A stretch of 64,000 nucleotides of DNA from Tepidiforma bonchosmolovskayae (GTDB lineage: Bacteria > Chloroflexota > Dehalococcoidia > Tepidiformales > Tepidiformaceae), in the NCBI RefSeq assembly GCF_008838325.1, contig NZ_CP042829.1, forward strand, positions 1,240,001 through 1,304,000, given 5' to 3'. Both the position numbers and the translations under genes were made by a program. This document shows positions 1-64,000 of the stretch, in pieces. The notes below the pieces were generated by a model that was not told the DNA's origin, did no database searches, and worked only from the letters and a program-made list of their open reading frames with translations. How positions within the stretch are numbered: position 1 is the first letter of the stretch; each line of letters opens with the position of its first letter.

Positions 1-1026
1 CTCCGGCTCGCCGCGACGGACCTCGATATCTCGATCGTCGCCTGGGTGGGCGCGAAGGTGGATGAGCCGGGCGCGACGACCGTGCCGGCCCGCCTGATCA
101 GCGACTTTGTGGCGAACCTGCCCGCCGCCACCGTTTCGCTCGAGGCGCCGGCGAACGGCCGCCAGCTCCGCATCGAGTGCGCGCGGAACGATTCGACCGT
201 CAACGCCATGGACCCGGCCGACTTCCCGCGCGTGCCGGAGATCCGGGACGGCGTGGCCGTGCGGTTCGACCCGAAGGCGCTCCGCCGGGCCATCGAACGG
301 GTGGAGTTCGCCGCCGCCAGCGACGATTCGCGGCCGGTGCTGACCGGCGTCCACATGAAGAGCGACGGCCCGCGGCTCACCCTCGCCGCCGCCGACGGCT
401 TCCGCCTGGCCGTGGCCGATATCCAGCTGGAGGAGTCGCCGGCGGAGACGATCGAGGTGATCGTGCCGGCGCGGGCCCTGCGCGAACTCTCCCGCCTCAT
501 CGGCGATTCGACCCTGCCCGTGGAGATGCGCATCAACCCGCAGCGCTCCCAGGTGCTGTTCGAGTGGGACGACGTCCAGATGGTGTCGCAGCTCATCCAG
601 GGGACGTTCCCGAACTACAACCAGCTCATCCCCGCGCAGTTCAACACGCGCGTGATTGTGGATGTCGACGAATTCAAGCGGGAGGCGCGCATCGCCGCCA
701 TCTTCGCGCGCGACGGGAGCGGCATCATCCGGCTGATCATGACGCCGGGCGAGGGCGGCATGCCAGGCCAGCTCAGCATCAGCGCGCGCGCCGACGAAGT
801 GGGCGGCAACGAAGGCAAGCTCGACGCGGTGGTGGAGGGCGATGCCGCGAAGATCGCCTTCAACAGCCGGTACCTGCAGGACGTGCTGAACGCGATCGGC
901 GGGGGGCGGGTTGCCCTGGAGATGACGAGCCCCTCGGCGCAGGGCGTCTTCCGCCCCGTGGACGAAAACGGCACCCCGGAGCCGGGCTACGTCCACGTGG
1001 TGATGCCCATGTTCGTCCAGTGGTGA
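1..1026 (+). CDS. dnaN: DNA polymerase III beta sliding clamp, 3' part
   Basis: The frame is already open at base 1 and begins LAATDLDISI, a typical DnaN domain I segment, so roughly 35-45 N-terminal residues and the true start lie upstream. The 341 visible residues include the conserved SRPVLTGV strand of domain II and end VVMPMFVQW, close to the usual C-terminal M-P-[MV] ending. The clamp is a ring-shaped dimer that tethers Pol III to DNA; the polymerase subunit DnaE is encoded at 39520-43227. dnaN normally follows dnaA, so the left edge probably adjoins dnaA. No stop or frameshift interrupts the frame. The internal GTG at position 46 is not the start, because homology continues upstream of it. 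Confidence 0.95.
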   Translation, partial: LRLAATDLDISIVAWVGAKVDEPGATTVPARLISDFVANLPAATVSLEAPANGRQLRIECARNDSTVNAMDPADFPRVPEIRDGVAVRFDPKALRRAIERVEFAAASDDSRPVLTGVHMKSDGPRLTLAAADGFRLAVADIQLEESPAETIEVIVPARALRELSRLIGDSTLPVEMRINPQRSQVLFEWDDVQMVSQLIQGTFPNYNQLIPAQFNTRVIVDVDEFKREARIAAIFARDGSGIIRLIMTPGEGGMPGQLSISARADEVGGNEGKLDAVVEGDAAKIAFNSRYLQDVLNAIGGGRVALEMTSPSAQGVFRPVDENGTPEPGYVHVVMPMFVQW

Positions 1027-1038
1027 GGGGGCGGGGGG

Positions 1039-1647
1039 CTAGCGGGCGACCTCTTCGGGAGTCCCGCCGAGGTCGTCCAGCTCCTCCATCCGCGCGGCAT
1101 TGCGCCGGATCGCGAGGAGCGTCGCCGGCTCGGCCAGGCCAGCTTCCTCGAGGATGTCTCCACGCATTGCGGCGGTGAGGTCGGCCAGGGCGCTCATCAC
1201 CCTTTCGCCATCGAGCGCGGCGAGGCGCCCATCGGCGAGGCCTTCGAGCAGGCCGCGGAGCACGGCATCGAATTTGGCGACGACTTCGGCGCTGCCCACG
1301 ACGGCAAGCTTGTGGTTGAGCACGCGGAGTTCATCAATCAGCCGCGGTTCGAGTGCCTCGGCCTGGACGATCCGCGCGACGGTTTCGATGCACGCCATGT
1401 AGATGTCGCTCTTCTGCTGGAAGACGAGGACGCGTCCCTCCTTCCGGAGTTCGAGCTCGGTTTGCCGGTTGAGGAGGGCGGCGGTGAGGATGATGGTGGC
1501 CACGGCGCCGAGGAAGATGAGCACCATTTCCTGGGCGTAGGGGACGTACTCGCCGGCCAGGTAGAGCTCGCGGAAGGCGATATAGGCGAGCCCGGAGCCG
1601 AGGGCGAGGGCAGCGAGGTAGAGGAGGTCGCGCCTGCGGAACGACAC
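1039..1647 (-). CDS. Membrane protein with two N-terminal TM helices, unknown function
   Basis: This 202-aa protein starts at a GTG preceded by GGAG six bases upstream. An upstream in-frame start would add a Pro/Arg-rich tail with no ribosome site. Two hydrophobic segments (about residues 7-22 and 37-57) are followed by a charged, Leu/Ala-rich cytoplasmic region that is probably alpha-helical or coiled coil, containing LLNRQTELELRKEG. I do not recognise the family. It converges on dnaN with a 12-bp gap, and the DUF-less PEBP lipoprotein gene lies behind it on the same strand, about 100 bp away. Possible roles such as scaffold or sensor cannot be told from sequence. Confidence 0.65.
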   Translation of the reverse strand: MSFRRRDLLYLAALALGSGLAYIAFRELYLAGEYVPYAQEMVLIFLGAVATIILTAALLNRQTELELRKEGRVLVFQQKSDIYMACIETVARIVQAEALEPRLIDELRVLNHKLAVVGSAEVVAKFDAVLRGLLEGLADGRLAALDGERVMSALADLTAAMRGDILEEAGLAEPATLLAIRRNAARMEELDDLGGTPEEVAR

Positions 1648-1751
1648 GTGGAGCTCCCTTGCGACGGACTGACCGATACGGTACGGCGGGAGGGCCGCTC
1701 CGCGCACGGGGGCGGGGGAGGGGCGGGCAGGGTGGGGGCAGGTGCCGGGCC

Positions 1752-2315
1752 TCACGGCCGCCGGTGGGTGCCCGTCAGCTCGCCGGCGGCGATGGCGTGC
1801 CGGGCGAGCGCCCGCTCCACCTCGCCCCGCGAGGCGCCGGGGCCGGCCGGGAGCGGCGCATCGAGCGCATAGACGAGGAAGCGGTAGCGGTGCTCCTTGC
1901 CGCGCGGCGGACAGGGCCCGCCGTAGCCCAACCGACCGAAATCGTTCTTCCCTTCAACCGTCCCCTTCGGCATCCCGCCGCCGGGCGATGCCCCGGCCTC
2001 CAGAGCGGTCACGCTCGCGGGCAGGTTCCAGGCCAGCCAGTGGACGAACCCGTCGGCATCCGGGTCGTCGACCACAATCGCGAAGGCGGCCGTCCCCGCG
2101 GGCGCGCCCTCCCAGCGGAGCGGCGGCGAGCGGTCGGCGCCGTCGCAGGTGTACTCGGCCGGGATCACCCCGCCGTCGGCAAAGGCCGTGCTCGCGACCG
2201 CCAGGCGGGCCGCCGGCCGGGGCAGGTCGAGCGGCTCGCGGCCGCCGCAGGCCGGGGCGAAAAGCGCTGCGGCGGCCATCGCGCCGAACGTCAGCCAGGA
2301 CCCGATGGTTCGCAC
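1752..2315 (-). CDS. YbhB/YbcL-family (PEBP, Raf kinase inhibitor-like) lipoprotein
   Basis: The 187-aa product has the bacterial PEBP signature: DGADRSPPLRWEGAP near residue 70, then VVDDPDA, a HW motif (FVHWLAWNLP), GYGGPCPP and HRYRFLVYALD. These form the anion-binding pocket of phosphatidylethanolamine-binding proteins. The N-terminus VRTIGSWLTFGAMAAAALFA followed by PAC-GG is a lipoprotein signal with Cys23 as the likely lipidation site, so the protein is probably tethered outside the membrane. The GTG at 2313-2315 is chosen because it places the signal peptide at the N-terminus; longer in-frame starts add Arg/Pro-rich sequence. The physiological ligand of this bacterial family is generally unknown. 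Confidence 0.85.
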   Translation of the reverse strand: MRTIGSWLTFGAMAAAALFAPACGGREPLDLPRPAARLAVASTAFADGGVIPAEYTCDGADRSPPLRWEGAPAGTAAFAIVVDDPDADGFVHWLAWNLPASVTALEAGASPGGGMPKGTVEGKNDFGRLGYGGPCPPRGKEHRYRFLVYALDAPLPAGPGASRGEVERALARHAIAAGELTGTHRRP

Positions 2316-2438
2316 CGCGGCATCACCCGGGGGTGAAGGGTACACCGGATGGGCCGGCCCCGGTGGCGTGCGCCCCCCGCACCCGGCAGCCTGGCGCCGG
2401 GGGCCGGTGTGGATGCGCGGTGTGAGTCGGCCGGCGCG

Positions 2439-2465
2439 TTGACCCCGGCCCGGGGGAGCTATACT
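2439..2465 (+). promoter_or_regulatory. Possible promoter for the heliorhodopsin gene
   Basis: TTGACC at 2439-2444 and TATACT at 2460-2465 resemble sigma-70 boxes. The spacer is only 15 bp, shorter than optimal, so an activator may be needed or the match may be chance. Transcription would start near 2472, about 58 nt before the start codon. Confidence 0.35.
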
Positions 2466-2529
2466 CCGGCCGCCCCCGCAGCGGGCGCGCACGGCGTCCC
2501 GGTCTGCCGCAGGGGGCAGGAGGGCGCGC

Positions 2530-3276
2530 ATGGCAGCAGATGAGCCCGCGGCCGTCTACCGGAGGCTGCGCCGGTACAACTTCGTGATGGGGCTGGTGCA
2601 CCTCGCACAGGGCGCAGCAGTCCTCGCCCTCAGCAACGACTTTGCGCTGCCGGTCCACGCCACCTTCATGCAGGGGCCGCCCGGCCAGGAGCCGCCCCGC
2701 CTCGAGCACCTGTTCGACCTCCGCATCGGGCCGGCCGTGGCGGCGTTCCTCTTCATCTCGGCGGCGGCCCACCTGCTGCTCGTGCTGCCCGGGGTCTTCG
2801 ACTGGTACCGCCGCAACCTCGAACGCCAGCGGAACGATGCGCGCTGGATTGAATATTCGGTCAGCGCCTCGCTGATGGTGGTCCTGATCGCGATGCTGAC
2901 CGGCATCGGCGATGTCGCCGCCCTCGTGGCGCTGTTCGGCGTCAACGCGGCGATGATCTTCTTCGGGCTCCTCCAGGAGCACACCGAACGCCCGGGCGAG
3001 GGCCGACTCCTCCCGTTCTGGCTCGGGTGCATCGCCGGCGCGGTGCCGTGGGCGGCGATCGGCATCTACCTGCTCACCCCGGGGACGCCGGGCGAACCCC
3101 CGGGCTTTGTCTACGCCATCTACGTGTCGCTCTTCCTTTTCTTTAATGTCTTCGCGCTGAACATGTGGCTCCAGTACCGGCGCGTCGGCCCCTGGCGGAG
3201 CTACCTGTTCGGCGAGGCGGTCTACGTCTTCCTCAGCCTGGCGGCGAAGTCGGCGCTGGCCTGGCAGGTCTTCGCC

Positions 3277-3294
<18 letters not shown>
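2530..3294 (+). CDS. Heliorhodopsin
   Basis: The 254-aa, seven-helix protein matches heliorhodopsin throughout. Diagnostic segments are RRYNFVMGLVHLAQG in helix 1, RWIEYSVSASLMVVLIA in helix 3, NAAMIFFGLLQE in helix 4 and LAAKSALAWQVF in helix 7. Lys240 is in place to bind retinal as a Schiff base, and Glu108 matches the counterion (K241 and E107 in the 48C12 prototype). His24 and His81 correspond to its conserved histidines. Heliorhodopsins have inverted topology, with the N-terminus inside, and slow photocycles; a light-sensing or regulatory role is generally proposed rather than ion pumping. A good ribosome site, AGGAGG, lies 6 nt before the ATG. No carotenoid cleavage gene for retinal synthesis is in the window. 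The 3' end overlaps the convergent next gene by 18 bp. Confidence 0.95.
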
Positions 3295-6168
<2,874 letters not shown>

Positions 6169-6193
6169 GGCGCAGGTCGCTCCTGCGGAGCCG

Positions 6194-6222
6194 CGGGGCC
6201 CGGGCAGTGCGCCCGGGCCCCG
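6194..6222 (+). terminator. katG terminator hairpin
   Basis: A perfect 12-bp GC stem (6194-6205 with 6211-6222) encloses a 5-nt loop, 26 nt after the katG stop. The tail GTTGCTG is only weakly U-rich. Being symmetric, it may also stop transcription coming from the convergent gene. Confidence 0.7.
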
Positions 6223-6256
6223 GTTGCTGCCGTCCACGGATGAGCCGTACGGGCGC

Positions 6257-6619
6257 TCAGCCCATGCCGAGCAGGCGCATCACCCTGCCCCATGAGAGCG
6301 CGTAATCGACCACAGCCAGGGCGAGGAAGACGCCGGCAGCGGGCATCCCCCGGAGCTGGACGAGCGCAGCCGTCGCGGCAGCGAAGAGGGCAGCTTCGAG
6401 CGCGAGGCGTGCCGGCCCGGGGATGGCCACCACCGCCGGGCCCGGGTCGTTCGGCACACGGAAGATGCCCCAAACTGCCGCAGCGGCAACGGGGAGCAGA
6501 AGGGCGAGCAGCACCCGGGCCGGCAGCGGGGCATCGGCGGCGGAGCCCCACCAGCCGAGGATGGCGAGGGCGGCAACCTCCAGGGCGAACCGGAGCGGGA
6601 GGTGGATGGCGTTCAGCAC
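6257..6619 (-). CDS. YrdB-family (DUF2568) small membrane protein
   Basis: The 120-aa protein has four predicted TM helices. Its layout is typical of DUF2568/YrdB proteins: LNAIHLPLRFALEVAALAILGWW, then a second helix ending VWGIFRVPNDPG, a third in RLALEAALFAAATAALV, and a fourth. Function is unknown in the family. A GTG at 6617-6619 is proposed because LNxxLRFxLE is normally within the first ten residues; no convincing ribosome site is visible, so the start is uncertain. It is convergent with katG and divergent from the DUF1801 gene. Confidence 0.7.
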   Translation of the reverse strand: MLNAIHLPLRFALEVAALAILGWWGSAADAPLPARVLLALLLPVAAAAVWGIFRVPNDPGPAVVAIPGPARLALEAALFAAATAALVQLRGMPAAGVFLALAVVDYALSWGRVMRLLGMG

Positions 6620-6772
6620 CCGGCGCGGACCGGCGCCAGGTTCGGCAGTGCGGCGTCCATCGTTCGCCTCCCGGGGCGGGGGTAGGTCGACGATACACGA
6701 CCGGGACGGCGGGCGCCGCGGGCGGATACGATGTCGGCTGGCGGCCGGTACCGGCCGCACGGAGGACCACCG

Positions 6773-7198
6773 GTGTCGACCCCCGGCAACGAACCGCAAC
6801 CGTCCGCAAGCGCGGAGATCGACCGCTTCATCGCCGGCATCGGCGACTGGCGCGGCGAAACGCTGGCCCGCCTGCGCGCGCTCATCCTCGAAGCCGACCC
6901 CGGCATCGTCGAAACATGGAAGTGGGTCACGCCCACCCGGCCGGGCGTCCCGGTGTGGGAGCGCGACGGCATCATCTGCACCGGCGGCGCCTTCCGCGGC
7001 TATGTCAAGCTCACCTTCGCCCGCGGCGCCGAACTGCCCGACCCGGCCGGGCTCTTCAACGCCGGCTTCGGCGGCAATGCGCGCCGGGCGATCGACCTCC
7101 GCGAGGGCGAATTCCCCGACCCGGAGGCGTTCAAGGAGCTGGTCCGGGCCGCCGCCGCGCTGAACGCCGCCATCCGCAGCGCGAAGCGCCGCCGCTGA
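6773..7198 (+). CDS. DUF1801 (YdhG-like) domain protein
   Basis: The 141-aa protein matches small DUF1801 proteins (YdhG-like, structurally related to frataxin-like folds). It has IDRFIAGIGDWRGETLARLRAL, ETWKWVTPTRPGVPVWERDG, then GYVKLTFARGAELPDP and a C-terminal RAIDLREGEFPDPEAFKELV. The GTG start at 6773 is favoured over the earlier ATG at 6731 by a GGAGGA ribosome site 6 nt upstream. A TACGAT box at 6727-6732 could be its -10 element. The biochemical role of the family is not established. Confidence 0.8.
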   Translation: MSTPGNEPQPSASAEIDRFIAGIGDWRGETLARLRALILEADPGIVETWKWVTPTRPGVPVWERDGIICTGGAFRGYVKLTFARGAELPDPAGLFNAGFGGNARRAIDLREGEFPDPEAFKELVRAAAALNAAIRSAKRRR

Positions 7199-7226
7199 CG
7201 GACACGGCGCAGAAGGAGTCACTGCC

Positions 7227-7301
7227 ATGGGCGAGGAAGGACCCGGACGCGCGGCGCACAGCGGAACGGCCGGCGCTACCAAAAACGCCGTCCCACGATG
7301 A
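7227..7301 (+). CDS. Possible 24-aa leader ORF coupled to the zinc-ribbon gene
   Basis: An AAGGAG ribosome site (7213-7218) lies 8 nt before an ATG that opens a 24-codon frame. Its TGA overlaps the ATG of the next gene (ATGA). The next gene has no ribosome site of its own, so this short frame may exist to deliver ribosomes to it. The peptide (MGEEGPGRAAHSGTAG...) has no recognisable motif, and its protein product may be unimportant. Confidence 0.35.
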   Translation: MGEEGPGRAAHSGTAGATKNAVPR

Positions 7302-7699
7302 ACCACTTCTGCCCCGGCTGCTTCGCCGAAATCCCCGCTGAGGCCGTGCGCTGCCCCGTCTGCGGGTTCGACCTCGCGGCCTACGACGGCCTCCATTTCG
7401 AGGAGCGCCTCCTCCTCGCCACCCGTCACCTCATCCGCGAGCACCAGATGATGGCCGTCCAGGTGCTCGGCCAGCGGCGCAGCAGGCTCGCTCTCGCCCG
7501 CTTCGCCGACATCCTCGCGAACGAGCGCGACCCCTACGTCTGCCTGGTGGTGCTGCGCGCGCTGCGCAACTACCCGCCGGATGTCGCCCTGCCCCTGGTC
7601 CGGGCCGCCGAGGGCCACCGGTCACGCCTCGTTGCCCGTTTCGCGCGCGAGCTGGAGGCTGAGCTGCGGGCCGGCCCGACCGGGCCGCCCGGCACCTGA
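7298..7699 (+). CDS. Zinc-ribbon protein with a HEAT-like helical region
   Basis: The 133-aa protein starts with a four-cysteine zinc ribbon (Cys5, Cys8, Cys19, Cys22; CPGC and CPVC knuckles). A helical segment follows (about residues 30-125) in which pairs of helices such as RLALARFADILANERDPYVCLVVLRALRN resemble HEAT repeats. Such proteins usually mediate protein or nucleic-acid contacts, but the partner is unknown. Its start overlaps the stop of a 24-codon upstream ORF. The C-terminus is rich in Gly and Pro. It is soluble, with no signal peptide. Confidence 0.7.
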   Translation: MNHFCPGCFAEIPAEAVRCPVCGFDLAAYDGLHFEERLLLATRHLIREHQMMAVQVLGQRRSRLALARFADILANERDPYVCLVVLRALRNYPPDVALPLVRAAEGHRSRLVARFARELEAELRAGPTGPPGT

Positions 7700-7783
7700 A
7701 CTTCCCTTTCCCTCGCCTGTCCGGGGCGGTGGCCGGGCGGCCGTACAATAGGTCCCGCGGGCCGCTCCGCCCGCGGGTGTGCT

Positions 7784-8329
7784 ATGGAGTCCGAACCGTA
7801 CGTTTCCCCGGTCCTCGCCGCCGGCAGTATCGGCGTCGTCTTCGCTGTCCTGTTCGCCATGCTCGCCGCCGAGCACCCGGCCGCCGCCGCCGTCCGCCGG
7901 CTGGTCACGGTCCACGGGCAGAAGTTGATGTTCGCCGTTGCCGCCACGGCGATGGCCGGGTCGCTCTACTATTCCGAATATGTCCACTTCACGCCGTGCG
8001 AACTCTGCTGGTTCCAGCGGATCGCGATGTACCCGCTGGCCATCCTGCTCGGCGTGGCGCTGCTGACGCGCAGCCGGCTCGATGCGCGCTACGTGGTCAC
8101 GCTGGCCGGCGCCGGGCTGGCCGTCTCCATCTACCACTACCAGCTCGAACTCTTCCCCGACCAGGCCGCGCTCTGCACCGGCGAGGCCGTCTCGTGCACG
8201 GTCCGCTTCGTCGAGGAGTTCGGATTCGTGTCCATCCCGTTCATGGCCGGGTGCGCGTTCCTGTCGGTCCTGCTGCTGCAGGCGGCGGCCTGGCGGGTCC
8301 GCTACCTGGAGGAGCGGGGCCTGGTGTGA
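7784..8329 (+). CDS. DsbB/BdbC-family disulfide bond formation protein
   Basis: The 181-aa integral membrane protein has about five hydrophobic segments and the DsbB active sites: a CxxC pair Cys72/Cys75 in PCELCWFQR at the extracytoplasmic face, and a second pair Cys131/Cys138 in LCTGEAVSC. DsbB reoxidises a DsbA-like thiol oxidase and passes electrons to quinone; menA at 22136 fits a menaquinone acceptor. An extra N-terminal TM segment precedes the DsbB core. A 9-bp inverted repeat (7754-7762 with 7769-7777) ends 6 nt before the ATG where a ribosome site would be expected, so translation may be structure-controlled. TACAAT at 7744-7749 could be the -10 box. No dsbA is nearby. Confidence 0.85.
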
Positions 8330-8385
8330 GGGCGCGGCGGGGCGCGGCAGCGCGACGGCGTGGCGGCTGGTAGGATGTCGGCGGA

Positions 8386-8613
8386 ATGTCAAACGGCAAC
8401 GCAGGCGGCGACGAGGTCATTTTTGTTGTGACCGAGGACCCGGAGGGCGGCTTCGTCGCCCGGGCGCTGGGTCCGGCTATCGTCACCGAGGCTGACACGA
8501 TTGAAGCCCTGCGGGAGCGGGTCCGCGACGCCGTCCGCTGCCACTTCGAACGGGACGGGCTGCCGCGGCTCATCCGGCTCCACTTCGTCCGCGACGAGAT
8601 CCTGGTGGCATGA
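8386..8613 (+). CDS. HicB-like (UPF0150) small protein
   Basis: The 75-aa protein has the partial RNase H-like fold of HicB antitoxins: EVIFVVTEDPEGGFVARALG, then a helix with TIEALRERVRDAV. It lacks a C-terminal DNA-binding domain, and no HicA toxin (dsRBD-like) is adjacent. Stand-alone HicB-like proteins are common and often have no proven toxin partner. A TAGGAT box ends 9 nt before the ATG, suggesting a very short leader. The unknown gene/PIN pair 157 bp downstream might be functionally linked, but nothing shows this directly. Confidence 0.65.
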   Translation: MSNGNAGGDEVIFVVTEDPEGGFVARALGPAIVTEADTIEALRERVRDAVRCHFERDGLPRLIRLHFVRDEILVA

Positions 8614-8770
8614 CCCGGCTGCCGGGGCGCTATGCGCCCTGAACTGCAGGCCGCGAACCGGTCCGCTCGCTCAGAGGCACACGGGACCCTGCCTGCAGTG
8701 TGACGGCGCGGCGGGGTACAGTACGCTGAAATCCCGGTCCGGCAACCCTGGCCGGGGGAGGTTGGCCGTC

Positions 8771-9643
8771 ATGCCCGACCACGGTACAGCCATTCGCTTC
8801 ACGCTCGAGACGCCGGACGCCGCGCCCGGACAGGTCGGTGTGCCCGAGCTGGCGGCGTTCCTCGAGGGAGTCCAGCGCGCGGTGACCATCCTGGTCGAAG
8901 ACGCATGGGGGCGGGAGCACGGCAGAGGCCGCATTCCGGAGGCCCTCCGGGCGGCAGCCGCCCTGGTGCTGACCGACGCGCGTGCCGGCAGTTTCTCGGC
9001 CACCCTGCGCGTGGCTCAACCGAAGGGGCTGTGGGACTCCAGCATCGCCGAACGCACTCTCGAACGGGCCCTGGGCGGCTTTGAGGCCATCGCCCGCGGT
9101 GAGCGGCCCGACCTCCCCCGGGCTGCAGCCGACCACCTCGTCGCGGCGGTTCGGCCCGTTTGCCGGGCGGGCGGCCGGCTGGAGGTCAGCGGCACCGGAC
9201 TCGACCGGGTGATCACCTTTGATGCGCGGACGAAACTCCCCACCGAAGCGGCATCCGGGGAGGCAGGGCTGGTGCGCGTTGCCGGCGAACTCCTCGAGAT
9301 TGACTATCGCGACAGCACCGCCGAGCTCTGGGCGGCCGACGGCACACGCACCACCCTGCTCCTCGGACCCGGGCAGCTCGACGCCGTTGACGAGCACCGC
9401 CGCCGGTACGTCGCGGTCCGCGGGACGTGGGAGGACCGCCGCCGCCGGCGCCTGCGGGTCGGCGATGTTCTCCCGCTCGACGGGGCCGCAGCGTTCTGGA
9501 GGGCCCCGACGCTTGAGGAGCTCGAGGCCAGGCAGGGCGTCGCCCCGGTCCACAGCCTCGCGGCGCTGCGGCTTCCTTCATGGGAGGGCGAGGACGAAGA
9601 CGCCTTCCTCGAGACCCTCCGGCGGTGGCGCGAAGCATCGTGA
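8771..9643 (+). CDS. Unknown 290-aa protein coupled to a PIN-domain gene
   Basis: I cannot name a family for this soluble protein. The N-terminal half (about residues 1-140) looks alpha/beta and includes VPELAAFLEGVQRAVTIL and RAAAALVLTDARAGSFSATL. The C-terminal half contains beta-rich segments such as GELLEIDYRDSTAELWAADG and YVAVRGTWEDRRRRRLRVG. The start ATG is well supported by GGGGGAGG about 10 nt upstream. Its TGA overlaps the GTG of the PIN gene (GTGA), so the two are translationally coupled, as antitoxin-toxin pairs are. At 290 aa it is far larger than ordinary VapB antitoxins. An antitoxin or regulatory role is inferred from context only. Confidence 0.65.
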   Translation: MPDHGTAIRFTLETPDAAPGQVGVPELAAFLEGVQRAVTILVEDAWGREHGRGRIPEALRAAAALVLTDARAGSFSATLRVAQPKGLWDSSIAERTLERALGGFEAIARGERPDLPRAAADHLVAAVRPVCRAGGRLEVSGTGLDRVITFDARTKLPTEAASGEAGLVRVAGELLEIDYRDSTAELWAADGTRTTLLLGPGQLDAVDEHRRRYVAVRGTWEDRRRRRLRVGDVLPLDGAAAFWRAPTLEELEARQGVAPVHSLAALRLPSWEGEDEDAFLETLRRWREAS

Positions 9644-10091
9644 CCCACCCCGCCTCGCCATCAGCGCCGCTGCCTCGCCGGGTGCTGGTCGATACCGACG
9701 TGCTCTCCTATCTCCTGCGCAACGACTCCCGCGCGGCGCAGTTTGCGCCGCTCCTCGAAGGGCGCGTCATCGTCGTCTCGTTCCAGACGGTCGCAGAGCT
9801 GTACCGCTGGGCGCTGGAGCGAGGGTTTGGCGAACGGCGCATGCAGGAGCTCGAAGGGCTGCTCCGGCGGCTCGTCGTCGTGCCGAGTCGAACGCCCTGT
9901 GCGCGGAATGGGCCGCGGTCCACGCCGAGGCGCGGCAGCGCGGCCTGAGCATCTCGCCGCAGGACGCCTGGATCGCGGCCACCGCCCGCCTCTACGACCT
10001 TCCGCTCCTGACGAACAACCGCCGCGACTTCGAGCAGGTCGACGGCGTCACGCTCCTGGAGCCGCCCCCTCCCCCAGCGCCTCCCGGATGA
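9640..10091 (+). pseudogene. VapC-like PIN-domain ribonuclease, frameshifted
   Basis: The first part (GTG at 9640 to about 9885) reads VLVDTDVLSYLLRND and FQTVAELYRWALERG, the PIN-domain start with its first catalytic Asp and Glu. Homology then jumps to the next frame: ESNALCAEWAAVHAEARQRG, SPQDAWIAATARLYDLPLLTNN and RDFEQVDGV, including the C-terminal PIN aspartates. One extra G near 9885 would restore a single frame of about 150 aa. This is either recent inactivation of a toxin or a sequence error. The gene overlaps the upstream 290-aa gene by 4 bp, and its tail overlaps the 3' end of lon by 44 bp on the opposite strand. Confidence 0.8.
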
Positions 10092-12483
10092 CCTCGCTCG
10101 CGTCCGTCACGAAGACAAAGCGCAGCTCCTTCCGCGCCTCCTCCGGCACGTCCTCGGTGTCGCGCTCGTTCTCCTTCGGCAGAATCACGGTGCGGATCCC
10201 GGCCCGGTGCGCCGCCAGCACCTTCTCCTTGATGCCGCCGACCGGCAGCACCCGCCCGTGGAGCGTAATTTCGCCCGTCATCGCGACGTCGCTGCGCACG
10301 GGCCGCCCGCTCGCCAGCGATACGAGCGCCGTCGCCATCGTCACGCCCGCCGAGGGGCCATCCTTCGGCACGGCGCCCGCCGGAACATGGACATGGACCG
10401 CCTTGTGCTCGAAGAAGCCGGGGTCGATGCCCAGCTTCGCCGCGTTCGAACGGACCCAGGTCAGCGCGGCCTGCACGCTTTCGCGCATCACATCGCCGAG
10501 CTGCCCGGTGAGGATGAGCCGCTCCTCGCCGGCGGGCATCGCCGCGGCCTCCACCTGGAGCACGTCGCCGCCGGCCGTGGTCCAGGCCAGCCCGGTGGCA
10601 ATGCCCGGGCGGTCGATCCGGATGAATGCGTCCTCCGGGATGCGCGGCCGGCCGAGGTACCGTTCGACGGCAGCGACGTCGATGGTCACCGGGGTCGCTT
10701 CGCCTTCGACCACGCGCCGGGCGACCCTGCGGACGACGCCGGCGATCTCCCGTTCGAGGCCGCGCACGCCGGCTTCGCGGGTGTACCGCCGGATGATGTG
10801 GCGGAGGGCATCCGGTTCGAACACGATTTCGCCGGGCTTGAGCCCGTGGGCGCGGAGCTGCCGCGGCACGAGGTACCGCTCGGCGATGTGCAGCTTCTCG
10901 TCCTCGGTGTAGCCCGAGAGCTGCATCACCTCCATCCGGTCGCGGAGCGGCGGCGAGATGGTATCGAGCGTGTTCGCCGTGGCGATGAAGAGCACGGCCG
11001 AGAGGTCGAACGGCACGCCGAGGTACGTATCGGTGAAGCGGTGGTTCTGGGCCGGGTCGAGCACCTCGAGCAGGGCTGCGGCCGGGTCGCCGCGCCAGTC
11101 GCTGCCGACCTTATCGATTTCGTCGAGCATGATGACGGGGTCGCGCGTGCCGGCCTGGCGGAGGGCCTGGATGATCCGGCCGGGCATCGCGCCGATGTAG
11201 GTCCGCCGGTGGCCGCGAATCTCCGCCTCGTCATGCACGCCGCCGAGCGCCACGCGCGCGAACTTCCGGTCGAGCGCCCGGGCGATCGACTGCCCGAGGC
11301 TCGTCTTGCCGACGCCGGGCGGGCCGACGAAGCAGAGGATCGGCTCGGCGGCGGCGCGTTCGGTCGGCGGCAGGTCGGGACCGTCGCCGGCCGCGGCGGC
11401 GCGCTCGGCCCGCAGCTTGCGGACGGCGAGGTAGTCGAGGATGCGGTCCTTGATCTTGTCGAGGTCGTAGTGGTCCTCGTCGAGCACCGTGCGGGCGCGT
11501 TCGATATCGATGGCGGAGCCGCTGAGCTTCTGCCAGGGGAGGTTCGCAAGCCAGTCGAGGTACGTGCGGATGATCCCCTGCTCGGGCGAACCGGCGGGCA
11601 GGAGGGCGAGCCGTTCGAGCTCGCGGTCGGCCTCGGCGCGCGCCTCGGGCGGGAGGCCGGCCTCATCAAGGGCACGGCGCAGCTCGGCCAGCTCCTCGCC
11701 TTCGCCCTCGCCCAGCTCCTTCTGGATGGAGCGCAGCTGCTCGCGGAGGAAGTACTCGCGCTGCGATTTCGAAAGCCGCTGCTCGGTCTCCTGGGCGATC
11801 TTCCGGCCGAGCTCGCGGACGGCGATCTCGTGCTGGATGAATTCGATCAGCTTGCGGAGCTTCGCCTCGACGGTATCCAGCTCGAGCAGCTCCTGCCGCT
11901 GTGCGCCGCTGAGCGGCATCGCCGCGCCGACCAGGTAGCAGAGCTGGAGCGGGTCCGTGAGCGCCTCGGCGGCGGCGACGAACTCCTGCGGCAGCTGGAT
12001 GACGGCGACGAGCTTCGCAATCAGCTCGAGGACGGCCCGCCGGAGCACTTCGCCTTCCGGGCCTTCGACCGGCCGCTCGGGCGCGCGCTCCACCCGGGCC
12101 TGGAGGTACGGCTCGGTGCCCGTGAACTCGAGGATCCGGACCCGCTCGATGCCCTGGACAACGACCTGGAGCGTCCCTTCGCCGGCGCGGGCGAGGTGGT
12201 GGACCACGCCGATTGTGCCGACCCGGTAGACGTGGTCCGGCCCGGCCAGGTCGACATCGTCGGTGTTCTGGGCGACGAACACGAGCCGCCGGTCGGCGCG
12301 CATCACGTCGTCGATGAGGCGGACGGAGCGGGGCTGGCCGACGGCGAGGGGGACGACGGCGAAGGGGAAGACGACCGTGCCCCCGCGGAGCGGCATAACC
12401 GGGAGGATTTCGATGCCGCCCTCATCGGAGGACGGCGGAACGTCGGCCGGAACCCCGGGCACCGAAAACGGTTCGCTGCTCAT
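10048..12483 (-). CDS. lon: ATP-dependent protease Lon
   Basis: The 811-aa protein has the three Lon parts: an N-terminal LON substrate domain (LPVMPLRGGTVVFPFAVVPL), an AAA+ ATPase with Walker A GPPGVGKTSLGQSIA near residue 385 and Walker B PVIMLDEIDKVG, and a C-terminal serine/lysine protease domain. The catalytic Ser is in PKDGPSAGVTMATA (about residue 709) and the Lys in GGIKEKVLAAHRAG. It degrades damaged and regulatory proteins in the cytoplasm. The ATG at 12481-12483 overlaps the hsp20 stop by 4 bp (ATGA), so it is made with the small heat-shock protein. The PEVIREAL-type C-terminus is normal, with a short Gly/Ala tail. Confidence 0.96.
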   Translation of the reverse strand: MSSEPFSVPGVPADVPPSSDEGGIEILPVMPLRGGTVVFPFAVVPLAVGQPRSVRLIDDVMRADRRLVFVAQNTDDVDLAGPDHVYRVGTIGVVHHLARAGEGTLQVVVQGIERVRILEFTGTEPYLQARVERAPERPVEGPEGEVLRRAVLELIAKLVAVIQLPQEFVAAAEALTDPLQLCYLVGAAMPLSGAQRQELLELDTVEAKLRKLIEFIQHEIAVRELGRKIAQETEQRLSKSQREYFLREQLRSIQKELGEGEGEELAELRRALDEAGLPPEARAEADRELERLALLPAGSPEQGIIRTYLDWLANLPWQKLSGSAIDIERARTVLDEDHYDLDKIKDRILDYLAVRKLRAERAAAAGDGPDLPPTERAAAEPILCFVGPPGVGKTSLGQSIARALDRKFARVALGGVHDEAEIRGHRRTYIGAMPGRIIQALRQAGTRDPVIMLDEIDKVGSDWRGDPAAALLEVLDPAQNHRFTDTYLGVPFDLSAVLFIATANTLDTISPPLRDRMEVMQLSGYTEDEKLHIAERYLVPRQLRAHGLKPGEIVFEPDALRHIIRRYTREAGVRGLEREIAGVVRRVARRVVEGEATPVTIDVAAVERYLGRPRIPEDAFIRIDRPGIATGLAWTTAGGDVLQVEAAAMPAGEERLILTGQLGDVMRESVQAALTWVRSNAAKLGIDPGFFEHKAVHVHVPAGAVPKDGPSAGVTMATALVSLASGRPVRSDVAMTGEITLHGRVLPVGGIKEKVLAAHRAGIRTVILPKENERDTEDVPEEARKELRFVFVTDASEVIREALGEGAAPGA

Positions 12484-12899
12484 CGTGCGGCACCTCCGCT
12501 GGTCTTCGGGAATTCGAGCAGCAGGAGGCCGTTGTCGTAGCTTGCGCGCGTGCCTTCGGGGTCGATGCTGCAGGGGAGCGGCACTTCGAGCCGGAACGGC
12601 CCCTGGCGGACCTGGGCGGCGTGGTAGCGGGCATCGACCGGCGGGGGCGGGAGCCGGCGCTGGCCTTCGATGACGACCGCGTCGTCGTAGAACAGCAGGT
12701 CGATGTCCTCGACCGAGACGCCGGCCAGTTCGACGAGCACGGAAAGCGCATCGGCGGTTTCGGTGACGTCGGCGGCGGGCCGCCACCACGGCTGGGCCAG
12801 GCGGACGCGTTCGCGCCCGGGGAGCACGCCCGCGGCAAGCGGCTCCGGGCCGGTGCGGACGAGCAGGGCGTAGCGGTAGCTGATGCGGCGGTAGCGCAC
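12480..12899 (-). CDS. Hsp20/alpha-crystallin small heat-shock protein
   Basis: The 139-aa protein carries an alpha-crystallin domain (about residues 42-132): PAADVTETADALSVLVELAG, VSVEDIDLLFYDDAVVIEGQ, FRLEVPLPCSIDPEGTRAS and the closing GLLLLEFPK. It is a holdase chaperone that would hand clients to refolding or to Lon, whose gene follows with a 4-bp overlap. The GTG start has GGAGG 5 nt upstream. I found no CIRCE-like inverted repeat in the 128 bp upstream, so heat regulation by HrcA is not evident. Confidence 0.92.
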   Translation of the reverse strand: MRYRRISYRYALLVRTGPEPLAAGVLPGRERVRLAQPWWRPAADVTETADALSVLVELAGVSVEDIDLLFYDDAVVIEGQRRLPPPPVDARYHAAQVRQGPFRLEVPLPCSIDPEGTRASYDNGLLLLEFPKTSGGAAR

Positions 12900-13027
12900 G
12901 GGGGCCTCCTGCGCGGCGCCCGGGCCGGGCGGGGCCCCGGGCCATCACCCCTTCAGCATGGCGCAGGCGCCGCGCAGCGGACAAGGGCCGAACGGTCCCC
13001 TCATTCGGCGGGGGATGGGGGCGCCGG

Positions 13028-13240
13028 CTACTCCTCCCGCCCGCGGCGGCCGAGCAGCCGCAGCACCTCGTCGACCGGGAAGGCGAGAGCGTGGAGGGAG
13101 ACGACGAGGATGGCGGCCGTGACGGCGGTCAGCTCGTCGGGGCCGGCGCCGGTCACGTCCTGCCAGGTCAGCGCGGCGGCCGCGAGCACGGCCAGGACTG
13201 CCGCCAGGGTGGTGCGGACCTTCGCGTGGTAGCCGTTCAT
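13028..13240 (-). CDS. Small two-TM (holin-like) membrane protein
   Basis: The 70-aa protein has two hydrophobic stretches (TTLAAVLAVLAAAALTW and ELTAVTAAILVVSLHALAF), an Asp/Gly-rich turn between them and a basic tail (LRLLGRRGREE). That is the size and topology of class II phage holins, but two-TM proteins are too simple for a firm call. GGAGG lies 5 nt before the ATG. Its start overlaps the stop of the preceding 56-aa membrane-protein gene by 4 bp, so the two are probably co-translated. Possible links are to the lone phage portal gene at 48447, or to none. Confidence 0.55.
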   Translation of the reverse strand: MNGYHAKVRTTLAAVLAVLAAAALTWQDVTGAGPDELTAVTAAILVVSLHALAFPVDEVLRLLGRRGREE

Positions 13241-13407
13241 GCGAGCCTCCGGGCGAGCGCGGCGGCGAGCAGGGGCGGCAGGCCGAGCGCCGCCGCGGCG
13301 ACCAGGCCGCCGAGCGGGCCGGTGGCTGCGCCGATGAGGGCTGCACCGGTGCCCTGGGCGAGGACGACGGCCGCGCGGCGCGGGAGCCGGCTGGTGGACG
13401 TGGTCAT
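13237..13407 (-). CDS. Very small Ala/Gly-rich membrane protein
   Basis: The 56-aa product starts MTTSTSRLPRRAAVVLAQG and has one or two hydrophobic, Gly/Ala/Leu-rich segments ending ALARRLA. I do not recognise it. GGAGG lies about 8 nt upstream of the ATG, and its stop overlaps the start of the next 70-aa membrane protein (ATGA). The paired arrangement suggests a two-component membrane complex such as a holin pair or small toxin-like peptides; this is inference. Confidence 0.5.
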   Translation of the reverse strand: MTTSTSRLPRRAAVVLAQGTGAALIGAATGPLGGLVAAAALGLPPLLAAALARRLA

Positions 13408-13508
13408 GGGGCAAACCTCCGGGCGGGGGGATTCTCCCCCAACCCTCGCACCCGGGGCGTCGAGCGCCAAGCCCGGCCCGTCACCGGCCCGCTCGCAGGA
13501 ACGGACAA

Positions 13509-13536
13509 CGGGCCCGGGGGAGGTTCCCCGGGCCCG
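13509..13536 (-). terminator. Terminator of the liv operon
   Basis: A perfect 11-bp GC-rich stem (13509-13519 with 13526-13536) encloses a 6-nt loop, 30 nt past the stop of the binding-protein gene. Read on the minus strand it is followed by TTGTCC, a short U-containing tail. Confidence 0.75.
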
Positions 13537-13565
13537 CTGGGCGGTTCGTGCCGGAAGGGCGGCCG

Positions 13566-14909
13566 CTACTTCTTCTTGCCGACGTCGATGACCTCGCCGA
13601 AGAGGTCCCACTTCTTGGCGGAGGGGTTGTACTTCGCCAGCTGCTCGGCCTGGATCGGGTAGTAGTCCGGGCTGGGCGAGTCGAGCGGCGAGGTGTTGAT
13701 GAGGATGCCCGGCAGGAGCGTCTCAATCCGCAGGTCCTTGATGCTCGTCGCCTGCTTCATGATGTTCTCCCGGGTCAGGTTGTTCCCGGCCCGCTTCAGC
13801 ACGCCCTCGACGAGCGTCTGCGCAACGCTGTAGCCGTAGACGTTGAAGCCGTCGTTCGGGTTGCCATCCGGGTAGTACTTCTTCATGAAGGCCTTGTAGT
13901 CCTGGATGGCCTTATCGTTGGCCCACTGCGGGTCGCCCGGGTCCTTGATGTAAATGGTGGTGATGATGTTGCTCAGGTCCGCGCCCTGCTGGGCCGCCGG
14001 GTCGAGCACGGCCGGGATCGACTGCGAGACCGAGTTCAGGAGGATGGTGGGCTTCCAGCCGACCTGGGTCGCCGCGATGAGCGCCTGGGTCGCGAACTTC
14101 GGGGTCGCGATGATGAAGAAGGTATCGGCGCCGGATTCCTTCAGCTGGGTCACCTGGGCGCTGACCGACGCATCAGTGGTCGCGTACGTGGCTTCCTTGA
14201 CGATGACCTGCGAGGCCTTTGCGCCGAGCGCCTTCTTGAAGCCCTCGAGGTAGTCCTTGCCGTAGTCGTCGTTCTGGTAGAGGATGGCGACCTTCGCGTT
14301 CGGCTTTTCCTTCGAGAGCCACTCGACGTAGATGGCCGATTCGGACTGGTAGTCAGGCTGCCAGCCCATCGTCCACGGATGGCTCTTCGGGTCGGCGCCC
14401 CACTTCGAAGCGCCCGTCGCGACGAAGATGTGCGGGACCTTCTGCTGGTTCAGGTAGTCCCAGATCGCCGTGTTGGACGGCGTGCCGAGCGTATTGAAGA
14501 TGAAGAGCACCTTCTCCTGCTCGACCAGCGTGCGGGCGCACTGGACCGTCTTGTCCGGCGAGTACTGGTCGTCCTGGGTGATGAACGTGATCTTCCGGCC
14601 GTTCACCCCGCCCTGCTCATTCACCATCTTGAAGTAGGCTTCGATGGACTTCCCGATGGTGCCGTAGGCCGCAGCCGGGCCGGAGAACGGATAGCAGCTG
14701 CCGATCTTGATCTCGGTGTCCGACGCGCCGGTGTCGTACTTCTTGACGTCCTGCTGCTGCGTCGGGCTGGCCGCCGCCGTGGCAGCGCCGCCGGGGGCGG
14801 GCGTCTCCTTCTTGGTGTCGTCGTCATCGCCGCCGCAGGCGGCAGCGAGGACCATGGCGACCGCTGCCAGCAGCGCCAGCAACGCGGTCCAGCGTTTCGG
14901 TTTCCTCAT
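13566..14909 (-). CDS. Branched-chain amino-acid-type ABC transporter, substrate-binding lipoprotein
   Basis: The 447-aa protein begins with a lipoprotein signal (MRKPKRWTALLALLAAVAMV, then LAAAC with Cys25), an acidic GGDDDD linker and a periplasmic-binding-protein type I fold: IKIGSCYPFSGPAAAYG, GVNGRKITFITQDDQYSPDK and VAILYQNDDYGKDYLEGFKK. It would capture substrate outside the membrane for LivHM. This family also binds urea, short amides and aromatic acids, so leucine/isoleucine/valine is not certain. GGAGGG sits 10 nt before the ATG. It is the last gene of the five-gene operon, with a terminator directly downstream and a 63-bp gap from livM. Confidence 0.9.
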   Translation of the reverse strand: MRKPKRWTALLALLAAVAMVLAAACGGDDDDTKKETPAPGGAATAAASPTQQQDVKKYDTGASDTEIKIGSCYPFSGPAAAYGTIGKSIEAYFKMVNEQGGVNGRKITFITQDDQYSPDKTVQCARTLVEQEKVLFIFNTLGTPSNTAIWDYLNQQKVPHIFVATGASKWGADPKSHPWTMGWQPDYQSESAIYVEWLSKEKPNAKVAILYQNDDYGKDYLEGFKKALGAKASQVIVKEATYATTDASVSAQVTQLKESGADTFFIIATPKFATQALIAATQVGWKPTILLNSVSQSIPAVLDPAAQQGADLSNIITTIYIKDPGDPQWANDKAIQDYKAFMKKYYPDGNPNDGFNVYGYSVAQTLVEGVLKRAGNNLTRENIMKQATSIKDLRIETLLPGILINTSPLDSPSPDYYPIQAEQLAKYNPSAKKWDLFGEVIDVGKKK

Positions 14910-14972
14910 CTGGTGCGTTCCCTCCTGAATTCGAGTTCTGCCTTCACATGCCCTGCGGGCATGGGAATGCCG

Positions 14973-16235
14973 TCAGGACCGGCCCGCCCCGGCCTCGCCC
15001 GGCCGCCCGGCGATGGCGGCCGCCTCCTGGGCAGCCGCCGGTTTGCGCATGCGCATCCCGGAGCGGGCGTACCGCCACGTCTGCTCCAGGAATCCGACCA
15101 CCCCATGCCGCATCACGTACATGAATACGATGAGGATGGCCGCCTGGATTGCATCGGGCGCCGACTTGTTGATGGACACGGTGACATCGGGCACGAACTG
15201 CTGGAACAGGCCGCCGATGATCGCCCCGTTGATCGTCGCCACCCCGCCGATGACCGCGCCGACGAGGAAGCGGATGGAGAGGAGCGGCGAGTACTGGTCG
15301 GGCGAAACGAACTGGATGACCACGCCATTGAGGGCGCCGGCCAGCCCGGCAAAGGCCCCGGCGATGCCGAAGACGGTCATCTTGTAGAGCGCCACATTGA
15401 CGCCCATCGCCGCGGCAGCGGTCTCGTTGTCGCGGATGGCGACCAGCGCCCGCCCGAACCGGCCCCGCCGGATGTTCGCCGCCAGCACAAAGACGAGCAG
15501 CGCGAGGACCGCCGTGAGGTAGTAGAAGAACCGGTCGGGGTTCGTTTCCCAGAACGGGATGTTCAGCTTCCCGAACATGGAGACGCCCTGCACGCCGCCG
15601 GTGTAGTGCTCGAACTTCTTTGCCAGCGGGGTCACCGTCACGGCGAGCGAGAGGGTCGCGAGGGCCAGGTACGGCCCTTTGAAGCGGAGCGCCGGGATGC
15701 CGATGAGGAATCCGGCAACCCCGGCGAGGAGCGGCGCAATGAGCAGCGACCAGCCCCACGGCATCTCCCACTGCCGGAAGCCGATGCCGAGGGTGTAGCC
15801 GCCGATGGCGAAAAACGCGCTCTGCCCGAGCGAAATCTGGCCGCCGAAGCCGGTGAGGAGGTTGATCCCGACGATGACGATCATGAACTGGATGGCGACC
15901 GTCATCTTCAGCATCGAGGCGTGCGGGATCTTCTCCACGTAGAGCGGCATGAAGAGGAAGAACGCGATGATGAGCGCATACCCGGCCCAGCGGAGCGCCC
16001 GTGCGGCGGCCGGGCTGCGGTCGAGCAGGGGCGAAAGGGCCAGCGCCGCGACGACCGTGGCGATGGCGCTCAGGCTCAGGAGGGCGGCGAGGCCCGCGGC
16101 CGGCCGCACCAGCTTCCCGATTGCCGGGATATCGGCGATGTTCGTCTGCGGCTCCACCAGCCAGATGAGGCCGGCGAGGATGAGCAGCGGGAAGAACCAG
16201 TTCTTGCGGTAGTCGAACGTTCGCACGAAGTCCAT
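14973..16235 (-). CDS. livM: Branched-chain amino-acid-type ABC transporter permease LivM
   Basis: The 420-aa polytopic permease has a family-typical core from about residue 120: FMIVIVGINLLTGFGGQISLGQSAFFAIGG, and later FAGLAGALNGVVIQFVSPDQ. About 130 N-terminal residues carry extra TM segments, making it longer than a minimal LivM, a common variant. It forms the membrane channel with LivH and is powered by LivF/LivG. The start lies 3 bp after the livH stop. The C-terminal tail is Ala/Gly-rich and probably cytoplasmic. Confidence 0.92.
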   Translation of the reverse strand: MDFVRTFDYRKNWFFPLLILAGLIWLVEPQTNIADIPAIGKLVRPAAGLAALLSLSAIATVVAALALSPLLDRSPAAARALRWAGYALIIAFFLFMPLYVEKIPHASMLKMTVAIQFMIVIVGINLLTGFGGQISLGQSAFFAIGGYTLGIGFRQWEMPWGWSLLIAPLLAGVAGFLIGIPALRFKGPYLALATLSLAVTVTPLAKKFEHYTGGVQGVSMFGKLNIPFWETNPDRFFYYLTAVLALLVFVLAANIRRGRFGRALVAIRDNETAAAAMGVNVALYKMTVFGIAGAFAGLAGALNGVVIQFVSPDQYSPLLSIRFLVGAVIGGVATINGAIIGGLFQQFVPDVTVSINKSAPDAIQAAILIVFMYVMRHGVVGFLEQTWRYARSGMRMRKPAAAQEAAAIAGRPGEAGAGRS

Positions 16236-16238
16236 CGG

Positions 16239-17126
16239 CTACACCCTCTGCACGGCCTGGCGCCCGAAGAGACCGGCCGGGCGGACCAGGAGAACAGCGA
16301 CGATGACGACGAGCGCGAGCACGATATCGAGCTGCGTCCCGATGAATTCGATGTAGCGCCCGCCGAGGGCCACGATGTTGCCGAGCGCAATCCCGCCGAC
16401 GACCGCGCCGGGCGGCGAATCGAACCCGCCGAGGGTGGCCGAGGCGAAGGAGAAGATGAGCACGGTCGCCATGAAGTTCGGCTCAAGCTGGACGATCGGC
16501 GCCGAGAGGATGCCGGCCAGGGCGCCGGCCGCGGCGGCAATCCCCCAGCCGAGGGCGAGCATCCAGCCGACGTTGATGCCCACCAGCTGGCTCGAAACCG
16601 GCTGCGCGGCGGCGGCCCGCAGCCCCAGCCCCAGCTTCGTCCGCTGGAAGAGCACGTAGAGGGCCAGCATCAGGACGATGAGCACCACGAAGATGAACAG
16701 GTGGTAGGGGACGATGAAGATATCGCCCACCTGCCAGGAGGCCTGGCGGACGCCGGTGGGCAGCGGGAACGGCTTCGGCACGCCGGAGTAGATCCAGAGC
16801 GCCAGCGAGTTGAAGAAGAGGTAGAGACCGAGCGTCACGATGACGATGGTGAGCTCGGGCGCGTTCTGCACCGGCCGGATGAGGATGCGCTGGACGGCGA
16901 GCCCGGCCGCGAACGCCAGGATGAGCGTGAGCGGCACCGCCACCCAGTAGCCCATGCCCGCGTTCAGGAACGACCAGCAGATGTAGGTCGAGAACATCGC
17001 CATCTCGCCCTGGCCGAAGTTGATGATGTGCGTCGACCGGTAGATGAGCACGAGGGCGAGCGCGAGCAGGCCGTAGATGCACCCGTTCGCCGTGCCGGCC
17101 AGCACCAGCTGGATGAATTCGGTCAT
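16239..17126 (-). CDS. livH: Branched-chain amino-acid-type ABC transporter permease LivH
   Basis: The 295-aa protein has about eight TM helices and the LivH hallmark N-terminus: FIQLVLAGTANGCIYGLLALALVLIYRSTHIINFGQGEMAM. The C-terminal half has the conserved SFASATLGGFDSPPGAVVGG segment. It pairs with LivM. GAGGAGG precedes the ATG by about 5 nt, and the gene follows livF after 27 bp. Confidence 0.94.
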   Translation of the reverse strand: MTEFIQLVLAGTANGCIYGLLALALVLIYRSTHIINFGQGEMAMFSTYICWSFLNAGMGYWVAVPLTLILAFAAGLAVQRILIRPVQNAPELTIVIVTLGLYLFFNSLALWIYSGVPKPFPLPTGVRQASWQVGDIFIVPYHLFIFVVLIVLMLALYVLFQRTKLGLGLRAAAAQPVSSQLVGINVGWMLALGWGIAAAAGALAGILSAPIVQLEPNFMATVLIFSFASATLGGFDSPPGAVVGGIALGNIVALGGRYIEFIGTQLDIVLALVVIVAVLLVRPAGLFGRQAVQRV

Positions 17127-17153
17127 GCGTGCCTCCTCTTCGAACCCGGCGCC

Positions 17154-17863
<710 letters not shown>

Positions 17864-17867
<4 letters not shown>

Positions 17868-18652
17868 GCCTCCACCCCCAGGTACGCGCGGATGACCTCC
17901 GGGTCGCGCTGCACCTCCGCGGGCGTACCGTCCGCAATCTTCTTGCCGAAGTCGAGCACCACCACCTTCTCGCTGATGCCCATCACGAGGCCCATGTGGT
18001 GCTCGACGAGCAGCACGGTGACATCGAACCGCTCGCGGATGTCCTTGATGAGCGCGCCGAGGGCGCTGACCTCTTCGTGGTTCAGGCCGCCGGCCGGCTC
18101 GTCGAGGAGGAGCAGCTTCGGCTTGGCCACGAGCGCGCGGGCGAGCTCGATCCGCTTCAGCGTGCCGAAGGGGAGGCCCGCCGCCGGGTGGTCGGCCACC
18201 CGCTCCAGCCCGAGGTAGGCGATCGCTTCGTTGACGGCGGCTTCGGCCTCGCGCTCTTCGCGGTTCACCCACGGCAGCCGCAGCGCCTGCGAGAAGACGT
18301 CGGAGCGCGTGCGGGCGTGGGCGCCGACGCGGATGTTGTCCCGCACCGTCATCGACGGGAAGAGCGCCAGGTTCTGGAAGGTGCGGGCGATGCCGAGGCG
18401 CGGCACCTCATGGGCCGCAAGGCTGAGCAGGTTCCGCCCGCCGTACCAGATCTCGCCCGCCTGCGGGTGGTACAGGCGGGTGATGGCGTTGAACATCGTC
18501 GTCTTGCCCGCGCCGTTGGGCCCGATGAGCCCGACAATCTGCCCGGCGGGGACGTCGAACGAGACATCGTCGAGGGCGACCAGGCCGCCGAACCGCAGCG
18601 TGATGTTGCGCACGCTGAGGAGCGGCTGGGCCCCGTTGGTGGAACTCGTCAT
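17864..18652 (-). CDS. livG: Branched-chain amino-acid-type ABC transporter ATPase LivG
   Basis: The 262-aa ATPase has Walker A (LIGPNGAGKTTMFNAITR), the LivG insertion with RTFQNLALFPSMTVRDN, Walker B LLLLDEPAGGLNHEE and VLLVEHHMGLVMGISE. The signature loop reads GTLKRIELARALVAKP, whereas LSGGQQR is more usual; LivG proteins often have P-x-G-x-x-K/R-x-x-E here. It is the first gene of the operon, with a GGGGGGAGGG ribosome site. TTGCTC followed 18 bp later by TAGACT upstream on the minus strand is a weak promoter candidate. Confidence 0.95.
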
Positions 18653-18746
18653 CCCTCCCCCCTCAACTTTTGCGGCCGGAGTCTACGGGCTTGCCGCAGC
18701 TTGGAGCAAGGGCTTGCCGGGGTTCGAACGTTCGAGGGTGGTGAAC

Positions 18747-18766
18747 GGCTGAGCGGATGCTCAGCC
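18747..18766. terminator. Hairpin between livG and the DUF3179 gene
   Basis: GGCTGAGC and GCTCAGCC form a perfect 8-bp stem with a GGAT loop, about 90 nt beyond the stop of the minus-strand DUF3179 gene. There is no strong U-tract, so a terminator role is only likely. The rest of this 200-bp gap holds a short repeated GGGCTTGCCG and no gene that I can see. Confidence 0.4.
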
Positions 18767-18852
18767 AGGCCCGGCCGCCACGGCGCAGGTTCGCATCCGG
18801 ACGCTGTTCGGGGCCGCCGCGCAGGCTGCTGACCGGCCAGCCGGCCCTGCGC

Positions 18853-20073
18853 TCACGGCCGCCAGATGGCGGTGCCGGGGTGGAAGGCCGCCCACGCGAA
18901 CCAGAACTCCGTGGTGTGCAGGGCAGGCGTCAGCTGCCGGCCGGCCAGCGGCCCGGCAACCGCGCGCCCGAAGATGTCCCAGGTGGAGCCGGTCGCGTCG
19001 TCGGTGAACGTGCCGGGTTCCGGGCCGGGCGCGAAGCGGAGCGTCCGCCCGCCGAGCCGGGCTTCGTACGCGGCGGCAGCGCCGATATCGCGCGACTGCG
19101 CGATCTCCCGCTGGTCGAGCGCCGAGGCGGCGCCGGGCATCCAGAAGACGGCCACCGGTACGCCGCCCGCCTCCACGTTCGCCACCTTCGCGGCCGCCAG
19201 CGCCTCCATCGGCACCGCCAGGCCGCGGCCGGCCCGGTCGAGCGCGACCACCCGTTCGAGCGCGGGCAGGCGCGGGTCGGGCGTGCCCTGGAAGAGGAAG
19301 GGCTGGCTCGCGGCGTCGTAGAACTCGTAGGGGTTGATGCCGTAGGCCCGATCGAAACCGGTGTCCTCGGTGAGCGCGGGCGCCCGGGGGAAGGCGCGGC
19401 GGAACTCGCCCCAGGGCACGATGCTCGCCGGGAGCGGCTCCAGCCGCTGCCCCGCATAGGCGCCCACGATGCCCTCGCCGGTGGCCTGCTGCCACCAGCT
19501 CTCGGTCTGCCGGTCCCACATCACGAGATCGGAGTGGCGGAGGTTGCCGGAGACGCCGAAATCGAGCACCTGCCCGCCGACGCGCCGGTCGAAGGCGATC
19601 GCCGTGTTGCACAGCGGGCAGAAGGTGACGACCACCGGCCGCTCGCCGAAGCGGTCGTTCACCACCTCGTGCCAGGTGAGGATATGGAGCGGGTACCCCT
19701 TCGTAATGCCGTCGACCGTGACCACCGCAACGGGCAGCCGGTCGGCGTAGCTGAGCGTTTCGGCCGGCGCGAAGCGGGCCCGGCCGCCGCGCGGCGCAGA
19801 GATAGTGACGGCGCCATCGGCATCGAGCGGGGGGATGCAGTCGCGCGCGGGGCAGCCGCGGAGGATTTCGCGCGGGTCCACGGTCGCGCGGGAGAAGTCG
19901 GTGTTCGGCCAGTCGGGGAACTCCGACTGAAAGCTGATGAGGCGGTCAACCGGCGAGAGGGTGGCGGTCGGCGTGGGCGGCGGCGCCGGCGTCGCCACGG
20001 GCGCAGAGCCGCCGCTGCAGGCCGCCGCGAGGGCGAGGAGCGGCGCAAGGAAGGGGAGGGCGTGCGTGCGCAT
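18853..20073 (-). CDS. DUF3179-family lipoprotein
   Basis: The 406-aa protein matches DUF3179: ILTWHEVVNDRFGERPVVVTFCPLCNTAIAF, then LRHSDLVMWDRQTESWWQQ, and a C-terminal STWDIFGRAVAGPLAGRQL with HTTEFWFAWAAFHPGT. The CPLCNT motif resembles a metal or redox site. The N-terminus (MRTHALPFLAPLLALAAAC) is a lipoprotein signal with Cys19, followed by a Pro/Thr-rich linker, so it acts outside the membrane. DUF3179 has no proven biochemical role; genes of this family are frequent in haloarchaea, actinobacteria and Chloroflexota. Confidence 0.88.
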   Translation of the reverse strand: MRTHALPFLAPLLALAAACSGGSAPVATPAPPPTPTATLSPVDRLISFQSEFPDWPNTDFSRATVDPREILRGCPARDCIPPLDADGAVTISAPRGGRARFAPAETLSYADRLPVAVVTVDGITKGYPLHILTWHEVVNDRFGERPVVVTFCPLCNTAIAFDRRVGGQVLDFGVSGNLRHSDLVMWDRQTESWWQQATGEGIVGAYAGQRLEPLPASIVPWGEFRRAFPRAPALTEDTGFDRAYGINPYEFYDAASQPFLFQGTPDPRLPALERVVALDRAGRGLAVPMEALAAAKVANVEAGGVPVAVFWMPGAASALDQREIAQSRDIGAAAAYEARLGGRTLRFAPGPEPGTFTDDATGSTWDIFGRAVAGPLAGRQLTPALHTTEFWFAWAAFHPGTAIWRP

Positions 20074-20135
20074 GTGCGGCCGTAGTCTGGCCCCGCGACC
20101 GAAAAGAACCGGTCATGCCTGCTATCATCGGCGGG

Positions 20136-20396
20136 ATGGAAACGCCCGAAGCCTTCGACATCGAGCGGGAGAAGCTCGCCTATCGCGGAGACCTTTTCGA
20201 TGCCGCCCTCGCCGCGGGGGCTCCCATCCGGGTCACGGACCGCGGGGTGGTTGTTGCGCGCATGGCGCCGCTCGCCCCCGGGGCGACCCGCTCGTGCGTC
20301 CGCGCCGTGATGGCGGACGCCGATGCCATTCGGCAGCGCGTTGGCCGCGGCGACCGGCCGGTGAAGGCGCTCATCGAGGAGGGACGGCGCTTCTGA
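20136..20396 (+). CDS. Phd/YefM-type antitoxin, no partner toxin seen
   Basis: The 86-aa protein starts METPEAFDIEREKLAYRGDLFDAALAAGAPIRVTDRGVVVARMAP, the usual order for a Phd/YefM-family DNA-binding N-terminus with a repeated 'VTxRGxxVAxLxP' strand. The tail (about residues 60-86) would contact a toxin. The ATG at 20136 is supported by an extended -10 box (TGC then TATCAT at 20123-20128) ending 7 nt upstream, which predicts a leaderless transcript; an ATG at 20115 overlaps that box. The next gene encodes a membrane protein, so this antitoxin is an orphan here. Confidence 0.65.
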   Translation: METPEAFDIEREKLAYRGDLFDAALAAGAPIRVTDRGVVVARMAPLAPGATRSCVRAVMADADAIRQRVGRGDRPVKALIEEGRRF

Positions 20397-20530
20397 TGCC
20401 GTTCGGCACGGAGTAATGAGCAGCTGCGCGACGCAGCGGACCGGGCCGGCGTCCGCAGCTTCGGCGCCTGACTGCCTCGAGGCCCAATCTCCCCCTGCTC
20501 CGGGCGAAGCGCCCGGTATGATCCCCGGCC

Positions 20531-21064
20531 ATGACACTCGAGATGTGGGTCATCCTCGCCGTGCGGGTGGCGGGTTCGCTGCCCGTCCTGCGATGGGCGT
20601 TCGCCGGCGCCGTCATCGCCATCCTCGTCGACCTCTCCGACCTCTTCCTCCGCGCCTACCTCGACCTCGGCGGCGTGCGCAACTACCAGTCCTTCGACAA
20701 GTGGTGCGACCAGGTCTACCTGGCCGTCTTCCTCGTGGTCGCGCTCCGCTGGGAGGGCCCGGCCCGGGCGATCGCCGTCGCACTCTACGCGTTCCGGATG
20801 GTCGGCTTCGCGCTCTTCGAGGTCACCGGCGAGCGGTGGCTGCTGATGCTCTTCCCGAACGTCTTCGAGTTCTGGTTCGTGTTCGTGGCGTTCACCCGCC
20901 ACTGGTGGCGAACTTTCTCGTGGCGGCCGCGCCCGACGGCGTTCGCGCTGGCGGGGGCCACGGCGGCGAAGCTGTTTCACGAGTACACGCTGCACGTGGG
21001 CCGCTGGTTCGACAGCTTCACCCCGAAGGATGTGGTGGCCTGGATTTTGGGGCCGTTCGGGTGA
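20531..21064 (+). CDS. Multi-pass membrane protein, unknown function
   Basis: The 177-aa protein has about five hydrophobic segments. Distinct features are AILVDLSDLFLRAYLDLGG, YQSFDKWCDQVYLAVFLVVALRW, FEVTGERWLLMLFPNVFEFWF and KLFHEYTLHVGRWFDSFTPKD. Acidic residues inside predicted helices (Asp/Glu near residues 34-37 and 98) suggest a functional polar site. I do not recognise the family by name. A TATGAT -10 box (20517-20522) ends 8 nt before the ATG with no ribosome site, so the message is probably leaderless. A 6-bp inverted repeat (CCGGGC/GCCCGG, 20500-20516) abuts the -10 box and could be an operator. Confidence 0.7.
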   Translation: MTLEMWVILAVRVAGSLPVLRWAFAGAVIAILVDLSDLFLRAYLDLGGVRNYQSFDKWCDQVYLAVFLVVALRWEGPARAIAVALYAFRMVGFALFEVTGERWLLMLFPNVFEFWFVFVAFTRHWWRTFSWRPRPTAFALAGATAAKLFHEYTLHVGRWFDSFTPKDVVAWILGPFG

Positions 21065-21067
21065 CGG

Positions 21068-21427
21068 CTACCGGGCGGAAAGCGGCAGCCGCATCTGGTG
21101 GGGCTGCGTGTCGGGGAGCGCCGTGGACGCTCCGCCGGCCGGTTTCCCGGACACCGATGCCCCGCCGACCGCCCGCAGCCCGCTGGCCCGGGTCCCGGCC
21201 TGCCAGCACCCCGCGCCTGCCAGGTTCGCACCCCGGGCGTGCTCGAGGAGACCGGCCAGCTTCCGCAGGGCGGCGTTTCGCTCGGCCCACCGCTCGGCCT
21301 CTTCGGGCGAAAAGACGTGGCCGTACTCCGGGTCGGGCTCGCCCATCAGCGTCATGGAGATGACACGGTCGCCCATCCGGAGGACGGGCACCTCGACCGG
21401 TTCTCGGGGCGGGGTCGGTTCATCCAC
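21068..21427 (-). CDS. Hypothetical protein, third gene of a small module
   Basis: The 119-aa product begins VDEPTPPREPVEVPVLRMGD and contains SMTLMGEPDPEYGHVFSPEEAERWAERNAALRKLAG. The second half is Gly/Ala/Ser-rich and may be disordered. I do not recognise it. The GTG at 21425-21427 has a strong GGAGGAGG 8 nt upstream. A longer TTG start overlapping the previous stop is possible but less likely. It follows the broken DUF4258-like gene by about 18 bp, so the three minus-strand genes look like one operon. Confidence 0.5.
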   Translation of the reverse strand: MDEPTPPREPVEVPVLRMGDRVISMTLMGEPDPEYGHVFSPEEAERWAERNAALRKLAGLLEHARGANLAGAGCWQAGTRASGLRAVGGASVSGKPAGGASTALPDTQPHQMRLPLSAR

Positions 21428-21444
21428 GGCGGGGACCTCCTCCG

Positions 21445-21764
21445 TCAATCATAGTCGGCATCGCGCCAGAACTGGGTCACCAGCACAACTGGGCGCCGGG
21501 AGTAGTTGACCCGCACCCGCAACGTCCGCCCCTGGCGGTTCTCGCACTCGATGGTCGCAACTGCTCCACGCGGGTCGTGTTGGCCCCGGTCGTCGCCGAC
21601 GATGCGCGGAAAGTCCTCGGCGATGCCGGCAACGACATCGCGGATACCCGGCCGGGCGGGGTCGGCCCCCCGGCGAGGGCGTGTTCCGAAACCGCATAGT
21701 CGCGATTCCGCACGGCCGCAACGATGGCCTCGAGGTCGGCCTCAGTCGGGGAGCCGCCAGTCAT
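21445..21764 (-). pseudogene. DUF4258-like small gene with a frameshift
   Basis: The 5' part reads MTGGSPTEADLEAIVAAVRN then RDYAVSEHALAGG, a start resembling DUF4258 proteins (RelE-like fold, often toxin-associated). After a run of six Gs on the minus strand (C-run at 21666-21671) the sensible sequence moves to another frame: ADPARPGIRDVVAGIAEDFP, then ATIECENRQGRTLRVRVNYS and a C-terminal VVLVTQFWRDADYD. A seventh G would give one 106-aa protein. It overlaps the 3' end of the upstream DUF3467-like gene by 23 bp. A homopolymer sequencing error, true decay, or slippage-dependent expression are all possible. Confidence 0.65.
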
Positions 21765-22035
21765 CGGGGCGGAGGCCGAGCTCGCGGTAGACATCAGGCG
21801 GGAGCGAGATGTCGATGCCGCTCGTCGCCTCGTACCGGTTCAACTCCTTGCGCAGGAGCATTGAAAGGATTTTCGCCTGCTCCAGCGACATCCGCACGAT
21901 TGCACGGTCGGCCGGCGGAATGGGCTGTTCCGCCAGCGGGCGCAGGGGCCGGGCGCCGAAAGCGAGGGTCAGGCCGTAGGGTGAGAAACTAAATTCGAAT
22001 GTATCGGAGAAAAACTCCGGAACAGCCTCGGACAT
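21742..22035 (-). CDS. DUF3467-like small protein
   Basis: The 97-aa protein has a beta-rich N-terminus (FFSDTFEFSFSPYGLTLAFG) and then RAIVRMSLEQAKILSMLLRKELNRYEATSGI, which matches the shape of DUF3467 proteins (R-V-x-x-S-x-x-x-A-K-x-x-x-x-L-L). Function is unknown; it is often encoded near toxin-like small genes. The ATG at 22033-22035 has GGAGG 6 nt upstream. It is the first gene of a three-gene minus-strand module and is divergent from menA with a 100-bp gap. Confidence 0.6.
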   Translation of the reverse strand: MSEAVPEFFSDTFEFSFSPYGLTLAFGARPLRPLAEQPIPPADRAIVRMSLEQAKILSMLLRKELNRYEATSGIDISLPPDVYRELGLRPDDWRLPD

Positions 22036-22135
22036 CGTCAACCTCCGCTGGCTTATCCGCCATTCTCACCCCCGCTGCAGCCGCGCCGCAATGCGGCCCT
22101 TTCCCTCCCCCACCGGGCCCCGTACGCTCCCCGCG

Positions 22136-23035
22136 ATGCCTGCGCCCCGCACGTGGCTTATCGCCGCACGCCCCGTCTCCTTCACCGCCGCGGCCGTCCC
22201 CGCGCTCGTGGGGACGCTCCTCGCCGCGCCCGAATCGTTCACCTGGTGGACGGCCCTCCTCGCCATGCTCGGCTCCGTCCTCTTCCTCGCCGGGACCAAC
22301 TTCGTCAACGACTACTACGACCACCGGAAGGGCACCGACGGCCCCGGCTCGCTCGCCCCGCCGGGCGCGATCCGGCAGGGGCTGCTGACGCCCCGGCAGG
22401 TGCTGGCCGCCGGCATCGCCTGCTTCGCCGCCGGGGCAGCCACCGGGCTCGTCCTCTGCTGGGCCGTGAGCTGGCAGCTCCTCTGGGTCGGGGCGGCGAG
22501 CCTCCTCGCCGGTTTCCTCTATACCGGCTGGCCGCTCCACCTCGCCTACCGCGCCCTCGGCGAGCTCGTCGTCTTCGTCTTCATGGGCCCCGTCATCGTC
22601 ATGGGTGCCGCCTTCGTCCAGGCCGAGCGGTGGAGCCGCGACGCCTTCATCGCCTCGCTGCCGATCGGCTTCCTCGTCGCCGCTATCCTCCACGCCAACA
22701 ACCTGCGCGACCTCGAGCAGGACCGCGCCGCCGGCAAGCGCACCCTCGCCACCATCCTCGGCCGGCGCTGGGCCGAACGGGAGCTCTGGCTGCTCATCGC
22801 CGCGGCGTTCGCTGCGCTCGCCGGGGCCATCGCGGCCGGGGCGCTGCCGTGGCCGTCGCTCCTCGCGTTCGCCGCCCTGCCCGGCGTCCGGCCGATGGTC
22901 CGCACGGTGCGGGCCGTGAACGCCGGGGCGAACCCCCGCCGGCTGAACTTCGTCCTGCGCGATGCCGCGCTCCTCCACCTGCGCTTCGGGCTGCTCCTTG
23001 CGCTGGGGCTGGCAATCGACTGGGCGCTCGGCTGA
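22136..23035 (+). CDS. menA: 1,4-dihydroxy-2-naphthoate prenyltransferase MenA
   Basis: The 299-aa UbiA-superfamily protein has about eight TM helices and both Asp-rich motifs: FVNDYYDHRKGTD (about residues 56-68) and the second loop HANNLRDLEQDRAAGKRTLA. It attaches a polyprenyl chain to 1,4-dihydroxy-2-naphthoate, the step before methylation to menaquinone. The N-terminal RTWLIAARPVSFTAAAVPALVG is typical of MenA. The start at 22136 is favoured by TACGCT (22123-22128), a -10-like box 7 nt upstream with no ribosome site, which suggests a leaderless message. It converges on ruvC with an 8-bp gap. Confidence 0.92.
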   Translation: MPAPRTWLIAARPVSFTAAAVPALVGTLLAAPESFTWWTALLAMLGSVLFLAGTNFVNDYYDHRKGTDGPGSLAPPGAIRQGLLTPRQVLAAGIACFAAGAATGLVLCWAVSWQLLWVGAASLLAGFLYTGWPLHLAYRALGELVVFVFMGPVIVMGAAFVQAERWSRDAFIASLPIGFLVAAILHANNLRDLEQDRAAGKRTLATILGRRWAERELWLLIAAAFAALAGAIAAGALPWPSLLAFAALPGVRPMVRTVRAVNAGANPRRLNFVLRDAALLHLRFGLLLALGLAIDWALG

Positions 23036-23043
23036 GCGCCGGC

Positions 23044-23532
23044 TCAGCGCGGGAGCCGGCCCTGCGCCCAGTGCGTGATGGCGACCGCCAGCGCATCGGC
23101 GGCGTCGGCCGGCGCCGGCGGCTCGGCAAGGCCGAGCTGGAAGGCCACCATCCGCGCGACCTGCTCCTTTTCGCCGCGGCCGAATCCGGCCACCGTCTGC
23201 TTCACGAGGAGCGGGGCGTACTCGGCAACCTCCAGCCCCGCATCGGCGAGGCCGATGATCGCCGCCGCGCGCGCCTCGCCGAGCGCCAGCGCGCTCCGGG
23301 CGTTTTCGCCCACGTAGCCCGCCTCAACGGCCGCCGCCGCGGCGCCCGTCTCCCGGGCGATGGCGCACACCCGCTCCCGCAGCGCGACGAGCCGGGCCGC
23401 GCGCGGGTCCGACGCGCGCGTGCGGATGACGCCGTGGCAGACGTGGGTCGCCCGCCCGCCGTCCACCTCGATGACGCCGTAGCCGGTGACGCCGAGCCCG
23501 GGGTCGATGCCGATGATGCGCACGGCGCCCAT
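23044..23532 (-). CDS. ruvC: Holliday junction resolvase RuvC
   Basis: The 162-aa endonuclease has the RuvC RNase H fold. The first catalytic Asp is in IIGIDPGLGVTGYGVIE, a Glu in VEAGYVGENARSALALGEARAA, then VKQTVAGFGRGEKEQVARMV, and the last Asp pair in PADAADALAVAITHW. It cuts four-way junctions made during recombination. No ruvA/ruvB is adjacent. The ATG at 23532 gives a normal length; a GTG nine bases further in would also work. Confidence 0.94.
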   Translation of the reverse strand: MGAVRIIGIDPGLGVTGYGVIEVDGGRATHVCHGVIRTRASDPRAARLVALRERVCAIARETGAAAAAVEAGYVGENARSALALGEARAAAIIGLADAGLEVAEYAPLLVKQTVAGFGRGEKEQVARMVAFQLGLAEPPAPADAADALAVAITHWAQGRLPR

Positions 23533-23569
23533 GGTGCCTCGCCCGGCCGCGGAGCGCGAACCGGGGCTG

Positions 23570-24166
23570 TCACCCGGCGGCCGGCGTGTGCTCCGGGCAC
23601 TCCATCGCGGCCTCCGCGGCGCCGAGGGCCCGGTCGATGAGCGCGCAATGGTGCGGCCGGTCGCTCCCCGGGTGGGCATCCGGGCGGAAGTGGATGCACC
23701 CGGCGCAGGGCGCGCTGACCACCAGCCGCCCGGCCCGCACCTCGGCGGCCACCACCTTCGCGAGCACGGCTTCGAAGGCGGCCAGCTCGGCCTCCGGGAG
23801 CGCCGCGAGCGTCCGTTCGAGGCCGGCCTGCCACCGTTCGAGCCGGCCCCACGCCTCCCATCCTGCGGCCGTGAGGGCGAGCACCGACTGGCGGCCGTCG
23901 AACGGGTGGGGCCGCCGCTCGATGAGCCCCCGTTCGACCAGCGGGTTCACGATGCCCACCGCCGTCGGCGGGCGCACCCCGAGGAGCCGCGCGAGCTGGC
24001 CGGGCGTGGCCATGTCGGGCCGGGTCTTCGCGGCAAAGCGGAGGACGGCCGCCTGCGCCGGCGTCAGCCCCTCGGCCTGCCCCTGCTCCCGGGCCTCGGC
24101 CTCGGCCGCCCGGGCGAGCCGGAGGAGGGCCATCGCGATGCCCGCCGCGCGCTCCCTCGGTTCCAT
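23570..24166 (-). CDS. MarR-family regulator with a C-terminal four-cysteine motif
   Basis: Residues 10-145 form a MarR-type winged helix (LTPAQAAVLRFAAKTRPDMA, then TPGQLARLLGVRPPTAVGIV, and a basic wing ERRPHPFDGRQSVLALTAAG). An extra C-terminal region has Cys154-x2-Cys157, Cys174 and Cys190 (APCAGCIHF, HHCALID, ECPEH), spaced as for an Fe-S cluster or zinc site. This suggests a redox, NO or oxygen sensor. The protein is divergent from the protoglobin gene and two palindromes lie between them. Its own ATG is 7 nt after TACGCT, so the message is probably leaderless and self-regulated. Cluster type and ligand are inference. Confidence 0.88.
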   Translation of the reverse strand: MEPRERAAGIAMALLRLARAAEAEAREQGQAEGLTPAQAAVLRFAAKTRPDMATPGQLARLLGVRPPTAVGIVNPLVERGLIERRPHPFDGRQSVLALTAAGWEAWGRLERWQAGLERTLAALPEAELAAFEAVLAKVVAAEVRAGRLVVSAPCAGCIHFRPDAHPGSDRPHHCALIDRALGAAEAAMECPEHTPAAG

Positions 24167-24168
24167 GG

Positions 24169-24197
24169 TTGACAGCGTACTGTAGGAAGCCTACATT
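24169..24197 (+). promoter_or_regulatory. Promoter of the protoglobin gene
   Basis: TTGACA (24169-24174, perfect) and TACATT (24192-24197) are 17 bp apart. The first operator (24181-24195) lies in the spacer and touches the -10 box. Transcription would start near 24204. The minus-strand -10 box for the regulator gene (TACGCT, 24179-24174) overlaps the same -35 region. Confidence 0.75.
24181..24195. promoter_or_regulatory. MarR-type operator 1
   Basis: TGTAGGAAGCCTACA is a perfect 6-3-6 inverted repeat between the divergent marR and protoglobin genes. It lies inside both promoters, so binding should block both genes. Confidence 0.75.
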
Positions 24198-24205
24198 CTG
24201 CATTC

Positions 24206-24220
24206 GGTAGGACTCCTACA
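24206..24220. promoter_or_regulatory. MarR-type operator 2
   Basis: GGTAGGACTCCTACA repeats operator 1 with the same 15-bp layout (GTAGG and CCTAC arms perfect). The centres are 25 bp apart, about two and a half helical turns, and this copy sits just after the predicted protoglobin transcription start. Confidence 0.7.
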
Positions 24221-24240
24221 TCTTCTCCACGGAGGGACCG

Positions 24241-24828
24241 ATGTCGACCACCACCATCCCCGGCTACCGCTACGGCGACCCTGCCCTGCCCCCGGGCCCC
24301 ATCGACGCGGACGGCCTGCGCGACCTGCGCGCCGCCTGCCTGCTGAGCGACGACGACCTCGCCGCCCTGCGCGAGGCCGCCCCGATCATCGAGCCGCAGA
24401 TCGAGGAGATCCTCGACACCTGGTACGGCTTCGTCGGCTCCCACCCGTTCCTGCTCGCCTCGTTCAGCACCGCCGAGGGCCCGCACCAGGGCTACCTGGC
24501 GGCGGTCCGCGCGCGCTTCGGCCAGTGGATCCGCGACACCCTGCGCGCCGAGTACGATGACCGCTGGGTCGCCTACCAGCGGGAGATCGGCCGGCGGCAC
24601 GCAGACGGCAAGAACGCGACCGACGGCATCACCGGGGCGCCCGACGTGGTGCCCTACCGGTACGTGGCCGCGCTGATCGTGCCGATCACGGTGACGATGC
24701 GGCCGTTCCTGGCGAAGGGCGCCCGCGACGCGGAGCACCTGGAGCGGATGCACCAGGCCTGGTTCAAGGCGGTGGTGCTCTCCGTGGCGCTCTGGTCGGA
24801 GCCGTACGTGCGGGAGGGCTGGTGGTAG
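24241..24828 (+). CDS. Protoglobin
   Basis: The 195-aa heme protein has the same length as the Methanosarcina acetivorans protoglobin prototype and matches its key positions: distal pocket Trp61-Tyr62 (DTWYGFVGSHPF), and proximal His120 in WVAYQREIGRRHADGKN. A protoglobin-type N-terminal extension (IPGYRYGD) closes the heme pocket. No output domain is attached, so it is a stand-alone gas-binding (O2, CO, NO) globin rather than a globin-coupled sensor. A GGAGGG ribosome site lies 5 nt before the ATG. Its divergent neighbour is a cysteine-rich MarR regulator, which suggests gas or redox-controlled expression. Confidence 0.93.
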   Translation: MSTTTIPGYRYGDPALPPGPIDADGLRDLRAACLLSDDDLAALREAAPIIEPQIEEILDTWYGFVGSHPFLLASFSTAEGPHQGYLAAVRARFGQWIRDTLRAEYDDRWVAYQREIGRRHADGKNATDGITGAPDVVPYRYVAALIVPITVTMRPFLAKGARDAEHLERMHQAWFKAVVLSVALWSEPYVREGWW

Positions 24829-24838
24829 GCCGCTGGGC

Positions 24839-26959
24839 CTACCGCCGGTAGCGCCGGGAGCGGTCGCGGCCGCCCGCCTGGCTCCGGCCGAAGCGAAGCG
24901 GCCCGCCCTTCCCGGCGGCCGCCGCGAAGAGGGCCAGCTCTTCCGCATCGGTGCCCACCAGTTCGCGGCGGAGCTCCACGATCCGGTCGCGCAGGGCCGC
25001 CGCCTTTTCGAACTCGAGGTTCTTCGCGGCGGCCTTCATCTGCTGCTCGAGCTCCTTCACCAGCCGCAGCAGTTCGTCCTTCGGCAGCGCGCCGGGCGCC
25101 GGGCCGGCATCGTACCCGGCCTTCTCCTCCGCGGCCTGCATCCGCACGTGGTCGGTGATGTCGCGCACCGCCTTCTGGATGCTCGCCGCCTGGATGCCGT
25201 GCTTCCGGTTGTACTCCTCCTGGATCCGCCGGCGCCGGTAGGTCTCGTCGATCGCCTGCTGCATGCTGCCCGTGATGGTATCGGCGTACATCACCACCCG
25301 GCCCTCGACGTGGCGCGCGGCCCGCCCGATCGTCTGGATGAGCGACCGGTTCGAACGGAGGTACCCCTCCTTGTCGGCGTCGAGGATGCAGACGAGCGAC
25401 ACCTCCGGCAGGTCGAGCCCCTCGCGCAGGAGGTTGATGCCGACCACCACGTCGTACACCCCCAGCCGGAGGTCGCGCAGGATCTCCACCCGGTCGAGCG
25501 TCTCGACCTCCGAGTGGAGGTAGTGGGTCTTGATGCCCATCTCCTTCAGGTAGTCGGCCAGGTCCTCGGCCATCTTCTTCGTGAGCGTGGTGACCAGCGC
25601 CCGCTGGCCCTTATCGACCACCCGGCGGATCTCGTCCATCAGGTCGTCGACCTGGTTCTTCGTCGGCTTCACCACAATCTCCGGGTCGAGCAGGCCCGTC
25701 GGGCGGATGACCTGCTCCACCACCTGGCTGGAGACGCGGAGCTCGTAGTCGCCCGGCGTCGCGCTCACAAAAATCGCCTGGTTGATGTGGCGGTCGAACT
25801 CCTCGAAGGTGAGCGGCCGGTTGTCCAGCGCGGAGGGGAGGCGGAAGCCGTATTCGACGAGCGTCTCCTTGCGGGAGCGGTCGCCGAAGTACTGGCCCTG
25901 CACCTGCGGCAGGGTGATGTGCGACTCATCGACGACGAGCAGCCAGTCATCGGGGAAGTAGTCGAGCAGGCACCACGGCGTGGAGCCGGGTTCCCGCGCC
26001 TGCAGGTGGCGGGAGTAGTTCTCGACGCCCGGGCAGTAGCCGGTCTCGCGGAGGGCCTCGATGTCGTAGTGGGTGCGCTCCTCGAGGCGGGCCGCCTCCA
26101 GGATCTTCCCCTGCGAGCGGAGCCAGGCGAGCTGCTCCTCCAGCTCCTGTTCGATGCCGGCGATCGCCTGCTCCAGCCGGTCCTTCGTCGTCACGAAGTG
26201 CTTCGCGGGGTAGATGTCGATCTCATCGCGCTCGGCCACGATTTCGCCCGTAAGCGGGTCGAGCTCGACGATCCGCTCCACCTCGTCGCCCCAGAAGTCG
26301 ATGCGGACGGCCAGCTCTTCGTAGCTCGGGAGGATGGTGAGCGAATCGCCGCGCACGCGGAACCGCCCGCGGACCACATTCTGGTCGTTCCGCTCGTACT
26401 GCATCGAGACCATCCGGCGGACGGCCTCCTGGCGGCTGAACCGTTCGCCCTTCCGGAAGCGGAGGACGAACTCCTGGTACTGGGCCGGCTCGCCGAGGCC
26501 GTAGATGCAGCTCACGCTCGCCACGATGATCACGTCGCGGCGGGTAAAGAGCGCCCGCGTGGCCGCATGGCGGAGCTTGTCAATTTCGTCGTTGATGTCC
26601 GCGTCCTTGGCGATGTAGGTGTCGGTCCGCGGGATATAGGCCTCAGGCTGGTAGTAGTCGTAGTAGCTGACGAAGTACTCGACCGCGTTCTCGGGGAAGA
26701 ACTCCTTCAGCTCGGCGCAGAGCTGGGCGGCGAGCGTCTTGTTGTGGGCGAGGACGAGCGTCGGCCGGCCGGTGCGGGCGATGACGTTCGCGATGGTGAA
26801 CGTCTTCCCCGAGCCGGTGACGCCGAGGAGCGTCTGGTAGCGGTCGCCCCGCTCGAGCCCCGCGACGAGCTTCTCGATCGCTTCCGGCTGGTCGCCGGTC
26901 GGCTGGAAGTCGGAGACGAGCTTGAAGGGCGCAGGCTGCGGGCGGACGATGGCCGTCAT
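24839..26959 (-). CDS. uvrB: Excinuclease ABC subunit UvrB
   Basis: The 706-aa damage-verification helicase of nucleotide excision repair has Walker A ([18 protein letters not shown]), the beta-hairpin region [37 protein letters not shown], helicase motifs ([55 protein letters not shown]) and a C-terminal UVR motif ([20 protein letters not shown]) that contacts UvrC. The ATG at 26957-26959 is 7 nt after a TACACT box, suggesting a leaderless message. I saw no clear LexA-type site in its upstream gap. The 221-bp gap behind it holds no gene I can support. Confidence 0.97.
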
Positions 26960-27180
26960 ACGAACCAGTGTAGCCGACCCGCCCGCGGGCGGCGGCGGGC
27001 GACGGCGACGGCAGAGAGATGCGGGCGCATCCCGGCCTGCGCCCGCGACGGTCGGCCCGCAACGCGCCCCGATCGCTCCGTTGGCCCCTGGGGTGATCGG
27101 CGCCGGGAACCGGCCCCGCATCGTGGGCGGCCTGTGTGAACGGCGGGGGAACAGCCGGTGAACGGCCGGATCCGGCCCGC

Positions 27181-27978
27181 TCAGCGCCCCTTGAAGACCG
27201 GCGGCCGCTTCTCGAGGAAGGCCGCCCGCGCTTCGCGCCCGTCTTCGCTGGCGAACGCCATGCGGATGCTGGCCAGCTCCAGCCGGCACTGGGCCTCGAG
27301 GTCGATCGGCGTGGTCGCCTTCACCACCGTGCGCTTCGTCAGCCGCATGGTGATCGGCGAAACGGTCGCGCAGAGGCCCTGGCAGTACTCGGCGACGCGC
27401 GCCTCCCAGCGGTCATCGTCGACGACCTCGCCGACCAGCCCGAGGCGGAGCGCCTCTTCGGCGTCGACCGTCCTGTTCTCGAGGAGGAAGCGCATGGTCT
27501 GCTCGTAGCCGATCGCCTGGGAGAGGGTGAACGTCATGCCGCCGTCGGGCGACCCGCCGATGCGCGGGTAGCCCGCGAGGATGCGGGCGCTCCGCTTCAT
27601 CAGCCGGATGTCGGTGGCCAGCGCGAGGGAGAGCCCGGCGCCGACAGCGACGCCGCTGATGGCGCCCACGATCGGCTTTTCGCACTTCTGGCGGAGGGTG
27701 AGGAGGAACTGGGAGACCCAGCCGAGGTCGTCGAGCTGGGTGTTGAGGGGCGACTTCGGGCTGTAGTCGCCGGGGCCGCGGAGGTCGAGGCCGGAGCAGA
27801 AGGCGTCGCCCGTGCCCGTGAGGCAGATGAGCCAGACGTCGTCGACGTTCATCGCCTCTTCAATGGCGGTGACCACGCCCCAGGCGAGCTCCTGGCTGAG
27901 GGCGTTCTTCACCTCGGGGCGGTTGAGGCGGATGGTCCGGACGTGGCCGGCGTCTTCGATGGCGATGAGGTTCGACAC
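27181..27978 (-). CDS. Enoyl-CoA hydratase/isomerase family protein (first of two)
   Basis: The 265-aa crotonase-fold protein has [19 protein letters not shown], the oxyanion-hole segments [12 protein letters not shown] and [20 protein letters not shown], and the C-terminal [17 protein letters not shown] typical of hydratases. It probably hydrates 2-enoyl-CoA in fatty-acid or related acyl-CoA breakdown; related activities (isomerase, dehalogenase) cannot be excluded. The catalytic Glu positions seem partly replaced ([11 protein letters not shown] where ExxxGxxPDxG is common). The GTG at 27976-27978 has GGAGGG about 10 nt upstream, and a TATCGT box lies about 30 nt further up. Confidence 0.85.
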
Positions 27979-28036
27979 GGGGGCTGCCCTCCGGTGCAGG
28001 TGATGCCCGGACGATACACGCGTCGGTTGCAGGAAG

Positions 28037-28756
28037 CTACTCACCGGCGCGCAGGCGGGCCACTTCCTCGCGCAGGGCGCGGAGCTCGGCGAGCAGGTCG
28101 GCGAGGGTGGTCTCCTCCCGGGATTCGCGGACCAGGAAGGCGGCGACCGTGGCGGTCAGCGCCGAGAGCGCCGCGATGCCGAACAGCATGAGCGCCACGG
28201 CGACGCCGCGGCCCATCGGGGTGGTCGGGTAGACGTCGCCGTAGCCGACGGTGGTCATGGTCACCGCGGCCCACCAGATGGCATCGCCGAAGCTGGTAAT
28301 TGTCGCGCCGGGTTCGCCTCGCTCGGCGAGGTACGCGAGGGTGGCGCCGATGACGAGCGTGCCCACCACCGCGGCGACGATCACCTTCGTGCCCCGCTGC
28401 GCGAGGATGTCCCGGATCACCTGGACGTTGAACCCGAGCGCGACCGCCACGCGGGCCAGGCGGAGCGCCCGCAGCGCCCGCAGCGGCCGGAGGAACGGCA
28501 GCAGGACCATCAGCCCTTCGAGCCAGTGGCGGCGGAGGAACTCGACCCGCCGGGGCGCGACCGCCAGCTTCACCCCGAAATCGGCGGCGAAGACGGCCCA
28601 GATCGCCCAGTCGGCCACGAGGATCGCGTCATCCCACGGCGGGCGGACGGTGACGACGGCCGGCACGATGAGCAGCGGCACCAGCGCGAGCGCGAGGATG
28701 AGGAGCGGCAGGTCGGTAAACCGTTCGATGCGGCGAAGCAGTTCTTCCCGGTCCAC
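28037..28756 (-). CDS. Voltage-gated-type potassium channel
   Basis: The 239-aa protein has six TM segments. S4 is arginine-rich (LRPLRALRALRLARVAVAL), and the pore loop has the K+ selectivity filter TMTTVGYGDVYP. The C-terminus is a charged coiled coil (TTLADLLAELRALREEVARL) that may aid tetramer assembly. It would conduct K+ across the cytoplasmic membrane; whether it is gated by voltage cannot be told. The GTG at 28754-28756 is chosen over an ATG 11 codons earlier because it begins at the conserved REELLRRIERF helix; the start is not certain. Confidence 0.88.
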   Translation of the reverse strand: MDREELLRRIERFTDLPLLILALALVPLLIVPAVVTVRPPWDDAILVADWAIWAVFAADFGVKLAVAPRRVEFLRRHWLEGLMVLLPFLRPLRALRALRLARVAVALGFNVQVIRDILAQRGTKVIVAAVVGTLVIGATLAYLAERGEPGATITSFGDAIWWAAVTMTTVGYGDVYPTTPMGRGVAVALMLFGIAALSALTATVAAFLVRESREETTLADLLAELRALREEVARLRAGE

Positions 28757-28839
28757 AGGGCAGCACCCCGGCAGAGGATCGCCCCCCATTGTGGCGAAGC
28801 CGCGGGGTTCCCGGCCCGTCGCTCACCGGCGCGCAGGCG

Positions 28840-29187
28840 CTACTTCGCCGCCGATTCCCCCAGCAGCCAGCGCAGCGCCGCCTCCCGCTCACGGAAGACG
28901 GCCATCACGACTCCTTCGGCGAGGCCCGCCAGCTGAATCGCCTGCCGCGCGAGCCCGAAGGCGAGGTCGCCCGGCGCGCAGACCGCCACCCGCGCGGCCC
29001 GCGCCGCCAGCTGCTCCGCCGCGGCAGCGAGGGGGCCGGCCTCCACCTCCGCCGTCTCGAGGGCCGCGGCATCGACCAGGACGCGCGCGCCGGCGGGGAC
29101 ATCGAGCCACGCCGCCGACGCCAGCCATTCGCCGGTCAGGCCGGCCGGCACTTCGACGACCGTGTAGCAGGGGTGTTCGCCGGCCAT
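28840..29187 (-). CDS. SpoIIAA/STAS-like protein
   Basis: The 115-aa soluble protein fits the SpoIIAA-like (STAS) fold: CYTVVEVPAGLTGEWLASAA, VPAGARVLVDAAALETAEVE, RVAVCAPGDLAFGLARQAI and a final helix VFREREAALRWLLGE. Many of this group are host-response or anti-anti-sigma-like proteins without the phosphorylated Ser. No anti-sigma or sigma gene is adjacent. GGAGG lies 6-7 nt before the ATG. It is 51 bp beyond the channel gene's promoter region. Confidence 0.7.
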   Translation of the reverse strand: MAGEHPCYTVVEVPAGLTGEWLASAAWLDVPAGARVLVDAAALETAEVEAGPLAAAAEQLAARAARVAVCAPGDLAFGLARQAIQLAGLAEGVVMAVFREREAALRWLLGESAAK

Positions 29188-29394
29188 GCGCTGCCTCCGC
29201 TGCCGGTGGACGCGGCGGGGACCGAACCCGACGCCAGTGAGGATAGCTACGATCCGGGCCCCGCGCATCGATCAGCGCGGGGAAGGTCAGGGTGCCCGGG
29301 CGCCTCTCGCGGGCTTCTCGCGGCCGCCAATCGCCCATCTGCCCGGCGGCACGTAGACTCGCCCCCACCACACCGTTCCGGAGGATTCCCCACC

Positions 29395-30267
29395 ATGGGC
29401 AGGCTCGAAGGGCAGGTCGCCATCGTCACCGGCGGGGCCAGCGGCATCGGCGAACAGACGGTCCGCGCGTTCGTCGCCGAAGGCGCGCGCGTCGTCATCG
29501 CCGATGTGCAGGAGGAGCGGGGCCACCACCTCGCCGAGGCGCTCGGCACCCAGGCCAGCTTCCTCCGCACCAACGTCGCCGAGGAGGACGAGGTCGCCGC
29601 CGCCGTGGACCACGCCCTCGGCCGCTGGGGCCGGCTCGACGTGATGTTCAACAACGCCGGCTTCGGCGGCGTCTCCGGGCCGATCGACGAGCTCGACATG
29701 GCCGCCTACGACCAGACGATGGCGGTCCTCCTCCGCGGCGTGTTCCTCGGGGCGAAGCACGCCGCCCGGGCGATGAAGCCGGCCCGCCGCGGGCTCATCC
29801 TGAACACGAGCAGCGTCGCCGGGCTGCAGGCCGGCTTCGGTCCGGTGGTCTACAGCGCGGCGAAGGCGGCCGTGGCCCACCTGAGCCGCTGCCTCGCGGT
29901 CGAACTGGCCGAATTCGGCATCCGCGTCAACGCCATCTGCCCCGGCGTGACGGTCACGAACATCTTTGCGGCCGGCATGGGGCTGAGCGGCCCCGCCGCC
30001 GAGGCGCTCCTCCCGCGGATCGAAACCGCCCTCGCCGACTGGGCGCCGCTCCGCCGCGCCGGTCAGCCGGCCGATATCGCGAACGCCGCCCTCTGGCTGG
30101 CGAGCGACGAAGCGAGCTACGTCACCGGCCAGGCGATTGTCGTCGACGGCGGGCTGACGGCCGGGCGCTCGCTCGAGGAGTTCGGGCAGCGGCTGGCCTC
30201 GGCGCTGGGCCTGACCCCCGAGCAGTGGCAGGCGATGCGCGACGCCGCCCGCCGCGCCCAGGCCTAG
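29395..30267 (+). CDS. Short-chain dehydrogenase/reductase
   Basis: The 290-aa classical SDR has the cofactor motif TGGASGIGEQTVRAFVAEG, Asp after beta2 (VVIADVQEE, favouring NAD(H)), NNAGFGG, catalytic Ser in NTSSVAG and the YSAAK pair (Tyr-x-x-x-Lys). The C-terminus has the TGQAIVVDGGLTAG motif and then an extra tail of about 30 residues. Substrate is unknown; neighbouring enoyl-CoA hydratases suggest lipid or acyl-CoA metabolism. GGAGGA lies 9 nt before the ATG. Its stop overlaps that of the convergent hydratase gene by 4 bp. Confidence 0.92.
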   Translation: MGRLEGQVAIVTGGASGIGEQTVRAFVAEGARVVIADVQEERGHHLAEALGTQASFLRTNVAEEDEVAAAVDHALGRWGRLDVMFNNAGFGGVSGPIDELDMAAYDQTMAVLLRGVFLGAKHAARAMKPARRGLILNTSSVAGLQAGFGPVVYSAAKAAVAHLSRCLAVELAEFGIRVNAICPGVTVTNIFAAGMGLSGPAAEALLPRIETALADWAPLRRAGQPADIANAALWLASDEASYVTGQAIVVDGGLTAGRSLEEFGQRLASALGLTPEQWQAMRDAARRAQA

Positions 30268-31046
30268 CGGAACTTCGCCGGCCGCTTCTCCTGAAAGGCG
30301 GCCACCGCCTCGCGGTGCTCGGGGGTGCTGTAGCACTCATTGATCCGGCCGTGCTCCAGCCGCATCACCTCGTTGTAGTCCGGGTTCGCGCCGTTCTTCG
30401 TGATCAGCTCCTTGATCCAGCCCATCTGGCGGTCCGGGTTCTGCGCCAGCATGTTCGCGTACTCCATCGCCGCGTCCATGAGCTGCTCATGCGGGACCAC
30501 CTTCTGCACGAGCCCGGTGCGGAGCGCCTCTTCGGCGTCGACCAGCCGCCCGGTGAGGCACATATCGCTCGCCATGCCGAACCCGACGCGCTGGGTGAGG
30601 AAGTAGGTGCTGGCCAGCTCGGGCACGAGGCCCATCTTCACGAAGAACATCCCGAAGCGGGCCTGGTCGGAGGCGATGATGATGTCCATCGGCAGGATGG
30701 AGGTCAGCCCCACGCCGACGCAGACGCCGTTGACGGCGGCGATCATCGGCTTCGACGTGCGGACCAGCTCGACGTAGTTCGTGGTGTCGCGCTCCTCGCG
30801 GCGGGCCTGGCCCTGCGAATCGAGGCCGCGCTGGAAGGCGTCGCGCACGTCGGCCCCGGCGCAGAAGCCGCGGCCTGCGCCGGTCAGGATGATGGAGGCG
30901 ACCTCCGGGTCGGCGTTGGCGCGCCGGAAGGCGTCGTTCCGCTCCGCGGCCATCTTCCAGGTCCAGGCGTTCAGCCGCTCCGGCCGGTTCATCGTGATGA
31001 TGACGGTGTGGCCCCGCTTCTCGTAGAGGATCTGCTCGTACTCCAT
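30264..31046 (-). CDS. Enoyl-CoA hydratase/isomerase family protein (second)
   Basis: The 260-aa crotonase-fold protein has VIITMNRPERLNAWTWKM, the oxyanion-hole motifs GAGRGFCAGADVRDAF and AAVNGVCVGVGLTSILPMDI, and the C-terminal HREAVAAFQEKRPAKF. Its active-site segment FVKMGLVPELASTYFLTQRVG carries Glu at the position used by many hydratases. It shares only moderate similarity with the paralogue at 27181, so they probably act on different acyl-CoAs. A CATCAT box and GGGGAG ribosome site precede the ATG. It lies upstream of obgE's end with a 68-bp gap. Confidence 0.88.
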   Translation of the reverse strand: MEYEQILYEKRGHTVIITMNRPERLNAWTWKMAAERNDAFRRANADPEVASIILTGAGRGFCAGADVRDAFQRGLDSQGQARREERDTTNYVELVRTSKPMIAAVNGVCVGVGLTSILPMDIIIASDQARFGMFFVKMGLVPELASTYFLTQRVGFGMASDMCLTGRLVDAEEALRTGLVQKVVPHEQLMDAAMEYANMLAQNPDRQMGWIKELITKNGANPDYNEVMRLEHGRINECYSTPEHREAVAAFQEKRPAKFR

Positions 31047-31114
31047 GGCATTGCTCCCCGCGATGATGGTGCAGGGAGCCTACGCCGCCGGGCCGCGCCT
31101 GTGAAGACGGCCCC

Positions 31115-32374
31115 TCAGCCCTCCCAGGCGATCTCCACGTCGTCGAAGACGACCACGTCGCCGGGCTTGATGCCGAGCCGCCGCAGCTCCTTGGCGATGC
31201 CCCACCGCTCGAGCCGGCGCATCACCTCGTCGAGCGCGCCCGGCATCCCGGTGTCCATCATCTTCACGAACGTGACCGCCGTGTAGCCGTCGACCACGTA
31301 CCGGCCGTCTTCGTCGATGGTCACGACGAACCGGTCGACCGGCGCGGGCCGGATGACCGGCACCTCGGCTGGCGGCTGGCTGGCGGCCCGCGCCCGCTCG
31401 GCCGCGACGAGCGCCATCAGCTCCTCCTTGAGCGGTTCGAGGCCGGTCCCGTCGTGGGCGGAGATGACCCGCACCGGTCGCCCGAGGTGCGCCGCGAGGG
31501 CCTCCGCCGAGCGCTCCGCGGCGGCGTGGTCGAGGTCGGCCTTGGTGACGGCCACCACCCGCGCGACGTGCTCGAGGCCCGGGTCGTAGGCGCGCAGCTC
31601 GCCCTCGATCAGCTCGTAGTCGGTCACGGGGTCGGGCGATTCGCAGGAGACGACATGGAGGAGGACGCGGCACCGCCGAACGTGTTTCAGGAACTCGAAG
31701 CCGAGCCCGTACCCCTCCGAGGCGCCTTCGACAAGCCCGGGCAGGTCGGCCAGCGTGAACCGCTCCCAGCCGACGTTGACGACGCCGAGCATCGGCTCGA
31801 GGGTGGTGAAGGGGTAGCTCGCGATCTTCGGCTTCGCGTTCGAAACGGCCGCCAGCAGGGTGGATTTGCCGGCGTTCGGCAGGCCGATGAGCCCGACATC
31901 GGCGAGGAGGCGGAGTTCGAGCCGGAGCCGCCGCTCTTCGCCCTCCTGCCCCTTCTGCGAGTACCCGGGCGTCTGGTTGGTGGGCGTGGCGAACCGCTTG
32001 TTCCCCCAGCCGCCGCGCCCGCCGTGGGCCACGAGCACCTCAGCGCCTACCTCGGAGAGGTCGGCGAGGAGGTCGCCCGTCTCGGCGTCGTAGACGACGG
32101 TGCCGACCGGCACCTCGAGGTAGAGGTCCTCGCCGTTGGCGCCATGCCGGAGGTTCGGGCCGCCGTTGCCGCCGGCCCCGGCCTGGAACCGCTTCCGCGA
32201 GCGGTAGAGCTCGAGCGTGTAGACGTCGTCGACGGCGCGCAGGAAGATGCGCCCGCCGCGGCCGCCGTCGCCGCCGTCGGGGCCGCCCTGCGGCACGAAC
32301 TTCTCGCGGTGGTAGCTCACGAGGCCGTGGCCGCCGTTGCCGCCTTTCACCGTGATTTCGACTGCATCGAGCAT
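31115..32374 (-). CDS. obgE: GTPase Obg/CgtA
   Basis: The 419-aa ribosome-associated GTPase has the Gly-rich Obg fold (EITVKGGNGGHGLVSYHREK, GGPDGGDGGRGGRIF), the G domain with G1 GLPNAGKSTLL, the G2/G3 region (FTTLEPMLGVVNV, LADLPGLVEGASEG) and VTKAD, and a C-terminal OCT domain (about residues 340-419, ending DDVEIAWEG). It links ribosome assembly to growth and stress. No rplU/rpmA precede it, unlike many bacteria. Its start faces a repeat-rich gap shared with the PIG-L gene. Confidence 0.96.
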   Translation of the reverse strand: MLDAVEITVKGGNGGHGLVSYHREKFVPQGGPDGGDGGRGGRIFLRAVDDVYTLELYRSRKRFQAGAGGNGGPNLRHGANGEDLYLEVPVGTVVYDAETGDLLADLSEVGAEVLVAHGGRGGWGNKRFATPTNQTPGYSQKGQEGEERRLRLELRLLADVGLIGLPNAGKSTLLAAVSNAKPKIASYPFTTLEPMLGVVNVGWERFTLADLPGLVEGASEGYGLGFEFLKHVRRCRVLLHVVSCESPDPVTDYELIEGELRAYDPGLEHVARVVAVTKADLDHAAAERSAEALAAHLGRPVRVISAHDGTGLEPLKEELMALVAAERARAASQPPAEVPVIRPAPVDRFVVTIDEDGRYVVDGYTAVTFVKMMDTGMPGALDEVMRRLERWGIAKELRRLGIKPGDVVVFDDVEIAWEG

Positions 32375-32437
32375 CCTGATCCCATGGAACCATGCCCTCT
32401 CATGGATTGGAAGATCTGATCAGAAGCAGGATCAGGC

Positions 32438-32603
32438 CGTTGGGAACGTTGGGTTCGAATCCGGCAGCCGTTGGGAAACCGTTCCGGCTGCGGACGGCGG
32501 GCGTTGGAAACCCGGTGCGGCTGGCCCCGGCTTCGGCGGCAGCGTTGGGTTCGCACGGGCCAAACCCAACGGCCGGGGCGCCAAACCCAACGGTTTCCCA
32601 ACG
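32438..32603. repeat. CGTTGGG/CCCAACG repeat array in a divergent promoter region
   Basis: Seven exact copies of CGTTGGG or its complement, plus one variant (CGTTGGA at 32502), lie in 166 bp: 32438, 32447, 32469, 32543 forward; 32565, 32586, 32597 inverted. CGTTGGGTT (32543-32551) pairs with AACCCAACG (32563-32571) as a 9-bp hairpin with an 11-nt loop. CGTTGGGAAACC (32469-32480) is the exact complement of 32592-32603. GCCAAACCCAACGG occurs twice in direct order. The array fills the 277-bp gap between obgE (minus) and the PIG-L gene (plus). It could be an operator cluster or a dispersed repeat. Confidence 0.7.
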
Positions 32604-32651
32604 CCGGGGCGTACGATGGTTGCACCATGCAACGTTCGAAGGAGGCCTCCC

Positions 32652-33395
32652 ATGACTGCAACCGAGTTCGTCCCGCCCAGCGCGATGGTCGTGGTCGCCC
32701 ACCCCGATGACGCCGAGTTCCTCTGCGGGGGGACGGTGGCGAAGTGGGCCGCCCGCGGCTGCGAGGTGACCTGCGTGGTCATCACGAAGGGCGACAAGGG
32801 GAGCGACGACCCGGAGATGACGACCGAGCGGCTGGCGGAGATCCGCGAGGCCGAGCAGCGCGCAGCCGGCGCCGTCCTCGGGGTGCGGAACTTCGAGTTC
32901 ATGGGCTACCCCGACGGCTACCTCCAGCACACGCTCGAACTTCGGCGCGACCTCGCCCGGCTCATCCGGAAGTACCGCCCGCACTCCGTCATCACCTTCG
33001 ACCCCACCAACCGCTTCCTCTCCGACACCTACATCAACCACCCGGACCACCGCGCGGCCGGCGATGCGACGCTCGACGCCGTCTTCCCGACCGCGCGCGA
33101 CCGGCTCACCTTCCCCGAGCTGCTGGTCGACGGCTACGAACCGTGGAAGGTGCGGCAGGTGTGGCTCGGCGCGGCGGCCCACCCGAACGCCTGGGTCGAT
33201 ATCTCCGGGACGCTGGAGCTGAAGAAGCAGGCGCTGCTCTGCCACCCGAGCCAGCTCTCGCCGGAGGTGGCGCTGTTCGTCGAAGGGATGGCGCGCATGG
33301 CGGGCGAGGCGAAGGGTCTGGCCGCCGCCGAGGCCTTCCGGCGGTTCATCATCGAAGCCGACCCGGTGCACGAGGCGCCGCCCCCCGGCCGCTAA
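32652..33395 (+). CDS. PIG-L/LmbE-family deacetylase
   Basis: The 247-aa protein has the zinc-site motif AHPDDAEFLCGG, then TKGDKGSDDPEMT and YPDGYLQ, and the second metal/catalytic segment YINHPDHRAAGDATLD. This matches N-acetylglucosaminyl-inositol or related de-N-acetylases (MshB, BshB, Mca). The substrate cannot be inferred; no mycothiol or bacillithiol ligase is nearby. GGAGG lies 6 nt before the ATG. It is divergent from obgE across the repeat array. Confidence 0.9.
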   Translation: MTATEFVPPSAMVVVAHPDDAEFLCGGTVAKWAARGCEVTCVVITKGDKGSDDPEMTTERLAEIREAEQRAAGAVLGVRNFEFMGYPDGYLQHTLELRRDLARLIRKYRPHSVITFDPTNRFLSDTYINHPDHRAAGDATLDAVFPTARDRLTFPELLVDGYEPWKVRQVWLGAAAHPNAWVDISGTLELKKQALLCHPSQLSPEVALFVEGMARMAGEAKGLAAAEAFRRFIIEADPVHEAPPPGR

Positions 33396-33517
33396 CCGGA
33401 CTGGCTCCCCGGCCACCCGGCAGCCTATACCACCCATACTCGCCGTCTATGGCAGAATAGGCACCCGGCGCGTCGGCGGGAGCAGCGCGCCGCATCTCCC
33501 TGCCCCTGGAGGCCTGT

Positions 33518-35251
33518 ATGAAGCCGTGGGTGGTCGGCACCCGGCCGAGCAAGCGGTACCCGCTCTGGACGCGTGCGAACGTGGGCGAGGTCTTCCCCGA
33601 CCCGGTCGCGCCGCTCTCCTTCTCGCTCCTGATGGAGAAGGACACCGAGGGCGCCTGGCGCGATGCGCTGGTGCGTATGGGTGCCTTCACCTATGACGAG
33701 TTCGACCCCGACAACATGGAGACGCTCGGGATCTTCGGCTCGTACTGCTACCTGAACGCACAGGTCACGCGTATCCTCGGGGAGCGCGCACCGGGCCTCT
33801 CGGCGCAGGCGATGGACGACCTCTTCTACGGCGCCCAGCCCGGCATCCCGCCGTACGAACCTGCCCCGGGCGACCACAACGAAGAGCGCACCGCGGCGCT
33901 TGCGAAGACGTTCGAGTGGGCGATGACGGTCCAGCACCTGGAGCGCCCCGCCCTCGACGCGAAGCGGGTCGCCGGGCTGCGGGCTGCCCGCCCCGAGCTG
34001 GAGAACCTCTCGAACGAGGCGCTCTGGGCTTACGGCAAGGGGATCGCGCTCGCCAACCACCGGCGACTCTTCTCCGAGCACATCTTCACCACCTTCATCT
34101 CGACCGTGCCCGTGGGCGCCGTGACGCAGATCTGCGCGGCGGTGGGCCGGCCCGCCGATGCCCTCCGCGTCATCCAGGGCGTGGGCGACGTGGAATCGGC
34201 CGCGCCCTCGCTCGCCATGTGGAAGCTCGGCCGGATGATCGCCGCCGACCGCGAGCTGACGGCCGCCTTCGACGCCGGCGTCGAGGGGGTGCTCGACCGG
34301 ATTCGCGGCCTGGGCGAGAACGGCCAGCGCTTCCTCGAGGCCTTCGATGCCTTCCTCTACGACTACGGCTGCCGCGGCCCGAACGAATGGGAGAGCCGCT
34401 GCCACACCTGGGAGACGAAGCCGGAGCTGGCGCTGGCCGCCATCGACCGGATGCGGTTCGCGCCCGAGAGCGCCTCGCCGGAGGCGCGCCAGAAGGAGCT
34501 CGCGGCCGAGCGCGAACGGGTGACGCAGGAGATCGCGGCGATGCTCGCCGGCGACCCGCAGAACCAGGGCCTCTTCCTCGCCGCCGCCAATGCCGCCCGC
34601 GTCTTCCAGGCCGGCCGCGAACGGACCAAGACGAACAACATCCGGATGATCCATGAGGTCCGGATGGCCCTCCATACCATCGGCCGGCGGATGGTCGCCG
34701 CCGGGCACCTCGACGACGTCGGCGACTACGCCTTCCTCCTCGCCGAGGAGTTCGACGACTGGCTGCAGAACCCGGCGAAGTACGCCTCGACCATCCGGGA
34801 GCGGAAGGCGCTCTACGAGGAGTACGCCAGCCGGCAGGAGCCGTTCGCCTTCTGGGGCGAAATTCCCGACCCGGAGACCTGGCCGAAGAAGGCCGATGTC
34901 GCCATCGAGCCGGTGAAGCCGGGCGAGGTGCTCCAGGGCTTCCAGGGCTGCGCCGGGAAGGCGACCGGGCGCGCCCGCGTCGTCCTCGACCCGCTCGACC
35001 CGCGGGGCCTCGAACCGGGCGACATCCTCGTGGCCCCGATTACCGACCCCTCGTGGACGCCGCTCTTCGTGCCGGCCGCGGCCGTGGTGGTCGATGTCGG
35101 CGCCGCCCAGAGCCACGCCATGATCGTGAGCCGCGAGCTCGGCATCCCCTGCGTGCCCTCCGTGACGAACGCCACGAAGCGGATCCCCGACGGCGCGACC
35201 ATCACCGTCGACGGCGACGCCGGGACCGTGACGGTCGTGGCGCTGCCCTGA
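33518..35251 (+). CDS. PEP-utilising-enzyme swivel (phosphohistidine) domain protein
   Basis: The 577-aa protein has a long alpha-helical region (about residues 1-470) and a C-terminal swivelling phosphohistidine domain with GDILVAPITDPSWTPLF and the phosphate-carrier His533 in GAAQSHAMIVSRELGIPCV. This layout, a large N-terminal substrate-type domain plus a C-terminal mobile domain and no ATP-grasp, resembles the alpha subunit of phenylphosphate synthase and the middle/C-terminal parts of rifampin phosphotransferase. It needs a partner to load phosphate; the PPDK-like gene 10 bp downstream has an ATP-grasp. GGAGG lies 5 nt before the ATG. Substrate is unknown. Confidence 0.8.
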   Translation: MKPWVVGTRPSKRYPLWTRANVGEVFPDPVAPLSFSLLMEKDTEGAWRDALVRMGAFTYDEFDPDNMETLGIFGSYCYLNAQVTRILGERAPGLSAQAMDDLFYGAQPGIPPYEPAPGDHNEERTAALAKTFEWAMTVQHLERPALDAKRVAGLRAARPELENLSNEALWAYGKGIALANHRRLFSEHIFTTFISTVPVGAVTQICAAVGRPADALRVIQGVGDVESAAPSLAMWKLGRMIAADRELTAAFDAGVEGVLDRIRGLGENGQRFLEAFDAFLYDYGCRGPNEWESRCHTWETKPELALAAIDRMRFAPESASPEARQKELAAERERVTQEIAAMLAGDPQNQGLFLAAANAARVFQAGRERTKTNNIRMIHEVRMALHTIGRRMVAAGHLDDVGDYAFLLAEEFDDWLQNPAKYASTIRERKALYEEYASRQEPFAFWGEIPDPETWPKKADVAIEPVKPGEVLQGFQGCAGKATGRARVVLDPLDPRGLEPGDILVAPITDPSWTPLFVPAAAVVVDVGAAQSHAMIVSRELGIPCVPSVTNATKRIPDGATITVDGDAGTVTVVALP

Positions 35252-35261
35252 GGTGCCGGCC

Positions 35262-37430
35262 ATGGATGTCGTCTGCCTCGCTGACCCGCTCCCGGCGGGC
35301 GCCGATGCGACGCGCCTGCTCGGCGGCAAGGCGGCCGGCCTCGTCACGATGACGCAGGAGCTCGGCCTGCCCGTCCCGCCGGCCTTCACCGTGACGACGG
35401 AGGTTTGCCGCCGGTTCCTCGCGGAAGGGTGGCCTGCCGGCCTCGACGACGCGGTCCGGGCCGCCCTCGGCCGGCTCGAGGCGGCCACCGGCCGCACCTT
35501 CGGCGGCGGCGAGCGCCCGCTCCTCGTCTCCGTCCGCTCCGGCGCACCGGTTTCGATGCCGGGGATGATGGACACGCTCCTCAATGTCGGGATGACCCCG
35601 ACGGTCCGCGAGGCCCTTGCCCGCGAAAGCGGCGACCCCCGCTTTGCGGCCGATACGTGGCTCCGGTTCGTGCGCGGCTACGCCGCCATCGTCCTCGGCC
35701 TGCCCGAGGACGAGGTGAACCACGCCGCCATGCACGATGACACGCCCGCGGGCCTCCTCGCCGCGGCCGGCCGCGTCTGCGCCCTCGCCGACCGGTTCGG
35801 CGGCATCCCCGCGGACCCGTTCGCGCAGGTGACCGAGGCGATCCGCGCCGTCTTCCGCTCCTGGGAGTGCGACCGCGCCCGCGTCTTCCGTGAACGGGAG
35901 GGGATCGACGGCACACTCGGCACGGCCGCCACGGTGCAGGCGATGGTCTTCGGCAACCTGGACGAGCGCTCGGGCACGGGCGTGGCCTTCACCCGCGACC
36001 CCTCGACCGGCGCCCGCGGCGCCTTCGGCGACTACCTCGCCCGGGCCCAGGGCGAAGATGTGGTGGCCGGCACCCACGCCGTCAGCGGGCTCGAAGCGCT
36101 GCGCAGCCAGCTCCCCGCGGTCTACGACGAGCTGCTCCGCCACCTGGACCGGCTCGAGCGGCACTACCGCGACATGTGCGACGTCGAGTTCACCGTCATG
36201 GGCGGCGCGCTCTACATCCTCCAGGTGCGCGTCGGGCGGCGCAGCCCGCTGGCGGCGGTGCGGATCGCGGTCGACATGGCCGAGGACCCGACGTTCCCGC
36301 TCACCCGGCGCGAAGCCGTCGAGCGCGTCGGCGCCGAGACGCTCCAGGCCCTCGCGAAGCTCGGCGGGGTCGACCCGGCGGCCGCACCCATCGGGCGGGG
36401 GCTCGCCGTCTCGCCCGGCGTGGGCGCCGGCGTGCTCTGCTGCGATGCCGGCCGGGCGGCCAGCCTCGCCGCGCAGGGCGTGAGCGTGGTCCTGGCCCGG
36501 CCCGAGACCTCCCCCGCCGACGTGCACGGCATGGTGGCCGCGGCCGGCCTCGTCACCACAACGGGCGGGGTGGTGAGTCACGCCGCGGTGGTAGCCCGTG
36601 GCTGGGCCATTCCCGCCGTCTGCAGCCTGCAGGACGCCGTCGTGGAGGAGGACGCCCTCGTGGTCGGCGGGCGCCGCATCGCGGAAGGGGAGTGGGTCAC
36701 GGTCGACGGGACGCGCGGGCTGCTGTTCGCCGGCGACTGCCGGGCCGATGGGGCCGCCGACATCCCCGAAGTGCGGCTGCTGCGCCAGTGGGCCGCCGAG
36801 CTGGCCGAGGCCGGCCCCGGCGACGGCGCCGCGGCTGCCCCTGCCGGGGCCCGGCCCGTGAGCCGGTTCGACGTCCTGCGGGCGCTCGGGCTGAAGGGGC
36901 TGGCCGCCGCCGAGCGGGTCGCCGCCGTGCTCGACGCGGACGCCGGGGCCGTCGAGGCGGAGCTCCGGGCCGCCGCCGAGGCCGGGCTGGTGCGGGAGAC
37001 GCCGCGCGGCTTCGCCATGCTGCCGGCCGGGCGGGATGCCGTCCTTGAGGCGCTAGCCGCCGAGCGGGCCGCCATCGACCCGGCCGCGATTGATGCGGCC
37101 TTCGCGGCCTTCGATGCGCTCGACCGGGAGTTCAAGGCGCTGGTCAGCGGCTGGCAGCAGGCCGCGCCGGCCGAAGCTGACGCCGCCTGGGCTGCGGCAC
37201 TCTCCGGGCTCGAGCAGCTGCACGCCCGGCTGGGGCCGGTGGTGGCGCAGGCTGCCGGGCTCGTGCCGCGGCTGGCGCCCTTCGCGGGGCGGTTCGAGCA
37301 GGCGCTGGCGGCCGTCCGGGCCGGCGACCGGTCGATGCTCGCCTCGCCGCTCAAGGAGAGCTACCACACCGTCTGGTTCGAGCTGCACGAGGAGCTGATC
37401 GCCCTGAGCGGGCGCCGCCGGGAGGAGTAG
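35262..37430 (+). CDS. PPDK-like protein: ATP-grasp and swivel domain, no PEP/pyruvate domain
   Basis: The 722-aa protein starts like pyruvate phosphate dikinase (LLGGKAAGLVTMTQELGLPV, then SVRSGAPVSMPGMMDTLLNVG and GNLDERSGTGVAFTRDPSTG), with an ATP-grasp to about residue 330. A swivel domain has His440 in TTTGGVVSHAAVVARGWAIP. The C-terminal PEP/pyruvate TIM barrel of true PPDK is absent. Instead there is a winged-helix-like segment (FDVLRALGLKGLAAAERVAA, VEAELRAAAEAGLVRETPRG) and a helical tail. It could phosphorylate its own His from ATP and pass phosphate to an unknown acceptor, perhaps with the upstream swivel protein. Start choice: ATG at 35262 with TGAGGT 8 nt upstream; a GTG three codons earlier is possible. 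Confidence 0.82.
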   Translation: MDVVCLADPLPAGADATRLLGGKAAGLVTMTQELGLPVPPAFTVTTEVCRRFLAEGWPAGLDDAVRAALGRLEAATGRTFGGGERPLLVSVRSGAPVSMPGMMDTLLNVGMTPTVREALARESGDPRFAADTWLRFVRGYAAIVLGLPEDEVNHAAMHDDTPAGLLAAAGRVCALADRFGGIPADPFAQVTEAIRAVFRSWECDRARVFREREGIDGTLGTAATVQAMVFGNLDERSGTGVAFTRDPSTGARGAFGDYLARAQGEDVVAGTHAVSGLEALRSQLPAVYDELLRHLDRLERHYRDMCDVEFTVMGGALYILQVRVGRRSPLAAVRIAVDMAEDPTFPLTRREAVERVGAETLQALAKLGGVDPAAAPIGRGLAVSPGVGAGVLCCDAGRAASLAAQGVSVVLARPETSPADVHGMVAAAGLVTTTGGVVSHAAVVARGWAIPAVCSLQDAVVEEDALVVGGRRIAEGEWVTVDGTRGLLFAGDCRADGAADIPEVRLLRQWAAELAEAGPGDGAAAAPAGARPVSRFDVLRALGLKGLAAAERVAAVLDADAGAVEAELRAAAEAGLVRETPRGFAMLPAGRDAVLEALAAERAAIDPAAIDAAFAAFDALDREFKALVSGWQQAAPAEADAAWAAALSGLEQLHARLGPVVAQAAGLVPRLAPFAGRFEQALAAVRAGDRSMLASPLKESYHTVWFELHEELIALSGRRREE

Positions 37431-37449
37431 GCAGCCGGCTGCGCTATCC

Positions 37450-38982
37450 CTAGCGGGCCTGGCCGGCTTCGCGGAGCAGGCGGAGGAACTCGGGGTCGCC
37501 CTGGAGGATCGCGAGGCGCGGGTCGGCGGCAGCCTCGCGGGCGTAGCCGCGGTCGAGGGCGAGCGCCCGCTGCACGTGGCGGAGCGCCTCCTCGCGGTTG
37601 CCCATGGAGGCTGCGGCCTGGGCTGCCCCGTAGTGGGCGGCGGGGTCGTCGGGGTCGAGCCCGGCGGCGGCGAGGAAGTCGAGCAGCGCCGCCGCGGCGT
37701 CGCCGCTGTGGAGGTGGGCGAGCCCGCGGTTCACCATGACCGTCGTGTCGCCGGGGTCGACCGCCAGCGCGGCGTCGAAGTCGGCCAGGGCAGCGGCGTA
37801 GTTGCCGCGGTAGAGGTGGAGCATACCGCGGTTGTTCAGGGCGTCCGGGTCGTTCGGCTGGAGCTCGAGCGCGCGGTTGTAATCGGCCAGCGCCTTCTCG
37901 AACTCGCCCGAGCGGGTGTAGGCGTTGGCGCGGTTGTAGTAGGCCGCCGTGAGGTCGGGGTCGAGCTCGATGGCGGCGGTGTACCGGTCGATGGCAAGCG
38001 CGAACTGCCCGACGTTGAAGTAGACGTTCCCTTCGTCGACGTAGGACTCGGCAGAGCGCCGCGGGGGCCGCTGGATGGGGGCAGGCTGGAGCTCGCCCAG
38101 GGCCGCTTCGAGGCTGGCGGGGAGCGGCTCCTCAGCTTCGGCCGGCGGGGGCCCCGGCGCGGCCGCCGGCCGGCCGGTCACCTCCGCGCCGGAGGCATCG
38201 AGCGCCTCGTCGACGGGCGGCGCGCCGGGCGGCGGAGCCATGCCTTCGTTGGCGGCGTCGGCGGCCTGGCGCTCCAGCTCTCCTGCGGCCGCGGGCGGCG
38301 CCTCCGGCTCGGGCATGGCGGCCAGCTCTTCGAAGCGGGAGAGGATGACATCGGGCTCCGCCGGGGCGGGCGCCTCCTCCGCGGGGAGCGGCTCGGCGGC
38401 CGGTTCGGCCTCGTCTTCGATCGGCAGGATGAGCGGCTCTGCGCCGGGTTCGGCCCCGGCCAGCATGGCGGCGAAGTCGGGGTCCTCGCGCGCCTCCGCC
38501 GCTTCGGGGGGTGCGATGCCGCCGAAGGTGCCCGTGAACGCCTGCTCGAGCTGTTCGAACTCGGCGACGGCGCGCTCCAGCTCGGCGGCCTCGGCGAAGA
38601 GCTGCCGCACGGCTTCATCGCTGAGCTCCTCCGGCGCTCCGGCGGCCGGCGCTGCGGCGGGGCCTGAGCCTGCGTCCGGCTCCTCGACGATTGCCGGTTC
38701 GGCGGGCGGCTCGGGCTCCACGACGTGCCCCGTCTCGTCGATGGCGACATCCACCGCGGGCTCCCAGTCGGGGGCGCGCATCCCTTCGGCCTCGGCGTCG
38801 GCGATCTCCTGTTCGAGCGCCTCGTCCTCGTCGATGGTGAGGACCGGTTCGACGGCGGGCGGCGTCCAGCCGGGCTCGGGGGCCGGCCAGCTCCGCCCCC
38901 GCCGCCGCACGGCCAGCACGGCGACAGCGGCCGCCCCGGCGAGGATGGCGACGACGATGAGCAGGCGGAGCAGGCGGCGCAT
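37450..38982 (-). CDS. Membrane-anchored TPR protein
   Basis: The 510-aa protein has one N-terminal TM helix (LLRLLIVVAILAGAAAVAVL), then about 300 residues rich in Pro, Ala and Glu that are probably disordered. A C-terminal TPR domain (about residues 325-490) has four or more 34-residue repeats such as VYFNVGQFALAIDRYTAAIE, AYTRSGEFEKALADYNRALE and LHLYRGNYAAALADFDAALA. It likely scaffolds protein complexes; partner unknown. The ATG shares one base with the stop of the upstream 136-aa gene (TGATG), so they are coupled. The linker composition is acidic, unlike its neighbours. Confidence 0.85.
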   Translation of the reverse strand: MRRLLRLLIVVAILAGAAAVAVLAVRRRGRSWPAPEPGWTPPAVEPVLTIDEDEALEQEIADAEAEGMRAPDWEPAVDVAIDETGHVVEPEPPAEPAIVEEPDAGSGPAAAPAAGAPEELSDEAVRQLFAEAAELERAVAEFEQLEQAFTGTFGGIAPPEAAEAREDPDFAAMLAGAEPGAEPLILPIEDEAEPAAEPLPAEEAPAPAEPDVILSRFEELAAMPEPEAPPAAAGELERQAADAANEGMAPPPGAPPVDEALDASGAEVTGRPAAAPGPPPAEAEEPLPASLEAALGELQPAPIQRPPRRSAESYVDEGNVYFNVGQFALAIDRYTAAIELDPDLTAAYYNRANAYTRSGEFEKALADYNRALELQPNDPDALNNRGMLHLYRGNYAAALADFDAALAVDPGDTTVMVNRGLAHLHSGDAAAALLDFLAAAGLDPDDPAAHYGAAQAAASMGNREEALRHVQRALALDRGYAREAAADPRLAILQGDPEFLRLLREAGQAR

Positions 38983-39392
38983 CAGGCGCCTCCGCGGGCG
39001 GCTTCGCGTTCGAGCAGCTCCTCGGTCACCAGCCGCAGCGCCTCGTAGAGGTAGAGCACCTGGTCGCGCGGGTGGAGCTCCACCTTTTTGAGGGTCTCCT
39101 TGCGGGCCGTGACCGGGTCCCACGAGCCGGTCAGCTCGATGCTCTCGTGGTCGATGCCCATCTGGAGTTCGTACAGCTCGCCGTCTTCGGCGACGACAAT
39201 GCAGCCGACATCGGGGTTGTTGGCGAGGGGGCCGATATCGACCTCGATCGCGTTCGTGAAGAGGGCGTTCGGGAAGGGAGGGAAGGGGCGGAGCTCGGCC
39301 GCCGCCTCGCGGAGGAGGTCGGCGAGCTGGAACGCGGCCCGCTCCAGGATGGCATCGGCCTGCGCTTTGCGGCGGAGTGCTTCACTGGCCAT
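38982..39392 (-). CDS. Hypothetical protein, 136 aa, coupled to the TPR gene
   Basis: A soluble protein with helical ends and a beta core: ILERAAFQLADLLREAAAEL, PDVGCIVVAEDGELYELQMG, and DQVLYLYEALRLVTEELLER. I do not recognise it. TATACT ends 8 nt before the ATG with no ribosome site, so the transcript is probably leaderless. The stop overlaps the TPR gene start by 1 bp. It is divergent from dnaE with 127 bp between. Confidence 0.7.
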   Translation of the reverse strand: MASEALRRKAQADAILERAAFQLADLLREAAAELRPFPPFPNALFTNAIEVDIGPLANNPDVGCIVVAEDGELYELQMGIDHESIELTGSWDPVTARKETLKKVELHPRDQVLYLYEALRLVTEELLEREAARGGA

Positions 39393-39519
39393 ACGGCCGC
39401 AGTATACGTCTCCGGTGCGGCCGGGTCTGCGGGCCATTGCGGGCTGCATACCGCGGGCCCGCGGGACTGTCGTCCGCTGGTGCGGCCGGCGGGTGTAGAC
39501 TGGGGCACCCGGGCAGGAA

Positions 39520-42500
39520 ATGTTTACCCATCTGCACACCCACACCGAATACTCGCTGCTCGACGGCATGAGCAAGATCGGGCCGCTCATGGACCGGGTG
39601 AAGGCGCTCGGGCAGGTGGCCATCGCCATGACCGACCACGGCGCCCTCTACGGCGCCATCGACTTCTACCGGGAGGCCACGGCCCGCGGCATCAAACCGA
39701 TTATCGGCGTCGAGGCCTACGTCGCGCCCGGCAGCCGCTTCAGCCGGGAGAAAAGCGAGAGCTCGCCCTACCACCTCGTCCTGCTGGCCCGGAACCTGGC
39801 CGGCTACAAGAACCTGATCGCGCTCGTCACGAAGGCGAACCTCGAGGGCTACTACTACAAGCCGCGCATCGACCGGGAGCTGATCGAGAAGCACTGCGAG
39901 GGGCTGACCGTCCTCTCCGGCTGTCCCTCCTCCGAGTTCCACCGTCGGGTGCAGGAGGGCGACCGGGAGGGGGCCATCGCCGTCGCGAAGTACTACCGCG
40001 AGGTGTTCGACGGCCATTACTACCTTGAAGTGCAGGACCACGGCGACGAGAAGTTCACCCGCCTCAACCCGGTCATCGCCGACATCGGCCGCGAGCTCGG
40101 CATCCCTGTGGTGGCCACGAACGACAGCCACTACACCTTCCCGGAGGACGCCGAGGCCCACGACATCCTCCTCTGCATCGGCACCAACGCCACAGTCGAC
40201 CAGCGCGATCGGTACCGGTTCGACGGCCACGGCTACTACCTGAAGAGCGAGGAGGAGATGCTCCGGCTCTTCCCCGAGAACCCGGAGTTCATCACCAACA
40301 CGATGCTCGTGGCCGACGAGTGCGACCTCGAGCTGAAGTTCGACCGGCAGCTCCTCCCCGAGCCGCCGGTGCCGCCCGGCCGCACGAGCGACGACTACCT
40401 CGCCGAGCTCTGCTTCCGCGGGCTGCGCGAGCGGTTCGAGGTCGTCACCCCGGAGCTCGAGGAGCGGCTCCGCTACGAGCTCGATGTCCTCCGCCAGACC
40501 GGCTTCACCGACTACATGTTCGTGGTGAAGGAGATCGCCGATTACGCCCGGAAGTCGGGCATCCGGATGGGCGTCCGCGGCTCGGCGGCGGCCTCCCTCG
40601 TGCTCTACGTGCTGAAGGTCACGGATATCGACCCGGTGGCGAACCGGCTCGTCTTCGAGCGGTTCCTCAACATCGAGCGGCGCGAGATGCCGGACGTGGA
40701 CTTCGACTTCGCCGACGACCGGCGCGACGAGATGATCCGGTTCGCCTATGAGCGGTACGGGCGCGACCGGGTGGCCCAGATCATCACCTTCGGAACGCTC
40801 GGCGCGAAGGCCGCAATCCGCGACGTGGGCCGCGCGCTCGGCCTCTCCTACGCCGAGACCGACCGGGTGGCCCGGCTCGTGCCCGATGTGCTCCACATCA
40901 CCCTGCCGGAGGCCCTCGAACAGTCGCCCGAGCTGCGCGAGGCCTACGAGGGCGACCCGAAGGTGCGCCGCCTTGTCGATACCGCGAAGCGGCTGGAGGG
41001 CGTGGCCCGGCACGCGAGCACCCACGCGGCCGGTGTGGTCATCTCCCGCGACCCGCTCATCGAGCACGTACCGCTCCAGCGCCCTACCCGCGGCGACGAG
41101 GACAGCATCCCGATGACCCAGTTCGCCATGGAGCAGGTGGCGAAGATCGGGCTGCTGAAGATGGACTTCCTCGGCCTCTCGAACCTCACCATCCTCCAGC
41201 GGGCCACCGACCTCATCCGCGAAACGACCGGCGAGGCGATCGACCTCGTCCGCCTCCGCGACGGCGACCCGAAGACGATGGAGATGCTCGGCAAGGGCGA
41301 AACGTTCGGGGTGTTCCAGCTGGAATCGGCCGGGATGCGGCGGTACATCCAGGAGCTGCAGCCCACAAACATCGCCGACCTCTGCGCGATGGTCGCCCTC
41401 TACCGGCCAGGCCCGATGCAGCACATCCCGCGCTACATCGACGGCAAGCACGGGCGCGTGCCGATCACCTACCCGCACCCCGACCTGGCCGACATCCTCG
41501 ACGAGACGTACGGCGTCATCGTCTACCAGGACCAGGTGCTCCTCATCGCCCGGAAGTTCGCCGGCTACACCCTCGGCCAGGCCGACATCATGCGGAAGGC
41601 GATGGGCAAGAAGAAGGCCGAGATCATGGCCGAGGAGCGCGGCCGGTTCATCGCCGGGGCCGTCGCCAAGGGGTACCGCGAGGAGGATGCCCGGGCCGTC
41701 TTCGACCTGATCGAGCCGTTCGCCGGCTACGCCTTCAACAAGGCGCACAGCTGGTGCTACGGCCACATCGCCTACCAGACGGCCTACCTGAAGGCGAACT
41801 ACCCGGTCCAGTACATGACGGCGCTCCTCCAGCTGGCGAAGAACGCGCCCGATACCCACGCCCGCATCGCCGCGGCCGTGGCCGAGTGCTCGAAGCTCGG
41901 CATCGAGGTGCTCCCGCCCGATGTGAACGCCAGCCAGGACAACTTCTCGGTGGAGCGCCGCCCGGATGGTTCGATGGCGATCCGGTTCGGGCTCGGCGTC
42001 ATCAAGAACGTCGGCTCGGCGGCCGTGGAGGGCATCATCGCGGCCAGGGAGCAGGGCGGCCCCTACCGCGACATCGAGGACTTCTGCCGCCGGGCCGACC
42101 TTTCCTCGGCGAACTCCCGCGTCCTCGAACACCTCGCGAAGGCCGGCGCCTTCGACATGCTCGGCGGGCCGCCGGGCCCCTACAACCGCGCGACGCTGGC
42201 CGCCCACGCCGAGCGGCTCATCGGCCTCGCGAAGCGCGAGCGCGAACTGCGCGAATCCGGCCAGGCGACGATGTTCGACCTCTTCGGCAGCCAGGTCGAG
42301 ACGCCGCTCCCGGCGCTCGACCTCGAGCCGGTGCCCCAGAAGCGGGAGGACCTCCTGGCCTGGGAGAAGGAGCTGCTCGGGGTCTACGTCTCCGACCACC
42401 CGTTCAAGTCGGTCGCCCCGGAGGTGGCCCGCTACACCACCCACAGCCTGGCCGACCTCGGACCGGAGCTGGCCGGGCAGACGGTGACCATCGCCGGGAT

Positions 42501-43227
42501 GCTGACGCGCGTGCAGGCCCGCTTCACCCGGGACGGCCGGAAGTTCTACCTCGCCGAGCTGGAGGACCTCTCGGGCACGGCCGAGCTGACGGTCTGGAGC
42601 GACACCATCGAGCTGACCGGCGAGGAGGCCTGGGCCGAGGGGCGCGTCCTCGTCTGTTCGGTCGAGGTGCGCGACCGGGGCGACCGCGGTGTGAGCTACT
42701 CAGTCCGCAAGGCCGCCCCGTTCGACCCCGAGTCGGGGACGGCGGCCGGGTTCGCGGCGAACCAGTGGCAGGTGGAGGCCGCGCCCCGGCGCGCCGCTCC
42801 TGCCCCCGCGGCCGAGCAGACCGCCACGCGCGGGAACGGGCAGGGGCCGGCGCGCCCCCAGGCGAACGGCAGCGGGGGGAACGGGAACGGCGGCTACCGT
42901 GCCGCCGGCCCCACAGCCGAAGCGAGCCGCCCGGGGGTGACGCCCCCGGTCGAAGGCGAAGCCGTCCGCCTCGCGATCACGCTCATCGAGACCGACGACG
43001 TGCTCACCGACGAGGCGCTGCTCAAGGCGGTGGTGGAGCTGCTCAAGCGGCACCCGGGCAGGGATGAGGTGCGCGTCGTAATCCGCGACACGGCGGGGGA
43101 GGAGACGGAGTTCGACTTCCCGCGGGCGAACGCCACCGAAGAGCTGGCCCGGAGCCTGCGCAACCTGGTGGGGAACCGGGGCACGGTCCGCCTCACTGGC
43201 GGCGCGAAGGTGGCCGGGGCGGCGTAA
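39520..43227 (+). CDS. dnaE: DNA polymerase III alpha subunit DnaE
   Basis: The 1235-aa replicative polymerase has an N-terminal PHP domain (FTHLHTHTEYSLLDGMSKIG), the polymerase palm with catalytic Asp residues in MPDVDFDFADDRRDEMI (about residues 390-400), fingers (YRPGPMQHIPRYIDGKHG, DILDETYGVIVYQDQVL, MRKAMGKKK), a helix-hairpin-helix/beta-binding region and a C-terminal OB fold (AGMLTRVQARFTRDGRKFY). After the OB fold a Gly/Asn-rich linker (about 1085-1140) leads to a compact extra C-terminal segment of about 90 residues (VRLAITLIETDDVLTDEALL). It acts with the dnaN clamp. TAGACT (39496-39501) and CAGGAA precede the ATG. Confidence 0.97.
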   Translation: MFTHLHTHTEYSLLDGMSKIGPLMDRVKALGQVAIAMTDHGALYGAIDFYREATARGIKPIIGVEAYVAPGSRFSREKSESSPYHLVLLARNLAGYKNLIALVTKANLEGYYYKPRIDRELIEKHCEGLTVLSGCPSSEFHRRVQEGDREGAIAVAKYYREVFDGHYYLEVQDHGDEKFTRLNPVIADIGRELGIPVVATNDSHYTFPEDAEAHDILLCIGTNATVDQRDRYRFDGHGYYLKSEEEMLRLFPENPEFITNTMLVADECDLELKFDRQLLPEPPVPPGRTSDDYLAELCFRGLRERFEVVTPELEERLRYELDVLRQTGFTDYMFVVKEIADYARKSGIRMGVRGSAAASLVLYVLKVTDIDPVANRLVFERFLNIERREMPDVDFDFADDRRDEMIRFAYERYGRDRVAQIITFGTLGAKAAIRDVGRALGLSYAETDRVARLVPDVLHITLPEALEQSPELREAYEGDPKVRRLVDTAKRLEGVARHASTHAAGVVISRDPLIEHVPLQRPTRGDEDSIPMTQFAMEQVAKIGLLKMDFLGLSNLTILQRATDLIRETTGEAIDLVRLRDGDPKTMEMLGKGETFGVFQLESAGMRRYIQELQPTNIADLCAMVALYRPGPMQHIPRYIDGKHGRVPITYPHPDLADILDETYGVIVYQDQVLLIARKFAGYTLGQADIMRKAMGKKKAEIMAEERGRFIAGAVAKGYREEDARAVFDLIEPFAGYAFNKAHSWCYGHIAYQTAYLKANYPVQYMTALLQLAKNAPDTHARIAAAVAECSKLGIEVLPPDVNASQDNFSVERRPDGSMAIRFGLGVIKNVGSAAVEGIIAAREQGGPYRDIEDFCRRADLSSANSRVLEHLAKAGAFDMLGGPPGPYNRATLAAHAERLIGLAKRERELRESGQATMFDLFGSQVETPLPALDLEPVPQKREDLLAWEKELLGVYVSDHPFKSVAPEVARYTTHSLADLGPELAGQTVTIAGMLTRVQARFTRDGRKFYLAELEDLSGTAELTVWSDTIELTGEEAWAEGRVLVCSVEVRDRGDRGVSYSVRKAAPFDPESGTAAGFAANQWQVEAAPRRAAPAPAAEQTATRGNGQGPARPQANGSGGNGNGGYRAAGPTAEASRPGVTPPVEGEAVRLAITLIETDDVLTDEALLKAVVELLKRHPGRDEVRVVIRDTAGEETEFDFPRANATEELARSLRNLVGNRGTVRLTGGAKVAGAA

Positions 43228-43238
43228 GGGGGCGGGGC

Positions 43239-43895
43239 TCAGGCCTTCAGCAGGCCGGCCTTACGGGCGTCGTCGAGGAACCGTTCGATCCCGGCGTCCG
43301 TGAGCGGGTGCTTCAGCATCTGCGGGAGGAGCGACGGCGGGATGGTTGCGATGTGGGCGCCGGCCAGCGCTGCCTGCGTCACGTGCAGCGGGTGGCGGAG
43401 GCTCGCCGCCAGCACCCGCGCCTTCAGCCCGTGCGTCTCGACGATCTCGACGCACTGGCGCACCAGCTCCATCCCGTCGTGGCCGACATCGTCGAGCCGG
43501 CCCACGAACGGCGAGAGGTAGGCCGCCCCGGCGAGCGCCGCGAGGAGCGCCTGGTTCGCCGAGAAGATGAGCGTCACGTTGACCCGGATGCCTTCCCTGC
43601 TGCAGCGGTGAATCGCCTCGAGCCCTTCGGCGTCGATCGGGATCTTCACCACCACGTTCGGGTGCCAGCTGGCGAGCTCGCGCGCCTCGGCGACCAGCTC
43701 GTCCGCCGTGCGCGAAATGCACTCCGCCGAGATGGGACCATCGATGACCGCCGCAATCTCCTGGATGCGCTGGCGGTAGCTGACGCCGCCCTCCTTCGCG
43801 AGCAGGCTGGGGTTGGTGGTCACGCCGCTGATGACGCCGTAGCGGGCGGCGGCGCGGACCTCGTCGATGGAGGCGGTATCGAGGAAGAGCTGCAT
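43239..43895 (-). CDS. fsa: Transaldolase-like / fructose-6-phosphate aldolase
   Basis: The 218-aa protein belongs to the short transaldolase family (TalC/MipB/FSA): MQLFLDTASIDEVRAAARYG, GVTTNPSLLAKEG, catalytic Lys84 in NVVVKIPIDAEGLEAI, NVTLIFSANQALLAALAGA and YLSPFVGRLDDVGHDG. It makes or cleaves C-C bonds with dihydroxyacetone or sedoheptulose-type donors; FSA versus transaldolase activity cannot be told from sequence alone. The ATG at 43893-43895 starts directly at the conserved MxLFLDTA; an ATG three codons earlier is possible. A promoter-like sequence and a strong hairpin lie in its long upstream region. Confidence 0.9.
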   Translation of the reverse strand: MQLFLDTASIDEVRAAARYGVISGVTTNPSLLAKEGGVSYRQRIQEIAAVIDGPISAECISRTADELVAEARELASWHPNVVVKIPIDAEGLEAIHRCSREGIRVNVTLIFSANQALLAALAGAAYLSPFVGRLDDVGHDGMELVRQCVEIVETHGLKARVLAASLRHPLHVTQAALAGAHIATIPPSLLPQMLKHPLTDAGIERFLDDARKAGLLKA

Positions 43896-43983
43896 GGCGG
43901 GCATCCCCGGGGCTGGCGTTGCGTGCTCCCTGCATGGTACGGGAGCGGCGGATTACGGGGATGACGCCCCCGGGGCCGGGAGA

Positions 43984-44023
43984 CGACGGCGGCCCCCCGC
44001 CGGAGAAGAGGGGGCCGCCGTCG
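43984..44023 (-). terminator. Strong hairpin in the fsa upstream region
   Basis: A perfect 14-bp GC stem (43984-43997 with 44010-44023) encloses a 12-nt loop. On the minus strand it lies about 100 nt after a predicted start and about 90 nt before the fsa start codon. There is no U-tract (TCTCCC follows). It could end a small RNA or attenuate fsa. Confidence 0.6.
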
Positions 44024-44123
44024 GGAGTCCAGGTGTCCGCCTGAGGGGAACGCAGCAAGAGGAGGGCGTCGACCTGGTGCCTGCGGGCGGCGCAGGGGCC
44101 CTGGAACCCTGAGCCGCGCCACA
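43984..44123 (-). ncRNA. Candidate structured small RNA or fsa leader
   Basis: The 409-bp gap 43905-44313 has no credible protein gene. On the minus strand it has a promoter-like sequence, then about 100 nt containing a second stem (CCAGGT with ACCTGG plus CGCC/GGCG enclosing about 23 nt), then the 14-bp hairpin. That is the layout of a stand-alone RNA of about 140 nt or a 5' leader of fsa. On the plus strand the apical loop reads GGGAACGCAGCAAG, which faintly recalls the SRP RNA tip, but the flanking pairing does not fit. The class is unknown. Confidence 0.35.
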
Positions 44124-44129
44124 CGCAAC

Positions 44130-44158
44130 ATATTAGGCGCAACTAACACTGCATGCAA
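44130..44158 (-). promoter_or_regulatory. Promoter for fsa or a small RNA
   Basis: On the minus strand TTGCAT (44158-44153), a 17-bp spacer and TAATAT (44135-44130) make a good sigma-70 match in an AT-richer island. Transcription would start near 44123, leaving a leader of about 228 nt to fsa. Confidence 0.6.
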
Positions 44159-44313
44159 GAAGCTGCTGAATCATATGCCCGGTGTGTGCGAAATCGGCCG
44201 CGGGGGAGGGGTGGCGGCGCCGCACCCGCCCTTCCCGAATCTTTCGCCGTTTCTTCCGCGAACCCGTGGGCGCCCGTACACTCGGACGAGCAACGCCCCC
44301 GGGAAGGTTCGGT

Positions 44314-45063
44314 ATGCCCCGCCTCCGTACGCTGGCCGTCTGCGCCATCGCGTCCCTCCTGCCCCTTGCCGCGGCCTGCGGCGACGGTGCCGCCGATACC
44401 CCGGCAGCGGCCGGCAAGACGCCCACCGTCGAGACCACGAACCCGGGCGTCAGCCCCCGGCTCGACCCGCCGGCGAGCAAGTATGTCGTCCGCGTCGAAG
44501 ACCTCGGCACCAACTGGATTACCGATATCCCCAGCACCCTCACCGTCGATGCCGCCGCCTACGCCCAGACGGCCGTCTTCAAATCGGCCGGCGACGGCGA
44601 AAAGCTGCTGAAGGACTGGGGTTACCAGGGCGGCTACCAGACCGGGTATTCGCCCGAAGGGCGCGACACCGCCGTCCTCAACGGCGCCTACTACATCCGC
44701 ACCGAGTGCCACCTCTTCGCCCAGGAAGCGGGGGCGAAGCAGGCGTACGACTACTTCGTGAAGTTCGCCGCCGGGCAGCCGGGCATGCAGCCGGTGAGCA
44801 TGGCCCGCGTCGGCAACCAGAGCGCCGCGTACGTGATGACCCTCGGCACGATCGGGAAGTCGAGCATCGCCGCGGTCTACCACCAGGTCATCTTCCAGCG
44901 GGGCAACCTCGTCTGCGTGGTCCTCACCAAGGGCGCCGAGCCGTTCATGAAGGTGGACGCGGCCCGCGAGATCGCCCTCATCAGCGATAAGAAGGCGCTC
45001 GGCCAGCTCGATGCGCCGGTGCCGACGCCGACCAGCAACTACACGCCGGCGGCCGGGAACTGA
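44314..45063 (+). CDS. Secreted lipoprotein, first of a paralogous pair
   Basis: The 249-aa protein begins MPRLRTLAVCAIASLLPLAA then AC-GDG, a lipoprotein signal with Cys22. The mature part has a Pro/Thr-rich linker, then ASKYVVRVEDLGTNWITDIP, NGAYYIRTECHLFAQEAGAK, a GNQSAAYVM segment and VYHQVIFQRGNLVCVVLTKG, ending DKKALGQL. The order of these motifs is repeated in the next gene, so the two arose by duplication. I do not recognise the family. A GGGAAGG ribosome site precedes the ATG, and the stop shares a base with the next ATG (TGATG). It is probably an extracytoplasmic lipoprotein of unknown role. Confidence 0.8.
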   Translation: MPRLRTLAVCAIASLLPLAAACGDGAADTPAAAGKTPTVETTNPGVSPRLDPPASKYVVRVEDLGTNWITDIPSTLTVDAAAYAQTAVFKSAGDGEKLLKDWGYQGGYQTGYSPEGRDTAVLNGAYYIRTECHLFAQEAGAKQAYDYFVKFAAGQPGMQPVSMARVGNQSAAYVMTLGTIGKSSIAAVYHQVIFQRGNLVCVVLTKGAEPFMKVDAAREIALISDKKALGQLDAPVPTPTSNYTPAAGN

Positions 45064-45869
45064 TGGCACGACGGAAGCGTCCCTCGCAGCCGGTCCTGGT
45101 GCTCCTTGCCGGGCTCGTGGTGATTGCGGCGGCCGCCGTCGGCACGCTCCTCCTCACCAGCGGCGGCGATGGGAACTCCGGCGGCAGTGCGAACGTTGGT
45201 ACGAACGTGAAGGAGCCGACGCCAGCCAGCAGCGGCGGCCTCGCCGGCGGCCCCGAGCCGACGGTCCAGCTGCCGGCCAGCAAGTACGCCCCGCTCCTCT
45301 CGGAGATGCCGCCCGAGATGAAGGTGAACGTCTCGGAGACGTTCGCGATGAACCTCGGCACCTTCTCCGCGTCCTACTGGTTCGACACGAACGCCCAGGG
45401 CGAGGAGCTTGCGAAGCAGTGGCGCATCCTCGACGGCTACCAGGTCCAGTACGACCCTGTCGGCCTGGCAGCCCAGGTCGCCAAAGGGGGCTACTACGCG
45501 TGGGCCGAGGTGTACCTCTTCGAAAACCCGGCCGGGGCGAAGCTCGCCTACGACTACCTCGAAGGGCGGCTTGCGGCCCGCAAGGGGAGCGAGCGCGCCC
45601 AGGCGAAGCCGCTCGGCAACCAGTCCGCCGCCTTCCGCTACGCCGGCCCGACCATCGGGACGACCGACATCCCGTCGGTCTATCATCGCTTCGTTTTCCG
45701 ACGGGGCAACGCCGTGGTCGCCATCCAGACCTTCGGCGCGGTCCCGTACATGTCGACCGACCAGGCCCGCGAACTCGCGCTCCTGGTCGATGCCAAGCTC
45801 CTCGGCCAGGCGCCGGCCGTGGAGCCGACGCCGATCCCAACCCCGGCTATCGGAGTGATCGGCAACTGA
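45063..45869 (+). CDS. Membrane-anchored secreted protein, second of the pair
   Basis: The 268-aa protein has an N-terminal TM anchor (VLVLLAGLVVIAAAAVGTLL) rather than a lipobox, then a Gly/Ser/Thr-rich linker and the same motif order as its neighbour: LPASKYAPLLSEMPPEMKVN, GYYAWAEVYLFENPAGAKLA, GNQSAAFRY, VYHRFVFRRGNAVVAIQTFG and DAKLLGQ. The pair may form a surface heterodimer. Function is unknown. The start overlaps the preceding stop by one base. A subtilase gene follows after 25 bp, probably in the same operon. Confidence 0.8.
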   Translation: MARRKRPSQPVLVLLAGLVVIAAAAVGTLLLTSGGDGNSGGSANVGTNVKEPTPASSGGLAGGPEPTVQLPASKYAPLLSEMPPEMKVNVSETFAMNLGTFSASYWFDTNAQGEELAKQWRILDGYQVQYDPVGLAAQVAKGGYYAWAEVYLFENPAGAKLAYDYLEGRLAARKGSERAQAKPLGNQSAAFRYAGPTIGTTDIPSVYHRFVFRRGNAVVAIQTFGAVPYMSTDQARELALLVDAKLLGQAPAVEPTPIPTPAIGVIGN

Positions 45870-45894
45870 CGGCCTGAGGGCGGAAGGAGGCCCC

Positions 45895-48123
45895 GTGCGA
45901 CGACGCTGGTTTGCCATTCTCCTGGCAGTAGCGGGGATCAGCGGCGCAGCGGGAGCGGCGGGCAGCAGCCCGGCGCCTGCGGGGGCCGACCCGGCGCAGC
46001 CCCCGGCGGCCTACATCGCGGTGCAGTTCGATACAGCCCTCCGCGCCCAGGCCCGCCAGGAGTGGATGCCGCCGCCCACCCTCGCGGAGCAGGGCTTCGC
46101 CTCCATCCCCGTGCCGCCCGGCCGCGACCCCGCGGAGTTCGCCGCCGAGATCTCCCGCGCACCCAACGTTGTGAGCGCCGTGCCCGATGCCCCGGTGCGG
46201 GCGGCGGAAATCCCGAACGACCCGTACTACCTCGGCTCCGGCAGCGGGCCGAACCAGGCGCAGTACCTCGCCGCCATCGGGGCGCCTGCCGCGTGGGACC
46301 TCCACACCGGCTCGCGCGAGGTCATCGTGGCCGTGATTGATTCCGGGCTCGACGTGCGCCACCCCGAGTTCGCGGGCCAGCTCTGGGAGAACCCGGTCGA
46401 CAACGGGAGCGACGGCATCGACCGCGACGGCAACGGCTGCATCAACGACCGGTACGGCTGCCGCTTCATCAACCTGACGCAGGTGAACGCCGCGATGTGC
46501 GGCTACACCAGCTCGACGCCGACGGGCGCCATCCTCGACGACATGCCGAGCAGCCACGGCACGCTGGTGGCCGGCATCATCGGCGCAGCGGGCGATAACG
46601 GCATCGGCGTGACCGGCGTCGCCTGGAAGGTGCGGCTGCTGACGGTCAAGGCGCTCGACTGCCGCGGCGAAGGGTTCATGACGCGCATCGCCGAGGCGAT
46701 CGTCTATGCCGTGCGGCAGGGGGCGCGCGTCATCAACATCAGCATCGCCTCCGACCCGCCCCACACCCAGGCCGATATCCCCGCCCTGCGGGCAGCCCTC
46801 CAGCTCGCCCAGGACAGCGGGGTCATCGTGGTGGCGGCGGCCGGCAACCATGCGGCAGGGCAGCCGGCCGGGGTGGCGTATCCCGCGGCCTACACCCAGT
46901 ATCCGAACCTGATCGCGGTCGGCGCGGCGAACAACCTGGACGGCATGACCTGGGCGAGCTACAGCAACTACGGCCCGGCGATCGACTTCGCCGCCCCCGG
47001 CAACCGGCTGCTCTCGACCACCCGCACCGATGTCGGGCTCTCGAACCCGTACGCCGAGATCGGCGAGCCGAACGGCGGCTTCCAGGGCGGCACCAGCTTC
47101 GCGACGCCGCTGGTGAGCGGCATGTTCGCCCTCCTCATCTCCCGCAACACCAGGCTGAGCGCCGATGACTACATCGCCGCGGCCCGGGCTGCGGCCACGC
47201 CGGCGCCGCCCGCGCCCCACGGCCAGAACTGGGCCGGCAGCGGCATCATCAATATCGGCGGGGCCGTCGCCCGCATCCCGCTCTCGTTGACGGGCGTGCC
47301 CCAGCACGACTGGCGCGACGTCCCCGGCGGGACGGTTATCGAGGCGCGGGTGGGCACAGCGGTCTGCGGTTCGACCACGGCGATCGCGGCGGGGCCGGTT
47401 TCGACCTTCACCGTCAAGGTGAAGAGCGCCGCCGAGCAGCCGGGCTGCGGCGCCCCGGGCGCGACGGTCGAACTGGTCATCGGCGGGCTGGCCGCGAAGC
47501 CGACCGTCACCTGGGGCGGGCGGAACACCGACCTCGGCGTGGCCGGCCTGTTCGTGAGCAGCGTCTCGCCGCCGCCGGGGTCGGTGGTGGTGCAGACCAT
47601 CGGCAGCGGCTGGTCGAACCTCGCGCACCTCGAGGCGACGGGCCCCCTGCCGGGCGCGGCCTCGACCCTGCCGCTGCCGTGGAACGCCATCTACCGGTGG
47701 GACCCGCTGAAGTGGGCGTTCAGCGAGGCCGAGGGAGTGCTCGGCGCCTACCGGCGGTTCATCCGCGGAGCGCCGGGGGCCGTGAGCGATTACCCGGTCA
47801 TCCAGCAGTACGACGCCTACTGGGTTGATGCCCCGGCGGCGAACGTTGCCTCGCTCAACCCGAACCCCGCGCCCGGGCGGACCATCCAGCTGGCGGCGGG
47901 CTGGAACAACATCACCTACACCGGGCAGTCCCGGGCCGTGGCTGACGCCCTCTCGAGTATCGCCGGGAAGTACACGCAGGTTTTGCAGTACGACAACGCC
48001 AGCGGCCGCTGGCTGAGCTACCTCCCGGGCCAGCCGCGCTACCTGAACGATTTCGGCGGCCTCTTCACCCTCCGGGTCTACTGGGTCTACATGAAGGAGC
48101 CCGGCACGCTCGTGATGCAGTAG
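45895..48123 (+). CDS. Secreted subtilisin-like (S8) serine protease
   Basis: The 742-aa protease has a signal peptide (RRRWFAILLAVAGISGAAG), an inhibitor-like propeptide to about residue 105, and a catalytic domain with Asp149 (VAVIDSGLD), His221 (SSHGTLVAGIIGA), oxyanion Asn318 (VVAAAGN) and Ser401 (GGTSFATPLVSG). An Asp/Asn-rich loop (GSDGIDRDGNGCINDRYGC) may bind calcium. The last 340 residues are beta-rich, with repeats of W-N-x-I-x-Y (LPLPWNAIYRWD, LAAGWNNITYTG), probably a surface or substrate-binding module. It starts with GTG at 45895 after a GGAGG. It may process the two secreted proteins encoded upstream; that is inference. Confidence 0.92.
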   Translation: MRRRWFAILLAVAGISGAAGAAGSSPAPAGADPAQPPAAYIAVQFDTALRAQARQEWMPPPTLAEQGFASIPVPPGRDPAEFAAEISRAPNVVSAVPDAPVRAAEIPNDPYYLGSGSGPNQAQYLAAIGAPAAWDLHTGSREVIVAVIDSGLDVRHPEFAGQLWENPVDNGSDGIDRDGNGCINDRYGCRFINLTQVNAAMCGYTSSTPTGAILDDMPSSHGTLVAGIIGAAGDNGIGVTGVAWKVRLLTVKALDCRGEGFMTRIAEAIVYAVRQGARVINISIASDPPHTQADIPALRAALQLAQDSGVIVVAAAGNHAAGQPAGVAYPAAYTQYPNLIAVGAANNLDGMTWASYSNYGPAIDFAAPGNRLLSTTRTDVGLSNPYAEIGEPNGGFQGGTSFATPLVSGMFALLISRNTRLSADDYIAAARAAATPAPPAPHGQNWAGSGIINIGGAVARIPLSLTGVPQHDWRDVPGGTVIEARVGTAVCGSTTAIAAGPVSTFTVKVKSAAEQPGCGAPGATVELVIGGLAAKPTVTWGGRNTDLGVAGLFVSSVSPPPGSVVVQTIGSGWSNLAHLEATGPLPGAASTLPLPWNAIYRWDPLKWAFSEAEGVLGAYRRFIRGAPGAVSDYPVIQQYDAYWVDAPAANVASLNPNPAPGRTIQLAAGWNNITYTGQSRAVADALSSIAGKYTQVLQYDNASGRWLSYLPGQPRYLNDFGGLFTLRVYWVYMKEPGTLVMQ

Positions 48124-48132
48124 CCGGGGCTG

Positions 48133-48340
48133 CCCCGCCCCGGTGCAGCCCCTCCCCGGGGGAGGAGGGAGCCCCGCCCCGGTGCAACCCCGCCCCGGGG
48201 GAGGAGGGAGGCCCCGCCCCGGTGCAGCCCCGTCCCGAGGGAGGAGGGAGCCCCGCCCCGGTGCAACCCCGCCCCGAGGGAGGAGGGAGCCCCGCCCCGC
48301 GGTCTGCCCCGCCCCGAGGGAGGAGGGAGCCCCGCCCCCG
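48133..48340. repeat. Five-copy 39-40 bp GC-rich tandem repeat
   Basis: Units of the type GCCCCGCCCCGGTGCA... followed by a GGGAGGAGGGAG block recur with GGTGCA at 48142, 48181, 48221 and 48260 and a diverged last copy near 48300. The units differ at a few bases. One strand has many G-runs (potential quadruplexes). It fills most of the 323-bp gap between the subtilase and the phage portal gene. Open frames across it have only low-complexity Gly/Pro sequence and are not genes. Confidence 0.85.
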
Positions 48341-48446
48341 CCCCCTCCTCCCCACTCCCTCCCCGCAGTGCCGCCCGGGCCTTGGAGATCGCGGCGACCC
48401 CTGCCCACGCTCCGGGGAGCACGCTTTCCCCGGAGGTCAAGGCCCG

Positions 48447-49709
48447 GTGCCGTACCAGCTTCCCCTGCCCGATGTCCCGCTGCCGCTGCAGCTCCGCCAG
48501 CTCGACCACGACCGGATGGCCCGGTACCGCGAGAACCTGGCCTTCTACCAGGGCCGCCACTGGACCGGCCGGGGACGCCGCGGCGAGCGACGCCTCACCT
48601 TCAACTACGCCCGCGCCATCGTCGATAAGGTCACCGGCTACCTCCTGGCCGGCGCCGCTGTCCAGGTCGTCGGCGACGATTCCCCGGCCGGCATCGAGCG
48701 GGCCCGCGCGGCCGAGCAGGCCCTCCGGAGGGTGGAAGCGGCCAACGGGCTGAGCCAGCTCGACTTCGAGACCGAGCTCGATTGCGCCATCCTCGGCGAC
48801 GGCGCCTACCGGGTCGCCTGGGACGCCGCGGCCGGCGAGGTGCGGGTCACCGCGCCCGATGTCCAGGGCCTCTTCGCCTGGCGCGACCCCGGCGACCCTG
48901 CCCGGCTCACGGGCGTCGCCCACCGCTACCGCGCCGGCGATGAGGAGCTGGTCGAATGGTGGTCGGCAGAAACGTTCGAACTCTGGCGGGGGTCGGAGCT
49001 GGCCGAGCGGCTGCCGAACCCGTACGGCTTCATCCCCTACGTCATCTTCCCGAACCTGCGGGAGCCGAAGGAGCCCTGGGGCGCCAGCGACCTCCCGCCC
49101 GTGATGGAGGCGAACCGGGAGCTGAACCGCGCCTTCAGCCAGCTCAGCCAGGTGCTCGAACTCTCGGGCAACCCGATCGCCGTGCTCGAAGGCGTCACCG
49201 GCTCGGAGGACATCACCGTCGAGCCGGGCGCCATCTGGGAGGTGCCCGAGGATGCGCGGGCCTACCTGCTCGACCTTCTCCAGGGCGGAGGGGTCGCCCT
49301 CCACACGGCCTACATCGACCTGCTCTACCGGGTCATCCACGACCTCGGCGAGTCGCCGCGCACGGCCTTCGGGCACAATCCGCAGGGGTTAAGCGGCGTG
49401 GCGCTGAACATGGAGCTCGACCCAATTGCACGGAAGGTGGAGCGGAAGCGGCGGATCCGCACGGCGGTCTACGAACGGCGGGCGTGGATGGTGCTGCAGC
49501 TGCTGGCGCGGTTCGCCGGGCTGGAGGTGGAGGGGCTGCGGCCGGTGATGCAGTGGGGGCCGGTGCTGCCGGCCGACCGTTCGCGGCAGGTGCAGGATGC
49601 CCGGGCGCTCGTGGAGGCCGGGATCATCTCCCGGCGGACGGCCGCGGCGAGCCTCGGCATCGACGACCCCGAGCTCGAGCGTGCCCTCGTCCGCGAGGAG
49701 GCCGGCTGA
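48447..49709 (+). CDS. Phage portal protein (SPP1 gp6-like), isolated
   Basis: The 420-aa protein matches gp6-type portals: RYRENLAFYQGRHW, RLTFNYARAIVDKVTGYLLA, DCAILGDGAYRVAWD, YGFIPYVIFPNLREP, ASDLPPVMEANRELNRAFSQ and a C-terminal helical arm (RKVERKRRIRTAVYERRAWM, AGIISRRTAAASLGI). Portals form the dodecameric DNA-packaging channel of tailed phages. The length is near-complete and there is no internal stop. Yet no terminase, capsid, protease or tail gene is adjacent, so it is a prophage remnant or a domesticated/GTA-type component. The GTG at 48447 has GGAGG about 10 nt upstream. Confidence 0.85.
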   Translation: MPYQLPLPDVPLPLQLRQLDHDRMARYRENLAFYQGRHWTGRGRRGERRLTFNYARAIVDKVTGYLLAGAAVQVVGDDSPAGIERARAAEQALRRVEAANGLSQLDFETELDCAILGDGAYRVAWDAAAGEVRVTAPDVQGLFAWRDPGDPARLTGVAHRYRAGDEELVEWWSAETFELWRGSELAERLPNPYGFIPYVIFPNLREPKEPWGASDLPPVMEANRELNRAFSQLSQVLELSGNPIAVLEGVTGSEDITVEPGAIWEVPEDARAYLLDLLQGGGVALHTAYIDLLYRVIHDLGESPRTAFGHNPQGLSGVALNMELDPIARKVERKRRIRTAVYERRAWMVLQLLARFAGLEVEGLRPVMQWGPVLPADRSRQVQDARALVEAGIISRRTAAASLGIDDPELERALVREEAG

Positions 49710-49715
49710 GGGCTA

Positions 49716-50792
49716 CTATGCTCCCCCGGTGAGGCGGCGGAGGTACTCCGCGCGAATATCCGCAAGGGTCCTGTCACCGCACATCCAGTAGCCCCAGCCG
49801 TTGGCCGCTGTGTCGCGCACGGCCCGGGCCGCGATTGAGGGATTCGTATACGCCTGCCCGTTCACCTGGATCCCGTCCGGGCGGACGAAACCTTCGCCAA
49901 AGCTGGAACCGATCTGGATCGTGAGGCGGTCACCGACCCTGAGGAGCCCGGCGCCGACCAGGTCGGCGATGGTGACCCGTGAGCCGTCGGGCTTGAGCGG
50001 GAAGTTAACCTTCCGCTTCGCAGCCTGGGCGCCGCCAGGTTCCGCGGCCGCCGGCGGTGCGGGCGCCGCAGCGGAACCGGAGCCCTCCGGCGCGGGAGAC
50101 CCGGCTGCCTTCGCCTCGGCGCCAGGTCCATTGGCCGCGGCAGGGCTCCGGCGGGTTCGCCCCATCAGCTTGTCGATGATTTCGACCACAGCCTGGCCGG
50201 AGATCCGCTCGCCGAACCGGGACCGGACTGCCCGGCGGAGCGCCTGGACGGCCTGGGAGTCAGGATTGGACAGTTCATCGGCCACGACGCGCTCCGCGAG
50301 CAGCCGGCTCAGCGGATTTGCGCTGGCCAGCGACTCGCGACTGAATAGCCGGAGCACCTCCCACGCCTCCAGTACCTCGTCCTCGGAGCCGTCGAGCCGC
50401 ACCGTCGCAACGCGCTTCTCCGGCAGGGCGCCCGCGGCGTGGGCGTTGTAGATGGCCCACGTCACGCCGTTCGTCACAAGGCACCAGCGGACGCCGAGGA
50501 TCGAGGCGTACTGGACGCACTGTGCAGCGGCTGCGTCTGTGACCGGAAGGCGCACCGCCTTCGCCTCGAGGATCGCCTGGGCCTTGCCCCCGGCGTACAG
50601 CTCGTAGTCGATGAACTCACGCGTGGCCGGGACGGGGACTTCTCGGCGGAGGTCGCCCACCGTCGTGTAGCCGAGAAGGCGGAGCACCGGGTCGATCAGG
50701 TAGACCCGGGTGTCCGCCTCGCTCAGGTTTTGCGACGCGTAGGTGGGAAGCGACTGGACGTGATTAAGGAATTCGGCGGGCGGCTCGGTCAT
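49716..50792 (-). CDS. Restriction-type (HSDR_N-like) nuclease fused to a RAMA domain
   Basis: The 358-aa protein has an N-terminal type I restriction R-subunit-like PD-(D/E)xK domain: SEADTRVYLIDPVLRLLGY, EFIDYELYAGGKAQAILEAK with candidate catalytic Asp62, Glu76 and Lys78, and RWCLVTNGVTWAIYNAH. A Pro/Ala-rich linker (about 215-265) leads to a C-terminal RAMA-type domain (ADLVGAGLLRVGDRLTIQ, GIQVNGQAYTNPSIAARAV, GWGYWMCGDRTLADIRAEYL). RAMA domains are predicted to read modified DNA in restriction contexts. There is no helicase or methylase beside it. A strong -35/-10 pair ends 6 nt before the ATG, giving a leaderless message. Anti-phage function is inferred. Confidence 0.8.
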   Translation of the reverse strand: MTEPPAEFLNHVQSLPTYASQNLSEADTRVYLIDPVLRLLGYTTVGDLRREVPVPATREFIDYELYAGGKAQAILEAKAVRLPVTDAAAAQCVQYASILGVRWCLVTNGVTWAIYNAHAAGALPEKRVATVRLDGSEDEVLEAWEVLRLFSRESLASANPLSRLLAERVVADELSNPDSQAVQALRRAVRSRFGERISGQAVVEIIDKLMGRTRRSPAAANGPGAEAKAAGSPAPEGSGSAAAPAPPAAAEPGGAQAAKRKVNFPLKPDGSRVTIADLVGAGLLRVGDRLTIQIGSSFGEGFVRPDGIQVNGQAYTNPSIAARAVRDTAANGWGYWMCGDRTLADIRAEYLRRLTGGA

Positions 50793-50798
50793 GCCGGG

Positions 50799-50827
50799 AG
50801 CATAATCCGCTCGACACCGTTGCTCAA
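50799..50827 (-). promoter_or_regulatory. Leaderless promoter of the nuclease-RAMA gene
   Basis: On the minus strand TTGAGC, a 17-bp spacer and TATGCT end 6 nt before the ATG, so transcription should start at or next to the start codon. The rest of the 284-bp gap up to cpaE has a repeated GGTGAACGG and no gene. Confidence 0.7.
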
Positions 50828-51076
50828 TTGCCGCGCACAGTTCGCGGCGCTGAGCGGCGCACGATTCGCCCGCGGTAAGCCGGCGGGGGCGGCGCGCTGC
50901 AGGCGCGGGTGAACGGCGCCCGCCCGCAGTGACACGGCGGTGGACGGCGGGTGAACGGAGCGGAAGAACTCCGTAGGAATTGCGGCCTGAAGTGGATATC
51001 CATCTTCCCATGCGGTGGCCGCAGGGTGACGATGCGATGACCGGCGGGGAACACCCGCGGAAAGGACGGAAGACCC

Positions 51077-52318
51077 ATGACCCCACATCTCGTCACCCTC
51101 CTCGTCGACAGCGACGAGCTCGCACGCGAGATGCTGCGCCGCCGCCTCGAACAGGCGGGACTCGAGGTGACCCTCGAGCGGCCCGGCGGCCTCGCTGCCC
51201 AGCAGACCATCGCCGAATCGCACCCGGACGTCATCATCGTCGCGGTTGAACCGCCGATGCAGCGGGCGCTGCAGGTCATCGACTTCGCCCGAGCCCTCCT
51301 GCCCGGGGCGATGCTTGTCGCGTACGCCCGCGAATGGTCGCCCCACCTCGAGCGGCGGCTGATGCAGGCCGGCGTCAACGACTTCCTCCACGGGCAGGTC
51401 TCGCGCGAGCGGCTGATCGAGGTCGCTGCCCGGGCCCGGGCGATGGCGATCCGCCGGGCGAAGCTGGCGACGGAGGAGTTCGCGCCGCTGGGGCGCATCG
51501 TCACGGTCGTCGGCCAGAAGGGCGGCATCGGCAAGACCACGACGAGCACGAACCTCGCCGCCGCCATCGCCGCGAGCGGCCAGCGCTCGGTGCTGCTGAT
51601 CGACCTCGATACCCGCTTCGGCGACGTGGCGGTCATGCTCGACGTGAAGCCCGAGTACACCGTCTCGGAGGTCGCGCGCGAACCGCAGTACCTCGACCGC
51701 GAGGTCTTCCACCGGGTGCTGCTCCGGCACGAGTCAGGGGCGTACGTGCTTCCCGCCCCGCGCGACTACCGGAGCTGGCTCAACTGCACCCCCGAGGAGA
51801 TCCAGCGGCTCATCCGCTTCGCCGCCACCGTGTTCGATGTGGTGATCTGCGACACGCCGGGCACCTACAACGACGTGGTCGGCGCAGCGGTGGAGGTCAG
51901 CGACCGGGTGGTGGCGGTCACCAGCTCCGACCCAGCCAGCCTGAAGAACGCGGCGCTGCTGGTCGAGCACTCCCGGATGAAGGGCCGCCCGGACGATGCG
52001 CTCATCGTCACGCTCGTCCACGGTCACGGCGAGGCGGCGCCCGCCCGCGGCGAGGTGGAGTTCGTCATTGGCCACCCGGTGAACTTCGAGGTGCCGTTCG
52101 ACCCGGCGGTGCGGAAGGCGACGCAGGCGGGCGTCCCGGTGGTCCGCTACCGGCCCGGCGCGCCCGCCGCGCGCGTGTTCGAGGCGCTCGCGGCAGCGGT
52201 CGCCGGCTATCCGCCCCCGGCGGGTGAACGTGAGGTGCGGGCCCGCTTCTTCGGCGTCTTCGGCCGGAAGGCACGGCAGGCCGGAGCGCAGCCCGGCCGC
52301 GAACGGGCGGCCGTGTAG
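51077..52318 (+). CDS. CpaE/TadZ-like protein: receiver-like domain plus MinD/ParA ATPase
   Basis: The 413-aa protein has an N-terminal receiver-like domain (about 1-120; LLVDSDELAREMLRRRLEQ, LMQAGVNDFLHGQVSRERL). The phosphoacceptor Asp position reads VIIVAVEPP, so it is probably not phosphorylated. A MinD/ParA-type ATPase follows, with deviant Walker A GQKGGIGKTTTSTNLAAAIA, LLIDLDTRFGDVAVMLD and DVVICDTPGTYND. This is the arrangement of CpaE/TadZ, which positions Tad/Flp pilus machines at the membrane. No other tad/cpa genes are in the window. The C-terminus is basic. Ribosome site GGACGG is weak. Confidence 0.85.
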   Translation: MTPHLVTLLVDSDELAREMLRRRLEQAGLEVTLERPGGLAAQQTIAESHPDVIIVAVEPPMQRALQVIDFARALLPGAMLVAYAREWSPHLERRLMQAGVNDFLHGQVSRERLIEVAARARAMAIRRAKLATEEFAPLGRIVTVVGQKGGIGKTTTSTNLAAAIAASGQRSVLLIDLDTRFGDVAVMLDVKPEYTVSEVAREPQYLDREVFHRVLLRHESGAYVLPAPRDYRSWLNCTPEEIQRLIRFAATVFDVVICDTPGTYNDVVGAAVEVSDRVVAVTSSDPASLKNAALLVEHSRMKGRPDDALIVTLVHGHGEAAPARGEVEFVIGHPVNFEVPFDPAVRKATQAGVPVVRYRPGAPAARVFEALAAAVAGYPPPAGEREVRARFFGVFGRKARQAGAQPGRERAAV

Positions 52319-52382
52319 CCGGCATCCTCCGCCGCGCCGGCGGGCGGCGCGGCTGTTCGAGACAGGTTCCCTCTCCAGGCGC

Positions 52383-52413
52383 GAAGCCCCCGGGACCGGA
52401 TGCCGGGGGTTTC
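52383..52413. terminator. Bidirectional terminator between cpaE and alr
   Basis: GAAGCCCCCGG (52383-52393) pairs with CCGGGGGTTTC (52403-52413) around a 9-nt loop. The outer A/T pairs give a short U-run on either strand, so it can serve both convergent genes. Confidence 0.8.
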
Positions 52414-52431
52414 GTGCGCCGCGCGCGGGGG

Positions 52432-53607
52432 CTACCAGGCGGGAGGGACGATCGTTTCGACGTGGCCGCCCCGGTGGTAGATGCGGGGCAGCCGGCCCGA
52501 GAGCCCGGCGAGCAGGTCCCAGGCGATGGTGCCGGCCAGGCGGGCGGCTTCGGTGGCGGTGATCCGGTCGGCGCCGTCGGCGCCGAGGAGCGTCACGATG
52601 GTGCCCTCGTCAGCGCCGGGCACGTCGGTCACGTCGGCGAGGAACTGGTCCATGCAGACGCGGCCGATCATCGGGCACCGGCGCCCGGCGACGAGCACCT
52701 CGCCGGCGTTCGTGAGCGAGCGGCGCCAGCCGTCGGCGTAGCCGATGGGCACGAGGCCTGCGCGGGTCGGCCGGCTCGCGCGCCAGGTCAGCCCGTAGCT
52801 CACGCCCTCGCCGGGGGCCACCCGGGACACCCGGGCGAGCCGCGCGCGGAGGGCGAGCACCTGCCGGAGCTCCGGGCCGGGCGTGTTCGCGGGGAGTTCG
52901 CCGTGGAGGGCAAGCCCGATGCGGACGCCGGAGTAGCGGAAGCCCGGCCGGCGGAGCGCCGTGGCCGAGTTCGCGGTGTGGAGATACGGAATCCACGGGA
53001 GGGCCCGGGCCGCGGCTTCGAACCGGCGGTGCTGCTCCTCGCTGAAGGAGTCGTCGGCCTCGTCGGCGTTCGCCATGTGGGTCATCAGCCCCTCGACGAC
53101 GATGCCGGGCAGCGTGCGGCAGTACTCCGCGAGCGCAATCGCCTCCTCGAGTTCGTTGCCGAAGCGGTGGAGGCCGGTATCGACCTTGATGTGCACGGCC
53201 GCCGTGGCCCCGGCTTCGACCGCTGCCGCCGAGAGGGCGTCGGCGAGCGCGCGGGAGTGGCAGGTGAGGGTGAGCCGGGCGCGCACGGCCTGCGTCGCGT
53301 CGGCGGGAAAGGCGTGGCCGAGGACGACGATCGGGCGGGTGACTCCGGCCTGCCGGAGGAGGTAGCCCTCGTGTGGCCACACGACCGCGAACCGGTCGAC
53401 GCCGGCGGCTTCGAGGGCCGGGGCGACGGCCGCGGCGCCCGCACCGTAGGCGTTCGCCTTGACCACGGCAATCAGCTCGACCGGGCCGAGGAGCGCCTTG
53501 AGGGTGCGGACGTTCGCTTCGAGGGCGTCGAGGTCGATTTCGAGCCACGCGTTGAGTGCGGTGGTGACCTCGGCGAGGGCGTTGCGGGTGGTTGGCGGGT
53601 GGGCCAC
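52432..53607 (-). CDS. alr: Alanine racemase
   Basis: The 391-aa PLP enzyme makes D-alanine for peptidoglycan. The PLP Lys50 is in LIAVVKANAYGAGA. Further marks are HIKVDTGLHRFGN, MTHMANADE, HTANSATALRRPGFRYSGVRIGLALHG, the second catalytic Tyr in GEGVSYGLTW and IGYADGWRRSL near the C-terminus. The GTG at 53605-53607 places the family's N-terminal WLEIDLDALEANVRTLK near residue 21; a weak AGG precedes it. It is divergent from the lytic transglycosylase gene, and the two starts are 76 bp apart, so cell-wall synthesis and turnover genes share a promoter region. Confidence 0.95.
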   Translation of the reverse strand: MAHPPTTRNALAEVTTALNAWLEIDLDALEANVRTLKALLGPVELIAVVKANAYGAGAAAVAPALEAAGVDRFAVVWPHEGYLLRQAGVTRPIVVLGHAFPADATQAVRARLTLTCHSRALADALSAAAVEAGATAAVHIKVDTGLHRFGNELEEAIALAEYCRTLPGIVVEGLMTHMANADEADDSFSEEQHRRFEAAARALPWIPYLHTANSATALRRPGFRYSGVRIGLALHGELPANTPGPELRQVLALRARLARVSRVAPGEGVSYGLTWRASRPTRAGLVPIGYADGWRRSLTNAGEVLVAGRRCPMIGRVCMDQFLADVTDVPGADEGTIVTLLGADGADRITATEAARLAGTIAWDLLAGLSGRLPRIYHRGGHVETIVPPAW

Positions 53608-53646
53608 GAGCCTGACCGGTCCTTTCGCCTGGCCGCGGGGAGGCCT

Positions 53647-53676
53647 TTGACCGGCCTCCCGCGTGGAGCCTAGCAT
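53647..53676 (+). promoter_or_regulatory. Leaderless promoter of the lytic transglycosylase gene
   Basis: TTGACC (53647-53652), an 18-bp spacer and TAGCAT (53671-53676) lie 7 nt before a GTG at 53684, which therefore coincides with the expected transcription start. Confidence 0.7.
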
Positions 53677-53683
53677 CGGCGAC

Positions 53684-55915
53684 GTGAGGGCCGGACGCAA
53701 TCGCGCGGCCTGGGGCGGGTTCGTCCTCCTCTGTACCGCAGTCGTTCTCGCTGCCGGGCTCATCGAGGTGGGCCGGGAGAGCGCTCCGCCGCCCGCCGCC
53801 GAGCGCACGTCCACGCCGGCACCGCCGCCCGCGCCTTCGCAGACTGCGACGGCCTCGCCGGGGCCCGGGGGGCCGGGGGCCGGCCGTAATGGCCCGGAGG
53901 AGCTGTTATGCGAGGGCCGGTTCGCCGAGGCGCGGGCCGCGTTTGAGGCCGCAGCACAGGACCCCGCGGCCGCTGCCGAGGCGTGGTTCGGCGCCGGCCG
54001 CGCCGCGGAGGAGCTGGGCGACCGCGAGGGCGCCATCGCGGCCTACCGGCGGGCCCTGGGCGCAGCGTCCGCCGGCTCCGAAACAGCCGACCGCGCCGCC
54101 TACCGCCTGCTCCGCGCGCTGAACAACGCCGCCAGATTCGGCGACGCGCTCGATGTCGAACTCGCGGCGGGCGGCGGCACGGTGGCGGCCTACGCCCGCT
54201 ACGAGCGGGGGCGGGCCCTGGCCGGGGCCGGCCGCGGCGCCGAGGCGGCGGCGCTCTGGGAACCGATCGCAGCTGATACCGGGCTGGCGGCGGCCGTGCG
54301 GGCGCAGGCGCTCGAGGGGCTGGCCGGCCTCGCGCGGGATGCGGGCGACCTCGCGGCGCTCGCCCGCTGGCTCGACGCGCGGATAGCGCTCGACGGCAGC
54401 CCGGCGGCGCGGTTCGAACGGGCCGAAGTGGCGCGCCGGCTCGGCGACCCGGCGGGCTTCGAGCGTGAGCTGCGGGCGCTCCTGGCGGCGTCGCCCCTCT
54501 CCCGCGAAGCCACGCTCGCGCTCGGGGCGCTGGAGGCGGCCGGGTACGCGGTCGACCCCGGGCAGGCCGGCTTCATCCTCTACCGGCGGGGCGCCTATGC
54601 CGAGGCCGCACGGGTGCTGACGGCCGGCCTCGAGGAGCCGGGCATCGACGCGGCAGCGCGGGCCTACCGCGCGTACTACCTCGCCGCCGCGCTCGAAGAG
54701 CTGGGGCGGGTCGACGAGGCGGTCGCCTGGTACGACGCCGCAGCGGCAACGGGCGCCGATTCGCCGTTCGTCCACCGGGCGAAGTACTGGGCGGCGCGGG
54801 TTCTGGAAAGCGCCGGGCGGCGCGGCCAATCCGCGGTGCGCTACCTCGACCTAGCGGTGAACGGCCCGCCCGGCGAGTTCACGGCGGAGGCAGCGTTCCG
54901 CGCCGGGTATGATCGGTATGTCGAACGAGACATCACCGGGGCCCTCGCGGCCTGGGAGCAAACGGCGGCCGCGGCGAGTCCGCGGCTCGAGTACTGGCGC
55001 GGGCGGGCGCTCGAGGCCGCCGGGCGGAAAGGGGAGGCTGCGGACGCCTACCGGCGGGCGGTCGCGCTCGACCGGTTCGACTTCTTCGCCATCGAGGCGG
55101 CGGCGCGGCTGGGGGAGCCGGTGCTCGCGCTCGAGGTGCGCTACCGGGCGCGGGACCTTTCGCGGGGCGTCGACTGGGAAGCGATTGCGGACTGGCTCCG
55201 CGGGCGGATCGGGGGCGACTGGCCGGGGTCGGCGCCGACGCCGGCCTGCGCGCTCGCCCGAGCAGGGCTCGGGGACGAAGCGGAGGCCGAGCTGGAGCGT
55301 GCGGCTGCCGGCGCTCGGCCGTGGCGGCTGCTGGAGCTCGCCCGGGAAGCGCGCAGCTGCGGGCTGGGTCACCTTGCCATCGGCTACGCGGTCCGGGTGC
55401 GGCAGGCGGCCGGGGCCGCCCCGTATGACGTCCCGGCCGACCTCCTGCGCGTGTCCTACCCGGTGTTCTACGGTTCCGCGGTTGACCGGGCCGCCGCCGC
55501 CGCGAACATCGACCCACTCTTCCTCGCTGCCCTCGTCCGGGCGGAGAGCCTCTGGGACCCGGGGGCCGGGTCGGCCGCGGGTGCGCTCGGGCTGACGCAG
55601 GTCATCCCCTCGACCGGCGAGGGGATTGCGCGGGCGCTCGGGGTCGCGGGGTTCGAAACGGCCGACCTGTTCCGGCCGGCGGTGGCGCTGGAGTTCGGAG
55701 CATATTATCTCGGTGTGCAGCTGGGGCGGTTCGGCGACCCCCTGCTGGCACTGGCGGCCTACAACGCGGGGCCGGGGAATGCGCTGCGGTGGGCTGCGGG
55801 CGGCGATGCCGGTGCAGCGGAGCTGGCGGAGCGGATCGACTTCCGGGAGACCCAAGCGTATGTGCGGGTGATCGTTGAGGTGTACGCGTACTACGTTGCG
55901 GCCTGGGGCCCGTGA
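53684..55915 (+). CDS. Soluble-lytic-transglycosylase-type (SLT) murein hydrolase with TPR-like repeats
   Basis: The 743-aa protein has a signal anchor (WGGFVLLCTAVVLAAGLIEV), a Pro/Thr-rich linker, a long alpha-solenoid of TPR-like repeats (about 85-560; for example EAWFGAGRAAEELGDREGAI) and a C-terminal SLT domain. The catalytic Glu is in ALVRAESLWDPGA (about residue 620), followed by SAAGALGLTQVIPSTGEGIA, LEFGAYYLGVQL and LAAYNAGPGNALRW. It cleaves peptidoglycan with formation of anhydromuramic ends. The GTG at 53684 is preferred over one at 53663 because it sits 7 nt after a good -10 box. rpmH follows 72 bp later. Confidence 0.92.
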   Translation: MRAGRNRAAWGGFVLLCTAVVLAAGLIEVGRESAPPPAAERTSTPAPPPAPSQTATASPGPGGPGAGRNGPEELLCEGRFAEARAAFEAAAQDPAAAAEAWFGAGRAAEELGDREGAIAAYRRALGAASAGSETADRAAYRLLRALNNAARFGDALDVELAAGGGTVAAYARYERGRALAGAGRGAEAAALWEPIAADTGLAAAVRAQALEGLAGLARDAGDLAALARWLDARIALDGSPAARFERAEVARRLGDPAGFERELRALLAASPLSREATLALGALEAAGYAVDPGQAGFILYRRGAYAEAARVLTAGLEEPGIDAAARAYRAYYLAAALEELGRVDEAVAWYDAAAATGADSPFVHRAKYWAARVLESAGRRGQSAVRYLDLAVNGPPGEFTAEAAFRAGYDRYVERDITGALAAWEQTAAAASPRLEYWRGRALEAAGRKGEAADAYRRAVALDRFDFFAIEAAARLGEPVLALEVRYRARDLSRGVDWEAIADWLRGRIGGDWPGSAPTPACALARAGLGDEAEAELERAAAGARPWRLLELAREARSCGLGHLAIGYAVRVRQAAGAAPYDVPADLLRVSYPVFYGSAVDRAAAAANIDPLFLAALVRAESLWDPGAGSAAGALGLTQVIPSTGEGIARALGVAGFETADLFRPAVALEFGAYYLGVQLGRFGDPLLALAAYNAGPGNALRWAAGGDAGAAELAERIDFRETQAYVRVIVEVYAYYVAAWGP

Positions 55916-55987
55916 TTCGACGATAACCGGCGGGGCGCGGTAACGTGGAGGTTCCCGCGGGCGGGAACGGGAAGCAGGAGGTGAGCC

Positions 55988-56131
55988 ATGGCGACGAAGC
56001 GCACGTACCAGCCGCACCGGATTCCGCGGAAGCGTGAGCACGGCTTCCTGAAGCGGATGTCGACCCGGGCCGGGCGGCTCGTGCTGAAGGCCCGGCGGCT
56101 GAAGGGCCGGAAGCGCCTGACGGTCGTGTAG
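55988..56131 (+). CDS. rpmH: Ribosomal protein bL34
   Basis: The 47-aa, very basic protein reads [20 protein letters not shown] and continues [20 protein letters not shown] to a KRLTVV ending, unmistakably bL34. It is part of the large ribosomal subunit. An AGGAGG ribosome site lies just upstream. rnpA follows after 12 bp, the universal rpmH-rnpA pairing. Confidence 0.98.
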
Positions 56132-56143
56132 GGCCGGCGAGCG

Positions 56144-56548
56144 ATGGACCGTTCGCGCCGCCTGCGGAAGGGTCCAGAGTTCGATACAGCGTATCAAAAG
56201 GGGACTGCCGTGCGCGGTCCCCTTTTGGTTGTGCGGGTGTCGCCGAACGGTCTGGGGCGGGACCGCTGGGGGTTTGCGGTGGGTCGGCGGCTGGCCCCGC
56301 TGGCGCACGACCGGAACCGGGTCCGGCGGCGGCTCCGGGAAGCGGCCCGCCAGGCCGGCGGGGAGCAGGGACGCGATATCATCGTGGTCGCGCGGGAGGG
56401 TGCGCTGACCGCGCCGGTTGCGGAGCTGGCAGCGGAGCTTCGGCGCCTCTTGCGGCGGACGTCGAAGGGTGGTGCCCCCGGGGAGCGCCGGTTGGCTGGG
56501 GATGCGGAGGCGGCCGGTCAGGAGCAGAAGCAGGAGGGCGACAGGTGA
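56144..56548 (+). CDS. rnpA: Ribonuclease P protein component
   Basis: The 134-aa basic protein has the RnpA pattern: [40 protein letters not shown] then RRRLREAAR (the RNR motif that binds the catalytic RNA) and DIIVVAREG. It assists the RNA subunit in tRNA 5' maturation. The last 25 residues are a non-conserved, Gly/Gln-rich tail overlapping yidD by 4 bp (GTGA). Confidence 0.97.
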
Positions 56549-56769
56549 TTGGCCGGGTGCTGGCGAAGCCGCTGATCTGGCTGGTGGTCGCGTACCAGGC
56601 GACGTTTTCGAAGGTCATGCCGCCGGTCTGCCGGTTCGAGCCGTCGTGCTCACGATACGCGAAGGAGGCGCTGGAGCGGCACGGGGCGTTTCGGGGCGGG
56701 TGGCTGGCGCTTCGGCGGCTGAGCCGGTGCCGTCCGTTTGGCGGGAGCGGGTACGACCCGGTGCCGTAA
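56545..56769 (+). CDS. yidD: Membrane protein insertion efficiency factor YidD
   Basis: The 74-aa protein has the YidD signature [20 protein letters not shown] followed by [24 protein letters not shown] short amphipathic N-terminus ([15 protein letters not shown]) associates with the membrane. It helps YidC-dependent insertion. It starts with GTG overlapping the rnpA stop. Unusually, the next gene of the classic order, yidC, is not adjacent: the parS array and a PQQ-type lipoprotein gene lie between. Confidence 0.96.
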
Positions 56770-56935
56770 GGGCGGAGCCGGGTTCCCGAGCCGTGCTGGC
56801 AATGGCGTGTGGGCGCGGGGAAGGCGCGGAACCGGGGCCGGTGTCGGCACGGGCATCGGACGGAAAGGTGGCACCTTCTCCCCGGTGCGGAGGGCGGGTA
56901 GCGAAGGAAAAGGCGGCCTGGTGCGTCGGTTGTCA

Positions 56936-57467
56936 TGTTTCACGTGGAACGGATAAGTCGCAGCTGAGCGCTGGCGCAGCGAGGAATGGGGCGGCGACGA
57001 ACCTGTGCGTCCGTTTCACGTGGAACCTGCCGCGTTCGGCGAGCAGCGGCAGCTGAGCGGGAGCCCTCGTCCGGCGAGGTCGGGATTCCCGCGGCTGTTC
57101 GGCGCGGCGTTTCACGTGAAACGCCAGCGCAGCGGTCGTTCCATGGCTTGCGCTCGGCCATCCTGGCTCGGCGCTGATGCAGCGCGCCGGGAAAGTCCCG
57201 CGGGGCGCGGCCCGGCGTTTCACGTGCCACACTGCCGCTTCGCGGTGCTGGCAGCCCAGCCCCGGGGCACGGTTTCACGTGGAACGCCCGCGACGCCGGG
57301 TTCGGGGACGGGGCGTCCGCCAGGCGTGTTTCACGTGGAACGCCGCCGGACGGCCAGGCCGCCCCCAGTGGGAGCCCCGGCCCTCGGGATGCCTCGCGCC
57401 GGTGTTTCACGGGGAACCCCGCACCCGCGCATCATGCGAACAAATGTTCGTCGTTCCACGTGGAACA
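56936..57467. repeat. parS: parS array (ParB-binding sites)
   Basis: The 746-bp gap between yidD and the PQQ-type gene has no other gene but holds eight 16-bp sites close to the parS consensus TGTTTCACGTGAAACA. They start at 56936, 57012, 57108, 57216, 57271, 57327, 57403 and 57452. The 57108 site (CGTTTCACGTGAAACG) and the core of the 57452 site (GTTCCACGTGGAAC) are perfect palindromes. Most others read GTTTCACGTGGAAC. Those at 57216 and 57403 are degenerate in one half. Spacing is 49-108 bp. ParB would load and spread from here; parAB lie 4-6 kb downstream. Confidence 0.92.
57437..57450. promoter_or_regulatory. LexA/DinR-like palindrome
   Basis: CGAACAAATGTTCG fits the GAAC-N4-GTTC core of Gram-positive-type SOS boxes. 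It lies 2 bp from the last parS site and about 60 bp upstream of the operon start. It may be a chance palindrome. Confidence 0.35.
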
Positions 57468-57503
57468 CCCCCGCCCCCGACGGCCCGTAAGCAAAGGGCC
57501 TGC

Positions 57504-57509
57504 TACCAT
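57504..57509 (+). promoter_or_regulatory. Extended -10 box of the yidC-parAB operon
   Basis: TACCAT preceded by TGC (an extended -10) ends 6 nt before the GTG start at 57516, so the operon transcript should be leaderless. No -35 match is visible. Confidence 0.5.
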
Positions 57510-57515
57510 CCTCGC

Positions 57516-58667
57516 GTGACTCGCCTCCGCCTCGCCGGCGCCGCCCTCCTCGCCGCCGCCGCCCTCCTCGCTTCCGCCTGCGTCTCCGTCACCAACCCCG
57601 AAGGCTGGGCCCCGCCCGTCCTCGACGGCACAGCCCTCTACCTCACCACCGACCATGGCCACATCTCCCGCACCGCCCTCGCCGCCGACGGCCGCTCCGC
57701 AACCGCCGCCTGGACGTTCCCCGATAAGGACATCAAGGCCGACGACAAACTCCGCCCCAACGCCGCCTACGGCCCACCCATCCTCGCCGACGGCCGCGTC
57801 TACTACGCCACCTACGAGGCCGGCGTCTTCGCCCTCAACGCCGAAACCGGCCGCCCCGAATGGCCCGAAGAAGGGAAGACCAACGCCTCCGCCATCAAGG
57901 GGAACATCGCCGGCGGCCTCGCCTACGCCAACGGCATCCTCTTCTTCGGCACCACCGAAGGCCGGCTCTACGGCTGGTACGCCGCCAACGGCGCCCCCGC
58001 CCAGGGCTGGGAGACTCCCCTCCAGTTCGACTCCGGCATCTGGGCCACGCCCGTCGCCATCGGCGGCACCCTCTACGTCGCCACAATGAACGGCGAACTC
58101 CACGCCATCCGCATCAGCGACCGCTCCCCCGCCTGGCCCCAGCCCCTCAAAATCTCCGGCGCCATCCCCGACCTCGTCGCCCTCGACGATGCCCGCCTCT
58201 TCGTTCCCAGCATCAACCGCCACGTCTACATCGTCGAGGCCGCCACCGGCCGGGTCCTCACCGACTTCCGCGCCAAAGACTGGGTCTGGACCGCCCCCGC
58301 CCTCGACGGCAACCGGCTCTTTTTCGGCGATTTTGGCGGGCACATCTACGGACTCGACATAAGCACGTCTCCGGCCACCGAGCTCTGGTCCCCGGCCTCC
58401 ACCGAAGGCCACCGCGTGAAAGCCGCCCCCGTCATCGTGGATGATGTGCTGGTGGTTGCCGACCGCGGCCCCGTCGTCACCTTCATCGATGCCCGCTCCG
58501 GCGAGGTCCTCAACCGCGTGCCGATCGACGGTGCCGGCACCGTCCGCGCCAACCTGCTCGCCGCCAACGGCGGGGCCTACATCCTGACGACGAAGGCCCG
58601 GCTCTTCTTCGCGAACCCGGCCAACCGCTCCGTCGTCGAAGTGCCGGTCAGCGGGGTGAAGCGCTGA
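57516..58667 (+). CDS. PQQ-like beta-propeller lipoprotein
   Basis: The 383-aa protein begins with a lipoprotein signal (LRLAGAALLAAAALLAS then AC, VSVTNPEGW) and has about seven blade-like repeats of the PQQ/quinoprotein type: YYATYEAGVFALNAETGRPE, LFFGTTEGRLYGWYAANG, LYVATMNGELHAIRISDRSP, VYIVEAATGRVL and FFGDFGGHIYGLDIS. It resembles BamB-like or quinoprotein propellers, but PQQ-binding residues are not evident. It is coupled to yidC by a TGATG overlap, so it may help at the membrane insertion site. It is the first gene of the operon. Confidence 0.88.
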   Translation: MTRLRLAGAALLAAAALLASACVSVTNPEGWAPPVLDGTALYLTTDHGHISRTALAADGRSATAAWTFPDKDIKADDKLRPNAAYGPPILADGRVYYATYEAGVFALNAETGRPEWPEEGKTNASAIKGNIAGGLAYANGILFFGTTEGRLYGWYAANGAPAQGWETPLQFDSGIWATPVAIGGTLYVATMNGELHAIRISDRSPAWPQPLKISGAIPDLVALDDARLFVPSINRHVYIVEAATGRVLTDFRAKDWVWTAPALDGNRLFFGDFGGHIYGLDISTSPATELWSPASTEGHRVKAAPVIVDDVLVVADRGPVVTFIDARSGEVLNRVPIDGAGTVRANLLAANGGAYILTTKARLFFANPANRSVVEVPVSGVKR

Positions 58668-59527
58668 TGGGCGAGCTCTTCACCATTGCCCTGCTCAACC
58701 CGATGGTGAACCTCCTGGTTCTCCTCAACAACGTGCTCTTCGGCTCGTTCGGGCTCGCCATCATCGCCTTCACCATCCTCGTCCGCGTCGCGACCTTCCC
58801 GCTCACCTACCGCCAGCTCCACGCTACCCGGCAGATGCAGGCGATCCAGCCCCGCGTCCAGGAGATCAACAAGAAGTACAGCGACCCGAAGCGCCGCCAG
58901 GAAGAGATGATGAAGCTCTACCGCGAAGCCGGCGTGAATCCCCTCGGCTGCCTCGGGCCGATGCTCATCCAGTTCCCCATCCTTATCGCCCTCTACAGCG
59001 CCGTCCGCATTGCGCTCCCGAACTCGCCGGAAGCCCTCGAAAAGCTCTCAAGCCACGTTTACGATTGGGCCTATCTCCAGCATGCCCTGCCCGTGAAGGA
59101 ATTCTTCCTCGGCATGGACCTGCGCCACCCCAACCTCCTCATGGTGGTGCTCGTGGGCATTACCACCTACGCCCAGTCGAAAACTACCGTCACTGTCAGC
59201 ACCGATGAACGGGTCCGCCAGCAGCAGGCCATGATGAACGTGATGCTGCCCCTGATGTTCGCCTTCTTCGCGCTCCAGTTCCCGAGCGGCGTCAGCCTCT
59301 ACTGGGTCGTGAACAGCATCGTCGGCATCGGCTTCAACATCCTCATCTATGGCTTCAAACCGCTCGGCATCGAACCGTTCTTCAAGGTCCGCGCGCCCGC
59401 ACCGGCGCCCGCGGCGGCCGAGCCAGCTCCCGCAGCGGCCGCCGTCTCATCTGCTCCAGAACTGAGGACACCCACCCATGGACCAGGCCGAAGCAAGCGG
59501 CAAAACCGTCGAAGACGCCCTGAATAA
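58667..59527 (+). CDS. yidC: Membrane protein insertase YidC/Oxa1
   Basis: The 286-aa protein is a Gram-positive-type YidC without the large periplasmic domain. It has five TM segments: FGSFGLAIIAFTILVRVATF, the coiled cytoplasmic loop QAIQPRVQEINKKYSDPKRR, LGCLGPMLIQFPILIALYSA and LPLMFAFFALQFPSGVSLYW. No lipobox is visible. The last 50 bp overlap the start of jag in another frame, giving a basic Arg-rich tail (SKRQNRRRRPE) that could contact ribosomes. It works with YidD and Sec. Confidence 0.96.
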   Translation: MGELFTIALLNPMVNLLVLLNNVLFGSFGLAIIAFTILVRVATFPLTYRQLHATRQMQAIQPRVQEINKKYSDPKRRQEEMMKLYREAGVNPLGCLGPMLIQFPILIALYSAVRIALPNSPEALEKLSSHVYDWAYLQHALPVKEFFLGMDLRHPNLLMVVLVGITTYAQSKTTVTVSTDERVRQQQAMMNVMLPLMFAFFALQFPSGVSLYWVVNSIVGIGFNILIYGFKPLGIEPFFKVRAPAPAPAAAEPAPAAAAVSSAPELRTPTHGPGRSKRQNRRRRPE

Positions 59528-60488
59528 CGCCCTCGCCATCCTCGGCGCAACCCGCGACGAAGTCGAAGTCACCATCCTCGACGAAGGCAAGAAAGGCGGC
59601 CTCTTCAGCCGCGGCCGCGATGCCGTCGTCCGCGTGACCCGGATCGCCCGCCCGGGCGCCGGGCCGGCCCCCGACCCGGCCCCGGCACCGTCCGCCGCCG
59701 ATGAGCCCCGCAACGGGGGCGGCCGCCCTCGCCAGCCGCGCCGCAGCCCCCAGGCCGCCGAGGGCGGCCAGCGCGGCGCAGGCCCGGCGGGAGCCCGCTC
59801 CGCCGAACCGCCGCCCCTCCGCCTCACCCAGGCCGATTTCCTCCGCCCCGGCGAGACGGCGCCCGCTGCGCCGGCGCGGGCCGAGCGGCCACGCCAGCCG
59901 GCCCGCCCGCGGCAGGAGCGCCCCGCGGCGCCTGCCCGCCCGGCGCGCCCATCCCGCCCGTCCCGGCCGAAGGAGGACCAGCCCCACGTGGAACCCGACA
60001 TCAACGCCGAGGAGGTCGATTTCGCCGCCCAGACGATCGACGACATCCTCCGCATCCTCGGCATCGACGCCGAAATCTCCATCCGTGAGCCGATCACACC
60101 GGGCGACGGCCGCGGCTCCGTCCTCGCCGTCATCGATATCCGCGGCGACAACCTCGGCGTGCTCATCGGCCGCCGCGGCGAAACCCTCCTTGCACTCCAG
60201 TTCCTCGTGAACCTCGCGCTCGCCCGGAAGTACCCCGGCCGCGGCGGCGTGACGGTCGACATCGAGCACTACCGCCACCGGAACGAGGAGCGGATCGTGG
60301 AGATGGCCCGCCGCATGGGCGACCGCGTCCGCCAGACCGGCACCCCGATCACGCTCGAACCGATGTCGGCCGCCGAACGGCGCATCGTCCACCTCCAGTT
60401 CGTCGATGACCCCGAGCTCGAAACCCACAGCATCGGCGAGGGGGAGAACCGCAAAGTCGTCATCAGCCGGAGAGGCGAAGGAGGCTAG
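59478..60488 (+). CDS. jag: Jag/KhpB RNA-binding protein
   Basis: The 336-aa protein has an N-terminal Jag domain (VEDALNNALAILGATRDEVE, DEGKKGGLFSRGRDAVVRV), a 120-residue Pro/Arg/Ala-rich linker, a KH domain (DNLGVLIGRRGETLLALQFL) and an R3H domain (RRMGDRVRQTGTPITLEPMS, ERRIVHLQF). It binds RNA and influences cell elongation and division in Firmicutes. The start lies inside yidC with a 50-bp overlap; no later start keeps the complete Jag domain. The pfkB ribosome site overlaps its stop. Confidence 0.93.
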   Translation: MDQAEASGKTVEDALNNALAILGATRDEVEVTILDEGKKGGLFSRGRDAVVRVTRIARPGAGPAPDPAPAPSAADEPRNGGGRPRQPRRSPQAAEGGQRGAGPAGARSAEPPPLRLTQADFLRPGETAPAAPARAERPRQPARPRQERPAAPARPARPSRPSRPKEDQPHVEPDINAEEVDFAAQTIDDILRILGIDAEISIREPITPGDGRGSVLAVIDIRGDNLGVLIGRRGETLLALQFLVNLALARKYPGRGGVTVDIEHYRHRNEERIVEMARRMGDRVRQTGTPITLEPMSAAERRIVHLQFVDDPELETHSIGEGENRKVVISRRGEGG

Positions 60489-60490
60489 CC

Positions 60491-61324
60491 ACGCGCGCAC
60501 TGGTCGCCGGCAACGTCGCCCTCGACCGCACCCCCGATGGCGGGTGGGCGCCCGGCGGCCCTGCGCTCTATTCGGCGCTCATGGCCCGCTCCCTCGGCTG
60601 CGAGGTCACCCTCATCACCGCCCTCGAACCCGATTTCCCCCTCGGCATCCTCGACGGCATCGACCTCCGCGCCGCGCCGGGGCTCGTCGCCCGCTACGAA
60701 AACCGGTACGACGCCCGCGGCAACCGCACCCAGCGCCTGCTCGCGCCCGGGAGCGACCTCCAGCTCGTGCCGCACCTCTACCCCGGCGAAACGTTCGACC
60801 TCGTCTTCTACGCCCCGGCCTACCACGAGTTCCGGAAGGCGCCGCTCCGCTTCAAGGGGGCCGTCGTCGGCGTCTCGCTCCAGGGCGCCCTCCGCGCGTG
60901 CGAACCCGACGGCCGCGTCGTCCCGAACCCCCGCCCGCTCGAGGCGGCCCGCGCCCTCGTCCGCCCCGGCTGGTGCGCGTTCCTGAGCGAGGAGGACACC
61001 GCCGCCCCCGAGGCCCTCGCCGCCGCCCTCGCCGCGGAGAAAACGCTCGTTGTCCTGACGCGTGGCTACAACGGCGCTACACTGTTCGAACTGGATGGCA
61101 GCACGCAGAGCTACCCCGCCCTGCCTGCCCTGGCGACCGAGCCGACCGGCGCCGGCGACTGCTTCGCCATGGCGTTCATGGTCCGCCTCGCCGAGACCGA
61201 CTCCGTCGACCAGGCGATGCGGTTCGCGCTCGCGGCGGGCGCCCTCGCCGTCGAAGCGCCCGGGCTCGCCGGCATCGCCACCCGCGCCGCCATCGAAGAA
61301 CGTATGACCAGGGAGGCCGCCTGA
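60491..61324 (+). CDS. PfkB-family carbohydrate/nucleoside kinase, probable ACG start
   Basis: The 277-aa ribokinase-fold protein has an N-terminal ALVAGNVALD, GGWAPGGPALYSALMARSLG, and the C-terminal anion-hole/catalytic motif PTGAGDCFAMAFMVRLAE (catalytic Asp in GAGD). The homologous region starts before any ATG, GTG or TTG: the first such codon (ATG 60581) would remove the first beta-strand and the GG motif. An AAGGAGG ribosome site at 60478-60484 lies exactly 6 nt before an ACG codon, followed by CGCGCACTGGTC. An ACG start, rare but known, or a CTG at 60500, is therefore proposed. It overlaps parA by one base. Substrate unknown. Confidence 0.75.
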   Translation, partial: TRALVAGNVALDRTPDGGWAPGGPALYSALMARSLGCEVTLITALEPDFPLGILDGIDLRAAPGLVARYENRYDARGNRTQRLLAPGSDLQLVPHLYPGETFDLVFYAPAYHEFRKAPLRFKGAVVGVSLQGALRACEPDGRVVPNPRPLEAARALVRPGWCAFLSEEDTAAPEALAAALAAEKTLVVLTRGYNGATLFELDGSTQSYPALPALATEPTGAGDCFAMAFMVRLAETDSVDQAMRFALAAGALAVEAPGLAGIATRAAIEERMTREAA

Positions 61325-62094
61325 TGGGAGCTCGCATCGTCTCGCTCGTCAACCAGAAAGGCGGCGTCGGCAAAACCACCACCGCCGTCTCCCTCGCCGT
61401 GGCCCTCGCCCGCCGCGGCCAGCGCGTCCTCCTCGTCGACCTCGACCCGCAGGCGAACGCGACCAGCGCCCTCGGCGTCCTGCGCAGCGACCGCCCCGGC
61501 GTCTACGATGCGCTCCTCGACGAGACGCCGATCGACGAGTGCATCGCCCGCGTCGAAGCGGAGGGCGTCGACCTCGTGCCTTCGAGTGCGGAGCTCTCCG
61601 GCGCGGAGGTCGAACTCGTCCCCGTCCTCGCCCGGGAGCGGCGGCTCGTGAACGCCCTTCAGCCCGTGCGCGAACGGTACGACTGGGTGCTGATCGACTG
61701 CCCGCCCTCGCTCGGGCTGCTCACGATCAACGCGCTGACCGCGAGCGACAGCGTCATCATCCCCGTCCAGTGCGAGTACATGGCGCTCGAGGGACTGAGC
61801 CGGCTGATGGAGACGCTCGAACTCGTCCGCCGGAACCTGAACCCGGGCCTCTACATTCTCGGCGTCATCCTCACGATGTTCGACCCGCGCACCCGGCTCG
61901 CCCAGCAGGTGGTCGATGAGGTGCGGGGCCACTTCCCGCAGACGTTCGCGACCATCATCCCGCGGTCGGTCCGCCTGAGCGAGGCGCCGAGCCACGGCCA
62001 GTCGATCTTCCGCTACGACCCGGGCGGCCGCTCGGCCGCCGCTTACGAGGCCGTCGCCTCCGAACTCTTGGAACGCGTGGGAGTCGCCGTATGA
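61324..62094 (+). CDS. parA: Chromosome-partitioning ATPase ParA/Soj
   Basis: The 256-aa ATPase has the deviant Walker A motif VNQKGGVGKTTTAVSLAVAL, LLVDLDPQANATSALGV, Walker B WVLIDCPPSLGLLTINAL, and the C-terminal RSVRLSEAPSHGQSIFRYDP of Soj proteins. It binds DNA as an ATP dimer and, with ParB-parS, moves replicated origins apart. The ATG shares one base with the pfkB stop (TGATG) and the gene overlaps parB by 4 bp. Confidence 0.97.
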   Translation: MGARIVSLVNQKGGVGKTTTAVSLAVALARRGQRVLLVDLDPQANATSALGVLRSDRPGVYDALLDETPIDECIARVEAEGVDLVPSSAELSGAEVELVPVLARERRLVNALQPVRERYDWVLIDCPPSLGLLTINALTASDSVIIPVQCEYMALEGLSRLMETLELVRRNLNPGLYILGVILTMFDPRTRLAQQVVDEVRGHFPQTFATIIPRSVRLSEAPSHGQSIFRYDPGGRSAAAYEAVASELLERVGVAV

Positions 62095-63107
62095 CACAGC
62101 CGAAGCGTGGACTGGGCCGGGGGCTCGATGCCCTCTTCGGGAGCTCCTCGGCAGCGCCCCCGGTGCAGGAGCCGCCCGCCCCCGCACCGCAGCCCCCCGC
62201 CAGCGAGGCGCCGACCATTCCCGAGCGCGAACCGGCGCACGAGGTCCCGCCGGAGGCGGCTGCCCGCGTCGCGCCGGAGCCGCGGCCCGCCCCGCCCGCC
62301 CGCCGCGGCGGCCCTGAGCTGCTCGATATCGACCTGATTGCGCCCAATCCCGAGCAGCCGCGCACCCACTTCGAACCCGAGCAGCTGCGCGAGCTCGCCG
62401 AATCGATCCGCGAGCACGGCATCATCCAGCCGCTCATCGTCACCCGCGACGACGAAGGCGGCTACCGGCTCATCGCCGGCGAACGGCGCCTGCAGGCAGC
62501 TCGCCTCGCCGGGCTCGAAACGGTGCCCGTCGTGGTCCGCGAAGCCGCGGATTCGGAGCTGCTCGAGCTCGCCCTTATCGAAAACATCCAGCGCGCCGAC
62601 CTGAACCCGGTCGAAGAGGCGATGGCCTACCGCCGCCTCATCGAGGAGTACGGCCTCACGCAGGAGGAGGTGGCCCGGAGGGTCGGCAAGAGCCGCGCCA
62701 CGATCGCGAACGCGCTCCGCCTGCTCCAGCTCGAGGCGGAGATCCGGCGCAGCCTCGTCAGCGGCGAAATCACCGAAGGCCACGCCCGCGCCCTCCTCGG
62801 CCTGCCCGAGGGGCGAGGCCGGGTGAACGCATGGCGCGAGGTCGTCCGCCGCCAGATGTCGGTCCGCGACACCGAAAGCTATGTCCGGCGGCAGCTCGCG
62901 GCCTCCCCCGCGACCGCCTCGAAGCCGGCCGCGCAGACGGCCCGCCGCGATGCGGCGCTCAGCGACATCGAAGCCCGCCTCCGGCGCGCCCTGAGCACCC
63001 GCGTCCGCGTCGAACCGCAGAAGAAGGGCGCGAAAATCATCATCGAGTGCTACTCGCCGGAGGAGTTCGAGAACGTCGTCGCCACCCTGCTCGGGGAGTA
63101 CCAGTAG
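62091..63107 (+). CDS. parB: Chromosome-partitioning CTPase ParB/Spo0J
   Basis: The 338-aa protein starts with the ParA-interacting GLGRGLDALFG peptide, then a Pro/Ala-rich linker, the ParB/Srx CTPase domain (DLIAPNPEQPRTHFEPEQL, YRLIAGERRLQAARLAGLE), the arm and HTH region (LIENIQRADLNPVEEAMAYR, LTQEEVARRVGKSRATIANA) and a C-terminal dimerisation domain. It binds parS and slides as a CTP clamp. Its likely targets are the array at 56936-57467. It overlaps parA by 4 bp. Confidence 0.97.
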   Translation: MTQPKRGLGRGLDALFGSSSAAPPVQEPPAPAPQPPASEAPTIPEREPAHEVPPEAAARVAPEPRPAPPARRGGPELLDIDLIAPNPEQPRTHFEPEQLRELAESIREHGIIQPLIVTRDDEGGYRLIAGERRLQAARLAGLETVPVVVREAADSELLELALIENIQRADLNPVEEAMAYRRLIEEYGLTQEEVARRVGKSRATIANALRLLQLEAEIRRSLVSGEITEGHARALLGLPEGRGRVNAWREVVRRQMSVRDTESYVRRQLAASPATASKPAAQTARRDAALSDIEARLRRALSTRVRVEPQKKGAKIIIECYSPEEFENVVATLLGEYQ

Positions 63108-63109
63108 CC

Positions 63110-63586
63110 ATGGCGCACGAAGAACGGCCCGAACACCGCCTCGCCGACCTTGGCATCGAGCTGCCGGCCGTGCCGCCGCCGGCGGGGCTCTACGCCCCGG
63201 CCGTGCGTTCCGGCAGCCAGCTCTTCGTCTCCGGGCAGGTGCCGCGCGCCGCCGACGGCTCGGGCGTGGCCGCCGTCGGCAAGCTCGGCCACGACATCAC
63301 CGTGGAGGAGGGTGCGGCGCTGGCGCGGGTCTGCGCTCTGCAGGCGCTCGCCGTGGTCCGCGCCGAGCTCGGCAGCCTCGACCGGGTGCGGCGCGTCGTG
63401 CGGGTCGCCGGGTACGTCGCGAGCGCGCCGGGGTTCACGCAGCACCCGGCGGTCATCAACGGCGCCTCCCAGCTGCTGCTCGACGTCTTCGGCGAAGCCG
63501 GCCGCCACGCGCGGGTCGCCATCGGCGTCGCCGAACTCCCCGCCGGCGTCCCGGTCGAAGTCGAGTTCCTGTTCGAGGTCGACTGA
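63110..63586 (+). CDS. RidA/YjgF/UK114-family protein
   Basis: The 158-aa protein has the RidA-like trimer fold: RSGSQLFVSGQVPRAADGS, LDRVRRVVRVAGYVASAPGF, and a C-terminal RVAIGVAELPAGVPVEVEFLF. The conserved imine-hydrolysing Arg of true RidA (near R105) seems to be replaced, since AIGVAELPAG lacks the usual R-x-x-V-x-V pattern before the Pro. This fits the longer 'YjgH/RutC-like' group of unknown substrate. It starts 2 bp after parB and ends the operon ahead of two hairpins. Confidence 0.85.
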   Translation: MAHEERPEHRLADLGIELPAVPPPAGLYAPAVRSGSQLFVSGQVPRAADGSGVAAVGKLGHDITVEEGAALARVCALQALAVVRAELGSLDRVRRVVRVAGYVASAPGFTQHPAVINGASQLLLDVFGEAGRHARVAIGVAELPAGVPVEVEFLFEVD

Positions 63587-63643
63587 CCCGTACCGGACCC
63601 CTTGTGGACGGCACCGGCCCCAGCGATACCGGTTGGGTATCCC

Positions 63644-63690
63644 CCCTCACCGCTTCGGCGGGAGGGCCAGGCCGCGGCAACGCGGCCTTT
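63644..63690 (+). terminator. Double-hairpin terminator after ridA
   Basis: The first hairpin (63644-63666) has a UUCG tetraloop on a 4-bp stem extended by five pairs past a bulged A. The second (63669-63688) is an 8-bp stem with a GCAA tetraloop directly followed by TTGTTGT. Both loops are extra-stable types. The second is a good intrinsic terminator for the yidC-parB-ridA operon. Confidence 0.8.
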
Positions 63691-63722
63691 GTTGTATCTG
63701 ACCCCGGAGCGACGTTCGGCTG

Positions 63723-64000
63723 ATGCGGGCGGCGGCCTGCATCGACGGCTTTAACCTCTACTACGGCCTCCGCGCGCTGCGCGAACGGGCGCCGCAGTTC
63801 GGCGAGAACCGCTGGCTCGATCTGCGCCGGCTGGCCCAGGAGCTTGCACCAGGCGCGGAATTGGGAGCCTGGGCTGTGAGGGCAGGCCATACCTGCTCCC
63901 CGTTCCCCGCTCCCTGCTCCCTGCTCCCTGCTCCCTTCTACCTCCCCCGACCCCGTGCTACCCTCCATCTCGGCGCAGCCAGAAGGCCCGCCGCATCGAG
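63723..64000 (+). CDS. NYN-domain protein, 5' part, apparently interrupted by a minisatellite
   Basis: The frame opens MRAAACIDGFNLYYGLRALR and continues NRWLDLRRLAQELAPG, the N-terminus of NYN/LabA-like (PIN-like) nucleases with the first catalytic Asp in IDGFNLYYG. After about residue 48 the sequence turns into Cys/Pro/Ser-rich text encoded by a CTCCCTG repeat, then RSQKARRIE-like family sequence seems to resume in another frame at the very end. The frame has no stop before the window ends. This is either an insertion mutation or a variant. A GGAGCG lies 16 nt upstream. Confidence 0.6.
   Translation, partial: MRAAACIDGFNLYYGLRALRERAPQFGENRWLDLRRLAQELAPGAELGAWAVRAGHTCSPFPAPCSLLPAPFYLPRPRATLHLGAARRPAAS
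63894..63936 (+). repeat. CTCCCTG minisatellite
   Basis: Roughly four copies of GCTCCCT (63909-63936) with decayed copies before them lie inside the NYN frame. Such GAGCAGG-type arrays expand easily. Confidence 0.8.

Follow-up and report, generated by a model that had tools for sequence, protein, structure and literature searches.

Among the heliorhodopsins (HeRs) of solved structure, the actinobacterial 48C12 (PDB 6SU3, 6UH3, 9LJJ) and the archaeal TaHeR from Thermoplasmatales (PDB 6IS6, 7CLJ) are the nearest to the protein considered here, and no transport was found for either of them (PMC9448325). Some viral HeRs do transport protons. The hallmark of the proton-transporting V2HeR3 is a pair of TM6 residues, E191 and W195, whose equivalents in TaHeR are I199 and F203 (PMC9448325). 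Other HeRs regulate partner proteins: AbHeR regulates glutamine synthetase (PMC9529153), TfHeR regulates photolyase (PMC9769723) and OcHeR regulates an ABC transporter (PMC11109279). In each of these three systems the partner is encoded beside the HeR gene, and for AbHeR and OcHeR it is encoded in the same operon. Across phyla, an enrichment of redox genes (catalase among them) in the vicinity of HeRs has been reported, with three actinobacterial cases in which a catalase lies nearby, and a general proposal connecting HeRs with oxidative stress has already been published (PMC8612252).

Identity and key residues of the heliorhodopsin

The genome of Tepidiforma bonchosmolovskayae is a single contig of 2.75 Mb that is 98.6% complete. 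The window (the whole stretch of 64,000 nucleotides that was analysed, with a G+C content of 71.5%) contains an HeR gene on the plus strand at 2530-3294, which encodes 254 aa from an ATG start and is preceded, six bases before the ATG, by an AGGAGG ribosome-binding site (2518-2523, plus strand). An earlier note, made from the letters alone, had called this gene a heliorhodopsin and had named a family profile search as the check, with a better match to another seven-transmembrane family as the outcome that would speak against it. The profile search bears the assignment out, since the protein scores 341 bits (E 4e-102; cut-off 26.7) against Pfam Heliorhodopsin PF18761 and 325 bits (cut-off 100) against the NCBIfam HeR equivalog NF038020, compared with 16.1 bits, below the cut-off of 24.6, for the type-1 rhodopsin model Bac_rhodopsin. 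A search for type-1 rhodopsins found none in the same genome, and 14 control genomes were equally silent in that search. In a PDB search the nearest solved relative is 48C12 (E 8e-76, residues 11-253), followed by TaHeR (E 1e-63).

The key residues are in place, as the earlier note had also claimed for the retinal lysine and its counterion. Lys240 aligns with K241 of 48C12 and Glu108 with E107, while H24, H81, Q215 and E229 align with H23, H80, Q216 and E230. All six residues are invariant in an alignment of 11 HeRs of the order. The protein shares with 48C12 the retinal Lys, the counterion Glu, the equivalents of Glu230 and Gln216 and the AKSALAWQ motif. Apart from the actinobacterial origin of 48C12, the two differ by short loop differences and at Val-Gln 212-213 of 48C12, which is Asn-Met in the window protein, as in TaHeR. 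TaHeR is less similar overall. Under a topology with the N-terminus inside, the loops contain 13 Lys/Arg residues on the inside and 1 on the outside (helix limits were set by hand), a pattern that fits the inverted orientation of HeRs with a cytoplasmic N-terminus. An AlphaFold model has seven transmembrane helices, although it is a weak model (pLDDT 62.8). Comparison with a 92%-identical copy in the congener G026 gives a dN/dS of 0.13 (Nei-Gojobori), and the gene is therefore kept by purifying selection. Judged by its sequence, the gene is a real heliorhodopsin, full-length and intact, and its product is probably functional.

Gene neighborhood

The landmark of the region is dnaN (1-1026, plus strand), which was recognised from sequence and position without a family search; its start is cut off by the window (the protein has 382 aa in L029). 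Divergent from the HeR gene is a gene for a PEBP/YbhB-family protein (1752-2315, minus strand), assigned by profile matches and probably a lipoprotein, for which a GTG start at 2315 was chosen by inspection from a lipobox-like sequence. The intergenic stretch between the two (2316-2529), when compared with the corresponding region of G026, reveals a conserved -10-like motif, GCTATACTCCG, about 60 bp before the HeR gene. A promoter scan did not find a canonical sigma-70 pair. On the other side lies a convergent gene for a 170-aa protein (3277-3789, minus strand), followed by katG, which encodes a catalase-peroxidase HPI identified by profile matches (4003-6168, plus strand). As the earlier note had described, the 170-aa gene is the only one between HeR and katG and its 3' end overlaps the HeR gene by 18 bp (3277-3294).

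The 170-aa protein has no Pfam, NCBIfam or meaningful PDB match. Within the order its gene was seen only in this genus, where it is about 79-80% identical in G026 and about 30% identical in the HeR-less G022. The PEBP gene and the 170-aa gene are the only immediate neighbours of HeR that are kept in both HeR-bearing congeners (the window genome and G026), and relatives of both proteins occur in HeR-less congeners too. The stretch beside dnaN (window 1-6168; L016, L018, L073, L074) differs strongly in gene content among congeners, and accessory genes such as a DUF1801 gene (6773-7198) recur in it. Farther along the window, at 56231-63107 and about 55 kb from dnaN, are genes that by eye resemble rnpA, yidD, yidC, jag, parA and parB, which are usual neighbours of the replication origin.

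Relationship to katG

HeR and katG lie about 0.7 kb apart in the window, and the earlier note had drawn from this a possible link between light and oxidative stress. Because the intervening gene runs in the opposite direction, there is no simple HeR-katG operon. By the criterion used in the published survey of HeR-redox operons, the redox gene must be on the same strand and less than 10 bp from HeR (PMC8612252), and the intervening minus-strand gene at 3277-3789 places this pair outside it.

The arrangement was compared across 38 genomes of the order, 12 of which bear an HeR (one of them as a short C-terminal fragment). The window genome is the only HeR-bearing genome in which katG adjoins HeR. 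In G026 HeR and the start of the downstream katG are separated by about 7.3 kb, and in the others katG is on other contigs or undetected (G008, G009); G009, which is 97% complete, has HeR with katG undetected. The HeR-less congeners G022 and G024 also have katG (94% identical) downstream of dnaN and in the same orientation. The interval from dnaN to katG, which holds other genes, is 3.0 kb in the window, about 11.9 kb in G026, about 10.4 kb in G022 and about 7.4 kb in G024. In G009, a sister-genus genome, HeR is near dnaN as well, in the opposite orientation. Since katG follows dnaN whether HeR is present or not, HeR and katG simply share a variable stretch beside dnaN, and conserved HeR-katG synteny can be set aside (1 of 12 HeR-bearing genomes). 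Elsewhere, a tblastn search for katG in HeR loci of other species (1.1 Mb in all, at most 10 kb per side) found it at 0 of 80 loci.

Neither co-occurrence nor promoter sequence ties the two genes together. Counted over genomes many of which are incomplete MAGs, katG is present in 10 of the 12 HeR-bearing genomes and in 19 of the 26 others (Fisher P 0.69). The regions upstream of HeR and katG have no common word of at least 8 bases in both G000 (the window genome) and G026, and a separate -10-like motif is conserved before each of them, as judged by eye (GCTATACT; TGCTAGAAT), with no canonical promoter emerging from the scan; a shared promoter element was rejected on these grounds. The adjacency of HeR and katG is most likely coincidental. 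Neither the order of the genes nor their operon structure, their co-occurrence or a comparison of promoters thus supports the proposed link through katG, and this locus lends no support to the general oxidative-stress proposal, although HeR may still regulate katG at a distance.

Heliorhodopsins across the order

In a 45-row tree the window HeR groups with those of G026, G009 and G037 in a supported clade (100/100). The HeRs of the order are otherwise scattered, and the supported branches force at least five changes, a distribution consistent with transfer and loss having occurred repeatedly. Within one genus of this order (L019:10424-12172, G007; L023:1305-3111, G005) the gene directly upstream of HeR, on the same strand and separated from it by 24-61 bp, belongs to the PIG3-type NAD(P)H quinone oxidoreductase family. 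This pair is a better operon candidate than HeR and katG. The oxidoreductase gene is kept in G003 beside only the C-terminal HeR fragment.

Source of retinal

The earlier note had seen no retinal-forming gene in the window, had left the source of the chromophore as a question and had proposed a search of the genome. That search answers the question in part: a carotenoid pathway and one oxygenase of the CCD type are encoded outside the window, and a Blh/Brp enzyme is not among the findings. Specifically, Blh/Brp (PF15461) was found neither in the window genome nor in the other 37 genomes of the order, with control genomes silent as well; the same search does find a Blh/Brp gene in the Nanopelagicales HeR bearer G042. 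The carotenoid cluster of the window genome (L028:4344-10628) comprises crtB, crtI, a cytochrome P450 gene, a lycopene-cyclase-domain gene and a gene for a CruG/HpnB-like glycosyltransferase, which suggests that its product may be a glycosylated, perhaps acylated, cyclic carotenoid. The cluster is compact and also includes a PlsY-like acyltransferase gene.

The single PF03055 carotenoid oxygenase of the genome (G000:C1:884979-886370) has the four histidine motifs of its family visible in alignment. It is most closely related to carotenoid 9,10-dioxygenases (388 bits) and scores 359 bits with a 13,14-cleaving model, below that model's cut-off; apocarotenoid-15,15'-oxygenase (ACO, 196 bits) and beta-carotene 15,15'-oxygenase (BCO1, 107 bits) are weaker relatives. 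Enzymes related to it are able to form retinal, as in the case of MtCCO, which cuts at both 13,14 and 15,15' (PMC5133782). The gene order around the oxygenase is the same in congeners with and without HeR, and four HeR-bearing genomes that are at least 95% complete (G009, G015, G020, G037) lack both the Blh/Brp and the PF03055 families. The oxygenase is therefore not dedicated to HeR. RPE65 was counted as a possible mark of an enzyme dedicated to retinal; it occurs in 5 of the 12 HeR-bearing genomes against 6 of the 26 others (P 0.27), and co-occurrence with HeR is not supported. The CCD1-like oxygenase is thus best described as a candidate, non-dedicated source of retinal. An actinobacterium without Blh has been shown to make retinal by a route that was not identified (PMC7734400).

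Function and proposed mechanism

The explanation that accounts best for the locus, and one that is quite likely to be correct as a whole, is that of an ordinary prokaryotic HeR: a retinal-bound photosensor or regulator, encoded by a lone gene, with katG as an incidental neighbour. The protein would be a seven-helix membrane protein with a cytoplasmic N-terminus that binds retinal at Lys240, with Glu108 as the counterion. Light would isomerise the retinal and, by analogy with 48C12 and TaHeR, the change would pass to the cytoplasmic face. HeR most likely acts as a slow photosensor or as a light-dependent regulator of some partner protein. AbHeR, TfHeR and OcHeR serve as models for such a regulator, with the difference that the window HeR has no same-strand operon neighbour; probably it has a promoter of its own and is expressed as a single gene. 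The gene order does not reveal which protein its partner is, and katG is nearby through the variable stretch that both genes share downstream of dnaN. The retinal might be cut from a cyclised carotenoid by the CCD1-like oxygenase, which is not dedicated to this task, or might come from another route or by uptake from neighbours. The more specific scenario of a working HeR photosensor in a thermophilic Chloroflexota that obtains retinal without Blh, through a CCD1/MtCCO-like oxygenase or another route on a cyclised carotenoid, is tentative and, taken as a whole, rather doubtful.

Three other readings carry less weight. Proton transport by this protein, whether driven or gated by light, is very improbable. 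The precedent is viral, and V2HeR3 does have the same Schiff-base counterion and a conserved TM7 Glu (E215, corresponding to E229 in the window), but its transport hallmark is replaced: by alignment through TaHeR, the positions of E191 and W195 are L201 and F205, and TaHeR likewise has a hydrophobic residue and a Phe there. These replacements set the protein apart from the V2HeR3 type, and together with the similarity to 48C12 and TaHeR, for which transport was not observed, they favour a role as sensor or regulator, so that the protein is probably one of these and not a transporter. There is a greater, but still small, chance that the HeR is mostly free of retinal in the cell, or has a light-independent role, for want of a retinal enzyme. 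The missing Blh/Brp, the resemblance of the sole carotenoid oxygenase to 9,10- and 13,14-cleaving enzymes and the four near-complete HeR-bearing relatives without either family all point that way; the invariance of Lys240 and Glu108 in the 11 HeRs of the order, the purifying selection on the gene and the retinal made by a Blh-less bacterium point the other way.

It is also highly unlikely that KatG is induced or directly modulated by a light-sensing HeR as a defence of the cell against peroxide stress driven by light. The short distance between the genes, about 0.7 kb in the window and no more than about 7.3 kb in G026, would suit this, as would the redox genes and the actinobacterial catalases found near other HeRs (PMC8612252), and Tepidiforma often occurs together with phototrophic mats, a setting in which peroxide stress is to be expected (PMC10284905; the word rhodopsin is absent from the main text of that paper). 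The opposite-strand gene between the two, the retention of katG beside dnaN in HeR-less congeners, its non-adjacency in every other HeR-bearing genome of the order and at all 80 other HeR loci, the near-complete G009 with HeR and katG undetected, and the lack of co-occurrence and of shared promoter words all argue against it.

Implications

The heliorhodopsin family is already known, and the window adds a Chloroflexota member to it. HeR and katG, which both belong to the variable stretch next to dnaN, formed an attractive pairing that vanishes on comparison, a warning that function is unsafe to infer from one HeR neighbourhood. The function of HeRs is unsettled in general, and many rhodopsin-bearing prokaryotes are without a known retinal gene. 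Tepidiforma offers a complete genome in a genus with pure cultures, which makes both the source of retinal and the partner of HeR directly testable.

Follow-up and report, generated by a model that had tools for sequence, protein, structure and literature searches.

Two adjoining genes and the acceptor-type protein A

The window analyzed here is a 64,000-nucleotide stretch of the Tepidiforma bonchosmolovskayae genome. It contains two adjoining genes, A and B, which an earlier note had picked out from the sequence of the window as a pair of phosphohistidine-swivel proteins (Table 1). Both open reading frames are real: A encodes 577 amino acids, and B encodes 725 amino acids if read from GTG 35253 (35253-37430) or 722 from the ATG. 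That ATG is preceded by a Shine-Dalgarno-like hexamer overlapping the stop codon of A, and from this arrangement the two genes look translationally coupled. The swivel histidines had also been located correctly, with the proviso that the histidine of B is His440 only from the ATG and is His443 otherwise. A promoter scan returned no promoter-like site; the terminator scan gave two terminator-like sites, both on the minus strand, where shuffled sequence gave 1.3.

Table 1. Positions in the window of genes A and B, their predicted domains and key residues, and the upstream neighbor
Feature	Positions	Strand	Basis
PIG-L/LmbE deacetylase, upstream of A (context only)	32337..33395	+	Pfam; also in L031, L033
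Gene A, RPH-type substrate domain plus swivel phosphohistidine domain, no ATP-grasp	33518..35251	+	ORF list, Pfam/NCBIfam profiles, model, structure superposition
A substrate-binding (R) domain, residues 1-470	33518..34927	+	superposes with rifampin-binding domain of RPH-Lm
A R367-E368-x-x-K371, counterparts of RPH-Lm Arg666, Glu667, Lys670	34616..34630	+	sequence alignment
A swivel domain (PF00391)	34925..35248	+	Pfam profile
A His533 codon, predicted phosphohistidine	35114..35116	+	invariant in 43/43 homologues
GAGGTG, Shine-Dalgarno-like, overlapping stop codon of A, before ATG 35262	35250..35255	+	read by eye
Gene B (722 aa from the ATG): ATP-grasp of PPDK type, a swivel of its own and a winged-helix/helical domain	35262..37430	+	ORF list, profiles, model, superposition
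B ATP-grasp domain	35262..36362	+	PPDK-equivalent K26, R95, E312, Q324, R326 (725-aa numbering) conserved
B swivel domain (PPDK phosphoryl-carrier domain)	36369..36746	+	2fm4 Z 18.1, 125 residues
Codon of the predicted phosphohistidine of B, His440 (His443 from GTG)	36579..36581	+	invariant in 72/72 homologues
W, the C-terminal domain of B: a winged helix (537-608) and a helical bundle (609-722) with invariant SxHxxWFExH at its end	36858..37427	+	profile searches, model, superposition

Pfam analysis of A revealed a PEP-utilising mobile (swivel) domain scoring 78.2 bits against a curated cut-off of 23.1. The structure model of A (pLDDT 92.2) superposes on 5fbt with a Z of 30.4 and an rmsd of 3.6 over 500 residues between positions 8 and 575 (VIA-align), and PPDK superposes on it essentially in the swivel alone. 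The modeled fold of A is that of RPH minus the ATP-grasp. A shares with RPH-Lm the substrate domain, the swivel and the R-E-x-x-K motif, whose RPH-Lm residues are assigned to phosphate handling in the second half-reaction (PMC4844700). The R367 column holds arginine in 37 of 43 homologues and glutamine in the other 6. RPH-Lm differs in being a single chain with its own ATP-grasp, and rifampin is not implied as a substrate of A, which scores 133.9 bits against the cut-off of 999 for rifampin phosphotransferase (NF041857). In composition, A matches the acceptor subunit of two-component small-molecule dikinases: an RPH-like substrate domain and a swivel histidine, with no ATP-grasp.

Gene B and its W domain

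The ATP-grasp is confined to B, as had been claimed; PPDK_N scores 141 bits in B (cut-off, 27) and is not found in A by Pfam. The residues E312, Q324 and R326 are present in 72/72 homologues, and K26 and R95 in all rows of the alignment that cover them (69/72). The swivel scores 70.4 bits against 23.1. The AlphaFold2 model of B (pLDDT 93) superposes on PPDK with a Z of 43.3 (511 residues, 40% identity) but on HpeI with only 16.9 (239 residues, 26% identity); the ATP-grasp of RPH gives 20-25. B also passes, by a small margin (465.8 bits; cut-off, 456), the NCBIfam family NF004531/PRK05878 of truncated PPDKs, which covers VadK (Rv1127c) of Mycobacterium tuberculosis. B is accordingly classed, from profile and model comparisons, as a putative VadK-type protein: the front half of PPDK, with its ATP-grasp and phosphoryl-carrier domains and its own swivel histidine, rather than a PpsB/HpeI-type ATP-grasp subunit.

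Neither gene encodes the PEP/pyruvate barrel, in agreement with the earlier note; PF02896 occurs at one site in the 2.75-Mb genome, in a 780-amino-acid PEP synthase. Nor is a UbiD-like carboxylase nearby, PF01977 having 0 matches genome-wide; the UbiD-type phenylphosphate carboxylase pathway that goes with phenylphosphate synthase was not found. The resemblance to phenylphosphate synthase that had been suggested survives in part. As in HpeHI, CreHI and PpsAB, a subunit with an RPH-like substrate domain and a catalytic swivel histidine would be run by a separate ATP-grasp subunit, and A is of the RPH/HpeH type. The comparison fails for B: the ATP-grasp subunits of those systems contain an ATP-grasp only and are HpeI/PEP-synthase-like, whereas B has a PPDK-type ATP-grasp, an invariant swivel histidine of its own and W attached. 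In addition, acceptors outnumber the donor here.

The winged-helix-like C terminus proposed for B is present in the AlphaFold2 model, with helices and a wing at 538-589, and 71 residues within 537-608 superpose on the MarR protein Rv2887 (Z 13.1, rmsd 1.1). The earlier description did not include the helical bundle that follows in the model, at 591-719. All 15 invariant residues of W lie in the helical part and 0 in the winged helix. By sequence, W gave only weak winged-helix matches in the PDB (best E, 0.015) and no Pfam match over cut-off, and no phage homologue was found; no family name exists for this conserved subunit. It is also no peculiarity of B. In mycobacteria and Rhodococcus, W is a gene of its own (~200 amino acids), which in M. 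triplex immediately follows the NF004531 protein. On this distribution, W is a predicted conserved partner subunit of VadK-type proteins, fused in B, and apparently is the Rv1126c-type partner of VadK, the membership of Rv1126c being judged from its position beside Rv1127c. B differs from VadK in this fusion and in the RPH-type acceptor gene directly upstream.

Co-occurrence of putative donors and acceptors

In order to survey the neighborhoods of W, 80 loci were collected via the domain. A truncated PPDK was present in 72 of them, fused to W in 49 and encoded separately in 23, with none in view in 8. An A-like gene was found in 42/80 loci, counted inside the fetched stretches, where the density of A-like orphans (counted by hand) in 12 of these genomes predicts about 0.8; 38 loci had none in view, some contigs being short. 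Within the class, all 5 genomes that carry B have A immediately before it, and the full-length A subfamily (>650 bits) occurs in exactly 5 of 119 genomes, which are those with strong W matches. The pair is kept across Chloroflexota and its modules across Actinomycetota. The invariance of His533 and of the B histidine, together with the adjacency of A and B, is not due to chance.

PF01326 is found in the T. bonchosmolovskayae genome only in the PEP synthase, a fused RPH-like protein and B, and three A-like orphans are present (A and two more). As the sole separable ATP-grasp donor in a genome with two further orphans (the 1537676 and 2706043 loci), B is likely to supply several acceptors. In all 17 tallied genomes with B, A-like orphans number from 1 to 10, and in 13 of these genomes no separable ATP-grasp other than B occurs. 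The converse rule, that each orphan acceptor has a trans donor, was not upheld: of 23 class genomes with A-like orphans but no B, 12 have a stand-alone ATP-grasp and 11 have none at E 1e-15, so an orphan alone is no proof of a trans donor. The residue eight positions before the histidine was dropped as a marker of relay versus direct acceptors because the fused RPH-like protein has the same residue in the alignment.

Two Rhodococcus plasmids carry a stand-alone swivel gene (122-138 amino acids) beside W and a truncated PPDK, an HPr-like arrangement; no R domain was recognized in the 383- and 478-amino-acid neighbors of that swivel (hhalign probability <1%). Conserved neighbors of A-B loci are few and mixed. 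Some gene calls of the analysis were made by a crude codon-position-GC method. The PIG-L gene is the sole neighbor common to the window, L031 and L033; L036 has a doubtful 31% match. Genes near the paralogue and relatives encode SDR, crotonase, 3-hydroxyacyl-CoA dehydrogenase, CoA-transferase and acyl-CoA dehydrogenase, which weakly suggests that the substrate is an alcohol of lipid, terpenoid or aromatic metabolism.

A candidate phosphohistidine relay

On balance, we favor a model in which A and B are the halves of a split small-molecule dikinase and phosphate is relayed in trans through phosphohistidines, from ATP to the histidine of B, then to that of A and finally to a substrate hydroxyl. 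The PPDK-type ATP-grasp of B would charge its own swivel histidine from ATP, presumably with release of AMP. W may then help the B phosphohistidine dock on the swivel of A, and the phosphoryl group would pass to His533, as from PTS enzyme I to HPr. By analogy with RPH and HpeH, the A swivel would finally turn to the RPH-type domain, where R367, E368 and K371 could aid transfer to the small-molecule hydroxyl. In the PTS, too, a phosphohistidine on a swivel-type domain of enzyme I gives its phosphate to another protein with a histidine, and one donor serves many acceptors; here, however, the donor would be driven by ATP rather than PEP, and the acceptor would itself be a swivel-domain enzyme. 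VadK autophosphorylates its catalytic histidine, His422 (PMC13400623).

An alternative, possible but in our view unlikely, is direct transfer of the kind found in HpeHI and phenylphosphate synthase, the B ATP-grasp charging His533 while the B swivel serves its own acceptor or gating. HpeI/HpeH and PpsB/PpsA do function without a second swivel, the HpeHI ATP-grasp subunit charging the acceptor histidine directly (PMC12167813), and the likeness of the B ATP-grasp extends to those of RPH and HpeI. Yet the B swivel histidine is invariant, its VadK counterpart His422 is required in vivo (PMC13400623), and the B ATP-grasp is nearest to PPDK, where the partner swivel is in cis.

Less likely still is a regulatory role for B, as a histidine kinase resembling VadK whose targets are metabolic enzymes; W would then be a sensing or DNA-binding part and A a mere neighbor. 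VadK reportedly binds enzymes of the methylcitrate cycle and regulates them (PMC13400623), and the winged helix of W is MarR-like. Against this stand the association of A-like genes with B and W described above and the confinement of the invariant W residues to the helical part, unlike a conserved operator reader. It is very improbable that A, instead of being a simple kinase, is a ligase driven by phosphorylation. RedH and PigC phosphorylate one partner and then condense it with another, and RedH gives the best NCBIfam alignment of A (14-574 on 318-878 of 880; E, 3e-44), but A scores far under the cut-offs (151.2 bits versus 1350 for RedH and 125.9 versus 1300 for PigC). A split or decaying PPDK/PEP synthase, the outcome named beforehand as refuting the pairing, can be dismissed despite the 40% identity of the first two B domains to PPDK, since the PEP barrel is confined to the PEP synthase, the A substrate domain is RPH-type and the pair and its modules are retained across phyla. 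The 25-hydroxysteroid kinase was rejected as an analogue; it is a 40-kDa monomeric phosphotransferase that makes ADP without a phosphoenzyme (PMC8449060).

Split dikinases (HpeHI, PpsAB) and VadK were known already; their combination, W and the donor-to-acceptor ratio appear to be new. The relay would join these split enzymes with the truncated PPDK VadK, treated apart in the literature covered, in which the role proposed for VadK is to regulate the methylcitrate cycle and an acceptor kinase is not suggested. The 2026 description of VadK states that it lacks any gene able to make good the missing PEP domain. The relay would supply VadK-type proteins, and with them a tuberculosis virulence protein, with a concrete acceptor class, and a one-donor, many-acceptor phosphorelay on ATP is a testable proposal.

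More tentatively, a B-type protein plus W may be an ATP-driven counterpart of PTS enzyme I for the RPH-type acceptor set of a cell. VadK with Rv1126c might then be, besides a regulator, the phosphate source of Rv2047c, a candidate mycoketide kinase (and perhaps also reductase). If so, Rv2047c would fill the kinase step of mannosyl-phosphomycoketide synthesis, for which no enzyme had been identified as of a 2012 review, and the many "PEP-utilizing enzyme" genes that catabolic plasmids carry could be traced to their substrates. Rv2047c is not among the five tabulated VadK coimmunoprecipitation partners (PMC13400623). In published TnSeq data, rv1127c and rv2047c have near-identical mycobactin-dependent essentiality profiles. 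Deletion strains exist for vadK and for rv2047c, the latter in an attenuated laboratory strain (PMC7058343). Rv2047c is an SDR plus RPH-type acceptor protein encoded in the pks12 operon. M. smegmatis has neither VadK nor mannosyl-phosphomycoketide.

Domain content of the A and B proteins

The earlier note had placed a swivel domain in both of two adjacent genes, here A and B, and an ATP-grasp in the second only, and Pfam analysis bore this out (PPDK_N was found in B alone). The 64-kb window spans positions 1240001-1304000 of one 2.75-Mb contig. As read from the sequence, A is preceded by a Shine-Dalgarno motif rated good (GGAGG); its stop codon is overlapped by GAGGTG, and the ATG of B is at 35262. 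Upstream of A, at a distance of 122 bases and in the same orientation, lies a PIG-L/LmbE deacetylase gene that L031 and L033, the closest relatives, share. The TPR protein gene convergent with B encodes a long acidic Glu/Ala/Pro-rich N-terminal part, and the stretch 27181-31046 is an acyl-CoA-type neighborhood with two crotonase-type genes and an SDR gene.

Features of the window and of related loci
Feature	Location	Source	Remark
Crotonase-type gene	window 27181-28044	Tepidiforma	upstream of A-B; judged by eye
SDR gene	window 29287-30264	Tepidiforma	upstream of A-B
Crotonase-type gene	window 30264-31046	Tepidiforma	upstream of A-B; Pfam
PIG-L/LmbE deacetylase	window 32337-33395	Tepidiforma	
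A	window 33518-35251	Tepidiforma	577 aa; swivel His533
B	window 35262-37430	Tepidiforma	swivel His440
TPR protein	window 37450-39123 (minus)	Tepidiforma	
Stand-alone swivel, 122 aa	L013:9354-9719	Rhodococcus plasmid	adjoins W and truncated PPDK
Stand-alone swivel, 138 aa	L014:7635-8048	Rhodococcus plasmid	adjoins W and truncated PPDK
Truncated-PPDK protein, 835 aa	L014:10246-12750	Rhodococcus plasmid	
NF004520 protein	L111:7353-9974	M. triplex	874-aa frame; 1566 bits (cut-off, 1509)
Orphan swivel region	C1:4.83-5.05 Mb	M. triplex (G126)	

By NCBIfam, A groups with the substrate-plus-swivel parts of rifampin phosphotransferase (RPH), RedH, and PigC, every score being far under the cut-off. An alignment of 35 sequences gave a confident AlphaFold2 model of A (pLDDT 92.2, pTM 0.90). 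The model's top structural match over nearly the full length is RPH-Lm (5fbt), both by Foldseek (E 1.2e-22, TMq 0.70) and by VIA-align (Z 30.4, rmsd 3.6, 500 residues); with these programs the similarity to PPDK, PEP synthase, and enzyme I is essentially confined to the swivel domain. R367, E368, and K371 of A align in sequence with RPH Arg666, Glu667, and Lys670, and changing Arg666 or Glu667 is reported to abolish rifampin inactivation (PMC4844700). In 43 homologues from 42 loci, position 367 holds R 37 times and Q 6 times; the Q rows are marine Acidimicrobiales, where the residue was read by eye, the aligner being off by one. Position 371 holds K 26 times and R 17 times, and His533 is H in all 43. 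A thus retains the small-molecule phosphotransferase machinery for the second half-reaction, without that for the first.

B groups with PPDKs, and it exceeded the NCBIfam cut-off only for NF004531, the model for truncated PPDK (ATP-grasp and swivel without the PEP barrel). Its AlphaFold2 model (pLDDT 93.0; pTM 0.72, as expected where domains are loosely tethered) matches PPDK (Z 43.3, 511 residues, 40% identity) and, much more weakly, HpeI (Z 16.9, 239 residues, 26%). Among 72 homologues, 69 cover the ATP-grasp residues K26 and R95, and all 69 conserve both; E312, Q324, R326, and the swivel His are conserved in 72/72. We take K26, R95, E312, Q324, and R326 to be positions with a catalytic role in the PPDK ATP-grasp. 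Arg106 of VadK (Rv1127c), a truncated PPDK, has been named as ATP binding (PMC13400623).

The C-terminal domain W

The winged-helix-like C terminus that had been ascribed to B was confirmed: W consists of a MarR-like winged helix and then a helical bundle. Ten aligned sequences share 15 invariant residues, all in the helical part, 9 of which fall within the final 27 positions around an S-x-H-x-x-W-F-E-x-H stretch. W had no Pfam match over the cut-off, and the W copy of M. triplex had no NCBIfam match. Scanning genome contigs with W gave at least 593 pattern matches and at least 560 relatives, of which the best 80 were taken as loci. The window has its nearest named relatives in Tepidiforma, within Chloroflexota and Dehalococcoidia; W is matched at 81% by T. 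flava and Tepidiforma sp. KatS3mg064. W is fused to an ATP-grasp-swivel protein in 49 of these best 80 loci and has a separate truncated-PPDK gene in the locus in 23; no truncated PPDK is in view in 8, 6 of which have an A-like gene (swivel without ATP-grasp) directly beside W on the opposite strand. A-like genes occur in 42 of the 80, two in tandem in L052. On plasmids of Diaphorobacter, M. avium, and M. branderi, a separate W gene, annotated "hypothetical" or "MarR," adjoins the truncated PPDK, and genes annotated "PEP-utilizing enzyme" are nearby. In the marine Acidimicrobiales loci L047, L049, L050, L053, L060, and L070, W and an A-like gene are placed back to back and no truncated PPDK is in view; Q replaces the equivalent of RPH Arg666 in the A-like proteins of these loci.

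Since the NF004531 protein of M. triplex (883.5 bits) is directly before W, we infer that Rv1126c, the operon neighbor of VadK, is a W protein. Co-expression with Rv1126c is reported to raise VadK solubility, and washing with 2 M NaCl served to separate them (PMC13400623). The fusion in B agrees with this report that truncated PPDK and W form a unit.

Relay or direct charging

Domain content, conservation, synteny, and folds were established here; with some reservation, we favor the reading of A-B as a relay dikinase, in which the swivel His of B would hand its phosphate to His533 of A. Given ATP and Mg, VadK is reported to phosphorylate its own swivel His, and changes at His422 or Arg106 of VadK left strains unable to grow on propionate (PMC13400623). 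Direct charging of the A His is less probable. HpeH and HpeI jointly phosphorylate phenols, with His581 of HpeH essential (PMC12167813). The relay is preferred mainly because B has kept PPDK-type geometry together with a swivel His that is invariant, whereas the HpeI type has neither.

Two Rhodococcus plasmids carry stand-alone swivel genes with the SH motif, whose products look like HPr-style carriers; their 383- and 478-aa neighbors have no Pfam family. These clusters may represent a relay that is split completely and uses an HPr-like carrier. For the last 320 residues of the truncated-PPDK protein in L014 there was neither a Pfam match nor, at E 1e-4, a PEP barrel.

HpeHI, RPH, VadK, and a TnSeq study have been described (PMC12167813, PMC4844700, PMC13400623, and PMC7058343). 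Among the matches listed from an open-licence full-text library, we found no prior description that brings truncated PPDK and W together with RPH-type acceptors; the combination therefore appears to be a new form of a known kind.

Donors and acceptors across genomes

The Tepidiforma genome has 6 swivel-family sites, and three of its genes contain PPDK_N: B, the PEP synthase gene, and the gene of an 845-aa fused RPH-like protein. A and two more orphan swivel proteins without ATP-grasp therefore remain, L017 (47% identical to A) and L016 (29%). Strong W matches occur in 5 of 119 genomes of the class, 3 further being weak winged-helix matches, and, among the matches listed, A orthologues above 650 bits fall in the same five. 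A is directly upstream of B in 5/5 class genomes with B (one cut at a contig end), which span two families only and are not five independent events. A hand count covered 17 genomes with B (5 of the class and 12 others). Each of the 17 has one or more swivel proteins that lack ATP-grasp; M. triplex reaches about 10 and Nocardia alni 8. A small number of these proteins may be contig fragments or PTS proteins. B is the sole separable ATP-grasp donor in 13; the other 4 have an additional stand-alone ATP-grasp (G025, G056, and G126) or a second truncated PPDK (G124).

Among the matches listed are 23 class genomes that have A-like proteins and lack B. A stand-alone ATP-grasp occurs in 12 of them; in the other 11, neither a stand-alone nor a B-type ATP-grasp was found at E 1e-15 (G100, G089, G078, G117, G103, G093, G020, G055, G036, G022, and G081). 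A strict rule that every orphan has a donor in trans was rejected, as these 11/23 count against it. Of class genomes in the same family, G033 and G077 have orphans and a stand-alone ATP-grasp; neither was found in G060 and G107.

NF004520 (854 aa) aligns to residues 337 to 576 of A. The M. triplex NF004520 protein comprises an NAD-epimerase domain, an R-like domain (the RPH-type substrate domain), and a swivel with the SH motif, has no ATP-grasp, and is adjoined by a modular polyketide synthase; it is a candidate acceptor for the VadK-type donor encoded in that genome. We take NF004520 to be the family of Rv2047c, from its length and its match to a published description. That description gives an N-terminal epimerase, a C-terminal PEP-utilizing domain, and an operon with pks12 (PMC7058343). 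Table 1 of the same study lists rv1127c as NE ES GD NE NE ES, rv2047c as NE ES ES NE NE GD, and pks12 as NE GD GD NE NE GD (column order, from a figure legend: cMBT, high MBT, low MBT, hemin, haemoglobin, and hemin + MBT). This common pattern is suggestive only, because mmpL5, mmpS5, and irtB also have it. Against a link of VadK to Rv2047c, the VadK co-immunoprecipitation lists methylcitrate enzymes and not Rv2047c, and the propionate phenotype of the vadK mutant likewise counts against a link to Rv2047c or mycoketide; Rv2047c, mycoketide, and pks12 are all absent from the text of that paper (PMC13400623). According to a 2012 review, no enzyme had been identified for mycoketide hydrolysis, reduction, phosphorylation, or mannosylation, and M. 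smegmatis gave no detectable mannosyl-phosphomycoketide lipid (PMC3318773); VadK is reported absent from this species (PMC13400623). In M. triplex, several orphan swivel proteins are spread over some 220 kb with a truncated PPDK, and in one part of this region (L114) sulfotransferase- and luciferase-type genes stand beside them.
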